From assembly GCA_005879795.1 (NCBI GenBank), contig VBKJ01000195.1, forward strand, positions 1-38,595: DNA of 38,595 nucleotides, given 5' to 3'. Shown here one piece after another: positions 1 through 38,595 of the stretch. Made by a program: the position numbers and the translations under genes. Position 1 is the stretch's first letter. Each line of letters opens with the position of its first letter. The notes below the pieces were generated by a model, which searched no databases, was not told the origin of the DNA, and saw nothing but the letters and a program-made list of their open reading frames with translations. This DNA comes from Deltaproteobacteria bacterium (GTDB taxonomy: Bacteria; Desulfobacterota; Binatia; DP-6).

Positions 1-2
1 GC

Positions 3-356
3 CTGCTCGGCTCGCGCTGCCGGGACTGCGGCGAGCACTTCTTCCCGCGGCGGGCGATCTGCGCCAAGTGCATGAGCGAGCGGACGGAGGACGTGCTCCT
101 CGGCCCGCGGGGCACGCTCTTCAGCTACACCTTCGTCCACTTCCCGCTCTTCGGCTCGACGCGCGTCGAGCACATCGGCTACGGTGTGGGGCAGGTCGAT
201 CTCCCCGAGGGGCCGCGCGTGCAGCTCCCGCTCGCCGGCAGGCAGGAGGATTACCGCCTCGGCCAGACGCTCGAGGCCGAGCTCGAGGCGCTGCGCGAGG
301 AGGGCGATCACGACGTCGTCATCCTCCGCTTCCGGCCGGGGGAGAGCGGGCGATGA
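3..356 (+). CDS. DUF35-type Zn-ribbon/OB-fold acyl-CoA-binding protein, 5' end missing
   Basis: The gene is open at the left edge of the window. The first residues carry a rubredoxin-like zinc ribbon with two pairs, CRDC and CAKC, about 14 residues apart. A beta-rich segment follows that fits the DUF35 OB fold (GTLFSYTFVHFPLFGSTRVE and onward). Such proteins are known partners of thiolase-fold enzymes, as in ChsH2-Ltp2 of steroid side-chain degradation and in archaeal HMG-CoA synthase complexes, where they bind or channel the acyl-CoA. The stop codon overlaps the start of the thiolase gene by 4 nt (ATGA), which supports a stoichiometric complex. The substrate cannot be told from sequence. Confidence 0.88.
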   Translation: MLGSRCRDCGEHFFPRRAICAKCMSERTEDVLLGPRGTLFSYTFVHFPLFGSTRVEHIGYGVGQVDLPEGPRVQLPLAGRQEDYRLGQTLEAELEALREEGDHDVVILRFRPGESGR

Positions 357-1498
357 AGGACGTCGCCGTCCTCGGCGTCGGCATGCACCGCTTCGGCATG
401 TGGGCCGAGAAGTCGAACGCCGACATGGCGCGCGAGGCGGGGCTCGCGGCGCTGCGCGACGCGGGGCTCTCCTTCCGCGACGTGCAGGCGGCGTACGTGG
501 GCTACATCTTCGCGCCCGTCATGAGCGCCGTGCGCACCATGAAGGAGTTCGGGCTGACGGGCATCCCGGTCCAGCGCGTCGAGAACGCGTCGGCCACCGG
601 CTCGGCGGCGTTCCGCGAGGCGTGCTTCGCGGTCGAGAGCGGCCGTCATGACGTCGTCATGGTCGTCGGCTTCGACAAGATGACGACCATGATCCAGTCG
701 TCGGGCCGGAACACGGACCCGGCGTGGCTCGAGGACTCGATCCTGCCCGCCGCCTTCTTCGCCATGTGGGCCACACGGCGCATCCACGAGCGCGGCACCA
801 AGCCCGAGCACCTGGCCGCCATCGCCGCGAAGAACTTCAACAACGGCGCCCTGAACCCGATGAGCCAGCGCCAGCCCGACGCGCCCGTCACGGTCGAGAA
901 GGTGCTCGCCTCGCGCATGGTCGCCTGGCCGCTCACGGCCATGATGTCGTGCCCGATCGGGGACGGCGCGGCGTGCGCGATCGTCGGGCGACCCGAGATC
1001 GCGCGGAGGCTCCGCCCCGCCCGGCCGCTGGTGCGCGTGCTCGCCTCGGAGCTCCAGACCGAGCGCTACGAGCGCGGGCACCTCTTCATCGGTCCGGTGG
1101 TCGGCCCGGCGCGCATGTCGGTCGACACCTCGCGCGCGGCTTACGAGCAGGCCGGCCTCGGGCCCGCGGACATGGACCTCGTCCAAGTCCACGACGCGTT
1201 CGCCATCGAGGAGCTCGAGTACTACGAGCTGCTGGGGCTCTGCGGCGAGGGGGAGGCCGAGGCGGCGATCGAGCGCGGCGACTTCGCGCTGGGCGGGCGG
1301 GTGCCGGTGTCGACCGACGGCGGGCTTATCGCCCGCGGGCACCCGGGCGGACCGACCGGGCTCGCGCAGATCTGGGAGACGACGCTCCAGCTGCGCGGCG
1401 AGGCGGGGAAGCGGCAGGTGAAGGACGCGCGCGTGGGCCTCTGCCACATGATGGGCGGCGGGAGCGTGTGCGCGATCCACATCCTGGCGCGGGAGTAG
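353..1498 (+). CDS. SCP-x/lipid-transfer-type thiolase with Ser in place of the nucleophilic Cys
   Basis: A 381-residue thiolase-fold protein; the start ATG overlaps the DUF35 stop. Family marks are VLGVGMHRFG at the N-terminus, VHDAF in the middle, GHPGGPTG near the C-terminus and a final HMMGGGS. The position of the acylated cysteine reads ENASATGS, with Ser80 encoded by TCG. The second thiolase of this window has SYCSTGS at the same place. A classical thiolysis mechanism is therefore doubtful. An aldolase/retro-aldolase role, as known for thiolase-fold enzymes that pair with DUF35 domains, or another acyl-CoA carbon-carbon chemistry is more likely; that is inference. It forms one operon with the DUF35 gene. 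Confidence 0.88.
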   Translation: MKDVAVLGVGMHRFGMWAEKSNADMAREAGLAALRDAGLSFRDVQAAYVGYIFAPVMSAVRTMKEFGLTGIPVQRVENASATGSAAFREACFAVESGRHDVVMVVGFDKMTTMIQSSGRNTDPAWLEDSILPAAFFAMWATRRIHERGTKPEHLAAIAAKNFNNGALNPMSQRQPDAPVTVEKVLASRMVAWPLTAMMSCPIGDGAACAIVGRPEIARRLRPARPLVRVLASELQTERYERGHLFIGPVVGPARMSVDTSRAAYEQAGLGPADMDLVQVHDAFAIEELEYYELLGLCGEGEAEAAIERGDFALGGRVPVSTDGGLIARGHPGGPTGLAQIWETTLQLRGEAGKRQVKDARVGLCHMMGGGSVCAIHILARE

Positions 1499-1559
1499 CG
1501 CCTCACTTCGGGTGGGGCACGATGTCTCCGCGCGCGGCGATCAGCGATCTGGACACGCC

Positions 1560-1582
1560 CGTGCCCTCCGCCTGAGGGCACG
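1560..1582 (+). terminator. 9-bp hairpin downstream of the thiolase gene
   Basis: CGTGCCCTC and GAGGGCACG form a perfect 9-bp stem around a 5-nt loop, about 60 nt after the thiolase stop. No T-run follows, so it is at most a GC-type hairpin terminator or mRNA end stabiliser. The rest of 1499-1730 holds no gene I can support. Confidence 0.35.
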
Positions 1583-1730
1583 AGTGGCAGCGCTGGGCTG
1601 AGGTGAAGGGTTGAAGCAGGCTGGTTGCGCGCTCCCATCGCCTGGTTAGCCGGCTTTCGCTCGTCTCCTACCACGCTCGGGCATCGCCGCGATGACCGAA
1701 CGGAGGAGCCTGTTCACGGTGTTCGCCGAA

Positions 1731-1753
1731 TGGTATGAGGTATCGTCATACCA
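1731..1753 (+). promoter_or_regulatory. Perfect inverted repeat, likely autoregulatory operator of the MazEF-type pair
   Basis: TGGTATGA (1731-1738) and TCATACCA (1746-1753) are exact reverse complements separated by 7 nt. The right arm touches the ribosome-binding site AAGGAG (1753-1758), which lies 8 nt before the antitoxin ATG. Ribbon-helix-helix antitoxins, alone or with their toxin, are known to repress their own operon by binding such repeats. The AT content is well above that of the flanking genes. Confidence 0.72.
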
Positions 1754-1766
1754 AGGAGCAGTCGCC

Positions 1767-2009
1767 ATGCCCGCCGCGAAGATCGCCATCACCATCGAAG
1801 CACAGCTCTTGAAGCGTATCGACCGCCTTGTCGCCCAACGCAAGTTCCCGAATCGGAGCCGCGCGATCCAAGAGGCCGTCCGCGACAAGCTCGACCGGCT
1901 CGAGCGAGGCCGACTGGCGCGCGAGTGCGCCAAGCTGAACAGGTCTGCCGAGCAGAGGATGGCCGACGAAGGGATGGCCGCGGACTTTGAAGAATGGCCC
2001 GAGTTCTGA
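1767..2009 (+). CDS. Ribbon-helix-helix antitoxin of a MazEF/PemIK-type system
   Basis: An 80-residue protein. The N-terminal strand-helix-helix (KIAITIEAQLLKRIDRLVAQ, then the NRSRAIQEAV helix) is a typical CopG/MetJ-like DNA-binding fold. The acidic C-terminus (ADEGMAADFEEWPEF) would wrap the toxin. The ATG at 1767 is preferred over the more upstream in-frame ATG at 1692 because of the AAGGAG ribosome-binding site and because the operator palindrome would otherwise lie inside the gene. The 3' end overlaps the toxin gene by 16 nt. Lower GC than its neighbours suggests acquisition by transfer. Confidence 0.87.
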   Translation: MPAAKIAITIEAQLLKRIDRLVAQRKFPNRSRAIQEAVRDKLDRLERGRLARECAKLNRSAEQRMADEGMAADFEEWPEF

Positions 2010-2332
2010 GGGGCGATATCGTTTGGGCCAACCTGAATCCCGTGGTCGGCCATGAGCAGGCGGGCCGTCGTCCAGTTGTCGTCCTCAGCGCCGACGTATT
2101 CAACGAGCACTCCGGCACGGTCATCGCCATGGCGTTGACCAGCCAACCCCAGCGGGCCGGGTTTCCTCTCGTCTTGGAGCTCGAGTCGGTGAACGTCGGA
2201 AAACCGGCCTGGGTGAAGATCAGCCAGATTCGCACGTTGTCTACTCGTCGCCTCGGCAAAAAGCTCGGCCGCGTTTCGCCTGACGAACTCCAGCGGCTTG
2301 TCGAAGGACTCAACGAAATCATTACCGCCTAA
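1994..2332 (+). CDS. MazF/PemK-type endoribonuclease toxin
   Basis: A 112-residue protein with the family hallmarks: RGDIVWANLNPVVGHEQAG at residues 7-25, the RRPVVVLS strand, and the KPAWVKISQIRTLSTRRL core that carries the conserved Ser/Thr and Arg positions. Known members are sequence-specific single-strand RNases that stop translation when the antitoxin is degraded. Length is normal for the family. Translation is coupled to the antitoxin through a 16-nt overlap. The stop codon lies within an attC-like R-box (GCCTAAC, 2327-2333), a placement typical of integron cassettes. Confidence 0.9.
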   Translation: MARVLRGDIVWANLNPVVGHEQAGRRPVVVLSADVFNEHSGTVIAMALTSQPQRAGFPLVLELESVNVGKPAWVKISQIRTLSTRRLGKKLGRVSPDELQRLVEGLNEIITA

Positions 2333-2465
2333 CTAACGATTAGAAGGTTCCATGTAACTCCAGCAACCTGTAGTTTAATCCGACGTCGATCGCAGGACCG
2401 TGACGCGTTTCGACGAAAATCCGGACGCTTGCCAACGGGATCACGATCGCACCCCGGCGTTAGGC
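2327..2465 (+). other. attC-like site downstream of the toxin gene (tentative)
   Basis: GCCTAAC (2327-2333, RYYYAAC) and GTTAGGC (2459-2465, GTTRRRY) are exact reverse complements 139 bp apart end to end, the upper part of the attC size range. The toxin stop codon lies in the left box and the right end reads GGCGTTAGGC, as in many attC sites. Against it: the inner L-boxes are not convincing (only CGAT/ATCG near the expected place), no exact GTTRRRY core is seen before the antitoxin gene, and no integrase is in the window. No gene was found in the 163 nt between the toxin stop and the next gene. Confidence 0.35.
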
Positions 2466-2495
2466 TGCACGGCAGGACAGCATAACCCGCCCCCC

Positions 2496-3713
2496 TCACC
2501 CTGGCGCCGGCAGCCCGTACACGTCCCGCGCGTTCGCCCCGAAGATGCGCGCCTGCTGCGCGCCGGTAAGGCTCGCCGTCGCCTCCGCGAGCTCCTTCAC
2601 CACCCCCGGGAACTTCGCGTCGGGGTGCGGGTAGTCGCTCGCCCAGATGATGCGCTCGGCGCCGACCAGCGGATGGTTCGCCGTGAAGGCCAGCGTCGAT
2701 TCGTCGGGGTCGAAGGAGATGTAGCACTGGCGGCGGAAGTACTCCGACGGCTTCATCTTGAGCGACGGCACGTCCCAGCGGAACACCTCGAAGTGGTGGT
2801 CGAGGCGCTCGAGCCAGGGCACGATCCAGCCGCCGTTGGCCTCGAGGAAGAGCACGGTGAGCTTGGGGAAGCGCTCGCAGATGCCGCCGGCGCAGAAGAG
2901 GGCCACGCACTCCATCACGTCGAACGGGTTCGAGAGCGCCTGGCTGAAGAAGACGTTGCCGAGGTTGCGGATCGGGTCGGCCGGGCTCTCGTGCCCGGTG
3001 TCGTAGCGGACGCCCTCGGCGCGGATGGCGCCGTAGCCGAGCGCGCGACAGGCGCCCGGCATGTCGGGGGCGAGGAAGGGGTGGAGCCCGATCGGCATCT
3101 CGAGATCCTGGCAGACCGCCCAGATGGCATCGTAGACCGGGGCGTTCAGCTTGCGGCCCCCGACGGCGGGGTTCGGGCGCAGGAAGACGCCCACCAGGCC
3201 GAGCTCCTTCGCGCGGCGGATGGTGCGCACGGCGCGCTCGATCTCCTGGGTGGGGACGACGGCGGCGCCGAAGAGGCGCTTCGGCGCGTAGGCGCAGTAC
3301 GCGTGCAGCCACTCGTTGTAAGCGTCGGCCTGCACCTCGGCGAAGGCCGCGTCCTCGATCGCGGGCAGCCCGAGGAGCATGGTCGGGTAGAGGACCGCCT
3401 GCGCGATGCCCTCGACCTGCATGTCGGGGAGACGCGGCGCCGGGCTGAAGGCACCGGGCCGGACCTCCGAGTAGCGGAGCTTGCCCGCGCGGGCGCGCTC
3501 GCGATCGGCGGGCGTCATGCCCGCCGTGCCCGCGAGGGCCATGCCGCCCGCCGGACGCACGCCGCCGTTGTAGTGCAGCCACTCGCTGCCGTCGGCCTTG
3601 GTCTCGATGTGCCAGATGCGCTCGCGGTACTCGGACGGGGCGAAGCGCAGCATGCCGTCGGGGTGCTCGAGGACGTGCCCGTCGGCGTCGACGACCAGGC
3701 TGGGGATGGCCAT
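2496..3713 (-). CDS. Amidohydrolase-2 family metal-dependent hydrolase
   Basis: A 405-residue TIM-barrel protein of the amidohydrolase_2 (ACMSD-like) family. The metal motif is DADGH at residues 9-13. Further marks are IGLHPF in the middle, FLEANGGWIVPWLERLDHH, and ASDYPHPD towards the end, which supply the remaining His and Asp ligands. Members hydrolyse or decarboxylate aromatic and cyclic acids, often in aromatic degradation; the substrate here is unknown. The ATG at 3713 is chosen because AGAGGAGG lies just upstream; an in-frame ATG at 3740 lacks this. Transcribed alone, divergent from the next gene. Confidence 0.88.
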   Translation of the reverse strand: MAIPSLVVDADGHVLEHPDGMLRFAPSEYRERIWHIETKADGSEWLHYNGGVRPAGGMALAGTAGMTPADRERARAGKLRYSEVRPGAFSPAPRLPDMQVEGIAQAVLYPTMLLGLPAIEDAAFAEVQADAYNEWLHAYCAYAPKRLFGAAVVPTQEIERAVRTIRRAKELGLVGVFLRPNPAVGGRKLNAPVYDAIWAVCQDLEMPIGLHPFLAPDMPGACRALGYGAIRAEGVRYDTGHESPADPIRNLGNVFFSQALSNPFDVMECVALFCAGGICERFPKLTVLFLEANGGWIVPWLERLDHHFEVFRWDVPSLKMKPSEYFRRQCYISFDPDESTLAFTANHPLVGAERIIWASDYPHPDAKFPGVVKELAEATASLTGAQQARIFGANARDVYGLPAPG

Positions 3714-3817
3714 GTGAGCCTCCTCTGGGCTGCGGATCATACGAGAGCCGCTCGTCGCGCGGCAAGGCAGGGTCGCTTGCCCGCGCGGGGACGACTGTCG
3801 TAAGCCTGCACGCCCGA

Positions 3818-4543
3818 GTGCCGAACCCGAAGCTCTACCTGCACGAGACGATCCACATCATCGGCACCGGGTCCGAGGCCTACAAGCGGCACACCGGCAC
3901 GCGCACGCCGAGCGGGCCGGCCGGGTTCCTGGTCGGGACCTGGCAGCAGTCGGGGTCGACCGGCGACTGGCCGCGCGTCGTGAACCTCTGGGAGATGGAG
4001 GGCTGGAAGGGCTGGGAGAAGATTCTCGAGCACCAGTACGCCGGCGCGGGGCAGCCGCCGGCGCTCGCCAGGTGGTGGGCGGAGGCGGCCAGGCTCCGCT
4101 CGGGCGGCTTCGACCGCATTCTCGAGCCGGCGCCGTACTGCCCGACGCGCGCGGAGCTCATCCGCCGGCGTGTCCGCGGCCGTGCCTTCATCCAGGAGAC
4201 CGCGACCGTCGTGCCCGGGGCGGCCGATGCGTACCTCGAGGCGGTCGAGACGCGTTGGCTCCCGGTGGCGGCCCGCCGCGGCCTCACGCTCGCGGGCGCC
4301 TGGCGCACGGCGATGCGCGACACCGAGGCCGTCCTCCTCTGGTGCCTGCCGACGCTCGGCCACTACGTCCGCCACCTGAGCGACTTTGCGAGCGCGGCCG
4401 AGACCCGCGCGTGGGCGACCGAAGCGCGCCGCTGGCGCACCGACTACCGCGAGACGCTCCTCGTCCCGAGCCCGTGGTGTGTGATGCACCCGGACTGGAA
4501 GGAGGAAGGCGCCGCGGGGCGCCGCACTACGTCCGGCGCGTGA
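3818..4543 (+). CDS. NIPSNAP-like hypothetical protein
   Basis: A 241-residue protein starting with GTG. The first half (LYLHETIHIIGTGSEAYKRH, then GTWQQSGSTGDWPRVVNLWE) and the second half (RAFIQETATVVPGAADAYLE, then LAGAWRTAMRDTEAVLLWCL) look like two related alpha/beta units, as in NIPSNAP or dimeric alpha-beta barrel proteins. No catalytic residue can be assigned. The first half is distinctly Trp-rich. The gene ends 17 nt inside the end of the convergent AhpD-like selenoprotein gene. Family assignment is by overall pattern only. Confidence 0.72.
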   Translation: MPNPKLYLHETIHIIGTGSEAYKRHTGTRTPSGPAGFLVGTWQQSGSTGDWPRVVNLWEMEGWKGWEKILEHQYAGAGQPPALARWWAEAARLRSGGFDRILEPAPYCPTRAELIRRRVRGRAFIQETATVVPGAADAYLEAVETRWLPVAARRGLTLAGAWRTAMRDTEAVLLWCLPTLGHYVRHLSDFASAAETRAWATEARRWRTDYRETLLVPSPWCVMHPDWKEEGAAGRRTTSGA

Positions 4544-5120
4544 GGGGGATGCCCGACTCGGCCGCGGCGCGCGTGCCCGCGTCGAGCTGGAGCCCGAGGC
4601 CGTCGGCGAGGCGGGTCAGGTAGTTGAAGATGCCGACCACGTGCGCCACCTCGAGGCACGCGCGGTCGTCGAAGCCGAGGTCGCGCAGCGGCTGCCAGTC
4701 CTCCTCCACCATGCGCGTGGGCGTGGCGCTCAGCTTCTCCGCGACCTCGCACAGTGCGCGCTCGCGGGACGTGAGGGTGGACGCGTCGCGCCATCGCTTG
4801 GCCTTGATGGCCTCGACCAGCTCCCGCTCTCCGCCCTCGACACGCAGAAACTCTGCGTGCGACTGCGTTCAGTAGTGGCAGTCCTGCGCGGCAGAGGTGA
4901 CCGCCGCGATCAGCTCGCGCTCGCGGCGCGAGAGGCTGCCCGGCGCGAACATGATCTGCCCGAAGAGCGCGCCGAAGAGCGGCGCGTACTGCTCGTGCGC
5001 CATCACGAGGCGCGCCATCGCGGGAAGGAAGCCAAAGTCGTACGGCGAGCCGGGCGGCATGAGGGCGCGGACCTCGGCCTCGCTCGGCAGCACGACCCAC
5101 GCGTCGGGGCTCCGAGGCAT
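4527..5120 (-). CDS. AhpD-like peroxidase-related selenoprotein with an in-frame UGA read as Sec
   Basis: Read through the single UGA at 4869-4871, this frame gives one 197-residue AhpD/carboxymuconolactone-decarboxylase-family protein. Residues 1-80 include LSRRERELIAAVTSAAQD, the redox motif is C81-H-Y-U84-T-Q-S-H88, and residues 85-197 run through SRERALCEVAEKL and LGFDDRACLEVAHVVGIFNY. The UGA sits exactly where the family has the second Cys of CxxCxxxH. The downstream part keeps perfect family similarity, so it is not decayed. The ATG at 5120 has AAGGGG upstream; extending to 5246 would add an unrelated tail. Expected role: thiol/selenol peroxidase-type redox activity. Without Sec incorporation the product would be an 83-residue fragment. 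No selA, selB, selC or selD lies in the window. Confidence 0.87.
4840..4871 (-). promoter_or_regulatory. Bacterial SECIS-like hairpin directly after the UGA codon
   Basis: In the minus-strand mRNA the UGA (4871-4869) is followed after 9 nt by CACGCAG, loop AGUUU, then CUGCGUG. This is a perfect 7-bp stem, closed by a further G-U pair at its base (4840/4860). The loop begins 16 nt after the UGA, within the known 16-37 nt range for bacterial SECIS, and has a G in its first two positions as SelB binding requires. The stem lies inside the coding sequence, as in bacteria generally. Confidence 0.8.
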
Positions 5121-5275
5121 GCCGGCCCCTTCTACGGCGCCGCCACGGCCATGGCAATGCAGGCCGCGCGGATGCGGGCCGTCGACAATGCGGGCCGCGA
5201 CAGATGCGGGCCGCGCGGATTGACGCCCCGAAGGCGCCTCGGCCATACTCGCGCGCCCACCAGGAGGGACGTCCC

Positions 5276-6112
5276 ATGGCCACCGCCAAGGTCGACTCGA
5301 TCGAGCTCTACTACGAGGAGCACGGGCGGGGCGGCCCGCTCCTCCTCATCATGGGCCTCGCCGCCGACTCGACGGCGTGGATGTTCCAGGTCCCCGACTT
5401 CGCGCGACGCTACCGGACGATCGCCTTCGACAACCGCGGCGTCGGGCGGAGCTCCAGGCCCCCCGGCCCCTACACGATCCACCAGATGGCGGACGACGCG
5501 GCCGGGCTGCTCGACGCGCTCGACCTCCAGCGCGCGCACGTGCTCGGCGTCTCGATGGGCGGCATGATCGCGCAGGAACTGGCGCTCCGGCAGCCCGAGC
5601 GCGTGCGCGGCCTGGTCCTCGCGTGCACCTACCCCGAGCCGGACGCCGAGGTGGAGCGGCAGCGCGAGTTCGGCATGCAGCGGTTCGGCGGGACGGTGAC
5701 CGCGAGCGGCGAGATGGAGATCAACCTGAACGCGCTCGACCCGCTCATGTTCTTCCAGCACCTCCTCCCGCGCGTCTTCAACCAATCCTTCATCGACAGG
5801 GAGCTCCCGAAGCTGATGCAGCTCTTCGCGGGCGCGCTCCAGTACGGCTTCAGCATGGAGGCAATCCTGGGCCAGGTGGCGGCGGTCATGGGGCACAAGG
5901 CGACGGATCGCCTGCACCTGATCCAGTCCCCGACGCTCGTCATCACCGGGGACGCCGACCTCCTCGTCTCGCCCGCCAACTCCGACATCCTGGCGCGCAG
6001 CATCCCGGGCGCGAAGCTCATGAAGATCCCCGGCGGCAGCCACGGCTTCAACCTGGAGACCCCCGAGATCTTCAACCGCGCGGTGCTCGACTTCCTGGCC
6101 GGCGTGCCGTGA
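5276..6112 (+). CDS. Alpha/beta-fold hydrolase
   Basis: A 278-residue alpha/beta hydrolase with the full triad: nucleophile Ser93 in GVSMGG, Asp in TGDADLLV and His in PGGSHGF. FDNRGVGRSS supplies the usual strand-4 region. AGGAGGG lies 7 nt before the chosen ATG. It resembles the 3-oxoadipate enol-lactonase / C-C hydrolase group, but the substrate cannot be fixed. The next gene starts with GTG overlapping the stop (GTGA), so the hydrolase and the SDR form an operon. The gene is divergent from the AhpD-like selenoprotein gene across a 155-nt gap that must hold both promoters. Confidence 0.9.
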   Translation: MATAKVDSIELYYEEHGRGGPLLLIMGLAADSTAWMFQVPDFARRYRTIAFDNRGVGRSSRPPGPYTIHQMADDAAGLLDALDLQRAHVLGVSMGGMIAQELALRQPERVRGLVLACTYPEPDAEVERQREFGMQRFGGTVTASGEMEINLNALDPLMFFQHLLPRVFNQSFIDRELPKLMQLFAGALQYGFSMEAILGQVAAVMGHKATDRLHLIQSPTLVITGDADLLVSPANSDILARSIPGAKLMKIPGGSHGFNLETPEIFNRAVLDFLAGVP

Positions 6113-6969
6113 GGCTCGACGGCAAGCTCGCGCTCGTGACGGGCGCCGCGAGCGGCATCGGCCGCGAGACCGCGCTCGCCCTGGCGCGTGGGGGAGCCGA
6201 CCTCGCCGTCTGCGACCTGAACGGGGCGGGCCTCGAGGAGACGGCGGCCGCGATCCGCTCCCTCGGGCGACGCGCCCTCGCCCGGCGGGTGGACGTCGCG
6301 CGAGCCGAGGAGGTGCGCGCCTTCGCCGACGCGGTCCACGCCGAGCACGAGGCCGTCGACGTCCTGGTCAACAACGCCGGCGTGGGGCTGGGCGGCGGGT
6401 TCCTCGACACCTCGCTCGAGGACTGGCAGTGGATCCTCTCGATCAACCTCTGGGGCGTGATCCACGGCTGCCACTTCTTCCTCCCCCGCATGGTACGGCG
6501 CGGCCGCGGCGGGCACGTGGTGAACGTCTCCTCGGCCGCCGGCTTCCTCGCCACCCCCCAGCTCGCCGCCTACAGCGCGACCAAGTTCGCCGTCTTCGGC
6601 CTCTCCGAGGCGCTGCGCGAGGAGCTTCGCCCGCACGGCATCGCGGTCACCACCGTGTGCCCGGGGATCATCAACACGCCGATCACCACCACCTCCCCCA
6701 TGCGCGGGCCGCTGGCGACGCCCGAGGCGCGCGCGGCGCTGGTCGAGATCTACCGCCGCCGCAACTACGGCCCCGAGCGCGTGGCGGCGAACATCCTCCG
6801 GGCGATCGCGCGCCGACGTGCGGTCGCGCCCATCTCGCCCGAGGCGTGGGTCATGTACCTGTTGAAACGGCTCTCGCCCGGCCTCACGGCGCGCTTGAAC
6901 CGCGCCCTCCAGGCGCGCATGGAGCGGCAGATGGGGCTCAGCGCGCCGCCGCCGCGTGCGCGAGCGTGA
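6109..6969 (+). CDS. Short-chain dehydrogenase/reductase (SDR)
   Basis: A 286-residue classical SDR: cofactor motif TGAASGIG at residues 11-18, NNAG at 88-91, Ser141 in VVNVSSAAG and YSATK with Tyr155 and Lys159. The acidic CDLN after strand 2 argues for NAD(H) over NADP(H). The extended C-terminus (about residues 235-286: MYLLKRLSPGLTARLNRALQ) is a basic amphipathic tail seen in SDRs fused or adjacent to alpha/beta hydrolases, perhaps for membrane contact. The GTG start overlaps the hydrolase stop. Substrate probably a lipid or alcohol; not determinable. Confidence 0.9.
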   Translation: MRLDGKLALVTGAASGIGRETALALARGGADLAVCDLNGAGLEETAAAIRSLGRRALARRVDVARAEEVRAFADAVHAEHEAVDVLVNNAGVGLGGGFLDTSLEDWQWILSINLWGVIHGCHFFLPRMVRRGRGGHVVNVSSAAGFLATPQLAAYSATKFAVFGLSEALREELRPHGIAVTTVCPGIINTPITTTSPMRGPLATPEARAALVEIYRRRNYGPERVAANILRAIARRRAVAPISPEAWVMYLLKRLSPGLTARLNRALQARMERQMGLSAPPPRARA

Positions 6970-6997
6970 GGAGCGAGATCTCCGGCGGCACGCGACC

Positions 6998-7945
6998 TCA
7001 AAGCAGGACCAGGCCCTCGCGCAGCGACGGGTACGTGAGCCGGGGCAGCAGCTCCCGCTTCATGCGCGAGGTGTCGGCCCACGTCGAGACCATACCGATC
7101 GCGACGAAGTCGCGCGTGAGCGGCGCCGCGGTCCCGAAGAGCGCCGCGAACGCCTCGCAGCCCGCGCCCGCCAGCGGGAAGCACCAGCGCGGGAGCCGCC
7201 ACGGCTTCCGGAACCCCCAATGCCCTGCCACCGTGTCCAGGAACTCCTGCAGCGTGACGGGCTGGTCATCGCCCAGGTTGTAGATGCCCGCGACGTGCTC
7301 GCCCTCGATGGCCGCCACCGCGGCGGCGTGGAAGTCGGGGAGCGCGAGCAGGTGCTCCCACGTTGGCTGCCGCCACACGGCCAGCAGGCGGTGGCGGAGG
7401 AGCCAGCGCGCCGCCTCGACCATCTTGATGCCGCGGGCGTAGACGGCGCCGACGCGCAGGACCACGGGCACCATGTGCGTTCCTTGACAGGCCGCGAAGA
7501 CGCGCTTCTCCGCCAGGAGCCGCGTGCGCGCGTGCACGGAGCCGGGGGCGCCGTCCAAGCGCGCCGTGGCGGGTCGCTCGGGCGACGATTCGCCCTCGAC
7601 GTGCGGAAAGCTCACCAGCACGAACTTGTGCACGCCGGCCGCGCGGGCCGCCGCGAGCAGGTTTTCCACGTAGCCGACGTTGGTCTGCGGCAGGAACTTC
7701 TCCGGTCGGGGCGCGAAGAGGACCCCCGCGAAGTGCACGATGCAGTCGACGTCGCGGCATGCCTCGGCCAGGGTCGCGGGGTCTTCGAGGTCTGCCCGGC
7801 ACACGGAGGCGTTGGGATGCACGCTTGCGTCGAAGGGCAGCGGCGTGCGGTGCACCAGCAGCCGGAGCCGGTGCGGGCTCGCGAGCAGATGGCGGGCGAG
7901 GAGCGAGCCCATGTTGCCGGCGGCGCCGGTGATGAGAATCTGCAT
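6998..7945 (-). CDS. Atypical extended SDR / NAD(P)-dependent epimerase-like protein lacking the catalytic Tyr
   Basis: A 315-residue Rossmann protein beginning MQILITGAAGNMGSLLARHL with an intact nucleotide-binding GxxGxxG. The region that normally reads YxxSKxxAE reads HARTRLLAE, so both the catalytic Tyr and Lys are replaced. It therefore probably binds NAD(P) without classical SDR catalysis, or uses other residues, as in atypical SDRs (NmrA/CC3-like). IYNLGDDQPVTLQEFLDTVA matches the usual C-terminal substrate part of epimerases. It lies just after VapC on the same strand (6 nt gap), though no functional tie is evident. Confidence 0.85.
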   Translation of the reverse strand: MQILITGAAGNMGSLLARHLLASPHRLRLLVHRTPLPFDASVHPNASVCRADLEDPATLAEACRDVDCIVHFAGVLFAPRPEKFLPQTNVGYVENLLAAARAAGVHKFVLVSFPHVEGESSPERPATARLDGAPGSVHARTRLLAEKRVFAACQGTHMVPVVLRVGAVYARGIKMVEAARWLLRHRLLAVWRQPTWEHLLALPDFHAAAVAAIEGEHVAGIYNLGDDQPVTLQEFLDTVAGHWGFRKPWRLPRWCFPLAGAGCEAFAALFGTAAPLTRDFVAIGMVSTWADTSRMKRELLPRLTYPSLREGLVLL

Positions 7946-7951
7946 GCGGGG

Positions 7952-8365
7952 TCAGAGGTCCCGCGGAACGAGCTTCGGCCGACCTCGGATCTGGATGGCG
8001 CCGAAGTGCCCCAGATCGAACGTCGCAATGGCCTCCGCGCGCCGGCGCTCGGCGACGGCCATGACGACCGTGTCCACGAGCCCGAGCTTCAGGCCTCGAT
8101 GGCGCATACACAGCTCGCGTGCGCGACCGAGATCTGCGGCGGCGCCCCACTCCACGGTGAAGCCTCCGGACGCAAGATCATCGACGAACGCCTGCTCGAC
8201 GCGCTGTCCAAGCTGCGTCGCGGCGAGGTAATCGACCTCGGGAAGGATCGCCCATGGAAGCAGCCAGACCTGGGGCCGTTCCTCGTACAACGCGCGCAGC
8301 GTGTGGTGATGCGGGTCGTCGGCGTCGAGGAGCGCGATGATGGCGCCGGTATCGGCGACGATCAC
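7952..8365 (-). CDS. VapC-type PIN-domain RNase toxin
   Basis: A 137-residue PIN domain. The acidic metal-binding set is in place: Asp5 (VADTGAII), Glu43 (LPEVDYL), Asp98 (LGLVDTVVMA) and Asp117 (TFDLGHF). Known VapC toxins cleave tRNA or rRNA using Mg or Mn. The GTG start overlaps the antitoxin stop by 4 nt (GTGA), fixing the start and coupling translation. Length is normal. Confidence 0.92.
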   Translation of the reverse strand: MIVADTGAIIALLDADDPHHHTLRALYEERPQVWLLPWAILPEVDYLAATQLGQRVEQAFVDDLASGGFTVEWGAAADLGRARELCMRHRGLKLGLVDTVVMAVAERRRAEAIATFDLGHFGAIQIRGRPKLVPRDL

Positions 8366-8613
8366 CGCGATCGCCCCATTCCCTTGAGCAGCTCCTCGGC
8401 CCGTTCGCTCAGCTTCGCCCCACCGCTGCGCCCGGCGCCGAGGCTGCGCGGAGCCGGCCGACGATCGCGTCGCTGCGCGTATTCTTTGACCGCCTCGCGC
8501 ACCAGGGCGGCGGGCGCTCGCCGCTCGCGCCGAGCGATCGCCTTGAGCCGCTCGTAGTCCGCCGCGTCGAGGTAGACCGTGGTTTTCGCGGTGGAGATAT
8601 GGTTACCATATAT
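8362..8613 (-). CDS. VapB-type ribbon-helix-helix antitoxin; start codon unclear
   Basis: The core AKTTVYLDAADYERLKAIAR, then ALVREAVKEYAQ, is a clear ribbon-helix-helix DNA-binding fold. A C-terminal segment (KLSERAEELLKGMGRSR) would hold the toxin. No ATG, GTG or TTG is found in this frame between the operator and the core. The nearest candidates are ATA (8613) or ATC (8598). An ATG at 8609 encodes MVTI and would enter the core if one base were added. Either a non-canonical start is used or a one-base indel is present. The 5' boundary given is therefore provisional. Confidence 0.65.
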   Translation of the reverse strand: MYGNHISTAKTTVYLDAADYERLKAIARRERRAPAALVREAVKEYAQRRDRRPAPRSLGAGRSGGAKLSERAEELLKGMGRSR

Positions 8614-8616
8614 GGT
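8597..8616. promoter_or_regulatory. Two overlapping palindromes at the vapBC start, likely operator
   Basis: ATATGGT-T-ACCATAT (8597-8611) and ACCATATATGGT (8605-8616) are both perfect and share half a site, giving three ATGGT-type half sites in 20 bp. The stretch is AT-rich in a GC-rich setting and covers the likely start of the antitoxin gene. It is the expected form of a VapB-VapC autoregulatory operator. Confidence 0.65.
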
Positions 8617-8660
8617 GACGACGCCGGCGGCAAGCCGGGACCGCGGGGGCGCCCTTCCGC

Positions 8661-9077
8661 CTACCGCCGCGGGGGCTCGCCCACCTCCTCCAGCGGCCCG
8701 CTCGGATCGTAGTACAGCTCCTGCTCGGCGATGAGCCCGTCGCGGTAGCGGTAGACGACCACGTAGCTCGAGCGCAGCCGCTGTCCCGCGCGCGTGAAGT
8801 CGAATTGGATGCGCACGAACGCCGCGCCGCCGCCGGGCACGATGGCCCACTCGACCGCGCGGTAGGTGATCGCCTCCAGGCGGCGGATGGTGAGCCCGAT
8901 GAACTCGAGCGTGCGCTCCACGCCTTCGATGCGGGCCGGCCAGCCGAAGAGCCGCACCGTCGGGCTCAGGTACACGACGGCCGGATGATAGAGGGCCCGC
9001 GCGAGCGAGAGATCGCCGGCCGCGAAGGCGAGCGCGAAGCGCTCCTCCTGTCCGACGAGCGCGGGCGCGGTGATCAC
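8661..9077 (-). CDS. SnoaL-like / NTF2-fold protein
   Basis: A 138-residue cone-shaped alpha-beta barrel protein. The pattern EERFALAFAAGDLSLARAL, YHPAVVYLSP, then a central EGVERTLEFIGLTI and C-terminal strands (SSYVVVYRYRDGLIAEQELY) is typical of SnoaL-like polyketide cyclase or ketosteroid-isomerase relatives. The GTG start overlaps the stop of the upstream crotonase (GTGA), so the two are translated together. It may assist isomerisation or act as a stress-type NTF2 protein; specific chemistry cannot be assigned. Confidence 0.8.
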   Translation of the reverse strand: MITAPALVGQEERFALAFAAGDLSLARALYHPAVVYLSPTVRLFGWPARIEGVERTLEFIGLTIRRLEAITYRAVEWAIVPGGGAAFVRIQFDFTRAGQRLRSSYVVVYRYRDGLIAEQELYYDPSGPLEEVGEPPRR

Positions 9078-9790
9078 TTGATCGTGGCGCGGCTCGGCAG
9101 CGCCCCGACCTCGGTCTCGAGCAGCTCCGTCGCCCATTTGACGACCATGGCCCGGTGGCGAGCCTTGGAGATGGCGTAGGCCACCTGGTCGAGGGCCGCG
9201 AGCGGCGCCGCGGCGGCGCGCGCCTCCTCCGCCACGCGCTCGGCCGGGCCCACGACCCCGTGCACGATGCTCCGCTCGAGGGCCTCCTCGGGCGAGTACA
9301 TGCGGGCATGCAGGATCGCCTCGGTGTGAAAGCGCGGCGGCACGGCCGCCTGGGCGAGCACGATCGCCCAGCTGGGGAGCGCGAGCCCGATCGCCACCTC
9401 GTTCAGGTGGAGGCGGAACGGCCCTTCCGCCATGAGGCGCAGGTCGCATGCGAAGGCCAGCATCGCGCCCCCGGCGATCGCGTGCCCGGTGACGGCGGCC
9501 ACGGTCGGGATCGGGAAGGTGAAGACGCGCAGCATGGTGCGCCCGAAGGCGACCATCGTCCGCTTGAGCTCCTCGGGCGCGAGCGTGGGCAGCACCTTCA
9601 GGTTGAGGCCAGCGGAGAAGACGCCCGCGCGGCCCGCCATGACCACCGCCCCCGGCCGCTCGCGCTCGGCGCGGTCGAGGACGGCGTTCAGCCCCTCGAA
9701 GAACGCGAGCGTCATCGCGTTCACCTTGCCGTCGTCGAGCGTGATCTGGGCGACGTTGTCCGCAGCCTCGTAGCGCATCGTGTCGGCCAT
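9074..9790 (-). CDS. Delta3,Delta2-enoyl-CoA isomerase-like crotonase
   Basis: A 238-residue crotonase. FSAGLNLK and the AGGAMLAFACDLR oxyanion region fit the fold, while LNEVAIGLALPSW supplies the glutamate equivalent to Glu165 of mitochondrial enoyl-CoA isomerase. The first hydratase glutamate (Glu144 of rat hydratase) is replaced by Met. The single-Glu pattern and the FSAGL motif fit an isomerase moving the double bond of unsaturated acyl-CoAs better than a hydratase. The start ATG has GGGAG upstream. It is first in a two-gene unit with the SnoaL-like gene. Confidence 0.84.
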   Translation of the reverse strand: MADTMRYEAADNVAQITLDDGKVNAMTLAFFEGLNAVLDRAERERPGAVVMAGRAGVFSAGLNLKVLPTLAPEELKRTMVAFGRTMLRVFTFPIPTVAAVTGHAIAGGAMLAFACDLRLMAEGPFRLHLNEVAIGLALPSWAIVLAQAAVPPRFHTEAILHARMYSPEEALERSIVHGVVGPAERVAEEARAAAAPLAALDQVAYAISKARHRAMVVKWATELLETEVGALPSRATIK

Positions 9791-9967
9791 GGCGCTCCCG
9801 CCGGCGCTTGCGATGGCGCCGTCCCTCCCTCTACTGTACGTGGACGACCCCGGCGCTCGCAACAACGGGCGCCCGCGGCACACCGTGCCAGGCGTGACAC
9901 AGTGCCACTCGCCGAACCGGCCGTCTGGCGTGGCCGAAGCCGCGGCAAGCGGCTTGCTATCCCGCGC

Positions 9968-10243
9968 GTGGAACACGACCTCACCGCGCAGCCGCCGCAC
10001 GCCGTCCGCACCCGCTTCGAGCTCGCCATCCAGCGCATGATGGACGCCTGGGTCACCGCGGGCCGGATGGAGGTCTCGCCCGAGGACGTCCAGCTCGCGC
10101 GCGAGTTCCTCGAGCACTCCGGCTGGAAGGTCGAGGACACTCCCCAGGGCCGCTTGCGGCTCGTCGACCGCTACGGCCAGGCCGAGGAGATGACTCGCCA
10201 GGACGCGGTCATGGCCGCGCTCAGACGGCTCGCGCGGAAGTAG
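9968..10243 (+). CDS. Small hypothetical protein
   Basis: A 91-residue, charged, mostly helical protein (RFELAIQRMMDAWVTAGRME, then REFLEHSGWKVEDTPQGRLR and a C-terminal RQDAVMAALRRLARK). The GTG start is the first plausible codon after the divergent crotonase promoter region. No transmembrane or signal segment. I do not recognise the family. It is separated from the acyl-CoA dehydrogenase gene by 19 nt in convergent arrangement. Confidence 0.5.
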   Translation: MEHDLTAQPPHAVRTRFELAIQRMMDAWVTAGRMEVSPEDVQLAREFLEHSGWKVEDTPQGRLRLVDRYGQAEEMTRQDAVMAALRRLARK

Positions 10244-10262
10244 CTCCCGCCCCGCCCGAGTC

Positions 10263-11477
10263 CTACAGCAGCCCGACGCCCGTCGCGCGCCGCGTGCTCC
10301 CGTCCTCGCGGAACGCCGCAATCAGGTTCGCGGCGATCTGGGACAGGTGCACCTCGTCGGCACCGTCGACCAGGCGTGCCGAGCGCGCGTGGCGGAGCAT
10401 GCTCTCGAGCGGCGTGTCCGTGGAGTAGCCGAGCGCGCCGTGGACCTGGATGGCGCGGTCGGTGATGCGCCAGAGCATGTTCGCCACGTGGTGCTTGGCG
10501 ATCGAGACCTCCTGCCGGAAGGGCAGCCCGTGCTCGATCAGGTAGGCGGCGTGGAGCACCATCAGCTTCGCCGCGTAGAGCTCCATCGCCGACTCGGCCA
10601 TCATCGCCTGGACGAGCTGCTTGTCGGCGAGCACGCCGCCGTGCAGCTCGCGCGCGAGGGCGCGGTGGACGAGCATCTCGAGCGCCTTCTCGGCGCTCCC
10701 GATCCAGCGCATGCAGTGCGCGAGACGGGCCGGACCGAGGCGCGCCTGCCCGAGGCGGTGCCCCTGCCCCCGGCCGCCCAGGATCGCGGCGTCCGGCACG
10801 CGCACGTCCTCGAGGCGGATCTCGCAATGGTTGCCGTGCCCGGCCATGGTTTCCACGTCGCGCACGATGGTCCAGCCCGGCGTGTCGGTATCGACGAGAA
10901 AGGCCGTGTTGCGCGCCTGCGGCGGCTGGGCGTCGGGATCCGTCTTGGCGATCACGATCGCGAAGGCCGCGCCGCGCGCGCCGGAGATGAACCACTTGTG
11001 GCCGTTCAGGACCCAGTGGTCGCCGTCGCGGACGGCCGTGGTACGGATGCCGGTCGGGTCCGAGCCCGCCACCTCCGGCTCCGTCATCGCGAAGCACGAG
11101 CGGACCTTGCCGTCGACCAGCGGGCGGAGGTAGCGCTCCTTCTGCTCGGCGTTCGCGTGGTGGAGGAGCGTGTGCATGTTGCCTTCGTCGGGCGCGTGGC
11201 AGTTGAGGACGTAGGCCCCCATCATGGTGCGCCCGCACTCCGCCGACACGAAGGCCATGGCGAGCGGCCCGAGCCCCATGCCGCCCCACTCGGGGGGCAT
11301 GTGCGGCGCCCAGAGGCCCGTCGCCCGCGCCTTCTCGCGCAGCGCTGCGTAGCCCTTGCGCCAGCCCCCCTCCTGCCGCATGCCCGCCTCGGCGGGCGCG
11401 ACCTCGCCCTCCATGAAGGCGCGCACGCACTCGCGGACCGCGACCACGTCGGGGGGCAGCGTGAAGTCGATGGCCAT
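10263..11477 (-). CDS. Acyl-CoA dehydrogenase of the ACAD10/11-LvaC type
   Basis: A 404-residue flavoprotein. Key marks: EWGGMGLGPLA, AMTEPEVAGSDPTGIRTTA (FAD and substrate contacts), WVLNGHKWFISGA, and the C-terminal LVDGADEVHLSQIA. In the last motif Asp stands where medium-chain dehydrogenases have the catalytic base Glu, as in ACAD10/11. Its stop is 19 nt from the convergent small gene. Its start is 10 nt after the upstream kinase gene on the same strand. By analogy with LvaC and ACAD11 it may process a phosphorylated 4-hydroxyacyl-CoA rather than a plain acyl-CoA. That substrate is inference from the gene pair. Confidence 0.9.
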   Translation of the reverse strand: MAIDFTLPPDVVAVRECVRAFMEGEVAPAEAGMRQEGGWRKGYAALREKARATGLWAPHMPPEWGGMGLGPLAMAFVSAECGRTMMGAYVLNCHAPDEGNMHTLLHHANAEQKERYLRPLVDGKVRSCFAMTEPEVAGSDPTGIRTTAVRDGDHWVLNGHKWFISGARGAAFAIVIAKTDPDAQPPQARNTAFLVDTDTPGWTIVRDVETMAGHGNHCEIRLEDVRVPDAAILGGRGQGHRLGQARLGPARLAHCMRWIGSAEKALEMLVHRALARELHGGVLADKQLVQAMMAESAMELYAAKLMVLHAAYLIEHGLPFRQEVSIAKHHVANMLWRITDRAIQVHGALGYSTDTPLESMLRHARSARLVDGADEVHLSQIAANLIAAFREDGSTRRATGVGLL

Positions 11478-11487
11478 CCGTCGCTCC

Positions 11488-12561
11488 TCAGCCGTGGCTC
11501 TCGATGTGGGCGCGCGCGAGCCCGATGAGGCCCTCGGCCACCGCCTCGCCGCCCGCCATCCGGTCGTCCGTCGTCTGCCCCTTGTGCCAGCGGTGGAAGA
11601 GCTGCTGCACCACGCCGGCCATCTTGAAGAGACCGAAGACGTAGTAATAGGGCATGCGGCGCACGTCGCGGCCGCTCCGCTCGGCGTAGCGCTCGATGGC
11701 CTCCGCGCGCGTCATGAAGCCCGGCGTCCGCGACGGCATGGAGGCGAGGAACGCGTACTCCTCCCCCATCTCGAACCACGACGAGAGGAGCGTGCCGAGG
11801 TCGGTGAACGGGTCGCCCAGCGTGCACATGTCCCAGTCGTAGACGGCGACGCAGCGCCCGGGGTCGTCTTCCGCGACCGCCATGTTGTCGAGCCGCCAGT
11901 CATTGTGCACGAGCGTGGGCGGCGGCGCCGGCGGCAGGTGCTCGGTGAGCCAGCGGATGACCTCCGGCGCAGCCGCGACGTCCTTCGTCCTGGCGCGCTC
12001 CCAGCGGTCAGTCCAGCCCTTCACCTGGCGCGCCAGGTAGCCCTCGGGCCTGCCCAGGGTCTCCAGCCCCGCCGCCTTCGGGTCGACCGCGTGGAAGTCG
12101 GCGAGCGTGTCGATCATCATCCGGGAGAGCTTCCGGTTTGCGACGGGGTCGCTCCCGCCGCCGAACTCGGGCGGGACCTCGCGGCGCACGACCGTGCCGC
12201 GCCGCCGCTCCATCACGAAGAAGGGCCTGCCGATGACGCTCGTGTCCTCGCAGTAGAGAAAGGCGCGCGGCGCGGGCGGGAATGCCCGGTAGAGGACGGA
12301 GAGGACCCGGTACTCCCGCCCCATGTCGTGCGCGCTCGCGGGGAGGTCGCCGGGCGGCGGCCGGCGGAGCACGTAGTTCGTGCCGCCGGGGTAGTGGAGG
12401 AGGTAGGTCAGGTTCGCGTGCCCGCCGGGGAACTGCCAGATGTCCGGCGTGCCGCTCGCGTCGGGGAGACGCCCCGCGACGTACGCGCCGACGGCGGCCG
12501 CGTCGATCTCCTCGCCGGGGCGGACGGGAACGACGTCGGGGTCGGGAGCGGTGCGTGTCAC
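11488..12561 (-). CDS. APH-family phosphotransferase, probable hydroxyacyl-CoA kinase (LvaA/ACAD11-N type)
   Basis: A 357-residue aminoglycoside-phosphotransferase-fold kinase. It has the N-lobe FPGGHANLTYLL, the Brenner motif LVHNDWRLDN and the metal-binding VYDWDMCTLGDP. These are the ACAD10/11-type signatures, not those of drug-resistance kinases. The GTG at 12561 has GGAG 5 nt upstream; the frame stays open far upstream only because of GC bias. With the next gene it forms a kinase plus acyl-CoA dehydrogenase unit known in levulinate (lva) degradation and in mammalian ACAD10/11, where 4-hydroxyacyl-CoA is phosphorylated and then converted to 2-enoyl-CoA. Confidence 0.88.
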   Translation of the reverse strand: MTRTAPDPDVVPVRPGEEIDAAAVGAYVAGRLPDASGTPDIWQFPGGHANLTYLLHYPGGTNYVLRRPPPGDLPASAHDMGREYRVLSVLYRAFPPAPRAFLYCEDTSVIGRPFFVMERRRGTVVRREVPPEFGGGSDPVANRKLSRMMIDTLADFHAVDPKAAGLETLGRPEGYLARQVKGWTDRWERARTKDVAAAPEVIRWLTEHLPPAPPPTLVHNDWRLDNMAVAEDDPGRCVAVYDWDMCTLGDPFTDLGTLLSSWFEMGEEYAFLASMPSRTPGFMTRAEAIERYAERSGRDVRRMPYYYVFGLFKMAGVVQQLFHRWHKGQTTDDRMAGGEAVAEGLIGLARAHIESHG

Positions 12562-12672
12562 GACGGCTCCGAGTCGACCATGGAGCCGGAGGTAACAGGC
12601 GGCCGCGACCGGCGTCAACCGGAGCCATGGTTGCCTCGCAGGCGCGGGCGGCGCTAGTGTCCTCCTCCGCCC

Positions 12673-13836
12673 ATGGACGACCTCGCCGCCGCCTTCGACC
12701 CGCAGCTCATGTTCGACTTCCCGGATCCGTATCCGATGTTCGCGGAGATGCGCCGCCTGCAGCCGGTCGCGCACTTCACGATGCTCGGCCGCGAGAACTA
12801 CGTCGTCACGCGCTACGACGACGTGTGGGCGGTGCTGCGCGACGGCGACACCTACTCCTCGCGCGCCAACTACGAGGTGGGGAGGTTCTTCGGCCGCACC
12901 ATCATCGAGATGGACGGGAAGGAGCATGCGCGCACACGCGCCCTCGTCTCCGCCGTGTTCAGCGCACGTGCCATCGACGCGCTCGAGCCCACGATCACCC
13001 GGCTGGTGCACGAGCGGATCGACACCTTCGCCGGCGCCGGGCGCGCCGACCTGGTGGCCGAGCTGACGACCATCTTTCCCGTGCAGGTGATCGCCCACAT
13101 CGTCGGCGTGCCGCCGAGCGACTACGCGCGCTTCATGCGCTGGTCGCTCGACCTGATCGCCTTCAGCAAGGACCCGCAGAAGGGGCGTGCCGCGTCGAAT
13201 CACCTGCACGACTACCTGCTGCCGCTCGTCCGGAGCCGGCGTGCCGAGGCGCGCGACGACGTGATCACGAAGCTCGTCACGGGGACGGTGGACGGTGTCG
13301 GACTCACCGACGACGAGGTGATCAGCTTCCTCCGCCTTCTCCTTCCCGCCGGCGCCGAGACGACGTCGCGCCTCATGGGGAGCATGTTCTTCGCGCTGCT
13401 CGCCGACCGGGCGGAGCGCCTCGAGCGCGTGCGCGCCGACCGGGCGCTCGCGCCCTGGGCCGTCGAGGAGACGCTCCGCTGGGAGACGCCCGTCCTCTTC
13501 GTCGCGCGTCAGGCGACGCGCCCGACCGAGATCGCCGGCGTACCCATCCCGGAGGCGAAGGTCGTCTCGGCCGTGATCGCCTCCGGCAACCGCGACGAGA
13601 CGCACTACGCCGACCCGGACCGCTTCGACCTGGACCGCCGCGCCGACGACCACCTGTCGTTCGGCTTCGGGCGGCACTTCTGCCTGGGGTACCACCTGGC
13701 GAAAATGGAGGCGCGGACGGCGCTGGGTGCGGTGCTCGACCGGCTGCCCGGCCTGCGGCTCGACCCGGGCGCCGAGCCGCCGCGCATCACGGGGCTCGCG
13801 TTCCGCTCGCCGCAGGCACTCCGCGTTCGGTTCTAG
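12673..13836 (+). CDS. Cytochrome P450 monooxygenase
   Basis: A 387-residue soluble bacterial P450. Motifs in order: MDGKEHARTRALVSAVF in helix C, the I-helix oxygen-binding AGAETTS, the ExxR of helix K (EETLR), and the haem loop FGFGRHFCLG with Cys337 as thiolate ligand. No membrane anchor is seen. Class I bacterial P450s draw electrons from ferredoxin partners; no ferredoxin or reductase gene is in the window. It is divergent from the kinase gene and convergent with the next SDR. It probably hydroxylates a lipid, terpenoid or steroid-like compound; the CYP family cannot be told by eye. Confidence 0.93.
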   Translation: MDDLAAAFDPQLMFDFPDPYPMFAEMRRLQPVAHFTMLGRENYVVTRYDDVWAVLRDGDTYSSRANYEVGRFFGRTIIEMDGKEHARTRALVSAVFSARAIDALEPTITRLVHERIDTFAGAGRADLVAELTTIFPVQVIAHIVGVPPSDYARFMRWSLDLIAFSKDPQKGRAASNHLHDYLLPLVRSRRAEARDDVITKLVTGTVDGVGLTDDEVISFLRLLLPAGAETTSRLMGSMFFALLADRAERLERVRADRALAPWAVEETLRWETPVLFVARQATRPTEIAGVPIPEAKVVSAVIASGNRDETHYADPDRFDLDRRADDHLSFGFGRHFCLGYHLAKMEARTALGAVLDRLPGLRLDPGAEPPRITGLAFRSPQALRVRF

Positions 13837-13858
13837 GGTCCGGCAGACTTGAGCTAGC

Positions 13859-14671
13859 CTAGCTCTCGAGGTCCGGGAGCACGGGCAGCCGCGCTCGCGC
13901 CGTCATGCGGCGAAAGAGCCCCGGCAGCAGCACCCGGACCACGTACGCGATCCCGATGTAGCCCGGCACCGTCACCTCGTACCGCCCGCGCTCGAGCGCC
14001 CGCAGCACGCGCCGCGAGAACTCCGGCGGCTCCAGGAACGTGCGCTCCGCGCCGCGCGGCATGCGCGCCATGACCTCGGGCGTGAACATCTCCGTCCGCA
14101 CCAGCGCCGGGTAGACCGTCATCACGTGGATGCCGAGGGGGGCGAGCTCGTAGGAGAGTCCCTCGGAGAGCCCCGTGATGGCGAACTTGCTCGCCGAGTA
14201 CGCGGCCTCGTCGGGCTGCCCGAGCTTGCCCGCCACCGAGGAGATGTTGAGGATCCAGCCACGACGCCGGGCGCGCATCGCAGGCAGCACGGCCTTGGTC
14301 GCCCACACCACGCCCAGGTAGTTGGTGCGCATCATGCGCTCGATGTCGGCCGGGTCGTGGTCCTTGAAGAGGACGTGGCGCCCGTAACCCGCGTTGTTGA
14401 CGAGGAGGTCGACGCGCCCGAAGCGCTCGAGCACGCCCGCCGCCGCGTCCTCGATGCTCGCCCGCTCGGCGACGTCGCCCGGGACGACGATCGCATGGCC
14501 GCCCGCGCGTCGGATCTCGTCGGCCAGCGCCGTGAGGCGGTCCGCCCGCCGCGCGAGGAGCGCGACCCGCATGCCGCGCGCCGCGAGGTCGCGCGCGAGC
14601 TGCGCCCCGATGCCGCTCGAGGCGCCGGTCACGAGGCCCGCGCTGCCCTGGTAGTCGGTGAGCCCGGCCAT
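13859..14671 (-). CDS. Short-chain dehydrogenase/reductase (SDR)
   Basis: A 270-residue classical SDR: TGASSGIG at residues 15-22, LLARRADRL after strand 2 (basic, suggesting NADP(H)), NNAG, NISSVAG and YSASK. A hydrophobic segment near the C-terminus (YIGIAYVVRVLLPGLFRRM) may lie at the membrane, as in lipid-directed SDRs. It follows the ferritin-like gene by 9 nt and is probably cotranscribed with it. The 22-nt gap to the convergent P450 gene contains GAGCTA-gcc-TAGCTC, a short hairpin that overlaps the stop codon. Confidence 0.88.
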   Translation of the reverse strand: MAGLTDYQGSAGLVTGASSGIGAQLARDLAARGMRVALLARRADRLTALADEIRRAGGHAIVVPGDVAERASIEDAAAGVLERFGRVDLLVNNAGYGRHVLFKDHDPADIERMMRTNYLGVVWATKAVLPAMRARRRGWILNISSVAGKLGQPDEAAYSASKFAITGLSEGLSYELAPLGIHVMTVYPALVRTEMFTPEVMARMPRGAERTFLEPPEFSRRVLRALERGRYEVTVPGYIGIAYVVRVLLPGLFRRMTARARLPVLPDLES

Positions 14672-14680
14672 CGGCCGGCG

Positions 14681-15526
14681 TCAGGCCGCCGGCGCGCCGT
14701 TCCTGCCGCGCGGGGCCAGGCGCAGCGCCTGGCGCACGAGGCGCGGCACGAGCCGGGGCCGCAGCAGGCGTGGATCGTACTCCGCGAGGCGGCGCTCGTT
14801 CTCGCGGAGACAGGTCTCGGCGAGCGTCCTGAGCGTCACCTCGCCGATCGAGTCGGGCACCTGCATGGTGAAGTCGTCGCCCTCGTCCGCAGCGCGCAGC
14901 TGGAGCGCCGTCCTCGCTCGCCCGAACGCCTGGAGCGAGATGCCGAGGCCGCGGCGCACCAGGAAGCGGGCCTTGCGGTGGAACGGCAGCTGGAGCCGGC
15001 GGTACGCCACCCAGTTGGTGAAGAAGAGGATGTGGCGCGCCTCCTCCTGCATGACGCCGTCGAAGCGCTCGACCAGCGGGCCCGGGAAGATGCCCGAGTC
15101 CGCCGCCAGGCGGAAGAGCCCGAAGGCGAAGAAGGAGTCGAAGCACTCCCCGTAGCCCATGCGGAGAAAGCCCCACTCCGCGTCGCGCGGGCGCACGCCC
15201 TCGCCCTCGGGGATGGGGATGCCGTAGTGGGCGAGCATGCTCTCCAGGAGCGCCGCGTGGCGGCTCTCCTCGTAGGCCTGCATGGCGATCGCCTCGTGCA
15301 GCACGGGGTCGCGCTCGACCTCGGCCATGGCCTGCACACGCGCGCCGGCGGTGCGCTCGCTCGACACGGCCTCGGCCCAGAAAGGCAGCGCACGCAGGCG
15401 CTGGAGATCGGCGCTGCTCAGCTCGGGCCAGCGCACGTCGCGCACCTCGTAGGCATGAAAGGTGTCGAGAAACTCCCGGCAGAAGAGAGCCTTGTGCTCG
15501 GCGCTGCCGATGTTCGGTGCTCGCAT
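14681..15526 (-). CDS. Ferritin-like diiron protein
   Basis: A 281-residue helical protein with two EExRH motifs, EESRH at 86-90 and EEARH at 161-165. With upstream acidic residues these give the carboxylate/histidine set of a four-helix diiron centre. Length and architecture fit ferritin-like oxidase or AurF/desaturase-type enzymes rather than bacterioferritin. It is followed by an SDR, so a lipid or alcohol oxidation step is possible; the substrate is unknown. The ATG at 15526 begins the region of sensible protein. A TTGCCC/TATAGG promoter candidate lies just upstream. Confidence 0.8.
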   Translation of the reverse strand: MRAPNIGSAEHKALFCREFLDTFHAYEVRDVRWPELSSADLQRLRALPFWAEAVSSERTAGARVQAMAEVERDPVLHEAIAMQAYEESRHAALLESMLAHYGIPIPEGEGVRPRDAEWGFLRMGYGECFDSFFAFGLFRLAADSGIFPGPLVERFDGVMQEEARHILFFTNWVAYRRLQLPFHRKARFLVRRGLGISLQAFGRARTALQLRAADEGDDFTMQVPDSIGEVTLRTLAETCLRENERRLAEYDPRLLRPRLVPRLVRQALRLAPRGRNGAPAA

Positions 15527-15550
15527 CCTTGCGCGCGCGGTTCGCGCCCC

Positions 15551-15580
15551 CCTATAGCGGGCGCACCACCCCCGGGGCAA
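15551..15580 (-). promoter_or_regulatory. Candidate sigma-70 promoter of the ferritin-like gene
   Basis: On the minus strand TTGCCC (15580-15575) and TATAGG (15556-15551) are separated by 18 nt and lie about 25 nt before the start codon. Each box matches the consensus at 4 of 6 positions. It is back to back with the promoter candidate of the lipoprotein gene. Confidence 0.35.
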
Positions 15581-15601
15581 GGCGCCGCGTCCAGGACGAA
15601 T

Positions 15602-15630
15602 TTGACTGGATGGGGGGCCCTCCCTATGGT
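15602..15630 (+). promoter_or_regulatory. Candidate sigma-70 promoter of the cupredoxin-like lipoprotein gene
   Basis: TTGACT (15602-15607), a 17-nt spacer and TATGGT (15625-15630). Transcription would begin close to the ATG at 15638, so the mRNA could be nearly leaderless. This would also explain why no Shine-Dalgarno sequence precedes that ATG. Confidence 0.4.
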
Positions 15631-15637
15631 CGCGCCG

Positions 15638-16387
15638 ATGTCGCGAGCGTTCCTGGCCCTCGCGCTCGGCCTTCTCGCGGCCTGCGGCCGCGACGAGAGC
15701 GCATGCACCGCGTCGCGCACCGCGACGCCGCTCGATCCCGCGACCGCCGGCACGATCACCGGCACGGTCACCTTCGCCGGCACGCCGCCCGCCATGAAGC
15801 CCGTGGCGCTCGGCGGCGACCCGCAGTGCGCCGCCCAGCACCAGGGGCCGGTGCTCACGGGCGACGTGCTGGTGCACGACGGACGCGTCGAGAACGCCTT
15901 CGTCTACGTCAAGGACGGCCTCGGGGCACGCACCTTCGCCGTCCCCGACACGCAGGTCACGATCGACCAGGTGGGCTGCGTCTACAAACCGCACGTGGCC
16001 GGCGTCCAGGCCTGCCAGCCGATCGAGTTCGAGAACGACGACCCGACGCTGCACAACGTGCACGGCACGCCCACCGGCTCCGCGCCGTGGAACTTCGGTA
16101 TGGCACTTCAGGGCAGCAAGCGGCGCATCCGGGTCGAGAACCCCGAGGTGATGATCCCGGTCACCTGCGACGTGCATCCCTGGATGCGCGCCTACGTGGG
16201 CGTCCTCCCTCATCCCTACTTCGCGGTAACGGGCGCCGACGGGCGCTTCACGCTCCGGGGCGTGCCCGCGGGAGAGTACGTGGTCGCGAGCTGGCACGAG
16301 CGCTTCGGGACGCGCGAGGCGCGCGTCATTCTGGGCGCCGGCGAGACGAAGGATGTCGCCTTCGCCTACCCCGGCAGCGGGAATTGA
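15638..16387 (+). CDS. Cupredoxin-like lipoprotein
   Basis: A 249-residue protein with a lipoprotein signal (MSRAFLALALGLLAACG, lipidated Cys16). A cupredoxin-like domain follows: His139 in PTLHNVHG, then TCDVHPWM with Cys177, His180 and Met183, a plausible type-1 copper ligand set. The last 60 residues (TGADGRFTLRGVPAGEYVVA) are a small Ig-like carboxypeptidase-regulatory fold. It should sit in the periplasm, anchored to a membrane. An in-frame ATG at 15626 is possible, but it lies in the putative -10 box. The PuuD-like membrane gene follows after 57 nt, so the two may act together in electron transfer. Confidence 0.82.
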   Translation: MSRAFLALALGLLAACGRDESACTASRTATPLDPATAGTITGTVTFAGTPPAMKPVALGGDPQCAAQHQGPVLTGDVLVHDGRVENAFVYVKDGLGARTFAVPDTQVTIDQVGCVYKPHVAGVQACQPIEFENDDPTLHNVHGTPTGSAPWNFGMALQGSKRRIRVENPEVMIPVTCDVHPWMRAYVGVLPHPYFAVTGADGRFTLRGVPAGEYVVASWHERFGTREARVILGAGETKDVAFAYPGSGN

Positions 16388-16444
16388 CGAACCGCCGCCT
16401 CACTTGATAGCTGGCTCCCCGACCAACCGAGGAGGGGGGAACTC

Positions 16445-17203
16445 ATGCAGGCAAGCGCGGCGCTCGAAGCACTCTTTCGGTGGATTCACATCGTCGCCGG
16501 CATCCTCTGGATCGGCCTCCTCTACTTTTTCAACTTCGTGAACGCCGGGTTCGCGGCGACCATGGACGGCCCCACGAAGCAGAAGGTGGTGCCCGAGCTG
16601 ATGCCGCGCGCGCTCTACTGGTTCCGCTGGGGCGCGGCGTGGACCTGGGTGACGGGCGTGCTGCTGCTCCTGCTGGTGTTCTGGCACGGCGGCCTCATGT
16701 TCGGCCCCGGGGGCGGGTCGACCACGCTCGCCGTCCTCATGGTCCTGGTGACCTTCCTGGCCGCGGCGCTCTACGATGTCCTCGCCAAGAGCGGCTGGGG
16801 CAAGGACATCCGGCTCGTCGGCGGGGTGGGCTGGGCGCTCGCGGTGCTGGTCATCCTCGGCTACCTGGCCGCCGGCTTCGGCTACCGCGCCTACGTCATT
16901 CACACCGGGGCCATGTTCGGCACCATCATGGCGTTCAACGTGTGGATGCGGATCTGGCCGGCGCAGCGCAAGATCATCACGGCCACCAAGCAGGGGCAGG
17001 CGCCCGACCCCGCGTTGGTCGCGCTCTCAGGCACGCGCTCGCGGCACAACACGTATCTCTCGGTGCCGCTCGTCTGGACGATGATCAACCTCCACACCAG
17101 CGCCTTTTCGGGGAACGTGGCCTACCTGATCCTCGCCATCCCGGTCGGGTGGGCGGCGGTGTACCTGATCTACAGCAAGGCGGGGACCGTCAAGGGATTC
17201 TGA
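16445..17203 (+). CDS. PuuD/urate-oxidase-N-type integral membrane protein
   Basis: A 252-residue protein with about seven hydrophobic segments. The N-terminus RWIHIVAGILWIGLLYFFNF is the typical start of the Urate_ox_N (PuuD) membrane domain, and histidines such as those in RWIHIV, FWHGGLMF and VIHTGAMFG are candidate haem or metal ligands. The C-terminal cytochrome c domain of PuuD is absent: the protein ends after the last membrane helix (YLIYSKAGTVKGF), with no CxxCH. Urate oxidation is thus unproven; a quinol- or copper-linked membrane redox role with the upstream lipoprotein is possible. GAGGGGGG precedes the ATG. Confidence 0.8.
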   Translation: MQASAALEALFRWIHIVAGILWIGLLYFFNFVNAGFAATMDGPTKQKVVPELMPRALYWFRWGAAWTWVTGVLLLLLVFWHGGLMFGPGGGSTTLAVLMVLVTFLAAALYDVLAKSGWGKDIRLVGGVGWALAVLVILGYLAAGFGYRAYVIHTGAMFGTIMAFNVWMRIWPAQRKIITATKQGQAPDPALVALSGTRSRHNTYLSVPLVWTMINLHTSAFSGNVAYLILAIPVGWAAVYLIYSKAGTVKGF

Positions 17204-17221
17204 CGTCGGGTACCCGCCCCC

Positions 17222-17599
17222 CTACGCGCGGCGGACGCCGAACGTACCGAGGGCTTTGGCGACCAGGGTGCCGTCGCTCGTCGTGACCTCGCCCTCGGCG
17301 ATCGCGATGGCCTGGCGGAGGCTCAGCACGCGGGTGCGGCAGAAGAGGAGCTGCTCGCGCGAGAAGGCGACGTAGGTGACGTTGAGGTTGTGGGTCGCGA
17401 TGCGGTCGGCGGGGCCCAGGCGGCGGTGGAGGGCGACGCCGAGGCTCGTGTCGAGGAGCGCGGCGATGAAGCCGCCGTGCACGGCGCCGAAGGGGCTCAT
17501 GAGCGCGGCAGGGACGTCCATGCGGACGAGCGCCTCCTCGGCGTCGGCGCGCTCGATGGTGAGGCCGAGCAGCTCCATGAAGCCGGGCAACGCACTCAC
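17222..17599 (-). CDS. PaaI-type hotdog thioesterase
   Basis: A 125-residue hotdog-fold protein with FGAVHGGFIAALLDTSLGVA, the HGG motif of PaaI-like acyl-CoA thioesterases and the acidic residue at the helix. It should hydrolyse aryl- or acyl-CoAs that accumulate during degradation. The GTG start overlaps the stop of the dCTP deaminase gene (GTGA), which fixes the start and indicates translational coupling, although the two functions are unrelated. Confidence 0.85.
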   Translation of the reverse strand: MSALPGFMELLGLTIERADAEEALVRMDVPAALMSPFGAVHGGFIAALLDTSLGVALHRRLGPADRIATHNLNVTYVAFSREQLLFCRTRVLSLRQAIAIAEGEVTTSDGTLVAKALGTFGVRRA

Positions 17600-18105
17600 A
17601 GCGATTCCTGCACCTTGAAGCGGCCGGCGTAGACCGCGCTCCCCTCGCAACGCTGGAGCACGATCTGGCACACCGGCACTCCGGCGTGGATGGCGAGCGG
17701 GCGGTCGGCGACGTTCGACATCTCGAGCACCTGGCGGCTGTTCACGCCGGGGGCGACGAAGCCCGAGGTGACGTGGACCATGAGCCCGAGCCGCGCGAAG
17801 CGGCTCCGCCCCTCGAGCCAGCCGCTGATGTCGGGCGGCAGACGGAGGCGCTCGCGCGTGATGGCGTGGATCGTCTCGCCGGGCTTCAAGAGGTACGCGT
17901 CGTCGAGCCGGCGCACCCGCGTCACCGCGCGGTAGTCGGCGTCCTCGGTCACCTCGATCGCATCGGTCCCGTCATCGAAGACGCGGATCTCGTCGCCCAG
18001 ATGGAGGTCGATCGAGGCCGGCCCGATCTGCTCGGGGGCGAGCGGCTCGATCGCCAGGCGGCCCTTGGCGATCTCGGCCAGGATCACGTCGCGCGTGAGG
18101 ATCAT
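17596..18105 (-). CDS. dcd: dCTP deaminase
   Basis: A 169-residue trimeric-dUTPase-fold enzyme. PASIDLHLGDEIRVF at the N-terminus, EGRSRFARLGLMVH (nucleotide-binding SRxxRxG) and the C-terminal VLEMSN with the catalytic Glu fit dCTP deaminase, which makes dUTP for dTMP synthesis. Slightly shorter than the 190-residue E. coli enzyme, as in many deaminases of this group. The ATG at 18105 lies at the start of homology (MILTRDVILAEIAKGRL); the upstream extension to 18162 is not used. Divergent from the crotonase gene at 18161. Confidence 0.9.
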   Translation of the reverse strand: MILTRDVILAEIAKGRLAIEPLAPEQIGPASIDLHLGDEIRVFDDGTDAIEVTEDADYRAVTRVRRLDDAYLLKPGETIHAITRERLRLPPDISGWLEGRSRFARLGLMVHVTSGFVAPGVNSRQVLEMSNVADRPLAIHAGVPVCQIVLQRCEGSAVYAGRFKVQESL

Positions 18106-18160
18106 CGCCCGGCGAGTGTAGCAGAAGCCCGGCGGTGGTATACACGACGAGGGGGACGCC

Positions 18161-18940
18161 ATGCGCTACGAGCACATCCTGGTCTCGGCCGCCGCGGGGC
18201 TCACGACCATCACCATGAACCGCCCCGAGCGGCGGAACGCCCTCTCCGAGGCGCACATGCGGGAGCTGATCGCGGCGCTCCGCGCCGCCGCAGAGCAGCC
18301 CGACACCCGCGCGATCGTGATCGCCGCGAACGGCCCCGTCTTCTCCGCGGGTCACGACTTCGCCGACATGGTGGAGCGCGACCTCGACGGCATGCGCCGC
18401 CTGCTCGCCACCTGCACCGAGCTCATGCTGACGCTCCGGCGCCTGTCCCAGCCGGTCGTGGCGCGCGTGCAGGGCCTCGCCACCGCCGCCGGCTGCCAGC
18501 TCGTCGCCTCCTGCGACCTCGCGGTCGCGGCCGAGGAGGCGAGCTTCGCCACCCCGGGCGGCAAGGGCGGCTGGTTCTGCCACACGCCGAGCGTGGCCGT
18601 GGCACGCGCCGTGGGCGCCAAGCGCGCGCTCGAGCTCGCGCTGACGGGCGATCCGATCGACGCCCGCACCGCGCTCGCCTGGGGGCTCGTCAACCGCGTC
18701 GTCCCCCGCGCGCGGCTCGACGAGGAGAGCGAGGCGCTCGCGCGCGCGGCGAGCCGCGGCAGCCTCGCGTCCAAGGCGCTCGGCAAGCGCACCTTTTACG
18801 ACACGATCGACCTGGACCTCGAGGCGGCCTACGCGGGCGCCTGCGAGGCCATGGCGACGAGCGCGATGACGCCCGACGGGCGCGAGGCGATGCTCTCCTT
18901 CCTCGAGAAGCGCCCGGGCGTCTACCCAGCGAGGCGCTGA
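18161..18940 (+). CDS. ECHDC3-like crotonase without both hydratase glutamates
   Basis: A 259-residue crotonase-fold protein. FSAGHDFADM gives the first oxyanion-hole part, and TAAGCQLVASCDLAVA and SFATPGGKGGWF give the second. Gln and Gly stand where enoyl-CoA hydratase has Glu144 and Glu164, as in the ECHDC3 subfamily. It is therefore probably not a simple hydratase; ECHDC3-type chemistry is not established. GAGGGGG lies 5 nt before the ATG. The end is 14 nt from the alpha-glucan phosphorylase gene on the same strand. Confidence 0.88.
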   Translation: MRYEHILVSAAAGLTTITMNRPERRNALSEAHMRELIAALRAAAEQPDTRAIVIAANGPVFSAGHDFADMVERDLDGMRRLLATCTELMLTLRRLSQPVVARVQGLATAAGCQLVASCDLAVAAEEASFATPGGKGGWFCHTPSVAVARAVGAKRALELALTGDPIDARTALAWGLVNRVVPRARLDEESEALARAASRGSLASKALGKRTFYDTIDLDLEAAYAGACEAMATSAMTPDGREAMLSFLEKRPGVYPARR

Positions 18941-18954
18941 GGCACCCCGTCCGC

Positions 18955-20532
18955 GTGGGTACCGTCGCCTACTTCTGCATGGAGTTCGGACTCCACGAGG
19001 AGTTCCCGATCTACGCCGGCGGCCTCGGCGTCCTGGCGGGTGACTTCCTGAAGGCCGCGCAGGACCTGGGCCTGCCCGTGGTGGGCGTCGGGCTGCGCTG
19101 GGCGCGCGGCTACTCGCGCCAGCGGATCGGCGACGACGGCGTCCCGGTCGACGAGTTCCCGGAGTACGATGCCGGCTTCCTCGCGGACACGGGCGCGCGT
19201 GTGCGCGTGCGTGTGGCGGCGCGCGAGGTCGAGCTGCGCGTGTGGCGCACCGACCGCTGGGGGAACGCGCCGCTCTTCCTCCTGGAACCGGTGGCCGAGG
19301 AGGACACGTGGATCACGCACCGCCTCTACGAGCCGCGCCTCGACCGCCGCGTGGCGCAGGAGATCCTGCTCGGCGTGGGCGGCGTGCGCGCGCTCGCCGC
19401 GCTCGGGCTCGAGGTCGACACCTACCACTTCAACGAGGGCCACGCGGTGTTCGGCGGCATCGCGATGATCGCCGACCGCATGGCGCTGGGGGCGGCGTTT
19501 CCCGCCGCCTGGGCCGACGTGCGCCGGCGCATCGTGTTCACCACGCACACGCCCGTCCCTGCCGGCAACGAAACCCATCCGCTGGCCGAGCTGAGGCGCC
19601 TCGGCGCGTGCCGCGAGCTGGCGGATGGCGAGATGCGAGCGATCGGAGGCGACCCGTTCAACATGACGGTGGCCGGGCTCCGCCTCTCGCGCCGCGCCAA
19701 TGCGGTGTCGGCGCTCCACGGCGAGGTCTCGCGCACCATGTGGCGCGACGTGGAGGGCGCGAGCGAGATCGTCGCCATCACCAACGGCGTGCACGTCCCG
19801 ACCTGGCAGGACCCGCGCATCGGCGCGGCGCGCGGCGCGCCCGATGCCCTGTGGGCGGCGCATCAGGCGCTCAAGCGCGAGACGGTCGAGGACGTCGCCG
19901 CACGCACCGGCGTGCGCCTCGACCCCGACGTGCTGACGCTCGGCTTCGCGCGCCGCGCCGCCGGCTACAAGCGCGCCGACCTGATCTTCTCCGACCCGGC
20001 GCGCATCGAGCCGCTGCTCGCGGGCCGACGCCTCCAGCTCGTGTTCGCCGGCAAGGCGCATCCCGACGACGGGGACGGGCGGCAGATCGTCGCCACGCTG
20101 GTGGCCATGGCGCGGCGCCACCCCGGGGCCGTGGTGTTCGTGCACGACTACGGCATGGCGATCGGCCGCAGCCTGACGCGCGGCGTGGACGTCTGGCTCA
20201 ACAACCCGCTCCGCCCGCTCGAGGCGTGCGGCACGTCGGGCATGAAGGCGGCGCTGAACGGCGCCATCAACGTCTCCATCCTGGACGGCTGGTGGCCGGA
20301 GGCGTGCCGGCACGGCGAGAACGGCTGGGCGATCGGCGACCGCGGCGAGCCCGACCACGCCCGCGACGTGGACGCGCTCTACGCGACGCTGGAGCGCGAG
20401 GTCCTGCCCGCGTGGGCCGACCGCGCGCGCTGGCTCGCGATGATGCAGGCCAGCATCGCCACGGTCGAGGAGCGCTTCTCGGCGGCGCGGATGGTGCGCG
20501 AGTACTTCGCGCGGCTCTACGCACGCGGGTAG
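18955..20532 (+). CDS. Alpha-glucan (glycogen/starch) phosphorylase, short form
   Basis: A 525-residue enzyme. VAYFCMEFGLHEEFPIYAGG is the usual start of the catalytic part, and YHFNEGHAVF and ITNGVHVPTW are active-site strands. GFARRAAGYKRADLIF and EACGTSGMKAALNGAIN follow, the latter carrying the Lys that binds pyridoxal phosphate. It releases glucose-1-phosphate from storage glucans. The roughly 100-residue N-terminal domain of the common 700-850-residue relatives is absent; upstream lies another gene, so the short form looks native. The GTG at 18955 is the only plausible start before the homology. The other glycogen genes are not nearby. Confidence 0.88.
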   Translation: MGTVAYFCMEFGLHEEFPIYAGGLGVLAGDFLKAAQDLGLPVVGVGLRWARGYSRQRIGDDGVPVDEFPEYDAGFLADTGARVRVRVAAREVELRVWRTDRWGNAPLFLLEPVAEEDTWITHRLYEPRLDRRVAQEILLGVGGVRALAALGLEVDTYHFNEGHAVFGGIAMIADRMALGAAFPAAWADVRRRIVFTTHTPVPAGNETHPLAELRRLGACRELADGEMRAIGGDPFNMTVAGLRLSRRANAVSALHGEVSRTMWRDVEGASEIVAITNGVHVPTWQDPRIGAARGAPDALWAAHQALKRETVEDVAARTGVRLDPDVLTLGFARRAAGYKRADLIFSDPARIEPLLAGRRLQLVFAGKAHPDDGDGRQIVATLVAMARRHPGAVVFVHDYGMAIGRSLTRGVDVWLNNPLRPLEACGTSGMKAALNGAINVSILDGWWPEACRHGENGWAIGDRGEPDHARDVDALYATLEREVLPAWADRARWLAMMQASIATVEERFSAARMVREYFARLYARG

Positions 20533-20651
20533 GCCTGCGCGAAGGCGTAGTCTGGAAGGACGGAGAGCCCGGGCATGCCACCGCCGCGCAGGGCTCCGCG
20601 CCGGCGTGCGCGCCGGTCACGCGCCAGCCGCCGCCCTCGAGCCCTCGCTGC

Positions 20652-21701
20652 TCAGACGACCGTCGCCGCCACGCCGCGCTCGCTCAGCGCCGCGCGCACG
20701 TCGCCGGCAAGCAGCCGCGCCGCCGCCTCGTCGCCGCGCAGGTGCGCGTCCATGTGCGCGACCGCGAGGCCTCGGATGGCGAGATGCGCCCGCTCGCCGG
20801 GTATGAGGTCCTGGATGGGCGGGATCGCCTTCTGCACGTCCTCGAAGAGCGGATCCTGCGGCATCATGCGGAAGAGTTCGTGCGTCTCCTCGACGCGGTC
20901 GCAGAAATGCAAGTGGTCGGCGTCCTCGACGACGACCATCCGCTTCACCCCCAGGGTCTGCTCGAAGAGCTCGTGCATGCCGGCGAGCGGCAGGAGCGAG
21001 TCGCGGCCCGCGACCACGTAGAGCGTCGGCACCTCGCGGTCCCAGCGGAGGTCCACCGACTCGCGCAGCAGGTTCACGGGGAGCGGGCTCGCTCCGCCCG
21101 CCGGCGCGAGCGGCAGCGCGGCCCGGATGCGGCGGTCGCGCGCCGTGGTGGTGAGCGTCGTCCAGCCGCCGAAGCTGTGTCCCGCCATGCCGATGCGGTC
21201 GGGATCCGCGAGGCCGTCCATGCCGAGGACGTGGTCGATCGTGAAGCTCACGTCCGCCGGGCGGAGTATCACGAATTCGCGCAGCACCGTGTCGGGATGG
21301 GGGAGCCTGCCTCCCGCCCCGAGGATCAGCACCCCCTGTACGACCTCGAGCATCGTGTTGCCGGTGTGATCGACCGCGGCCACCACGTAGCCGTGGCTCG
21401 CGAGATGCGTGCAGAGGAAGGTCGACTGCCGGCGGTGGCCGCCGTAGCCGTGTGAGAACGCGACCAGCGCGTGCCGTCCGGGGCGCGGTGTCGCGTCGCG
21501 CACGGCCTCCTGCCACACGGGCGGGAAGCCGGGGATCAGCTGGTAGGTGTCGCGCGCCGATTCCGCGACGTCCCTGCCCGCGTACTCGTCGGTCGCCGGG
21601 TACCAGAGCTCGACGGGCAGCGGACGGTCCTGCCGCGAGAGCACGACGGTGCGCACGCCGACCGGGAATGGCCCGCGCGCGAAGGGATCGTAGCCTCCCA
21701 A
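20652..21701 (-). CDS. Dienelactone/PAF-acetylhydrolase-like alpha/beta hydrolase
   Basis: A 349-residue alpha/beta hydrolase: FSHGYGGHRRQSTF, nucleophile in AGHSFGG, Asp in VVAGRDSLLP and His in EDADHLHF. The N-terminal RPLPVELWYPATDEY is typical of the platelet-activating-factor-acetylhydrolase/dienelactone hydrolase group. The TTG start lies 3 nt after the stop of the thiolase gene, with AAGGA 7 nt upstream, so the pair is cotranscribed. It would cleave an ester or lactone; whether this belongs to the thiolase pathway is inference. The 119 nt to the convergent phosphorylase gene hold no gene. Confidence 0.85.
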   Translation of the reverse strand: MGGYDPFARGPFPVGVRTVVLSRQDRPLPVELWYPATDEYAGRDVAESARDTYQLIPGFPPVWQEAVRDATPRPGRHALVAFSHGYGGHRRQSTFLCTHLASHGYVVAAVDHTGNTMLEVVQGVLILGAGGRLPHPDTVLREFVILRPADVSFTIDHVLGMDGLADPDRIGMAGHSFGGWTTLTTTARDRRIRAALPLAPAGGASPLPVNLLRESVDLRWDREVPTLYVVAGRDSLLPLAGMHELFEQTLGVKRMVVVEDADHLHFCDRVEETHELFRMMPQDPLFEDVQKAIPPIQDLIPGERAHLAIRGLAVAHMDAHLRGDEAAARLLAGDVRAALSERGVAATVV

Positions 21702-21704
21702 CGC

Positions 21705-22856
21705 TCAGTCCTTCCTGTACATGGTGACGACGCAGGCGCCGCCGAGTCCGACGTTGTGCTGGAGGCCGACGCGGGCGCCCTCGACCTGGCGCTTCTCGGC
21801 GATCCCGGCGAGCTGCCAGACGAGCTCGGCGCACTGCGCGAGCCCGGTCGCGCCCAGGGGATGGCCCTTGGAGAGGAGGCCGCCCGAGGGGTTCACCACC
21901 CACCTCCCGCCGTAGGTCACCTCGTCCTCGTCGATCAGCCGCCCACCCTCGCCGGGCTGGCAGAGCCCGAGCGACTCGTAGGTGATGAGCTCGTTCGTGC
22001 TGAAGCAGTCGTGCAGCTCGATCACCTGCACATCCTCGGGGCCGAGGCCCGTCTGCTCGTAGACCGCCTTGGCCGCCCGGCGCGACATGCCGACGCCGAT
22101 GAGGCCCATGGCGCCCTGGGCGAAGTCGTCGAGCAGATCGGTCGCCATCGCCTGCCCGATGATCTTGACCGGCCGGCTGTGCCCGTGCGCCCGCGCGAAA
22201 TCCTGCGAGCAGAGGATCGCCGCACCTGCGCCGTCGGAGGTGGGGCAGCACTGGAGGAGTGTCAGGGGGTCGTAGATCAGGCGCGAGGCGAGGACCTCCT
22301 CGAGCGTGCACGCCTCGCGGTACTGGGAGCGCGGGTTGTTCACGGAGTGACGGTGGTTCTTGACGCTCACCTTCGCGAACTGCTCTTTGGTCGTGCCGTA
22401 GAGCTCCATGTGGTGGCGGCCGCCGTCACCGAACATCACGGCCGCCGCGGGCGGCCGCTTCTTCGCCTCCTCGTCGTACCTCTCCTTGAGCCCCGTCAGC
22501 TGGCCGTCGAGCGGACCCTTCTCCATCTTCTCGAAGCCGAAGGCGAGCACGCACTCGTTCATGCCCGACGCGATCGCCTGGTAGCCCAGGTGGAGCGCGC
22601 TCGAGCCCGTCGAGCAGTAGCTGTGCACGTTGTAGACGGGGATGCCGCCGAGGCCCATGTAGTAGAGGGCGCGCTGCCCCTGGCAGCTCATGCCGTTCAC
22701 GTAGCCGGCGAAGGCCTGCTCGAACTTGTCCGGGGCGATGCCGGCCATGCCGAGGGCAGCGGTCACCGCCTCCTTCACCAGGTCGGTGAAGTCGAGCTCG
22801 CAGCGCTCGAACTTGGTCATGCCGACGCCGATCACGCACACGTCTCGCTTCGCCAT
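21705..22856 (-). CDS. SCP-x/lipid-transfer-type thiolase with intact catalytic Cys
   Basis: A 383-residue thiolase-fold protein (IGVGMTKFERCELDF, then SYCSTGSSALHLGYQA with nucleophile Cys81, ELHDCFSTNELI, KGHPLGATG and QHNVGLGG). All SCP-2 thiolase signatures are present, unlike the first thiolase of the window, which has Ser at this position. It should cleave 3-oxoacyl-CoAs of branched-chain fatty acids or sterol-type side chains. The ATG at 22856 has GAGGAG just upstream. It is cotranscribed with the downstream alpha/beta hydrolase. Confidence 0.92.
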   Translation of the reverse strand: MAKRDVCVIGVGMTKFERCELDFTDLVKEAVTAALGMAGIAPDKFEQAFAGYVNGMSCQGQRALYYMGLGGIPVYNVHSYCSTGSSALHLGYQAIASGMNECVLAFGFEKMEKGPLDGQLTGLKERYDEEAKKRPPAAAVMFGDGGRHHMELYGTTKEQFAKVSVKNHRHSVNNPRSQYREACTLEEVLASRLIYDPLTLLQCCPTSDGAGAAILCSQDFARAHGHSRPVKIIGQAMATDLLDDFAQGAMGLIGVGMSRRAAKAVYEQTGLGPEDVQVIELHDCFSTNELITYESLGLCQPGEGGRLIDEDEVTYGGRWVVNPSGGLLSKGHPLGATGLAQCAELVWQLAGIAEKRQVEGARVGLQHNVGLGGACVVTMYRKD

Positions 22857-22919
22857 GGCTCCTCGAGTCCTCCTGTGTTCGGGCCCGAGCCTACCGGCGG
22901 CGCCCGGCCGCGGCAAGAC

Positions 22920-23513
22920 CTACGCGCGCACCAGCGCGGCACCGGCCGCGAGGGCGTGGCGCCACTGCGCGTCCCCTTGTACCGCCGCCAGCGAGCGCGG
23001 CGGCTCGGGCGACTGGTCCTGCGCGCCGAGCGCGCGCTGCCACCAGCCGACGTCGTGCCAGCGCTCGTGCTTGTAGCCGACCGCGCGCAGCACCCCGGCT
23101 GGCGCGAAGCCCACCCGCTCGTGGAGCCCCACGCTCGCCGGGTTGGGGAGCGCGATGACGCCGACCGCGTTCCGGAAACCCTGCAGCGCGAGGCAGGCGA
23201 GGAGCGCGGTGTAGAGGCCGAGGCCTACGCCCTTGCGGTGGTGTTCGGCAAGCACGTACGCCGTCACCTCGACGGTCCACTGGTACGCGCGACGCGGGTG
23301 GAACCGCCCAGCGTACGCGTAGCCGAGGACGCGGCCGCGCTCCTCGCAGAGGAGCCAGGGACCGACCTCGAGGGTGCTCCGGACGCGCTGCCGGAACTCC
23401 TCCTCGGAGGGCGGCTCCGTCTCGAAGGAGATCGCGGTCTCGCGCACGTAGGGCGCGTAGATCGCGAGCATCGCGCCGGCGTCGGCCTCGTCGGCGAGGC
23501 GGATGACCACCAT
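22920..23513 (-). CDS. GNAT N-acetyltransferase, phosphinothricin-acetyltransferase-like
   Basis: A 197-residue acetyltransferase. IYAPYVRETAISFETEPPSE at the start, EVTAYVLAEHHRKGVGLGLY (acetyl-CoA pyrophosphate loop), then ALPNPASVGLHERVGFAPAG and GYKHERWHDVGWWQR are the bar/pat-type pattern. Members acetylate the amino group of phosphinothricin, methionine sulfoximine or related amino acids. The ATG at 23513 is preferred for its GAGG six bases upstream; an ATG at 23525 and a TTG at 23531 are alternatives. Divergent from the next crotonase. Confidence 0.88.
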   Translation of the reverse strand: MVVIRLADEADAGAMLAIYAPYVRETAISFETEPPSEEEFRQRVRSTLEVGPWLLCEERGRVLGYAYAGRFHPRRAYQWTVEVTAYVLAEHHRKGVGLGLYTALLACLALQGFRNAVGVIALPNPASVGLHERVGFAPAGVLRAVGYKHERWHDVGWWQRALGAQDQSPEPPRSLAAVQGDAQWRHALAAGAALVRA

Positions 23514-23593
23514 CGTCGTCCTCATACTCAAGCGGCCACGGGCACGCTATAGTCCCGCGCCGCGGGGCCTGCCGGCCCGAGAGGAGGCAAGCG

Positions 23594-24394
23594 ATGGCGA
23601 CCGACACCGAGGACCTGAAGTTCGAGCTCTCGGACCGGGTGGCGACGCTCACCCTCCACCGCCCCGAGAAGCTGAACGCCCTCTCTGAGGCGATGATCGC
23701 CGCCGGCATCGAGCACCTGCGGCACTGCGCCGGGGACGCGGAGGTGGGCGCCGTGGTCGTCACCGGCGCCGGGCGCGCATTCTGCGCGGGCGGCGACGTC
23801 TCCGCCATGGGCTCGGGCGCCAGGGAAGGCCTCACCTTCGAGCAGCGCGTCGACCGGCAGCGCGCCGGGCAAGAGCTCTCGCGGCTGCTGGCCGAGATGC
23901 CGAAGGTGACGATCGCCGCGGTGAACGGCGCGGTCGTGGGCGCGGGCCTCGGCATCGCCCTCTCCTGCGACCTCGTCTTCGCCTCCGACCGGGCGCGGTT
24001 CGGGACGGCCTTCGCGAAGGTGGGCTTCGGGGGCGACTACGGCACCACCTGGCAGCTCACCCGCCGGGTCGGCCCGGCCAAGGCGAAGGAGCTCTTCTTC
24101 CTGGCCGACCTCGTCCCGGCCGAGGAGGCCGCGGCGCTCGGGCTCGTGAACTGCGTCTTCCCGCACGACGCCTTCCTGGACGAGGTGCGCAAGATCGCCG
24201 CGCGCATCGCGCACGGGCCGCTCGTCAGCTACCGCTACATGAAGGAGAACGTGAACCTGTCGCTCACCGCCGACTTCCGCACCGTGCTCGACCGCGAGGC
24301 CGTGACGCACCTCCGCTGCGGCCAGACCGCGGACCATCGCGAGGGCGTCGCCGCCTTCCTCGAGAAGCGCGAGCCCCGCTTCCAGGGCCGGTGA
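23594..24394 (+). CDS. PaaG-like crotonase (enoyl-CoA isomerase/hydratase family)
   Basis: A 266-residue crotonase. FCAGGDVSAMG is the first oxyanion-hole motif and VGAGLGIALSCDLVFAS the second. TAFAKVGFGGDYGTTW lines up with the PaaG motif in which an Asp acts as the acid/base and the hydratase glutamates are missing. An isomerase on a ring-epoxide or unsaturated acyl-CoA, as in phenylacetate degradation, is a reasonable model, but no other paa genes are present. GAGAGGAGG precedes the ATG. The stop overlaps the GTG start of the VOC gene. Confidence 0.88.
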   Translation: MATDTEDLKFELSDRVATLTLHRPEKLNALSEAMIAAGIEHLRHCAGDAEVGAVVVTGAGRAFCAGGDVSAMGSGAREGLTFEQRVDRQRAGQELSRLLAEMPKVTIAAVNGAVVGAGLGIALSCDLVFASDRARFGTAFAKVGFGGDYGTTWQLTRRVGPAKAKELFFLADLVPAEEAAALGLVNCVFPHDAFLDEVRKIAARIAHGPLVSYRYMKENVNLSLTADFRTVLDREAVTHLRCGQTADHREGVAAFLEKREPRFQGR

Positions 24395-25146
24395 GCGCCG
24401 TGCACATCCGCCAGGTGGCGCTCGTCGCCCGCGAGCTGGAGCCGGTCGTCGCCGACCTGACGGCCGTGCTCGGCATCGAGGTCGCGTTCCGCGACCCGGG
24501 CGTGGCCGCGTTCGGCCTGCACAACGCCGTCATGCCGATCGGCGAGACCTTCCTCGAGGTCGTCTCGCCCGTGCGCGAGGGCACCACCGCCGGCCGCCTG
24601 CTCGACAAGCGGGGCGGCGACGGCGGCTACATGGTGATCCTGCAGACGGCGGACCTGCGCGCCGACCGTGCGCGCCTCGGCGCGCTCGGCGTGCGCACCG
24701 TCTGGGAGGTCGAGCTCGACGATATCGCGACCGTCCACCTGCATCCGCGTGACATCGGCGGCGCCATCGTCTCCCTCGACCAGCCCGTGCCGCCGGAGTC
24801 GTGGCGCTGGGGCGGGTCCGAGTGGCGGGCGAAGGCCCGCACCGACGTCGTGCGCGGCATCGCGAGCGTGACCATCCAGGCGGACGATCCGCCGCGCATG
24901 GCGGCGCGCTGGGCGGAGGTGCTCGGGCTGCCGGCGCCCCGGCGCCCCGACGCCGCGGTCACGCTCGGGCTCGCGCCGGGTGCCATCCGCTTCGTGCCGG
25001 TCGCCGACGGCCGCGGCGAGGGCGTGTGCGCCCTCGGCGTCACGGCGACGGATGCCGCGCGCGCCCTCGTGGTGGCGCGGGCGCGGGGGCTCCCGGTGTC
25101 GGGGAGGAGCGTGTCGATGGGCGGGGTGCGTGTGGAGCTGGAGTAG
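24391..25146 (+). CDS. VOC-superfamily (glyoxalase-like) protein
   Basis: A 251-residue protein of two betaalphabetabetabeta units. The first begins IRQVALVARELEPVVADLTA and the second RGIASVTIQADDPPRMAARW, as in vicinal-oxygen-chelate proteins. LHNAVMPIGETFLEVVSPV supplies the conserved Glu of the first unit, but a full His/Glu metal set is not obvious. Possible roles are an epimerase, lyase or dioxygenase acting on the product of the preceding crotonase. The GTG start overlaps the crotonase stop by 4 nt, so both are coupled. Confidence 0.82.
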   Translation: MSAVHIRQVALVARELEPVVADLTAVLGIEVAFRDPGVAAFGLHNAVMPIGETFLEVVSPVREGTTAGRLLDKRGGDGGYMVILQTADLRADRARLGALGVRTVWEVELDDIATVHLHPRDIGGAIVSLDQPVPPESWRWGGSEWRAKARTDVVRGIASVTIQADDPPRMAARWAEVLGLPAPRRPDAAVTLGLAPGAIRFVPVADGRGEGVCALGVTATDAARALVVARARGLPVSGRSVSMGGVRVELE

Positions 25147-25157
25147 CGGCCGCCGGT

Positions 25158-25943
25158 TCAGTGGAAGTAGTGCCCGGCGTTCACGTCGAGCGCCTGGCCC
25201 GTCACCGCGCGTGACAGGTCCGAGGCGAAGAAGACGACCGCCGCGGCCACGTCGTCCGAGTCGGGGATGCGGCCCAGCGCCGTGCGCGACGCGATCTCGG
25301 CGTACACCGCCGCGGGCGTCGATCCCTGCTGCGCGGCGAGCTGCTCGAAGTAGCGCTCGAGCGCCGGCCCCCAGATGTAACCGGGGACGACCGAGTTGAC
25401 GCGGATGCCCGCGGCGCCCAGCTCCTTCGCCAGGGTCTGCACGGCGGAGACGAGCGCGGCCTTGGAGGCCGCATAGCCCCCGAAGCGGGGCTCGATGACG
25501 CGCATCGACATGGAGCCGATCATGACGATGCACCCGCCGCCCTGCGCCTTCATGCGCGGGATGACGGCCTGCGAGAGCTGGACCGCGCCGAAGAGGTTCA
25601 CGTCGAAGATGCGCCGCCAGTCCTCCATGCTCGCCTCCTCCACCGGCTCGTAGGGCGCGGAGCGGAAGGCGTTGTTGACGAGCACGTCGATGCGCCCGAG
25701 CTCGGCGTGCGCCGCGTCGGCGAGGCGGCGGCAGTCCTCCGGCCGCGCCACGTCGGTCGGGACGGGGAGCGCGCGCCGGCCGAGGGCGCGCACCTCGGCC
25801 GCGACCCCCTCGAGCGCCGCCCCCGTGCGCGCCGCCAGCACCACGTCCGCCCCCTCGCGCGCGCAGGCGAGTGCGATCGCGCGCCCGAGCCCGGGGCCGA
25901 TGCCCGACACGATCGCGACGCGGTCCTGGAGGAGGCCTCTCAT
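25158..25943 (-). CDS. Short-chain dehydrogenase/reductase (SDR)
   Basis: A 261-residue SDR. The glycine motif is variant, SGIGPGLG instead of TGxxxGIG. NNAF replaces NNAG, MIGSMSM carries the catalytic Ser, and YAASK gives Tyr and Lys. The C-terminus (SRAVTGQALDVNAGHYFH) is the usual FabG-type end. The AARTG after strand 2 suggests NADP(H). The ATG overlaps the stop of the LLM oxidoreductase gene (ATGA), so the two flavin/nicotinamide enzymes are coproduced. The variant motifs suggest a specialised subfamily. Confidence 0.87.
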   Translation of the reverse strand: MRGLLQDRVAIVSGIGPGLGRAIALACAREGADVVLAARTGAALEGVAAEVRALGRRALPVPTDVARPEDCRRLADAAHAELGRIDVLVNNAFRSAPYEPVEEASMEDWRRIFDVNLFGAVQLSQAVIPRMKAQGGGCIVMIGSMSMRVIEPRFGGYAASKAALVSAVQTLAKELGAAGIRVNSVVPGYIWGPALERYFEQLAAQQGSTPAAVYAEIASRTALGRIPDSDDVAAAVVFFASDLSRAVTGQALDVNAGHYFH

Positions 25944-27064
25944 CGGCGCGCCGCCGCGCGCATGCGCGCCGTCGAGTGGACGGGACTCTCGTCGAAGCGC
26001 GGGATCACCTCGCGCCCGAAGAGCTCGATCGTGTGGAGGGCCACCTCCTGCGGCTGACGCGAGGCGAGCAGGCCGAAGATCAGCTGGTCGCAGCCGACGT
26101 CGGCGTACAACTGGACGCCGCGCGCCACCTCGTCGGGGTCGCCGACCAGGCGGTTGCCGGTGCGGATGCGCTCCTCGAGCGTCGCGGCATCGGGCTCGGG
26201 GATGAGCCGCGGCCACTCTGGCACGCCCGGCGGGCGCGGGAAGGTGTCGAGGTACCGGAAGACGAGGCTCGTGTGGTAGCTGCTCCCCATCGCCATGGCG
26301 ACGGCGCGCGCCTTCTGCCGGTCCTCCATGCACACGAGCTGGGTCACGCAGGCGACGTTGTCGTTCACGTAGGCGCCGATCGGCTCGGCGTGGCGGATCG
26401 TGTCCTTGTAAGTGCGGATGAGGGGCTCGAACTCGCGCGGCGTCCCGAGCGAGAAGCAGAGCGCGCCCAGGCCGAGGCGGGCTGCCTTCTCGAAGGTCGA
26501 CGGGCTGCCGCACGCCACCCAGAGCGGCGGGTGCGGGCGCGTCCACGGCTTGGGGAGCACGTTGCGCGCCGGCATGGAGAAGAAGCGGCCCTCGTAGCCG
26601 TACGGCGTCTCGCGCCACATGCGCAGGATCTCGCGCAGCGCCTCGTCGAACATGGCGCGCGTGGTCTCCCCGTCGGGGATGCCGAAGCCCCTGAACTCCG
26701 TCGACGACGAGCCTCGCCCGGTGCCGAACTCGAAACGGCCCTCGCTGAGATGGTCGAGCATGGCGACCCGCTCGGCGACGCGTGCCGGATGGTTCACGGG
26801 TGGGGTCAGGTTCCAGATCGCCGAGCCGACGTGGATGCGCCTGGTGCGAGCCGCGATGAAGGGCAGCACGATCTCCGACGCCGAGAGATGCGAGTACTCC
26901 TCCAGGAAGTGGTGCTCGACCGACCAGACGTACTTGAAGCCGTGGCGGTCGCACGCCTCGGCCAGCTCGACCTCGCGCAGGAGGCGCGTGTGCTCGGCGC
27001 CGGCGGGGTCGACCTCGACCTCGTGGCGCGGGACGTGCGCCTGGACGAAGAGGCCGAACTCCAT
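25940..27064 (-). CDS. LLM-class flavin-dependent oxidoreductase
   Basis: A 374-residue luciferase-like TIM barrel (MEFGLFVQAHVPRHEVEVDP, FKYVWSVEHHFLEEYSHLSA, HVGSAIWNLTP, RFEFGTGRGSSSTEF, PLWVACGSPSTFEKAARLGL). The EHHF stretch is typical of the alkanal monooxygenase/F420 group. It uses FMN or F420; which one cannot be told. The end overlaps the SDR gene, implying an operon. The 278 nt upstream, to the methyltransferase start, hold no gene. A 7-bp GC hairpin (27262-27279) and a weak GTGAGAA/TTCTCAC repeat (27137-27179) are the only structures seen there. Confidence 0.88.
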   Translation of the reverse strand: MEFGLFVQAHVPRHEVEVDPAGAEHTRLLREVELAEACDRHGFKYVWSVEHHFLEEYSHLSASEIVLPFIAARTRRIHVGSAIWNLTPPVNHPARVAERVAMLDHLSEGRFEFGTGRGSSSTEFRGFGIPDGETTRAMFDEALREILRMWRETPYGYEGRFFSMPARNVLPKPWTRPHPPLWVACGSPSTFEKAARLGLGALCFSLGTPREFEPLIRTYKDTIRHAEPIGAYVNDNVACVTQLVCMEDRQKARAVAMAMGSSYHTSLVFRYLDTFPRPPGVPEWPRLIPEPDAATLEERIRTGNRLVGDPDEVARGVQLYADVGCDQLIFGLLASRQPQEVALHTIELFGREVIPRFDESPVHSTARMRAAARR

Positions 27065-27342
27065 CCCGCGGCGCGTAGCCGAGCCCGCGCGCGATTGTCA
27101 AGGATTGGCTCCGTCGTCACGACTACCAAACCCTCCGTGAGAATCGTCAGCGGCTCGACTGCCGGAGAGTCGTTCTCACCCACATGAGCGCGGACATGCT
27201 GAGCCGCCACTCCGAGGCCGATATGGGAGTGCGTGGATGACGGGCAGGTTATCGTCTCGTCGGGGCGCGCCGGCGCCCCTCATGAGGCGGCTGGCGCTGC
27301 CGTGGGCTTCGCTTTACCTTCGTGGTCGAGGCTAGCCGCCCG

Positions 27343-28125
27343 GTGAGCACCCAAGGCCACACTTCCGATCCAGAGATTCTTGAGCGACGCACGCTCCACC
27401 GCGACCACCGCCGGCTCGCGGCGGCCCTCCGGCCGGGCATGGCAGTGCTGGATGTCGGTTGTGGAACAGGAGCGATCACGGCCGGCGTCGCGCAGGCAGT
27501 GGGACCGCGAGGTCGCGTCCTTGGTATCGACCGCGATCCCAAGCTGCTCCGACTCGCCCGAGAGCGCTTTTCCCACGTTCCCGGCTTGTCCTTTGAGGAA
27601 TGCGATGCGCTCGCCCTTGCCGTGATGGGGCAATTCGACATCGTGACCGCTGCTCGGACGCTACAGTGGATTGACCGACCGGAATGCGCACTGGAGCGGA
27701 TGCGGGCGGCAGCGAAGCCTGGCGGCCTCGTCATCGTACTGGACTACAACCACTCCCGGCTGGCCTGGGACCCGCCGCCGCCGACCCCCGTTCGGCGCTT
27801 CTACGAGGCCTTCCTCAAGTGGCGGGCGGCGAACGGCTGGGACAACATGCTTGGCGACCGCCTGCCTGCTCTGTACGCAGACGCGGGTCTCACGCAGATT
27901 GCATCGAGCACCGAGGACGAGGTCGCTCGTCGCGGCGAACCGGAATTCGAAGCCGCACTCAGAATCTGGCAGCGCGTGATGGAGACGCTGGGCACCACGA
28001 TCCTTTCGGGTGGCTCCTTGGATGCGACGGAACTCGCGGCCGCGCTGGATGCCTATACGCGCTGGGGTCGCGACCATGCGCAGGGTCAGCAGATGGTACT
28101 GCGCGCCGTTGAGGGCCGAGCGTGA
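27343..28125 (+). CDS. Class I SAM-dependent methyltransferase
   Basis: A 260-residue methyltransferase: motif I VLDVGCGTGAITAG, motif II GIDRDPKLLRLAR and motif IV FDIVTAARTLQWI. LKPGG-like AKPGGLVIVLDYN follows. UbiE/COQ5-like pattern; no substrate clue. GTG at 27343 is chosen, with GTG at 27322 as an alternative; neither has a good ribosome-binding site. Base composition is a little lower in GC than the catabolic genes to the left, in line with the accessory character of 27-34 kb. Confidence 0.85.
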   Translation: MSTQGHTSDPEILERRTLHRDHRRLAAALRPGMAVLDVGCGTGAITAGVAQAVGPRGRVLGIDRDPKLLRLARERFSHVPGLSFEECDALALAVMGQFDIVTAARTLQWIDRPECALERMRAAAKPGGLVIVLDYNHSRLAWDPPPPTPVRRFYEAFLKWRAANGWDNMLGDRLPALYADAGLTQIASSTEDEVARRGEPEFEAALRIWQRVMETLGTTILSGGSLDATELAAALDAYTRWGRDHAQGQQMVLRAVEGRA

Positions 28126-28271
28126 CTCTTCGGCGGCCAGGACCGCCGCTGACTCGTCGCGGCCGGTGCCCGCACCTGAAGGGCTCGTCTCCCCGCAGGA
28201 CGCCGAGTATCTTGCGAACCCGCTCGACTTTTCCGGCCGAAGGTCTATAGGGCCGCCTGGGAGAAGGGCTA

Positions 28272-28838
28272 ATGCCGGGCAATGCTCGGCGGGAAGCGGA
28301 GAGACCGCCCTGGTTCGCGGTGATCGGGACGATCACCCTCGCGCCTCTCTTCGCAGGATCGGTGATCGTGCTCGGTCCGTACCTCCTGTCAGGTTGGAAG
28401 CTCGACGCGCCGTTCTTCGGCTGGGCTCCGTCGAGATGGATTGGCGGCGCGCTCGTGATCGTGCCCATTCCACCGCTCCTCGACTTCTTGGTGCGCTTCG
28501 TGCGCGAGGGGCACGGGACGCCGGCACCGTTCGCCCCACCCCGGCGCCTCGTCGTCGGCGGAGCGTTCCGATACGTGCGCAATCCGGCCTACCTCTGCGC
28601 CGTGTCCATCATCCTCGGGCAGGGACTCTTCCTCACCAGCACGAGCGTGCTGGTCTACGCAGCCGTCGTCGCGCTCGCCTTTCACCTCTTCGTGGTCCTC
28701 TACGAGGAGCCCACGCTGCGCGAGACGTTCGGCACGGAGTACATGGCCTACTGCCGTGAGGTTCCCCGGTGGATTCCGCGCCTGACTCCTGCGATTCGAG
28801 GCCACGCCCAGGACCAGGGCGCCCGCCAGGGCCGATGA
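28272..28838 (+). CDS. Isoprenylcysteine carboxyl methyltransferase-family (ICMT/PEMT-like) membrane protein
   Basis: A 188-residue membrane protein with about four hydrophobic segments. The C-terminal GAFRYVRNPAYLCAVSIILG and YEEPTLRETFGTEYMAYCRE, PRWIPRL are the hallmark SAM-binding and membrane-bound motifs of the ICMT/PEMT family. Bacterial members methylate lipids or small membrane substrates. TATAGG at about 28246 and a GAAGGG just before the ATG are the visible control elements. It is convergent with the degenerate DCC gene; the two ends nearly meet. Confidence 0.85.
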   Translation: MPGNARREAERPPWFAVIGTITLAPLFAGSVIVLGPYLLSGWKLDAPFFGWAPSRWIGGALVIVPIPPLLDFLVRFVREGHGTPAPFAPPRRLVVGGAFRYVRNPAYLCAVSIILGQGLFLTSTSVLVYAAVVALAFHLFVVLYEEPTLRETFGTEYMAYCREVPRWIPRLTPAIRGHAQDQGARQGR

Positions 28839-29054
28839 CCACAAGACGGCGCTGCCAGGATCGCGCGCACTCCCCAGGAACGTGCAGCCGCGCTCGAGGC
28901 GCCCGGGCGCCCGAGGGACGCGCTGCGAACCTGGTCGCGCAGGGGTGAACAAGCCCGACCCGAGGCCGTCGCAGCGGTGCAGGCGCTCCACCCGTCGCCG
29001 GCAGAAGGCACAGGCGCCGTCGTAGATCAGGCTGGCGGGTCCCGGGCTCGTCAT
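28839..29054 (-). pseudogene. Degenerate DCC-family thiol-disulfide oxidoreductase
   Basis: The start is clear: ATG overlapping the stop of the upstream membrane-protein gene, then SLIYDGACAFCRRRVERLHR, the YDGxCxxC motif of DCC proteins. After about 35 residues the family pattern leaves this frame: SPLRDQVRSASLGRPGAS, the expected next block, appears in another frame. LERGCTFLGS is then back in the first. The first frame lacks a proper stop and runs into the convergent gene. Two compensating indels, or decay of the 3' half, would explain this. The 3' boundary is approximate. A sequencing error cannot be excluded. Confidence 0.5.
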
Positions 29055-29404
29055 CGTCCCTCGACCGCGACGACGGCGCCAGCGACGCCCAGCGTGAAGG
29101 CGAAGAAGTGAAAGCCGCCATGCCAGAGCGCCTCCCCGACGAGGACGATCCAGCCGACGACGCTCACGACCGTGGCGAGCCAGACGACGGGGATGCGGAG
29201 GACCCCGAGGACCCCGGCTGCCATCAGGAGGCCGGCGGCGACGGCCGAGAGTCCCGCGGCGTGCCAGCCGACCGGGCCGCCGAACGCTGCGGGCCCATAG
29301 GGGTAGAGCACCGTGCCGACCACCTCGTGCGCGAGCCCCACGTGCGCGACGAGCACCGCGCCCGAACAGGCGACCGCCTGGCGCCGCGAGACGAGGGCAC
29401 TCAT
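29051..29404 (-). CDS. Small integral membrane protein, unrecognised family
   Basis: A 117-residue protein with about four hydrophobic helices (VACSGAVLVAHVGLAHEVVG, HAAGLSAVAAGLLMAAGVLG, VVWLATVVSVVGWIVLVGEA and FAFTLGVAGAVVAV). Histidines in WHGGFHFF and VGLAHEVV could bind a metal or haem. The gene lies in a minus-strand run with NnrU and GbsR (97 nt after NnrU) and overlaps the DCC remnant by 4 nt. I do not recognise the family; a role in a small membrane redox unit is inference. Confidence 0.68.
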   Translation of the reverse strand: MSALVSRRQAVACSGAVLVAHVGLAHEVVGTVLYPYGPAAFGGPVGWHAAGLSAVAAGLLMAAGVLGVLRIPVVWLATVVSVVGWIVLVGEALWHGGFHFFAFTLGVAGAVVAVEGR

Positions 29405-29501
29405 TGATGTCCTTCGCGCACACTCACGCGCCCACCTCTGCGGAGGTCCCGCGGTGGCGCCGGTACATCTCAGTGCCAGGGGACCGGGGCGCCCATCGTC
29501 C

Positions 29502-30290
29502 CTACGTGTGCACCGTGACGGCGGCTCCCAGGCGCCGGGCCCGCCGCGCGCTCTGCCAGGCGAAGATCCCCGCGCCGCCAATGACGGTGGCGATCACCCA
29601 GACGCCGCCGTTCGCGAAGATCGAGCCGTGCACCGCGCGGAGCGCGACGGCGACCGCCAGCCCCGTGGCGAACGCGCCGAGGGGGAACTCGCGCCAGACG
29701 AAGCGCTGCCGCCCGGCGAGGATCGCCGCGAATGGCATCGCCGACGTCGCGGCCAGGTAGTCGGCGTACGGCTTACCGGCGCGGGCCAGGAGCTTCGCGT
29801 CCTGGTGTCGAGCCCCGACGATGGTGACGAGCGCCAAGCCGGCGAAGCCGACCGTCCCGATCAGGCGTGTCGCGAGGAGGGCGTGGGCCAGCGCGAACAG
29901 CGCCAGGCCGCCGAAGAACGGGTGGCGCGTGATGCGCTCGACGCCCTGCGGCGCGCGGACCGTCCCGGCGAGGTGGTCGTACGGCGACCCGACATAGGTC
30001 GCCGATCCCGCGCTCACGAGGACGATCCCCGTCACGCTGAGGGCCATCAGGGCCCCGCGGAGCGCCGCCACGTCCGCCAGGGCGAGTCCCGTCGCCCCCT
30101 CGTTGCGGTGCGCCGCGAAGTAGGCGATCGCGACCGCGAACGCGGCGGATGCGACCACCGAGAAGAGCGCCGTGAAACCATGCTCCCCGAGCCGAGCCAC
30201 CAGGGCGGCGCGAACCCGTCGGGTCGCGAGGCCGACGTGGGTGGCGCCGAAGACGAGCCAGAGAAGGGCGGCGGTGAGGGCGGGTTCCAT
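29502..30290 (-). CDS. NnrU-family membrane protein
   Basis: A 262-residue membrane protein with 6-7 hydrophobic segments. VERITRHPFFGGLALFALAH is the conserved NnrU/ICMT-like motif, and GARHQDAKLLARAGKPYADY follows as in NnrU proteins linked to nitrite and nitric-oxide reduction. No nir or nor genes lie in the window, so a link to nitrogen oxides is unproven. The ATG is 3 nt after the stop of the GbsR-type regulator gene, so the pair is cotranscribed from the promoter at about 30873-30901. Confidence 0.82.
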   Translation of the reverse strand: MEPALTAALLWLVFGATHVGLATRRVRAALVARLGEHGFTALFSVVASAAFAVAIAYFAAHRNEGATGLALADVAALRGALMALSVTGIVLVSAGSATYVGSPYDHLAGTVRAPQGVERITRHPFFGGLALFALAHALLATRLIGTVGFAGLALVTIVGARHQDAKLLARAGKPYADYLAATSAMPFAAILAGRQRFVWREFPLGAFATGLAVAVALRAVHGSIFANGGVWVIATVIGGAGIFAWQSARRARRLGAAVTVHT

Positions 30291-30293
30291 GGG

Positions 30294-30848
30294 TCAGCTC
30301 CTTTCCGACGTCCTCGGCGGGACCATGCGGAGGACGTTCTTCACGGTCTCGGGCTCGAACGATTGCCCCTGCGCGAAGGCCCCGACGCCAGCGTCGACGG
30401 CGGCGAAGAAGGCGCGGAGCGCCCCGAGCCGCTTCGTCATGAACCCCGCGGTCACGCGCTCCGACGCATCCTGCTTGCGGCCGTGCCGCTCGGTGAGCGC
30501 GCGCTCGGTCTCGGCGACGGTGGCCAGCACCTGGCGCAGGTTCCAGCGAAAGCGGCGCTCCATGATCTCCTGCATGACGCGCCAGAAATCCGTTGCCGCT
30601 TCGTAGTGGTCCTTGCGCGAGCCGGCCACGTGGGTGCGGCGGACCAGGTGCCACTCGACCAGCCCGCGGATGTTGACCGAGATGTTGCTCTTGCTCTGCT
30701 CGAGCTCGACCGCGATCTCTTCCAGCGCGAGCGGACGCTGGTGGAGATAGAGGAGGGCGAAGATGCGGCCCTGGAGCTGGGTGAGGACGCCCGAGGTCGC
30801 GGCCGCTGCCCCGATGCCATCGACGAAGATGCCGGTCGGTCGGTCCAT
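30294..30848 (-). CDS. GbsR/MarR-type transcriptional regulator
   Basis: A 184-residue winged-helix regulator. TQLQGRIFALLYLHQRPLAL, EEIAVELEQSKSNISVNIRG and WHLVRRTHVAGSRKDHYEA are the GbsR pattern, in which the SNISVNIRGL helix reads DNA. A long helical C-terminus (about 80-184) makes the dimer. It is first in an operon with NnrU and the small membrane protein, and a perfect palindrome lies in its own promoter, suggesting autorepression. The inducer is unknown. Confidence 0.87.
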   Translation of the reverse strand: MDRPTGIFVDGIGAAAATSGVLTQLQGRIFALLYLHQRPLALEEIAVELEQSKSNISVNIRGLVEWHLVRRTHVAGSRKDHYEAATDFWRVMQEIMERRFRWNLRQVLATVAETERALTERHGRKQDASERVTAGFMTKRLGALRAFFAAVDAGVGAFAQGQSFEPETVKNVLRMVPPRTSERS

Positions 30849-30872
30849 GGCCAGCCTCGTGTCTGTTCGGTG

Positions 30873-30901
30873 TGTTTAGATGTTTCTGAACGTTCAGTCA
30901 A
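30873..30901 (-). promoter_or_regulatory. Promoter with embedded operator palindrome for the GbsR-NnrU operon
   Basis: On the minus strand TTGACT (30901-30896) and a weak TAAACA (30878-30873) are 17 nt apart. Inside the spacer and touching the -35 box is the perfect palindrome CTGAACGTTCAG (30886-30896, running one base to each side of its centre). A repressor bound here would block RNA polymerase. The region is AT-rich relative to its surroundings. Confidence 0.6.
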
Positions 30902-31286
30902 GTGCCCTGCACTCGATGCACGCCTCCAGGTCGCCGTAGGAGCGTCGTCGCAGATGAGACAACACCCACGCCGACCGTTTTGCCGGGAATCTCGCGGTTC
31001 ACCCGGGTCTGTGCCTATGACCGACCCGGGACGACCCTCGGCACCCAGGAGCTAAGCCGGAGCTCGCCGGGTAACCCATGCCGCGGACCGCGAAGGACGC
31101 GGCCGCGGACCTTGATCGGCTGCTGCGCAAGCTGGAGTTGGCTTGGGTAGCGGGAGCGCGAAAGCTCGGTGGCGATAGTTCCACGGGGGCGCTCACAGCC
31201 CGCACCTTCGCCTCCGCCAGCCCCTCCGCCTCCCCGGATCGCCGTTCTCGCGGCGTCCGGGGTGGCGGCTTCGCTGTCTGATTCGC
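30902..31286. other. Gene-poor interval of about 385 bp
   Basis: No convincing gene. A 67-codon plus-strand reading frame at 31078-31281 begins MPRTAKDAAADLDRLLRKLE, which could form a helix. It has no ribosome-binding site and its second half is low-complexity Ser/Arg/Ala, so it is not called. No repeat, tRNA or terminator was recognised. Confidence 0.5.
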
Positions 31287-32279
31287 TTAATACGACACGC
31301 CGTAGGGCGGACCCGAGACGTTCTCGACCTTCCAGATCTCGCCGGTGAGCGTGACGACGTACGCGGTGTTCCCGATGAACTCGACCGAGGTCGGCCGGTC
31401 CAAGCCGTCCGTGACGACGGTGAAGGTGCCGTTCCCGTTCACCTTCACGAGGCTGCCGGTGTTCGGCTGCGCCGGAGAGCCCGGAGGGCCGCCACCGAAG
31501 ACGCCCTGCGAGAGGGCGAAGAGATCGCCACCGCGGCCAAACTCCACGTCGACGAGGAGGCTGGCACCGGAGGCGACCTCCGTGGCGGTGGGTGACTTCG
31601 GCCTGAACGACACCACCTTGCCGTCCTCGGGCTCGTGGGGGACTGGGCCGGCCTCGGCCATGTAGACCGTGTTGCCCGACACCGCCAGACCGGTCGGGAC
31701 GATGTTGTCGAACGCGATCATCTCGGTAACGTCGCCGTCGCGCGTGACCCGCAGCACCCGGTTGTGGTGCCCATCCGTGACCAAGAACCCGCCACGGTAG
31801 GTTTCCAGCGCGTACTGGACTCCGGTTGGGATGTCGAACGGAGTGCTCGGCGGATTGCTCAAGGCGAACGCGCCGATGTCCGCGACGACGGTGAAGCTGT
31901 CGGGCCCGTCCACCCGGTAGATGCCGACAACGTCGCCGCCGCCGACGTCGGGGCCGACAAGGGTGACCAGTGCGTACGCGGTCCCGCCGATGAACGCGAC
32001 GTCGGTCCCACCGATGCCCACGATCGACTTCGGCAGACCACTGGCGAACGTCGTGATCACCCCGGTCCTCGGATCGACGCGCGAGATTCTGCCGGCCGCG
32101 GATTCGGTGACGTACAGCGCGCCACCGGGGCCGACGGTGCTGCCCGAGCCACCCTCCAGGCCCGTCAGCAGCTGGGTGGGGTTGGGCGCCGGGGATGGAG
32201 GCGCGGCGCTTGCTGCGGATGGCGTGATCATCCCGACCACGGCCGCTGCCAACAGCAGCAGCTTTCGTTGGGGACCCAT
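31287..32279 (-). CDS. ScyD/ScyE-like secreted beta-propeller protein
   Basis: A 330-residue protein with a Sec signal peptide (MGPQRKLLLLAAAVVGMITP, cleavage near SAASAAPP). The mature part consists of repeated blades of the type GGALYVTESAAGRISRVDP, GGFLVTDGHHNRVLRVTRDG and GNTAYVVTLTGEIWKVENVS. This is the ScyD/ScyE (six-bladed NHL/SMP-30-like) pattern. Exported; it may bind a sugar or act as a lactonase, but no catalytic set can be named. The ATG at 32279 has a perfect AGGAGG upstream. It is a lone gene. Confidence 0.82.
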   Translation of the reverse strand: MGPQRKLLLLAAAVVGMITPSAASAAPPSPAPNPTQLLTGLEGGSGSTVGPGGALYVTESAAGRISRVDPRTGVITTFASGLPKSIVGIGGTDVAFIGGTAYALVTLVGPDVGGGDVVGIYRVDGPDSFTVVADIGAFALSNPPSTPFDIPTGVQYALETYRGGFLVTDGHHNRVLRVTRDGDVTEMIAFDNIVPTGLAVSGNTVYMAEAGPVPHEPEDGKVVSFRPKSPTATEVASGASLLVDVEFGRGGDLFALSQGVFGGGPPGSPAQPNTGSLVKVNGNGTFTVVTDGLDRPTSVEFIGNTAYVVTLTGEIWKVENVSGPPYGVSY

Positions 32280-32766
32280 AGGATCCTCCTCTCGCTCGTC
32301 GCCCTGGACGGTCGCGATGATCGTGAGCGCTCGATCGGCGTTCGTGCCGAGTTTCGGACGACCGTACACCCGGCGCGCATCGAGTCAAGCGCGGCTGCAA
32401 ACGCAAGCGGGGATGCTGGGCACCACGACGGAGGTGAGCAACCGGTGAGCTACGGTCCGCACCGGCCCTATGGCCATGGCGGGCTGTGCCCGACGAGCGC
32501 ATGCGAATCGAGACTTGCTTCGAACATCCGCTCACTCGCGAACCGACCGCCAAGCGTTACTCGGGGACCATATCGCGTCCGTCATGCAGGCGTGTTCGAG
32601 TGGTCAACGTCCCGGTCAGGCCCTGCGTCGTCGTGAGGGTGCCTCGCCAGACCAGCCGAGGCGGGAGATGCTGGCCCGACACGCCCGGTGCCCACAGGAG
32701 GACGGCGAGCACTGAGACGCGAGCGGCGCCCTGGAAGAGATTAATGCCGCGCTCGAATGCCTCGCC
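32280..32766. other. Gene-poor interval of about 490 bp, possible small or decayed ORF
   Basis: No firm gene. On the minus strand 32557-32712 could encode 51 residues from GTG (VLAVLLWAPGVSGQHLPPRL, then VWRGTLTTTQGLTGTLTTRT). It looks like the signal peptide and first strands of a secreted protein but ends at a TAA after VPE. It continues the frame of the Cys-rich gene past its stop, and no clear ribosome-binding site precedes it. A decayed gene or small secreted protein are both possible. Confidence 0.3.
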
Positions 32767-33345
32767 CTAAACGCACGCGGGACAGACGCAGGTGATCGCG
32801 TTCGGCCCGTCACCGATGCATGTGCTGGACGGCGGCTGGCACTGGGCGGCACCGACGCAGCGACAACTCCGATCCGCCTCGCATCCGGCAGGCACGGGCT
32901 CGCATGAATAGAAGACGCCGGGACCGCCCTGCTCGCGAGCGACGCAGACCTCGGTCGGGGTGTCGCAAGTCAACGTCGGCCCGCAGGGCGTGGGCGTGCT
33001 GCTGGAGAGGCACACCAGTATGACGGGTCCTTCTCGCTCGCCAACCGGCACGGGCACCGTGACGCCGCATCGGATGCGAAGCCCACGACAGCCGAAGCAT
33101 TGGCGGCAACGACGCCCGAAGGTGCACACGCCATTCGCCTGACCGTCCACGTCGCAGAACCAGCGTCGGCGCCGGAAGGAGAGCTCTCCAGGGCGGGGAG
33201 CGATCTTCGTGAACAGACCGTCCACGCACGTGAGCGTCGGTGGTAGCACATCGTCGGCGGCGGGCGCGCGGCTGGTTCCGGCGACCAAGCTCGCCAGCAC
33301 CGCAAGGGCGACGGGTAGGACCGAACACGTTGCCCGGAGCCTCAT
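32767..33345 (-). CDS. Cys-rich secreted protein, unrecognised family
   Basis: A 192-residue protein with a Sec signal (MRLRATCSVLPVALAVLASL, cleavage near SRAPAAD) and 20 cysteines in the mature part. These are spread over FGRRCRQCFGCRGLRIRCG, TPTPCGPTLTCDTPTEVC and EADRSCRCVGAAQCQPPSST. The spacing is irregular and resembles extracellular disulfide-rich or EGF/granulin-like modules of predatory or gliding bacteria, but no named domain can be assigned. GGAGG precedes the ATG. The gene is alone and has a slightly lower GC than its left-hand neighbours. Confidence 0.68.
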   Translation of the reverse strand: MRLRATCSVLPVALAVLASLVAGTSRAPAADDVLPPTLTCVDGLFTKIAPRPGELSFRRRRWFCDVDGQANGVCTFGRRCRQCFGCRGLRIRCGVTVPVPVGEREGPVILVCLSSSTPTPCGPTLTCDTPTEVCVAREQGGPGVFYSCEPVPAGCEADRSCRCVGAAQCQPPSSTCIGDGPNAITCVCPACV

Positions 33346-33405
33346 GGGGGCACCTCCATCGGTCGCGGGTGGAACATCCTGCCGCCACCCGTGGCTGTCA
33401 AGATA

Positions 33406-33932
33406 GCCGCACGCCGAAGGGAGACGGGGGCCGACCTGGACGGCATCGCCGTGCACTTGATCTACGTCGGCCCGGCGCACACCGCGGGCGACGTCGTCGT
33501 CCATCTCCCGCCGCGCGCGTCGTCTTCACCGGTGACGTCCTCTTCCGCCTCTGCACGCCGATCGGCTGGGAGGGTACGTTCGAGTGCCGGATCGCGGCGC
33601 TCGACGAGATCGTGGCACTCGACCCCGCCGTGGTGTGCCCGGCCACGGCCCGCTCTCGGGCGTCGAGGGGCCGCGCGAGATGCAGGCCTACCTCCGCTAC
33701 GTGCGCGCCGAGACGAAGCGCTGCTTCGACGCCGGGCTCCCGGCGCTCGAGGCGGCGCGGCGCATCGGACCTGGGCCCGTACGCGCGCTGGACCGAGCCC
33801 GAGCGCATCCTCTTCAACGTGGAGCGCGCGTACCGCGAGCTGCGCGGCGAGCCGTACGACGCGCCGATCGACGTGACGGCGCTCTTCCGCGCCATGTACG
33901 AGCTGCGCGAGGCGCGGCGGGCGGGAGCGTAG
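33406..33932 (+). pseudogene. Metallo-beta-lactamase-fold hydrolase remnant with three single-base frameshifts
   Basis: Only the C-terminal half of an MBL-fold protein remains. In one frame: DGIAVHLIYVGPAHTAGDVV. The next piece, ARVVFTGDVLFRLCTPIGWE, is in another frame. PGHGPLSGVEGPREMQAYLR needs a third, and DLGPYARWTEPERILFNVER is back in the second. The breaks fall in short G/C runs near 33509, 33640 and 33772. The N-terminal HxHxDH part is absent: the region begins right after the Cys-rich gene's upstream end. It is either a decayed gene or contains assembly errors, although loss of the 5' half favours decay. Confidence 0.75.
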
Positions 33933-33936
33933 GGGC

Positions 33937-34052
33937 GCGGCGGCGGGGGCGGCCTCGGCGCTCCCGCTCGGGCACCGACGGCCGCCTACACCACGGCCAA
34001 ACGTCGCGCGCGGCGCCCTCGAAGGTCGCGGCGAGGCCGCCCCCGCCGCCGC
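33937..34052. repeat. 21-bp perfect inverted repeat with a 74-nt centre between convergent genes
   Basis: The arms 33937-33957 and 34032-34052 are exact reverse complements and almost purely G/C. They sit between the end of the MBL remnant and the end of the glycosyltransferase gene, which converge. In RNA they would form a very stable long-range stem. No target-site duplication or transposase is seen, so a bidirectional terminator or mRNA end barrier is the simplest reading. Confidence 0.6.
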
Positions 34053-34065
34053 ACGCGCGCCGCGG

Positions 34066-35073
34066 CTACGCCGCGCACACGAAGTCTTGCGTCTCGCGGA
34101 AGCCGAGCGCGGAGAGCGCGTCGCGTATCTCGCGCCGCGGGCGCTCGCCGGCCACGGCGGCGACGAGCGGGCGGCGCGGGTGTGCGCGCAGCTCGTCGAC
34201 CGAGATGACGGGGGCGCCGTGGATGATCTCGCCGATCCGGCCGGGGTGCACCTCGACCACGTGCGAGGGGCGCTTGCCGTGCCTGGCGAGCGCGCGGCGG
34301 AGCGCCCGCCCCGTCGGGCCGTAGCCCCAGAGGACGTAGCGGTCGGCGCCGGCGAGGAAGTGGGCGGCGAGGAAGGCCGCCTTGCAGGCGGTGAAGCGCT
34401 CCGGGCGGTACGCCTCGCCCGCACGCCAGAGCCGCCGCGGGCCGTCGCGCCAGGCGAGCAGACGGCGCGGCACGACACCGATCTCGCGTCCCTGCCCCAG
34501 GAGGCGCAGCACGAGGTCGTAGTCCTCGGGCCAGTGCTCGTCGCGGTAGCCCGCCGCGCGCAGCACGTCCGTGCGCACCATGAGTGTCGGGTGCGCGACC
34601 GGACACTCGACGAACGCCTCCGCGCGCACCCGGCGGGGGGAGTCGATGCCGTCGAGCCAGCGCTCGTAGGCGCGCAGGCCGTCGCTCAGCTCGCGCCGCG
34701 GGAAGAGCCGGACGTGGCAGCCGACGGCGGCGAGAGCCGGCTCCGCGTCGAGTGCGCGGAGCTGGGCGGCGAGGCGCTCGCGGTGCATGACGTCGTCGGC
34801 GTCCATGCGCGCGACCATTCGGCCGAGGCAGCGCTCGAGGCCGGTGCCGAGCGCCGCGACGAGGCCCTGGTGCGCCGTGGCGACGACCCGGAAGCGCTCG
34901 TCGTGCGCGGCAAAGCGCTCGGCGACGGCGCGCGTCCCGTCCTCCGAGCCGTCGTCGACCACGATGCACTCCCAACGCGGGAACGTCTGGCGCACCACGC
35001 TGCGGAGGCAGGCGTCGAGCGTCGCCCCGGCGTTGTATGCCGGCAGCAGGATCGAGACCTCCGGCGCGCTCAT
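34066..35073 (-). CDS. GT2-family glycosyltransferase with a C-terminal Rossmann-like domain
   Basis: A 335-residue protein. Residues 1-230 are a GT-A fold (EVSILLPAYNAGATLDACLR, CIVVDDGSEDGT and MDADD as the metal-binding DxD). The rest (about 245-335: RYVLWGYGPTGRALRRALAR, then GAPVISVDELRAHPRRPLVA) is a separate nucleotide-binding-like domain resembling the N-terminal part of sugar acyl- and methyltransferases. The start overlaps the methyltransferase stop (ATGA). It probably modifies a cell-surface glycan; both donor and acceptor are unknown. Confidence 0.88.
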   Translation of the reverse strand: MSAPEVSILLPAYNAGATLDACLRSVVRQTFPRWECIVVDDGSEDGTRAVAERFAAHDERFRVVATAHQGLVAALGTGLERCLGRMVARMDADDVMHRERLAAQLRALDAEPALAAVGCHVRLFPRRELSDGLRAYERWLDGIDSPRRVRAEAFVECPVAHPTLMVRTDVLRAAGYRDEHWPEDYDLVLRLLGQGREIGVVPRRLLAWRDGPRRLWRAGEAYRPERFTACKAAFLAAHFLAGADRYVLWGYGPTGRALRRALARHGKRPSHVVEVHPGRIGEIIHGAPVISVDELRAHPRRPLVAAVAGERPRREIRDALSALGFRETQDFVCAA

Positions 35074-35678
35074 CGTGCGAATTCCAGGAAGTACTGGTGG
35101 GTGAGGAACGTGTGGGACGCCCGCAGCCGGAACCCCGCCGCCTCCGCCTCGCGCTGCGTCTCGGCGCGCGAGAGCTTCTCCTGCACGGGTGGACCGACCG
35201 GCAGCGGGCGCTTGTAGAAGTCGACGAGCACGAGCCGCCCACCGCGGCGGAGCGCGCGGCGGAGCTTCCCGTAATAGCGCACGCGGTCGTGCAGATGGTG
35301 TCCGGTGTCGCAGATGAAGACGACGTCGACGCTCGCGGGCGCGAGCCCGGGATCGGCGGGCTCGGCCCGCCGCGTCTCGATGTTGGTCGCGTCGGGCGCC
35401 CGGCGGCGGAGCTCCTCCAGCATCTCGGGCTCGATGTCGAGCGCGAGCACCTTCCCGGTCGGCCCGACGGCAGCCGCGAAGCGCCGCGCGAAGTAGCCCG
35501 TGCCGGCGCCCACGTCGGCGACGGTCATCCCGGCGCGCAGGCGAAGCGTCTCGACCACGCGCGCCGGCTGCTGCCAGCCGGCGCGGTCCGGCGACTCGAG
35601 CTCGGCGAAGTAGGCGTCGAAACGGCCTGCGCTGGCGGCCGTCGCGAGGAGGAGGAGCGCGACCGCCGCTCCCCTCAT
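35070..35678 (-). CDS. Class I SAM methyltransferase with an apparent signal peptide
   Basis: A 202-residue protein. The N-terminus MRGAAVALLLLATAASAG is a textbook Sec signal. The remainder is a complete methyltransferase fold: MTVADVGAGTGYFARRFAAA (SAM-binding GxGxG), LALDIEPEMLEELRR, and VDVVFICDTGHHLHDRVRYY. SAM is cytoplasmic, so export would be puzzling; the helix may instead act as a membrane anchor. Other GC-rich Proteobacteria have similar proteins. It overlaps both the LLM gene before it and the glycosyltransferase gene after it by 4 nt, so all three are produced together. Confidence 0.85.
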   Translation of the reverse strand: MRGAAVALLLLATAASAGRFDAYFAELESPDRAGWQQPARVVETLRLRAGMTVADVGAGTGYFARRFAAAVGPTGKVLALDIEPEMLEELRRRAPDATNIETRRAEPADPGLAPASVDVVFICDTGHHLHDRVRYYGKLRRALRRGGRLVLVDFYKRPLPVGPPVQEKLSRAETQREAEAAGFRLRASHTFLTHQYFLEFAR

Positions 35679-36562
35679 GCGAAGCCCGGCACGATCTCGG
35701 TGGCGCACGCCTCGAGCTGCTCGAGGTAGTGCTCCAGGCTCCGGTGCCGGAAGCGGAGGTTCACGATGGTCGCGCCGAGCGCCCGGTAGCGCTCGAGCAG
35801 GTCCCCGAGCCGGGCGCGCTCGTCGGGTCGGGTCGGGTCGAGGAGCCGGTCGGGCGTCAGCACCAATTCGAACGGCGCTGTCCGCGCGCGCCACTCGCGG
35901 GAGGCGCGGGCACGCGTGAGGAGCGCCCCGAGCTCGTCGAGCGTCAAGCGAAACGGGTCCCAGCCGTCGCCGAAGACGAGCGCGCGGCGGAGCGAGCGCG
36001 GGCTCCGCCCGCCGAGCCAGATCGGCACCTGCGCCTGCACGCCGCACGGATCGACGAGGAAGGCCTCGAAGCGGTAGTGCGTGCCGGCATACGCGGGCTC
36101 GCGGCGGCCGAAGGCGGCACGCAGCGCGCGCAGCGCGTCCTCGTAGCGCGCGCCCCGGCCCTCGAACTCGACGCCGAGGAGCGCGAACTCCTCCGCCAGC
36201 GTCCCCACGCCGACGCCCAGGATGAGCCGCCCGCCCGAGAGCCGGTCGAGCGTGCCGTAGCGCTTCGCGATGGCGAGCGGATGGTGGTACGGCAGCACCA
36301 GCACGTGGGTCGCGAAGCGGATGCGGGCTGTCTGCGCCGCGAGGAAGGCGAAGGTCGCGAGGGGGTCGTAGTAGCGCGCGCCGCGCACCGGCGCGGCCGC
36401 CGCGGGGATGGCGACGTGCTCGCTGCAGGTGAGGTGATGGTAGCCGAGGCGGTCGGCCGCCCTGGCGATGCGGGCGAGCTCGGGCGGGCCGGCATGCTCT
36501 TCCCACTCGGCGCCGTGGTCGGGGTGGTGGGTGACGACAGGCGTCACCAGGCCGAAGCGCAA
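35675..36562 (-). CDS. LLM-class F420-dependent oxidoreductase
   Basis: A 295-residue luciferase-like barrel: RFGLVTPVVTHHPDHGAEWE, HHLTCSEHVAIP, RIRFATHVLVLPYHHPLAIA, GRLILGVGVGTLAEEFALLG and VPIWLGGRSPRSLRRALVFG. HVLVLPYHHP and GVGVG are typical of the F420-dependent TIGR03619 group. The TTG at 36562 is chosen because GGAGG lies just upstream. It follows the retropepsin-like gene by 14 nt and overlaps the methyltransferase gene (ATGA). F420 use is inferred from the family, not proven by the sequence. Confidence 0.87.
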   Translation of the reverse strand: MRFGLVTPVVTHHPDHGAEWEEHAGPPELARIARAADRLGYHHLTCSEHVAIPAAAAPVRGARYYDPLATFAFLAAQTARIRFATHVLVLPYHHPLAIAKRYGTLDRLSGGRLILGVGVGTLAEEFALLGVEFEGRGARYEDALRALRAAFGRREPAYAGTHYRFEAFLVDPCGVQAQVPIWLGGRSPRSLRRALVFGDGWDPFRLTLDELGALLTRARASREWRARTAPFELVLTPDRLLDPTRPDERARLGDLLERYRALGATIVNLRFRHRSLEHYLEQLEACATEIVPGFA

Positions 36563-36576
36563 CCGTCCTCCGGGCG

Positions 36577-36957
36577 CTATGCGATCGCTCCGGCGGGCCC
36601 CACCGCACCCAGCCTCAGGCGCGCCGGCCGCAGCGTTCGTTCGAACGGGTCGAGTACGAGCCCCATGCTCTCGAGCGTGAGCGTGCCGAGCAGCGCCGCA
36701 TCGTTCGCTTCGCCCAGCACGACTGGGGTGGGCGCCCGCACATCCTGAAACTTGAGGAAGCAATACGAGACGTCGCGCCGGATGATCGAGCCGTCGGCGA
36801 GAGCGAAGTCCACGGTCCGCGTCGGCTGGAGGCCGAGCGCCCGCCATGTCTCCTGCGGCAACACGGTGAAGGCTGCGCCGCTGTCGACCAGGAAGCGGAC
36901 GGTCCGGGCAACGCCACCCTCGTTGCTCACTTCGGCATCCACGTACGTGATCCCCAT
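36577..36957 (-). CDS. Retropepsin-like (clan AA) aspartic protease-fold protein
   Basis: A 126-residue single-domain protein. RFLVDSGAAFTVLPQETW holds the catalytic DSG, and DAALLGTLTLESMGLVLDP is the usual second half with the LLG loop of retropepsin-like proteins. No signal peptide. The active form would be a dimer. Such solitary bacterial proteins are common but mostly untested. It may be cotranscribed with the LLM gene 14 nt downstream. Confidence 0.8.
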   Translation of the reverse strand: MGITYVDAEVSNEGGVARTVRFLVDSGAAFTVLPQETWRALGLQPTRTVDFALADGSIIRRDVSYCFLKFQDVRAPTPVVLGEANDAALLGTLTLESMGLVLDPFERTLRPARLRLGAVGPAGAIA

Positions 36958-37031
36958 GCCGTCTCTAATGCCCCCTCCTCCACCGCGGAGGCAATAGCTG
37001 GCCCAGGAATGCTAAGACAGGCACATCCGTC

Positions 37032-38207
37032 ATGGACTTCGCCTTCTCCGCCGCTGACGAGCGCTTCCGCCGGGAGCTGCGCGCCTGGCTCGCCGCCAAC
37101 CGGCCAGTGCGCGCCGAGCGCGTGCCGCACGACGACGCCTCGCTGGCCGCGGAGGTCGCCTTCCTGCGCGACTGGCAGCAGAGGCTCCACGCCGCCGGCT
37201 ACCTGGGCCTCCTCTGGCCGCGCCAGTACGGCGGGCGCGGCGCGCGCCCCACCCAGCAGGCGATCCTGAACCAGGAGCTGGCCCGCGCCCGCGCGCCGCA
37301 GCTCCTGAACCGCGTCGGCGTCAACAACACCGGCCCAACCCTCATCGCGCACGGCAGCGAGGCGCAGAAGCGCCGCTTCCTCCCGCCCATCCTCTCGGCC
37401 GAGGAGATCTGGTGCCAGCTCTTCAGCGAGCCCGGCGCGGGCAGCGACCTGGCCGCGCTCCGCACCCGCGCGGAGCCCGACGGCGACGGGTTCGTGGTGA
37501 CCGGCCAGAAGGTGTGGACGAGCTACGCGCAGTTCTCCAGGTGGGCGATCCTGCTCGCCCGCACCGACCCGTCGCTGCCCAAGCACCGCGGCCTCACCTA
37601 CTTCGTTCTCGACATGGAGAGCCCGGGCATCACGATCCGCCCGCTCCGCCAGCTGACCGGCTCGACCGAGTTCAGCGAGGTCTTCCTCGACGCCGTGCGC
37701 GTGCCGCGCGCGCACGTGGTCGGCGAGGTGAACCACGGCTGGGAGATTGCAATGACCACGCTCGCCCACGAGCGCGGCACGGGTTTCGCCTTCAAGGAGC
37801 AGGTGCTGCAGCGGATCGCGGTCGAGGACCTGGTGCGGCTGGCGCGCGCGCACGGACGCGCCGGCGATCCGGTCGTTCGCCAAGAGATCGCCCGGGGCTG
37901 GATCGACGTCGAGATCATGGGCCTCATGAACTGCCGCACGCTGACGCGCCTCGAGCGCGGCGAGGAGCCGGGGCCGGAGTCGTCGCTCGTGAAGCTCTTC
38001 TGGGCGAGCCTGACGCAGCGGCTCCACCAGCTCGCGCTCGAGCTGGAGGGGCCCTACGCCGCGCTCGTCGCCGGCTCGCCGCGCGCGCTCGAGGACGGCC
38101 GCTGGCAGCAGGCGTTCCTCTGGTCGCGCGTAGGCGCGATCGCGGGCGGGACCTCCGAGGTGCAGGCGAACATCATCGCGCAGCGGATCCTGGGGTTGCC
38201 GCGCTGA
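37032..38207 (+). CDS. Acyl-CoA dehydrogenase, FadE27/28-like
   Basis: A 391-residue acyl-CoA dehydrogenase. It has YLGLLWPRQYGGRGARPTQQ, QLFSEPGAGSDLAALRTRA (FAD/substrate loop), FVVTGQKVWTSYA and the C-terminal GAIAGGTSEVQANIIAQRIL. The catalytic Glu of medium-chain enzymes at the end motif is Gly, as in the FadE26-34 type acting on sterol side chains, where a partner subunit or another residue supplies the base. It may be half of a heteromer, though no second subunit is adjacent. No strong ribosome-binding site before the ATG. Divergent from the retropepsin-like gene. Confidence 0.9.
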   Translation: MDFAFSAADERFRRELRAWLAANRPVRAERVPHDDASLAAEVAFLRDWQQRLHAAGYLGLLWPRQYGGRGARPTQQAILNQELARARAPQLLNRVGVNNTGPTLIAHGSEAQKRRFLPPILSAEEIWCQLFSEPGAGSDLAALRTRAEPDGDGFVVTGQKVWTSYAQFSRWAILLARTDPSLPKHRGLTYFVLDMESPGITIRPLRQLTGSTEFSEVFLDAVRVPRAHVVGEVNHGWEIAMTTLAHERGTGFAFKEQVLQRIAVEDLVRLARAHGRAGDPVVRQEIARGWIDVEIMGLMNCRTLTRLERGEEPGPESSLVKLFWASLTQRLHQLALELEGPYAALVAGSPRALEDGRWQQAFLWSRVGAIAGGTSEVQANIIAQRILGLPR

Positions 38208-38456
38208 GCCCGCGCGTCTCGACGACAAAGGGCACCAGCACGAGCCCCGCTAGCGGCACGAGCGCCATCCAACGGATCGCTTTGGGGCCAACTCGGAGCA
38301 ACGCCGACGACAAAGGCCGCATAAATTCAGGGGTGGAATGGTCCGTGCATGCGGTCGGTTTTCGTCGGCCTGCGGGGGCTTCTGGTAGCAGCGCGGTAGC
38401 TAACAGCCCGCCCTAAAGGCGAGCAGGGATGGGGACGGCAGACGTGGCGAGCGACC
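38208..38456. other. Intergenic interval, no feature recognised
   Basis: About 250 nt after the acyl-CoA dehydrogenase gene. No reading frame with a convincing protein pattern, no tRNA, no repeat. AT content rises around 38310-38330 (CATAAATTC), which could be part of a promoter for the gene at the right edge. Confidence 0.45.
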
Positions 38457-38595
38457 ATGCGATCATGTCATGCCGTTGTCTACTTCGGAGAGCCGATCCA
38501 CTCGGGCTACGTGCTCATCCGCCGCGACCACCTCGCCAACGTGACCAGCCTGGAGGACGAGCGGTGGAACCAGCCGCACCCCGAGTTCTGCCGGA
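38457..38595 (+). CDS. Hypothetical protein, cut by the right edge
   Basis: An open frame from ATG at 38457 to the edge, 46 codons seen. It starts MRSCHAVVYFGEPIHSGYVL and continues with IRRDHLANVTSLEDERWNQP. Codon choice is strongly G/C at the third position after the first few codons, as in real genes here. I do not recognise the family. The true start could lie elsewhere, since the first five codons look unlike the rest. Confidence 0.4.
   Translation, partial: MRSCHAVVYFGEPIHSGYVLIRRDHLANVTSLEDERWNQPHPEFCR

Follow-up and report, generated by a model that had tools for sequence, protein, structure and literature searches.

An AhpD-like gene with a CxxU redox motif in a probable Binatia genome, its in-frame UGA very probably read as selenocysteine

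AhpD-like CxxU proteins (COG2128) first came to light in the Sargasso Sea survey (PMC1088965) and then in the GOS survey (PMC2398784), and the AhpD-like, TIGR01926, CxxU selenoprotein family has since been catalogued (PMC13188914), in keeping with an earlier note on the DNA studied here, which had described such variants as known from metagenomic surveys. The proton relay of these enzymes' relatives consists of Glu36, Cys48, Tyr50, Cys51 and His55 in PA0269 and of Glu118, Cys130, His132, Cys133 and His137 in M. tuberculosis AhpD (PMC3141380). The window that we analyzed, a stretch of 38,595 nucleotides from the draft genome of an uncultured, probable Binatia bacterium, contains a gene that adds another member to this already described selenoprotein family and involves no new mechanism. 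Compared by family and motif, it shares with the published TIGR01926 CxxU selenoproteins the same family model (128 bits), the CxxU motif and a SECIS directly past the UGA, but it belongs to a distinct CHYUTQSH ortholog group in the probable Binatia MAG and its relatives. An AhpD-like CxxU site is also shared with NF041238 (AhpD_rel_CFYUT, alkylhydroperoxidase-related (seleno)protein), whose C-terminal part matches the window protein at 70.8 bits; this is, however, well under the cut-off of 175, and the 357-position model is matched only from position 215. The relay Glu-x11-Cys-x-Tyr/His-Cys-x3-His is common to the window protein and to PA0269, M. tuberculosis AhpD and Deinococcus AhpD (2o4d, 1gu9 and 6k40), whereas the window protein would have Sec where these have the second Cys.

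Table 1. Features of the AhpD-like locus, in positions of the window.
Feature	Position	Strand	Description and evidence
AhpD-like (TIGR01926) predicted selenoprotein gene	4527..5120	-	197 aa, ATG 5120-5118, TAG 4529-4527; profiles, structure match, orthologues
UGA codon, predicted Sec84, context CHYU (CHYUTQSH)	4869..4871	-	translation; UGA in 14/14 orthologues
Cys81 codon, first Cys of CxxU	4878..4880	-	translation, ortholog alignment
His88 codon of CxxUxxxH	4857..4859	-	translation, ortholog alignment
Bacterial SECIS hairpin	4841..4859	-	8-bp stem CACGCAGA/TCTGCGTG, GTT loop, 17 nt UGA-to-loop
Divergent alpha/beta hydrolase	5204..6112	+	neighbour; 79% identical hydrolase in G005

Translation of the AhpD-like frame (Table 1) showed exactly one UGA, at residue 84, and 113 residues between it and the ordinary TAG stop. 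The earlier note had placed an intact AhpD/CMD-family read-through protein at this locus; its coordinates held, and the strand, which it did not give, was found to be the minus strand. A plus-strand reading of the same positions was rejected, since its translation yields nonsense. In profile searches, the read-through protein matched TIGR01926 (peroxid_rel; E 3e-37, 128 bits, curated cut-off 81.8 bits) and PF02627 (CMD; E 7e-12), both in agreement with the family that had been named. The solved AhpD structure 6k40 also matched (E 4e-24), as did 2oyo. All of these matches span the UGA, covering residues ~27 to 177, in line with the proposal that the sequence past the UGA stays family-like. The CxYC of 6k40 aligns with C81-x-Y-U84, and a Cys of 6k40 sits at the UGA position; the UGA is located, as had been claimed, exactly on the second Cys of CxxCxxxH (C81-H-Y-U84, then His88). 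An in-frame UGA where homologues have Cys is one of the marks of a bacterial selenoprotein.

A search of 58 related genomes found six orthologues outside the genome of the window, 65-71% identical and each with a single internal stop, which is TGA. A phylum-wide search of 395 genomes gave one further orthologue (L069), and a collection of named genomes yielded eight loci, of which one was L022 again, leaving seven more orthologues; the MAG labels of the loci from this collection are Candidatus Binatia, Deltaproteobacteria, Chloroflexi, Dehalococcoidia and SAR324. It is from these labels that the window is placed, as probable, in Binatia. All 14 orthologues (about 61-71% identical) have UGA at the same codon, so the UGA is not a matter of chance, and no Cys form of the CHYUTQSH ortholog group was found among them. 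In one orthologue, L077, the frame is additionally broken near codon 60. Within the class, more distantly related AhpD paralogues likewise carry CxxU (CFYUIESH, CRFUTVAH, CHYUIDAH and others; L025-L027, L031, L033-L038 and L040), some of them in long frames of about 380-420 aa (CHYUIDAH, CVYUEDAH), and two long related proteins, L030 and L032, have Cys instead (CDYCVDSH).

Downstream of the UGA, the sequence reads ACGCAGTCG-CACGCAGA-GTT-TCTGCGTG, and the hairpin begins 10 nt past the UGA. Published criteria for bacterial SECIS elements concern the loop, stem, spacing and energy (PMC13188914), and the hairpin agrees with all four: a G-U-U loop, a stem of 8 bp or more, 17 nt and -22 kcal/mol. 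The energy, calculated for the 42 bases downstream of the UGA, compares with a mean of -12.3 for shuffled sequences (z -3.8), and 0 of 200 shuffles were as low. SECIS geometry alone is weak evidence, because a loose bSECIS pattern follows 468 of the 632 TGAs in the window (24 with 8 bp or more). Codon usage within the hairpin is more telling. Codons 88-93 (HAEFLR) are CAC, GCA/GCG, GAG, TTT/TTC, CTG and CGT in all 14 genes compared, and the agreement in same-residue sequence pairs is 92%, versus a mean of 46% over the rest of the gene, making this the top six-codon stretch of the gene for synonymous-codon agreement. Three of the codons used are rare: in the other genes of the window, GCA makes up 2.9% of the Ala codons, TTT 4.9% of the Phe codons and CGT 5.0% of the Arg codons. 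This codon conservation is strong evidence that the hairpin is under nucleotide-level selection of its own. A covariation test on the orthologues found no compensatory changes on both sides of the stem, because the stem hardly varies, and this result neither supports nor contradicts the hairpin. A search of the gene region with Rfam gave no match.

The residues of the active site point in the same direction as the family assignment. E69, C81, Y83, U84 and H88 have the same spacing as the five-residue relay of PA0269, and all five were invariant in an alignment of nine orthologues. The proton relay Glu-x11-Cys-x-(His/Tyr)-Cys-x3-His is present with Sec as the predicted replacement of the second Cys, and, judging from the alignment, Sec84 would correspond to Cys51 in PA0269 and to Cys133 in M. 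tuberculosis AhpD. We take the second Cys of the AhpD pair (the Cys133 equivalent) to be the attacking Cys. Two more Cys residues outside CxxU, at positions 124 and 155, are invariant in 9/9 aligned orthologues.

The genome of the window (G000) encodes a tRNA-Sec on contig C162, with anticodon TCA and a score of 81.4 bits (cut-off 47). A profile search found no selA, selB or selD in its own bin, a 280-contig draft rated 99.56% complete. A selD candidate on C164 was rejected as thiL (248 bits), and selB candidates in the bin were all under the cut-off, the best being a 404-aa frame that was taken as EF-Tu. Thus, of the sel genes that the earlier note had named, selC (tRNA-Sec) is present, and selA, selB and selD are absent from the draft bin. 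Among the relatives, selB was found in 41 of 58, including four of the six others of the family and all six that have an orthologue. In eight relatives (G002, G003, G006, G008, G009, G012, G013 and G015) pcnB is located 1.5-3.1 kb from selB; in G003 both pcnB and an alcohol dehydrogenase gene (ADH) adjoin the sel genes, and G005, which is in the family of the window's genome, has the gene order ADH, selA, selB, selD. In the selD gene of G005 (L053:4656-5738), too, a UGA interrupts the frame close to the start (RARASGUAGK), so that standard calling begins it too late.

The own bin also lacks pcnB (CCA tRNA nucleotidyltransferase), which was found in 18/18 other relatives searched, and an orthologue of the ADH that adjoins selA in relatives (best match 34%). 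On the simplest account, which is also our best reading, a single contig carrying pcnB, ADH, selA, selB and selD was left out of the bin, and the 99.56% completeness figure is no test of that. The lineage might instead have recently lost selA, selB and selD, in which case the tRNA-Sec and the selenoprotein genes would be relics ending at UGA. The absence of these three genes from the bin is consistent with such a loss, as is G001, a family member rated 100% complete in which selB is absent and pcnB present, suggesting that trait loss may occur in the family. We nevertheless prefer a missing contig, because pcnB, which lies near selB in relatives, is also absent from the bin, likewise the ADH orthologue; moreover, the AhpD-like gene with its rare-codon SECIS, the tRNA-Sec and another UGA gene have all stayed intact, and we consider recent loss very unlikely. 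This other gene (L080:1435-2172 on contig C117 of G000, minus strand), a second likely selenoprotein gene, encodes a DsbA-like lipoprotein with a UGA in a UxxC active site, DFQ-U-PFC, which is related to NF041057, a (seleno)lipoprotein family, at 81.6 bits, under the cut-off of 190; its presence supports an active Sec trait. A complete genome without sel genes, which the earlier note had held to speak against a selenoprotein, is not the present situation, as tRNA-Sec is present and the 280-contig draft is without pcnB too. There is little chance that the organism truly lacks selA, selB and selD while keeping tRNA-Sec and SECIS-bearing UGA genes; if it did, this would mean either that the trait is being lost or that decoding uses a divergent set of factors missed by standard models.

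A TGA is one base from TGC or TGT and TIGR01926 includes Cys homologues, as would suit an ordinary AhpD gene of the Cys type that had suffered a nonsense mutation or been misread in sequencing, but this explanation is refuted by a UGA and SECIS common to 14/14 orthologues from independent assemblies, and its probability is negligible. A changed genetic code that reads UGA as another residue, e.g. Trp, for which no support was found, is extremely improbable, given a UGA at the redox Cys with a SECIS next to it, the presence of tRNA-Sec, and neighbouring genes that are full-length family members under table 11.

These neighbours encode an amidohydrolase, a NIPSNAP-domain protein, the alpha/beta hydrolase and a short-chain dehydrogenase. 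The hydrolase of G005 (L062) neighbours a fragment of this AhpD-like gene that is cut off by the end of its contig, and this recurrence argues that the contig of the window belongs to the lineage. No operon partners are conserved across the ortholog loci, where the divergent hydrolase alone recurs, in G005, and there is no operon that indicates a specific substrate.

Altogether, we conclude, with a probability of about 0.95, that the product of the gene is an AhpD-like enzyme, related to thiol/selenol peroxidases, whose redox site is C81-x-x-Sec84, the UGA being decoded as selenocysteine. The hidden AhpD-like selenoprotein of the earlier note is upheld by three independent lines, the conserved UGA, the SECIS and the tRNA-Sec. 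The hairpin would recruit SelB and tRNA-Sec, which would decode the UGA at 4871-4869 as Sec. The selenol of Sec84, with Glu69, Tyr83 and His88 around it in the arrangement that other AhpD-like proteins have, may then attack a peroxide, a related oxidant or a disulphide, and Cys81 would resolve the oxidised Sec84.

Standard annotation breaks the AhpD-like gene at the UGA, and the selenoprotein reading corrects the gene model. The literature that we searched makes no mention of selenoproteins in the probable Binatia. The AhpD-like CxxU ortholog group occurs in probable Binatia as well as in some MAGs labelled Chloroflexi or SAR324, and the AhpD-like gene points to a Sec trait in probable Binatia.

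Follow-up and report, generated by a model that had tools for sequence, protein, structure and literature searches.

A probable bacterial SECIS element behind a conserved in-frame UGA in an AhpD-like peroxidase gene from Binatia

Background

An AhpD-like gene is interrupted by an in-frame UGA, with a hairpin directly downstream of it, in the window examined here, by which we mean the whole stretch of 38,595 nucleotides that was analysed (contig VBKJ01000195.1 of a deltaproteobacterial assembly placed in Binatia). The question raised by this locus is whether the UGA is a stop, or whether it is decoded as selenocysteine (Sec) with the help of the hairpin. Comparison of sequences leads us to hold, with very high confidence, that the hairpin at 4859-4841 on the minus strand acts as a bacterial SECIS element, and that Sec would be inserted at the UGA of an AhpD-like peroxidase gene. 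The answer matters for annotation, of this gene as well as of its relatives, as gene callers that are blind to selenocysteine would end the enzyme at its active site.

Results and Discussion

The gene and its in-frame UGA

The gene occupies 4527..5120 on the minus strand and has 197 codons when the UGA is read as selenocysteine, running from an ATG at 5120-5118 to a TAG stop at 4529-4527. A plausible ribosome binding site, AGAAGGGG, can be read directly from the sequence at 5126..5133 on the same strand, 5 nt before the ATG. The translation matches the TIGR01926 'peroxidase-related enzyme' model with 128.1 bits (cut-off 81.8) over residues 28-177, a range that spans the UGA, and PF02627 (CMD) with 45.7 bits, and its alignments to two solved AhpD-like structures, PDB 6k40 and 2oyo, likewise run across the UGA. 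The UGA itself (4869..4871, minus strand) is codon 84 in the motif C81-H-Y-U84-T-Q-S-H88. Residues E69, C81, Y83, U84 and H88 are invariant in an alignment of 20 sequences, which also shows conservation of the protein before and after the UGA, and they correspond to the proton relay of five residues described for AhpD and PA0269. This relay consists of Glu118, Cys130, His132, Cys133 and His137 in M. tuberculosis AhpD, with Tyr in place of His132 in PA0269 (PMC3141380). The UGA takes the second redox position of the CxxC pair, together with the E, C, Y/H and H of the relay, as is expected of an AhpD-like CxxU protein.

In the mechanism that we propose, SelB, in complex with Sec-tRNA(Sec), would recognise an 8-bp minihelix with a GUU loop, and selenocysteine would be delivered at the UGA, which lies about 17 nt upstream of the loop. 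Translation would then yield the complete enzyme, whose active site would read C-H-Y-Sec: Sec would stand where AhpD has the second Cys of its CxxC pair (Cys133 in M. tuberculosis), and Glu69, Cys81, Tyr83 and His88 would form the rest of an AhpD-type proton relay. The frame across the UGA, the conservation of the UGA, the hairpin, the constraint on the RNA, the compensatory change and the tRNA-Sec gene are directly visible in the sequences, and SelB binding, Sec insertion and the enzyme's chemistry with peroxides or disulfides are predicted.

The hairpin and its fit to the bacterial SECIS model

A first-pass annotation of this DNA had reported a perfect hairpin after the UGA, and the sequence is exactly as it claimed: CACGCAG-AGTTT-CTGCGTG at 4859-4841 on the minus strand follows the UGA (4871-4869) after a spacer of nine nt, ACGCAGTCG, with UGA, spacer and hairpin all contained in the reported range 4840-4871. 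The same annotation described a 7-bp stem and an AGUUU loop lying 16 nt after the UGA. Its stem holds, and the predicted minimum free energy (MFE) fold refines the rest, since an extra A-U pair gives 8 bp, a 3-nt GUU loop and a loop 17 nt after the UGA. Going by this predicted fold, the hairpin (4841..4859, minus strand) is best read as a 5' arm CACGCAGA at 4859-4852, a GUU loop at 4851-4849 and a 3' arm UCUGCGUG at 4848-4841, the two descriptions being one A-U pair apart, and an optional G-U pair between 4860 and 4840 would extend the stem to 9 bp. Folding of the 50 nt from the UGA, which had been suggested as a check, returns the hairpin within the predicted MFE structure at -22.0 kcal/mol, compared with -14.8 +/- 2.3 for shuffled sequences (z -3.1, from base shuffling that takes no account of coding constraint). 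An Rfam gathering scan of the window gave no match, which speaks neither for nor against the hairpin.

Published limits for bacterial SECIS elements are a loop of 3-9 nt, a stem of 4-16 bp, a distance of 16-37 nt from UGA to loop and an MFE of -7.5 or lower, with a G within the first two loop positions that is usually followed by G or U (PMC13188914). The earlier claim that the hairpin agrees with the known constraints is borne out for every one of these measures: the loop has 3 nt and the stem 8 bp, the loop reads GUU (or A-GUU-U) with G in an accepted position, the distance is 17 nt (16 in the reading with a 5-nt loop), and the energy is -22 kcal/mol over 50 nt. The spacing lies at the short end of the bacterial range. 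The hairpin resembles the consensus of the bSECISearch model (E. coli fdhF type) in its 3-nt loop with G first and then U, in an A-U closing pair that fits N1-G-U-N-N2, in its 8-bp stem, in the placement of the loop 17 nt after the UGA and in an MFE below -7.5 kcal/mol. It differs from the general bacterial consensus in that its short primary sequence is near-invariant across the subfamily (CACGCAGA-GUU-UCUGCGUG).

Selenocysteine machinery in the genome and the class

The genome of the window carries a tRNA-Sec gene (C162:23266-23356) with the anticodon TCA, and no genome searched has a higher score than its 81.4 bits. None of selA, selB and selD was found in the assembly, which comprises 280 contigs and has an estimated completeness of 99.6%. 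Two weak matches were rejected: the best SelB match falls in a 404-aa frame that we take to be EF-Tu and that aligns only with SelB residues 1 to 357, at 33% identity, and a SelD match on contig C164 belongs to a thiL-like gene beside dnaJ-dnaK. Across the 58 genomes searched, tRNA-Sec is found in 38 and selA in 42, so that the class uses selenocysteine widely, and selA is present in 37 of the 38 genomes with tRNA-Sec, the one exception being the genome of the window.

The gene neighbourhoods of relatives in the same family bear on this exception. In G005, selA-selB-selD come after a dehydrogenase gene; G002 has this dehydrogenase and a tRNA nucleotidyltransferase gene next to selA; and the coordinates in G003, G004 and G006 also make the tRNA nucleotidyltransferase a neighbour of selA. 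The tRNA nucleotidyltransferase is present in all six family relatives, among them G001, a member of the same family that has neither selA nor tRNA-Sec. In the genome of the window this gene gave no match, and the dehydrogenase gave only matches of ~34% identity. Because the neighbouring tRNA nucleotidyltransferase, present in all six family relatives, is missing too, the absence of selA, selB and selD is likely an assembly gap, with a single gap as the simplest reading, and the estimated completeness score would be blind to it.

The same absence could be taken to mean that the gene is an ancestral selenoprotein gene in a lineage that recently lost selA, selB and selD, in which the UGA terminates translation and the gene, hairpin and tRNA-Sec are relics. 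We regard this as very improbable. The failure to find the three genes in a bin of such high estimated completeness would agree with it, as would the lack of selA and tRNA-Sec in G001 of the same family and an in-frame deletion in the copy of G005, but the whole block is missing, including the tRNA nucleotidyltransferase that the Sec-less G001 has kept and the dehydrogenase, which points to an assembly gap. Furthermore, the tRNA-Sec is intact, with the top score of the genomes searched, and no decay is seen in the gene, in the hairpin or in two further AhpD-like genes with a UGA on contigs C97 and C174. We give a similarly slight chance to the idea that the species truly does without selA, selB and selD and keeps tRNA-Sec along with AhpD-like genes bearing UGA and SECIS, which would imply either a divergent Sec machinery or a trait in the course of being lost.

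Three other observations were made at these loci. In the G005 copy (L085, G005:C35:57-290) about residue 31 is joined in frame to residue 148, and the active site and SECIS are gone, through either a true deletion or a misassembly. The selD gene of the same genome (L086, 4740-5735) has an N-terminal in-frame UGA (SGUAGKLGP), and SelD is itself apparently a selenoprotein. A small release-factor-like gene with a GGQ motif (L007, 1035-1445, minus strand) lies directly downstream of tRNA-Sec.

Chance expectation and conservation in relatives

The hairpin was at first held to make a chance stop codon unlikely, which is too strong for a hairpin taken alone in GC-rich DNA. We re-coded the 18 downstream residues synonymously with the codon usage of four window genes (GC3 96%), and 5.9% of the re-codings had a stem at least as long as the observed one somewhere within the allowed zone. 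A stem of at least 8 bp at the exact site was far rarer (0.045%). The MFE is not unusual under re-coding, with 39% of trials as low, and we rejected folding energy as proof of a SECIS because synonymous re-coding gives similar energies. In this single sequence the hairpin is weak, at most moderate evidence, and it gains its significance because it is conserved across relatives. Nor is it independent of the protein evidence as a whole, as had been proposed: it lies inside a strongly conserved coding motif (HAEFLR), and the independence stands for the synonymous sites only.

We searched 148 genomes of the class for homologues with at least 55% identity. All 18 homologues other than the window gene have exactly one TGA each, at the same C-x-x-U codon, and no Cys form at that codon occurs among the class homologues at this threshold. 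Eight matches from a genome collection, in MAGs labelled Binatia, Deltaproteobacteria, Chloroflexi, Dehalococcoidia and SAR324, also have a TGA at the same codon, as seen in translation. The Binatia record L053 agrees in its motif region with L061 from G111, a member of the class, in keeping with a placement of the class in Binatia. Relatives with a clear UGA that lack a hairpin, which the first-pass annotation had named as a reason to abandon its proposal, were not encountered: a stem of 6-9 bp is found at the same place in 25 of 25 distinct downstream sequences. Synonymous re-coding predicts stems of at least 6 bp at that place in 2.1 of 25, the homologues being related and the counts therefore not independent. 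A hairpin of this form is absent from all nine Cys homologues inspected.

The constraint is most visible in codons +4 to +9, which read CAC (25/25), GCA (22, with GCG in the other 3), GAG (25/25), TTT (23/24), CTG (25/25) and CGT (24/25). Outside these codons the third positions are mixed, even at conserved residues, and three of the preferred codons are rare in the window genes (GCA 7/196, TTT 2/56, CGT 5/114). In the GCG variants a G-U pair takes the place of an A-U pair of the stem, and one sequence (L064) has CGA for CGT, with the stem reduced to 6 bp. More distant UGA paralogues carry ACGGAGA-GUU-UCUCCGU in the same register. Here a C-G pair has become G-C in five sequences, where Ala GCA is replaced by Gly GGA, an amino acid change, and Leu CTG by CTC, a silent one; the compensatory change that had been proposed as a check is thus present, with pairing kept. 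By pair counting, the C-G/G-C pair has five compensatory cells and the closing pair has one, and the covariation score of 0.117 compares with 0.048 +/- 0.010 in shuffled alignments (0/500 as high) and with at most 0.050 in all slid registers. The locus shows clearly how constraint on synonymous sites, together with compensatory change, can support a SECIS in DNA so rich in GC that folding energy is uninformative by itself.

An alternative fold that hides the stem had also been named as evidence that would count against the hairpin. Such a fold exists, as ACGCAG just after the UGA repeats the 5' arm and can pair with the 3' arm. Its predicted probability is ~0 in the window, 0.41 in the homologue L020 and 0.61 in the homologue L023, where it is favoured. 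With the UGA in the A site, the ACGCAG that this competing stem uses would be covered by the decoding ribosome.

These patterns bear on the possibility that the UGA is an ordinary stop, a pseudogene mutation or a sequencing error, and that the hairpin arose by chance because the coding DNA is rich in GC. For this single gene the odds of a stem this long in the allowed zone, about 6%, would leave room for it, but close homologues from many genomes all have the same UGA, the protein is conserved past the UGA, the synonymous sites are frozen and a compensatory change has occurred, so that a chance stop appears to be already refuted by conservation and we give this reading almost no credence. Near-cognate tRNAs are able to read through UGA in general, and the conserved hairpin might on that ground be another RNA element, such as a regulatory or readthrough signal, with the UGA read as another amino acid, but the UGA at the redox-active CxxC position, the agreement with all SECIS constraints, the presence of tRNA-Sec and the membership of the family among catalogued CxxU selenoproteins make this extremely unlikely.

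Relation to known selenoprotein families

Decoding of the UGA as Sec would agree with what is known of related proteins. An 'AhpD-like protein, TIGR01926, CxxU' is listed in a 2026 review of prokaryotic selenoproteomes (PMC13188914), and the Sargasso Sea and GOS selenoproteomes, published in 2005 and 2008, already contained CxxU selenoproteins of the AhpD-like and CMD kinds (PMC1088965, PMC2398784). The gene and hairpin of the window are well supported as a further member of this already known AhpD-like selenoprotein family, which they resemble in the model score above cut-off, in the CxxU position and in the SECIS directly after the UGA; they differ from it in lineage only, and no different architecture was seen. 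In the literature on selenocysteine in Binatota we found a mention only in a reference title. The protein is also similar to the NF041238 AhpD_rel_CFYUT (seleno)proteins as an AhpD-like CxxU protein, but it scores below the cut-off of that model (70.8 vs 175 bits), and NF041238-type genes have a candidate SECIS at ~24 nt whose loop is of the CGUGC type, unlike the hairpin described here.

Other AhpD-like UGA genes have candidate hairpins at 24 or 26 nt. Within the genome of the window, an AhpD-like gene at C97:6160-6537 (L083) has an in-frame UGA in CFYUTAAH, an NF041238-type motif, with a candidate SECIS at 24 nt, and another at C174:39-227 (L084) has an in-frame UGA in CLFUTGAH with a candidate SECIS at 17 nt. 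The window itself has another candidate for an in-frame UGA, at 21707 on the minus strand, which passed a composition screen and was rejected because it resembles the C-terminal end of a thiolase with an ordinary stop after it. Elsewhere in the window, at 1692-2332 on the plus strand, two overlapping genes resemble, by eye, a toxin-antitoxin pair of the antitoxin-MazF type.
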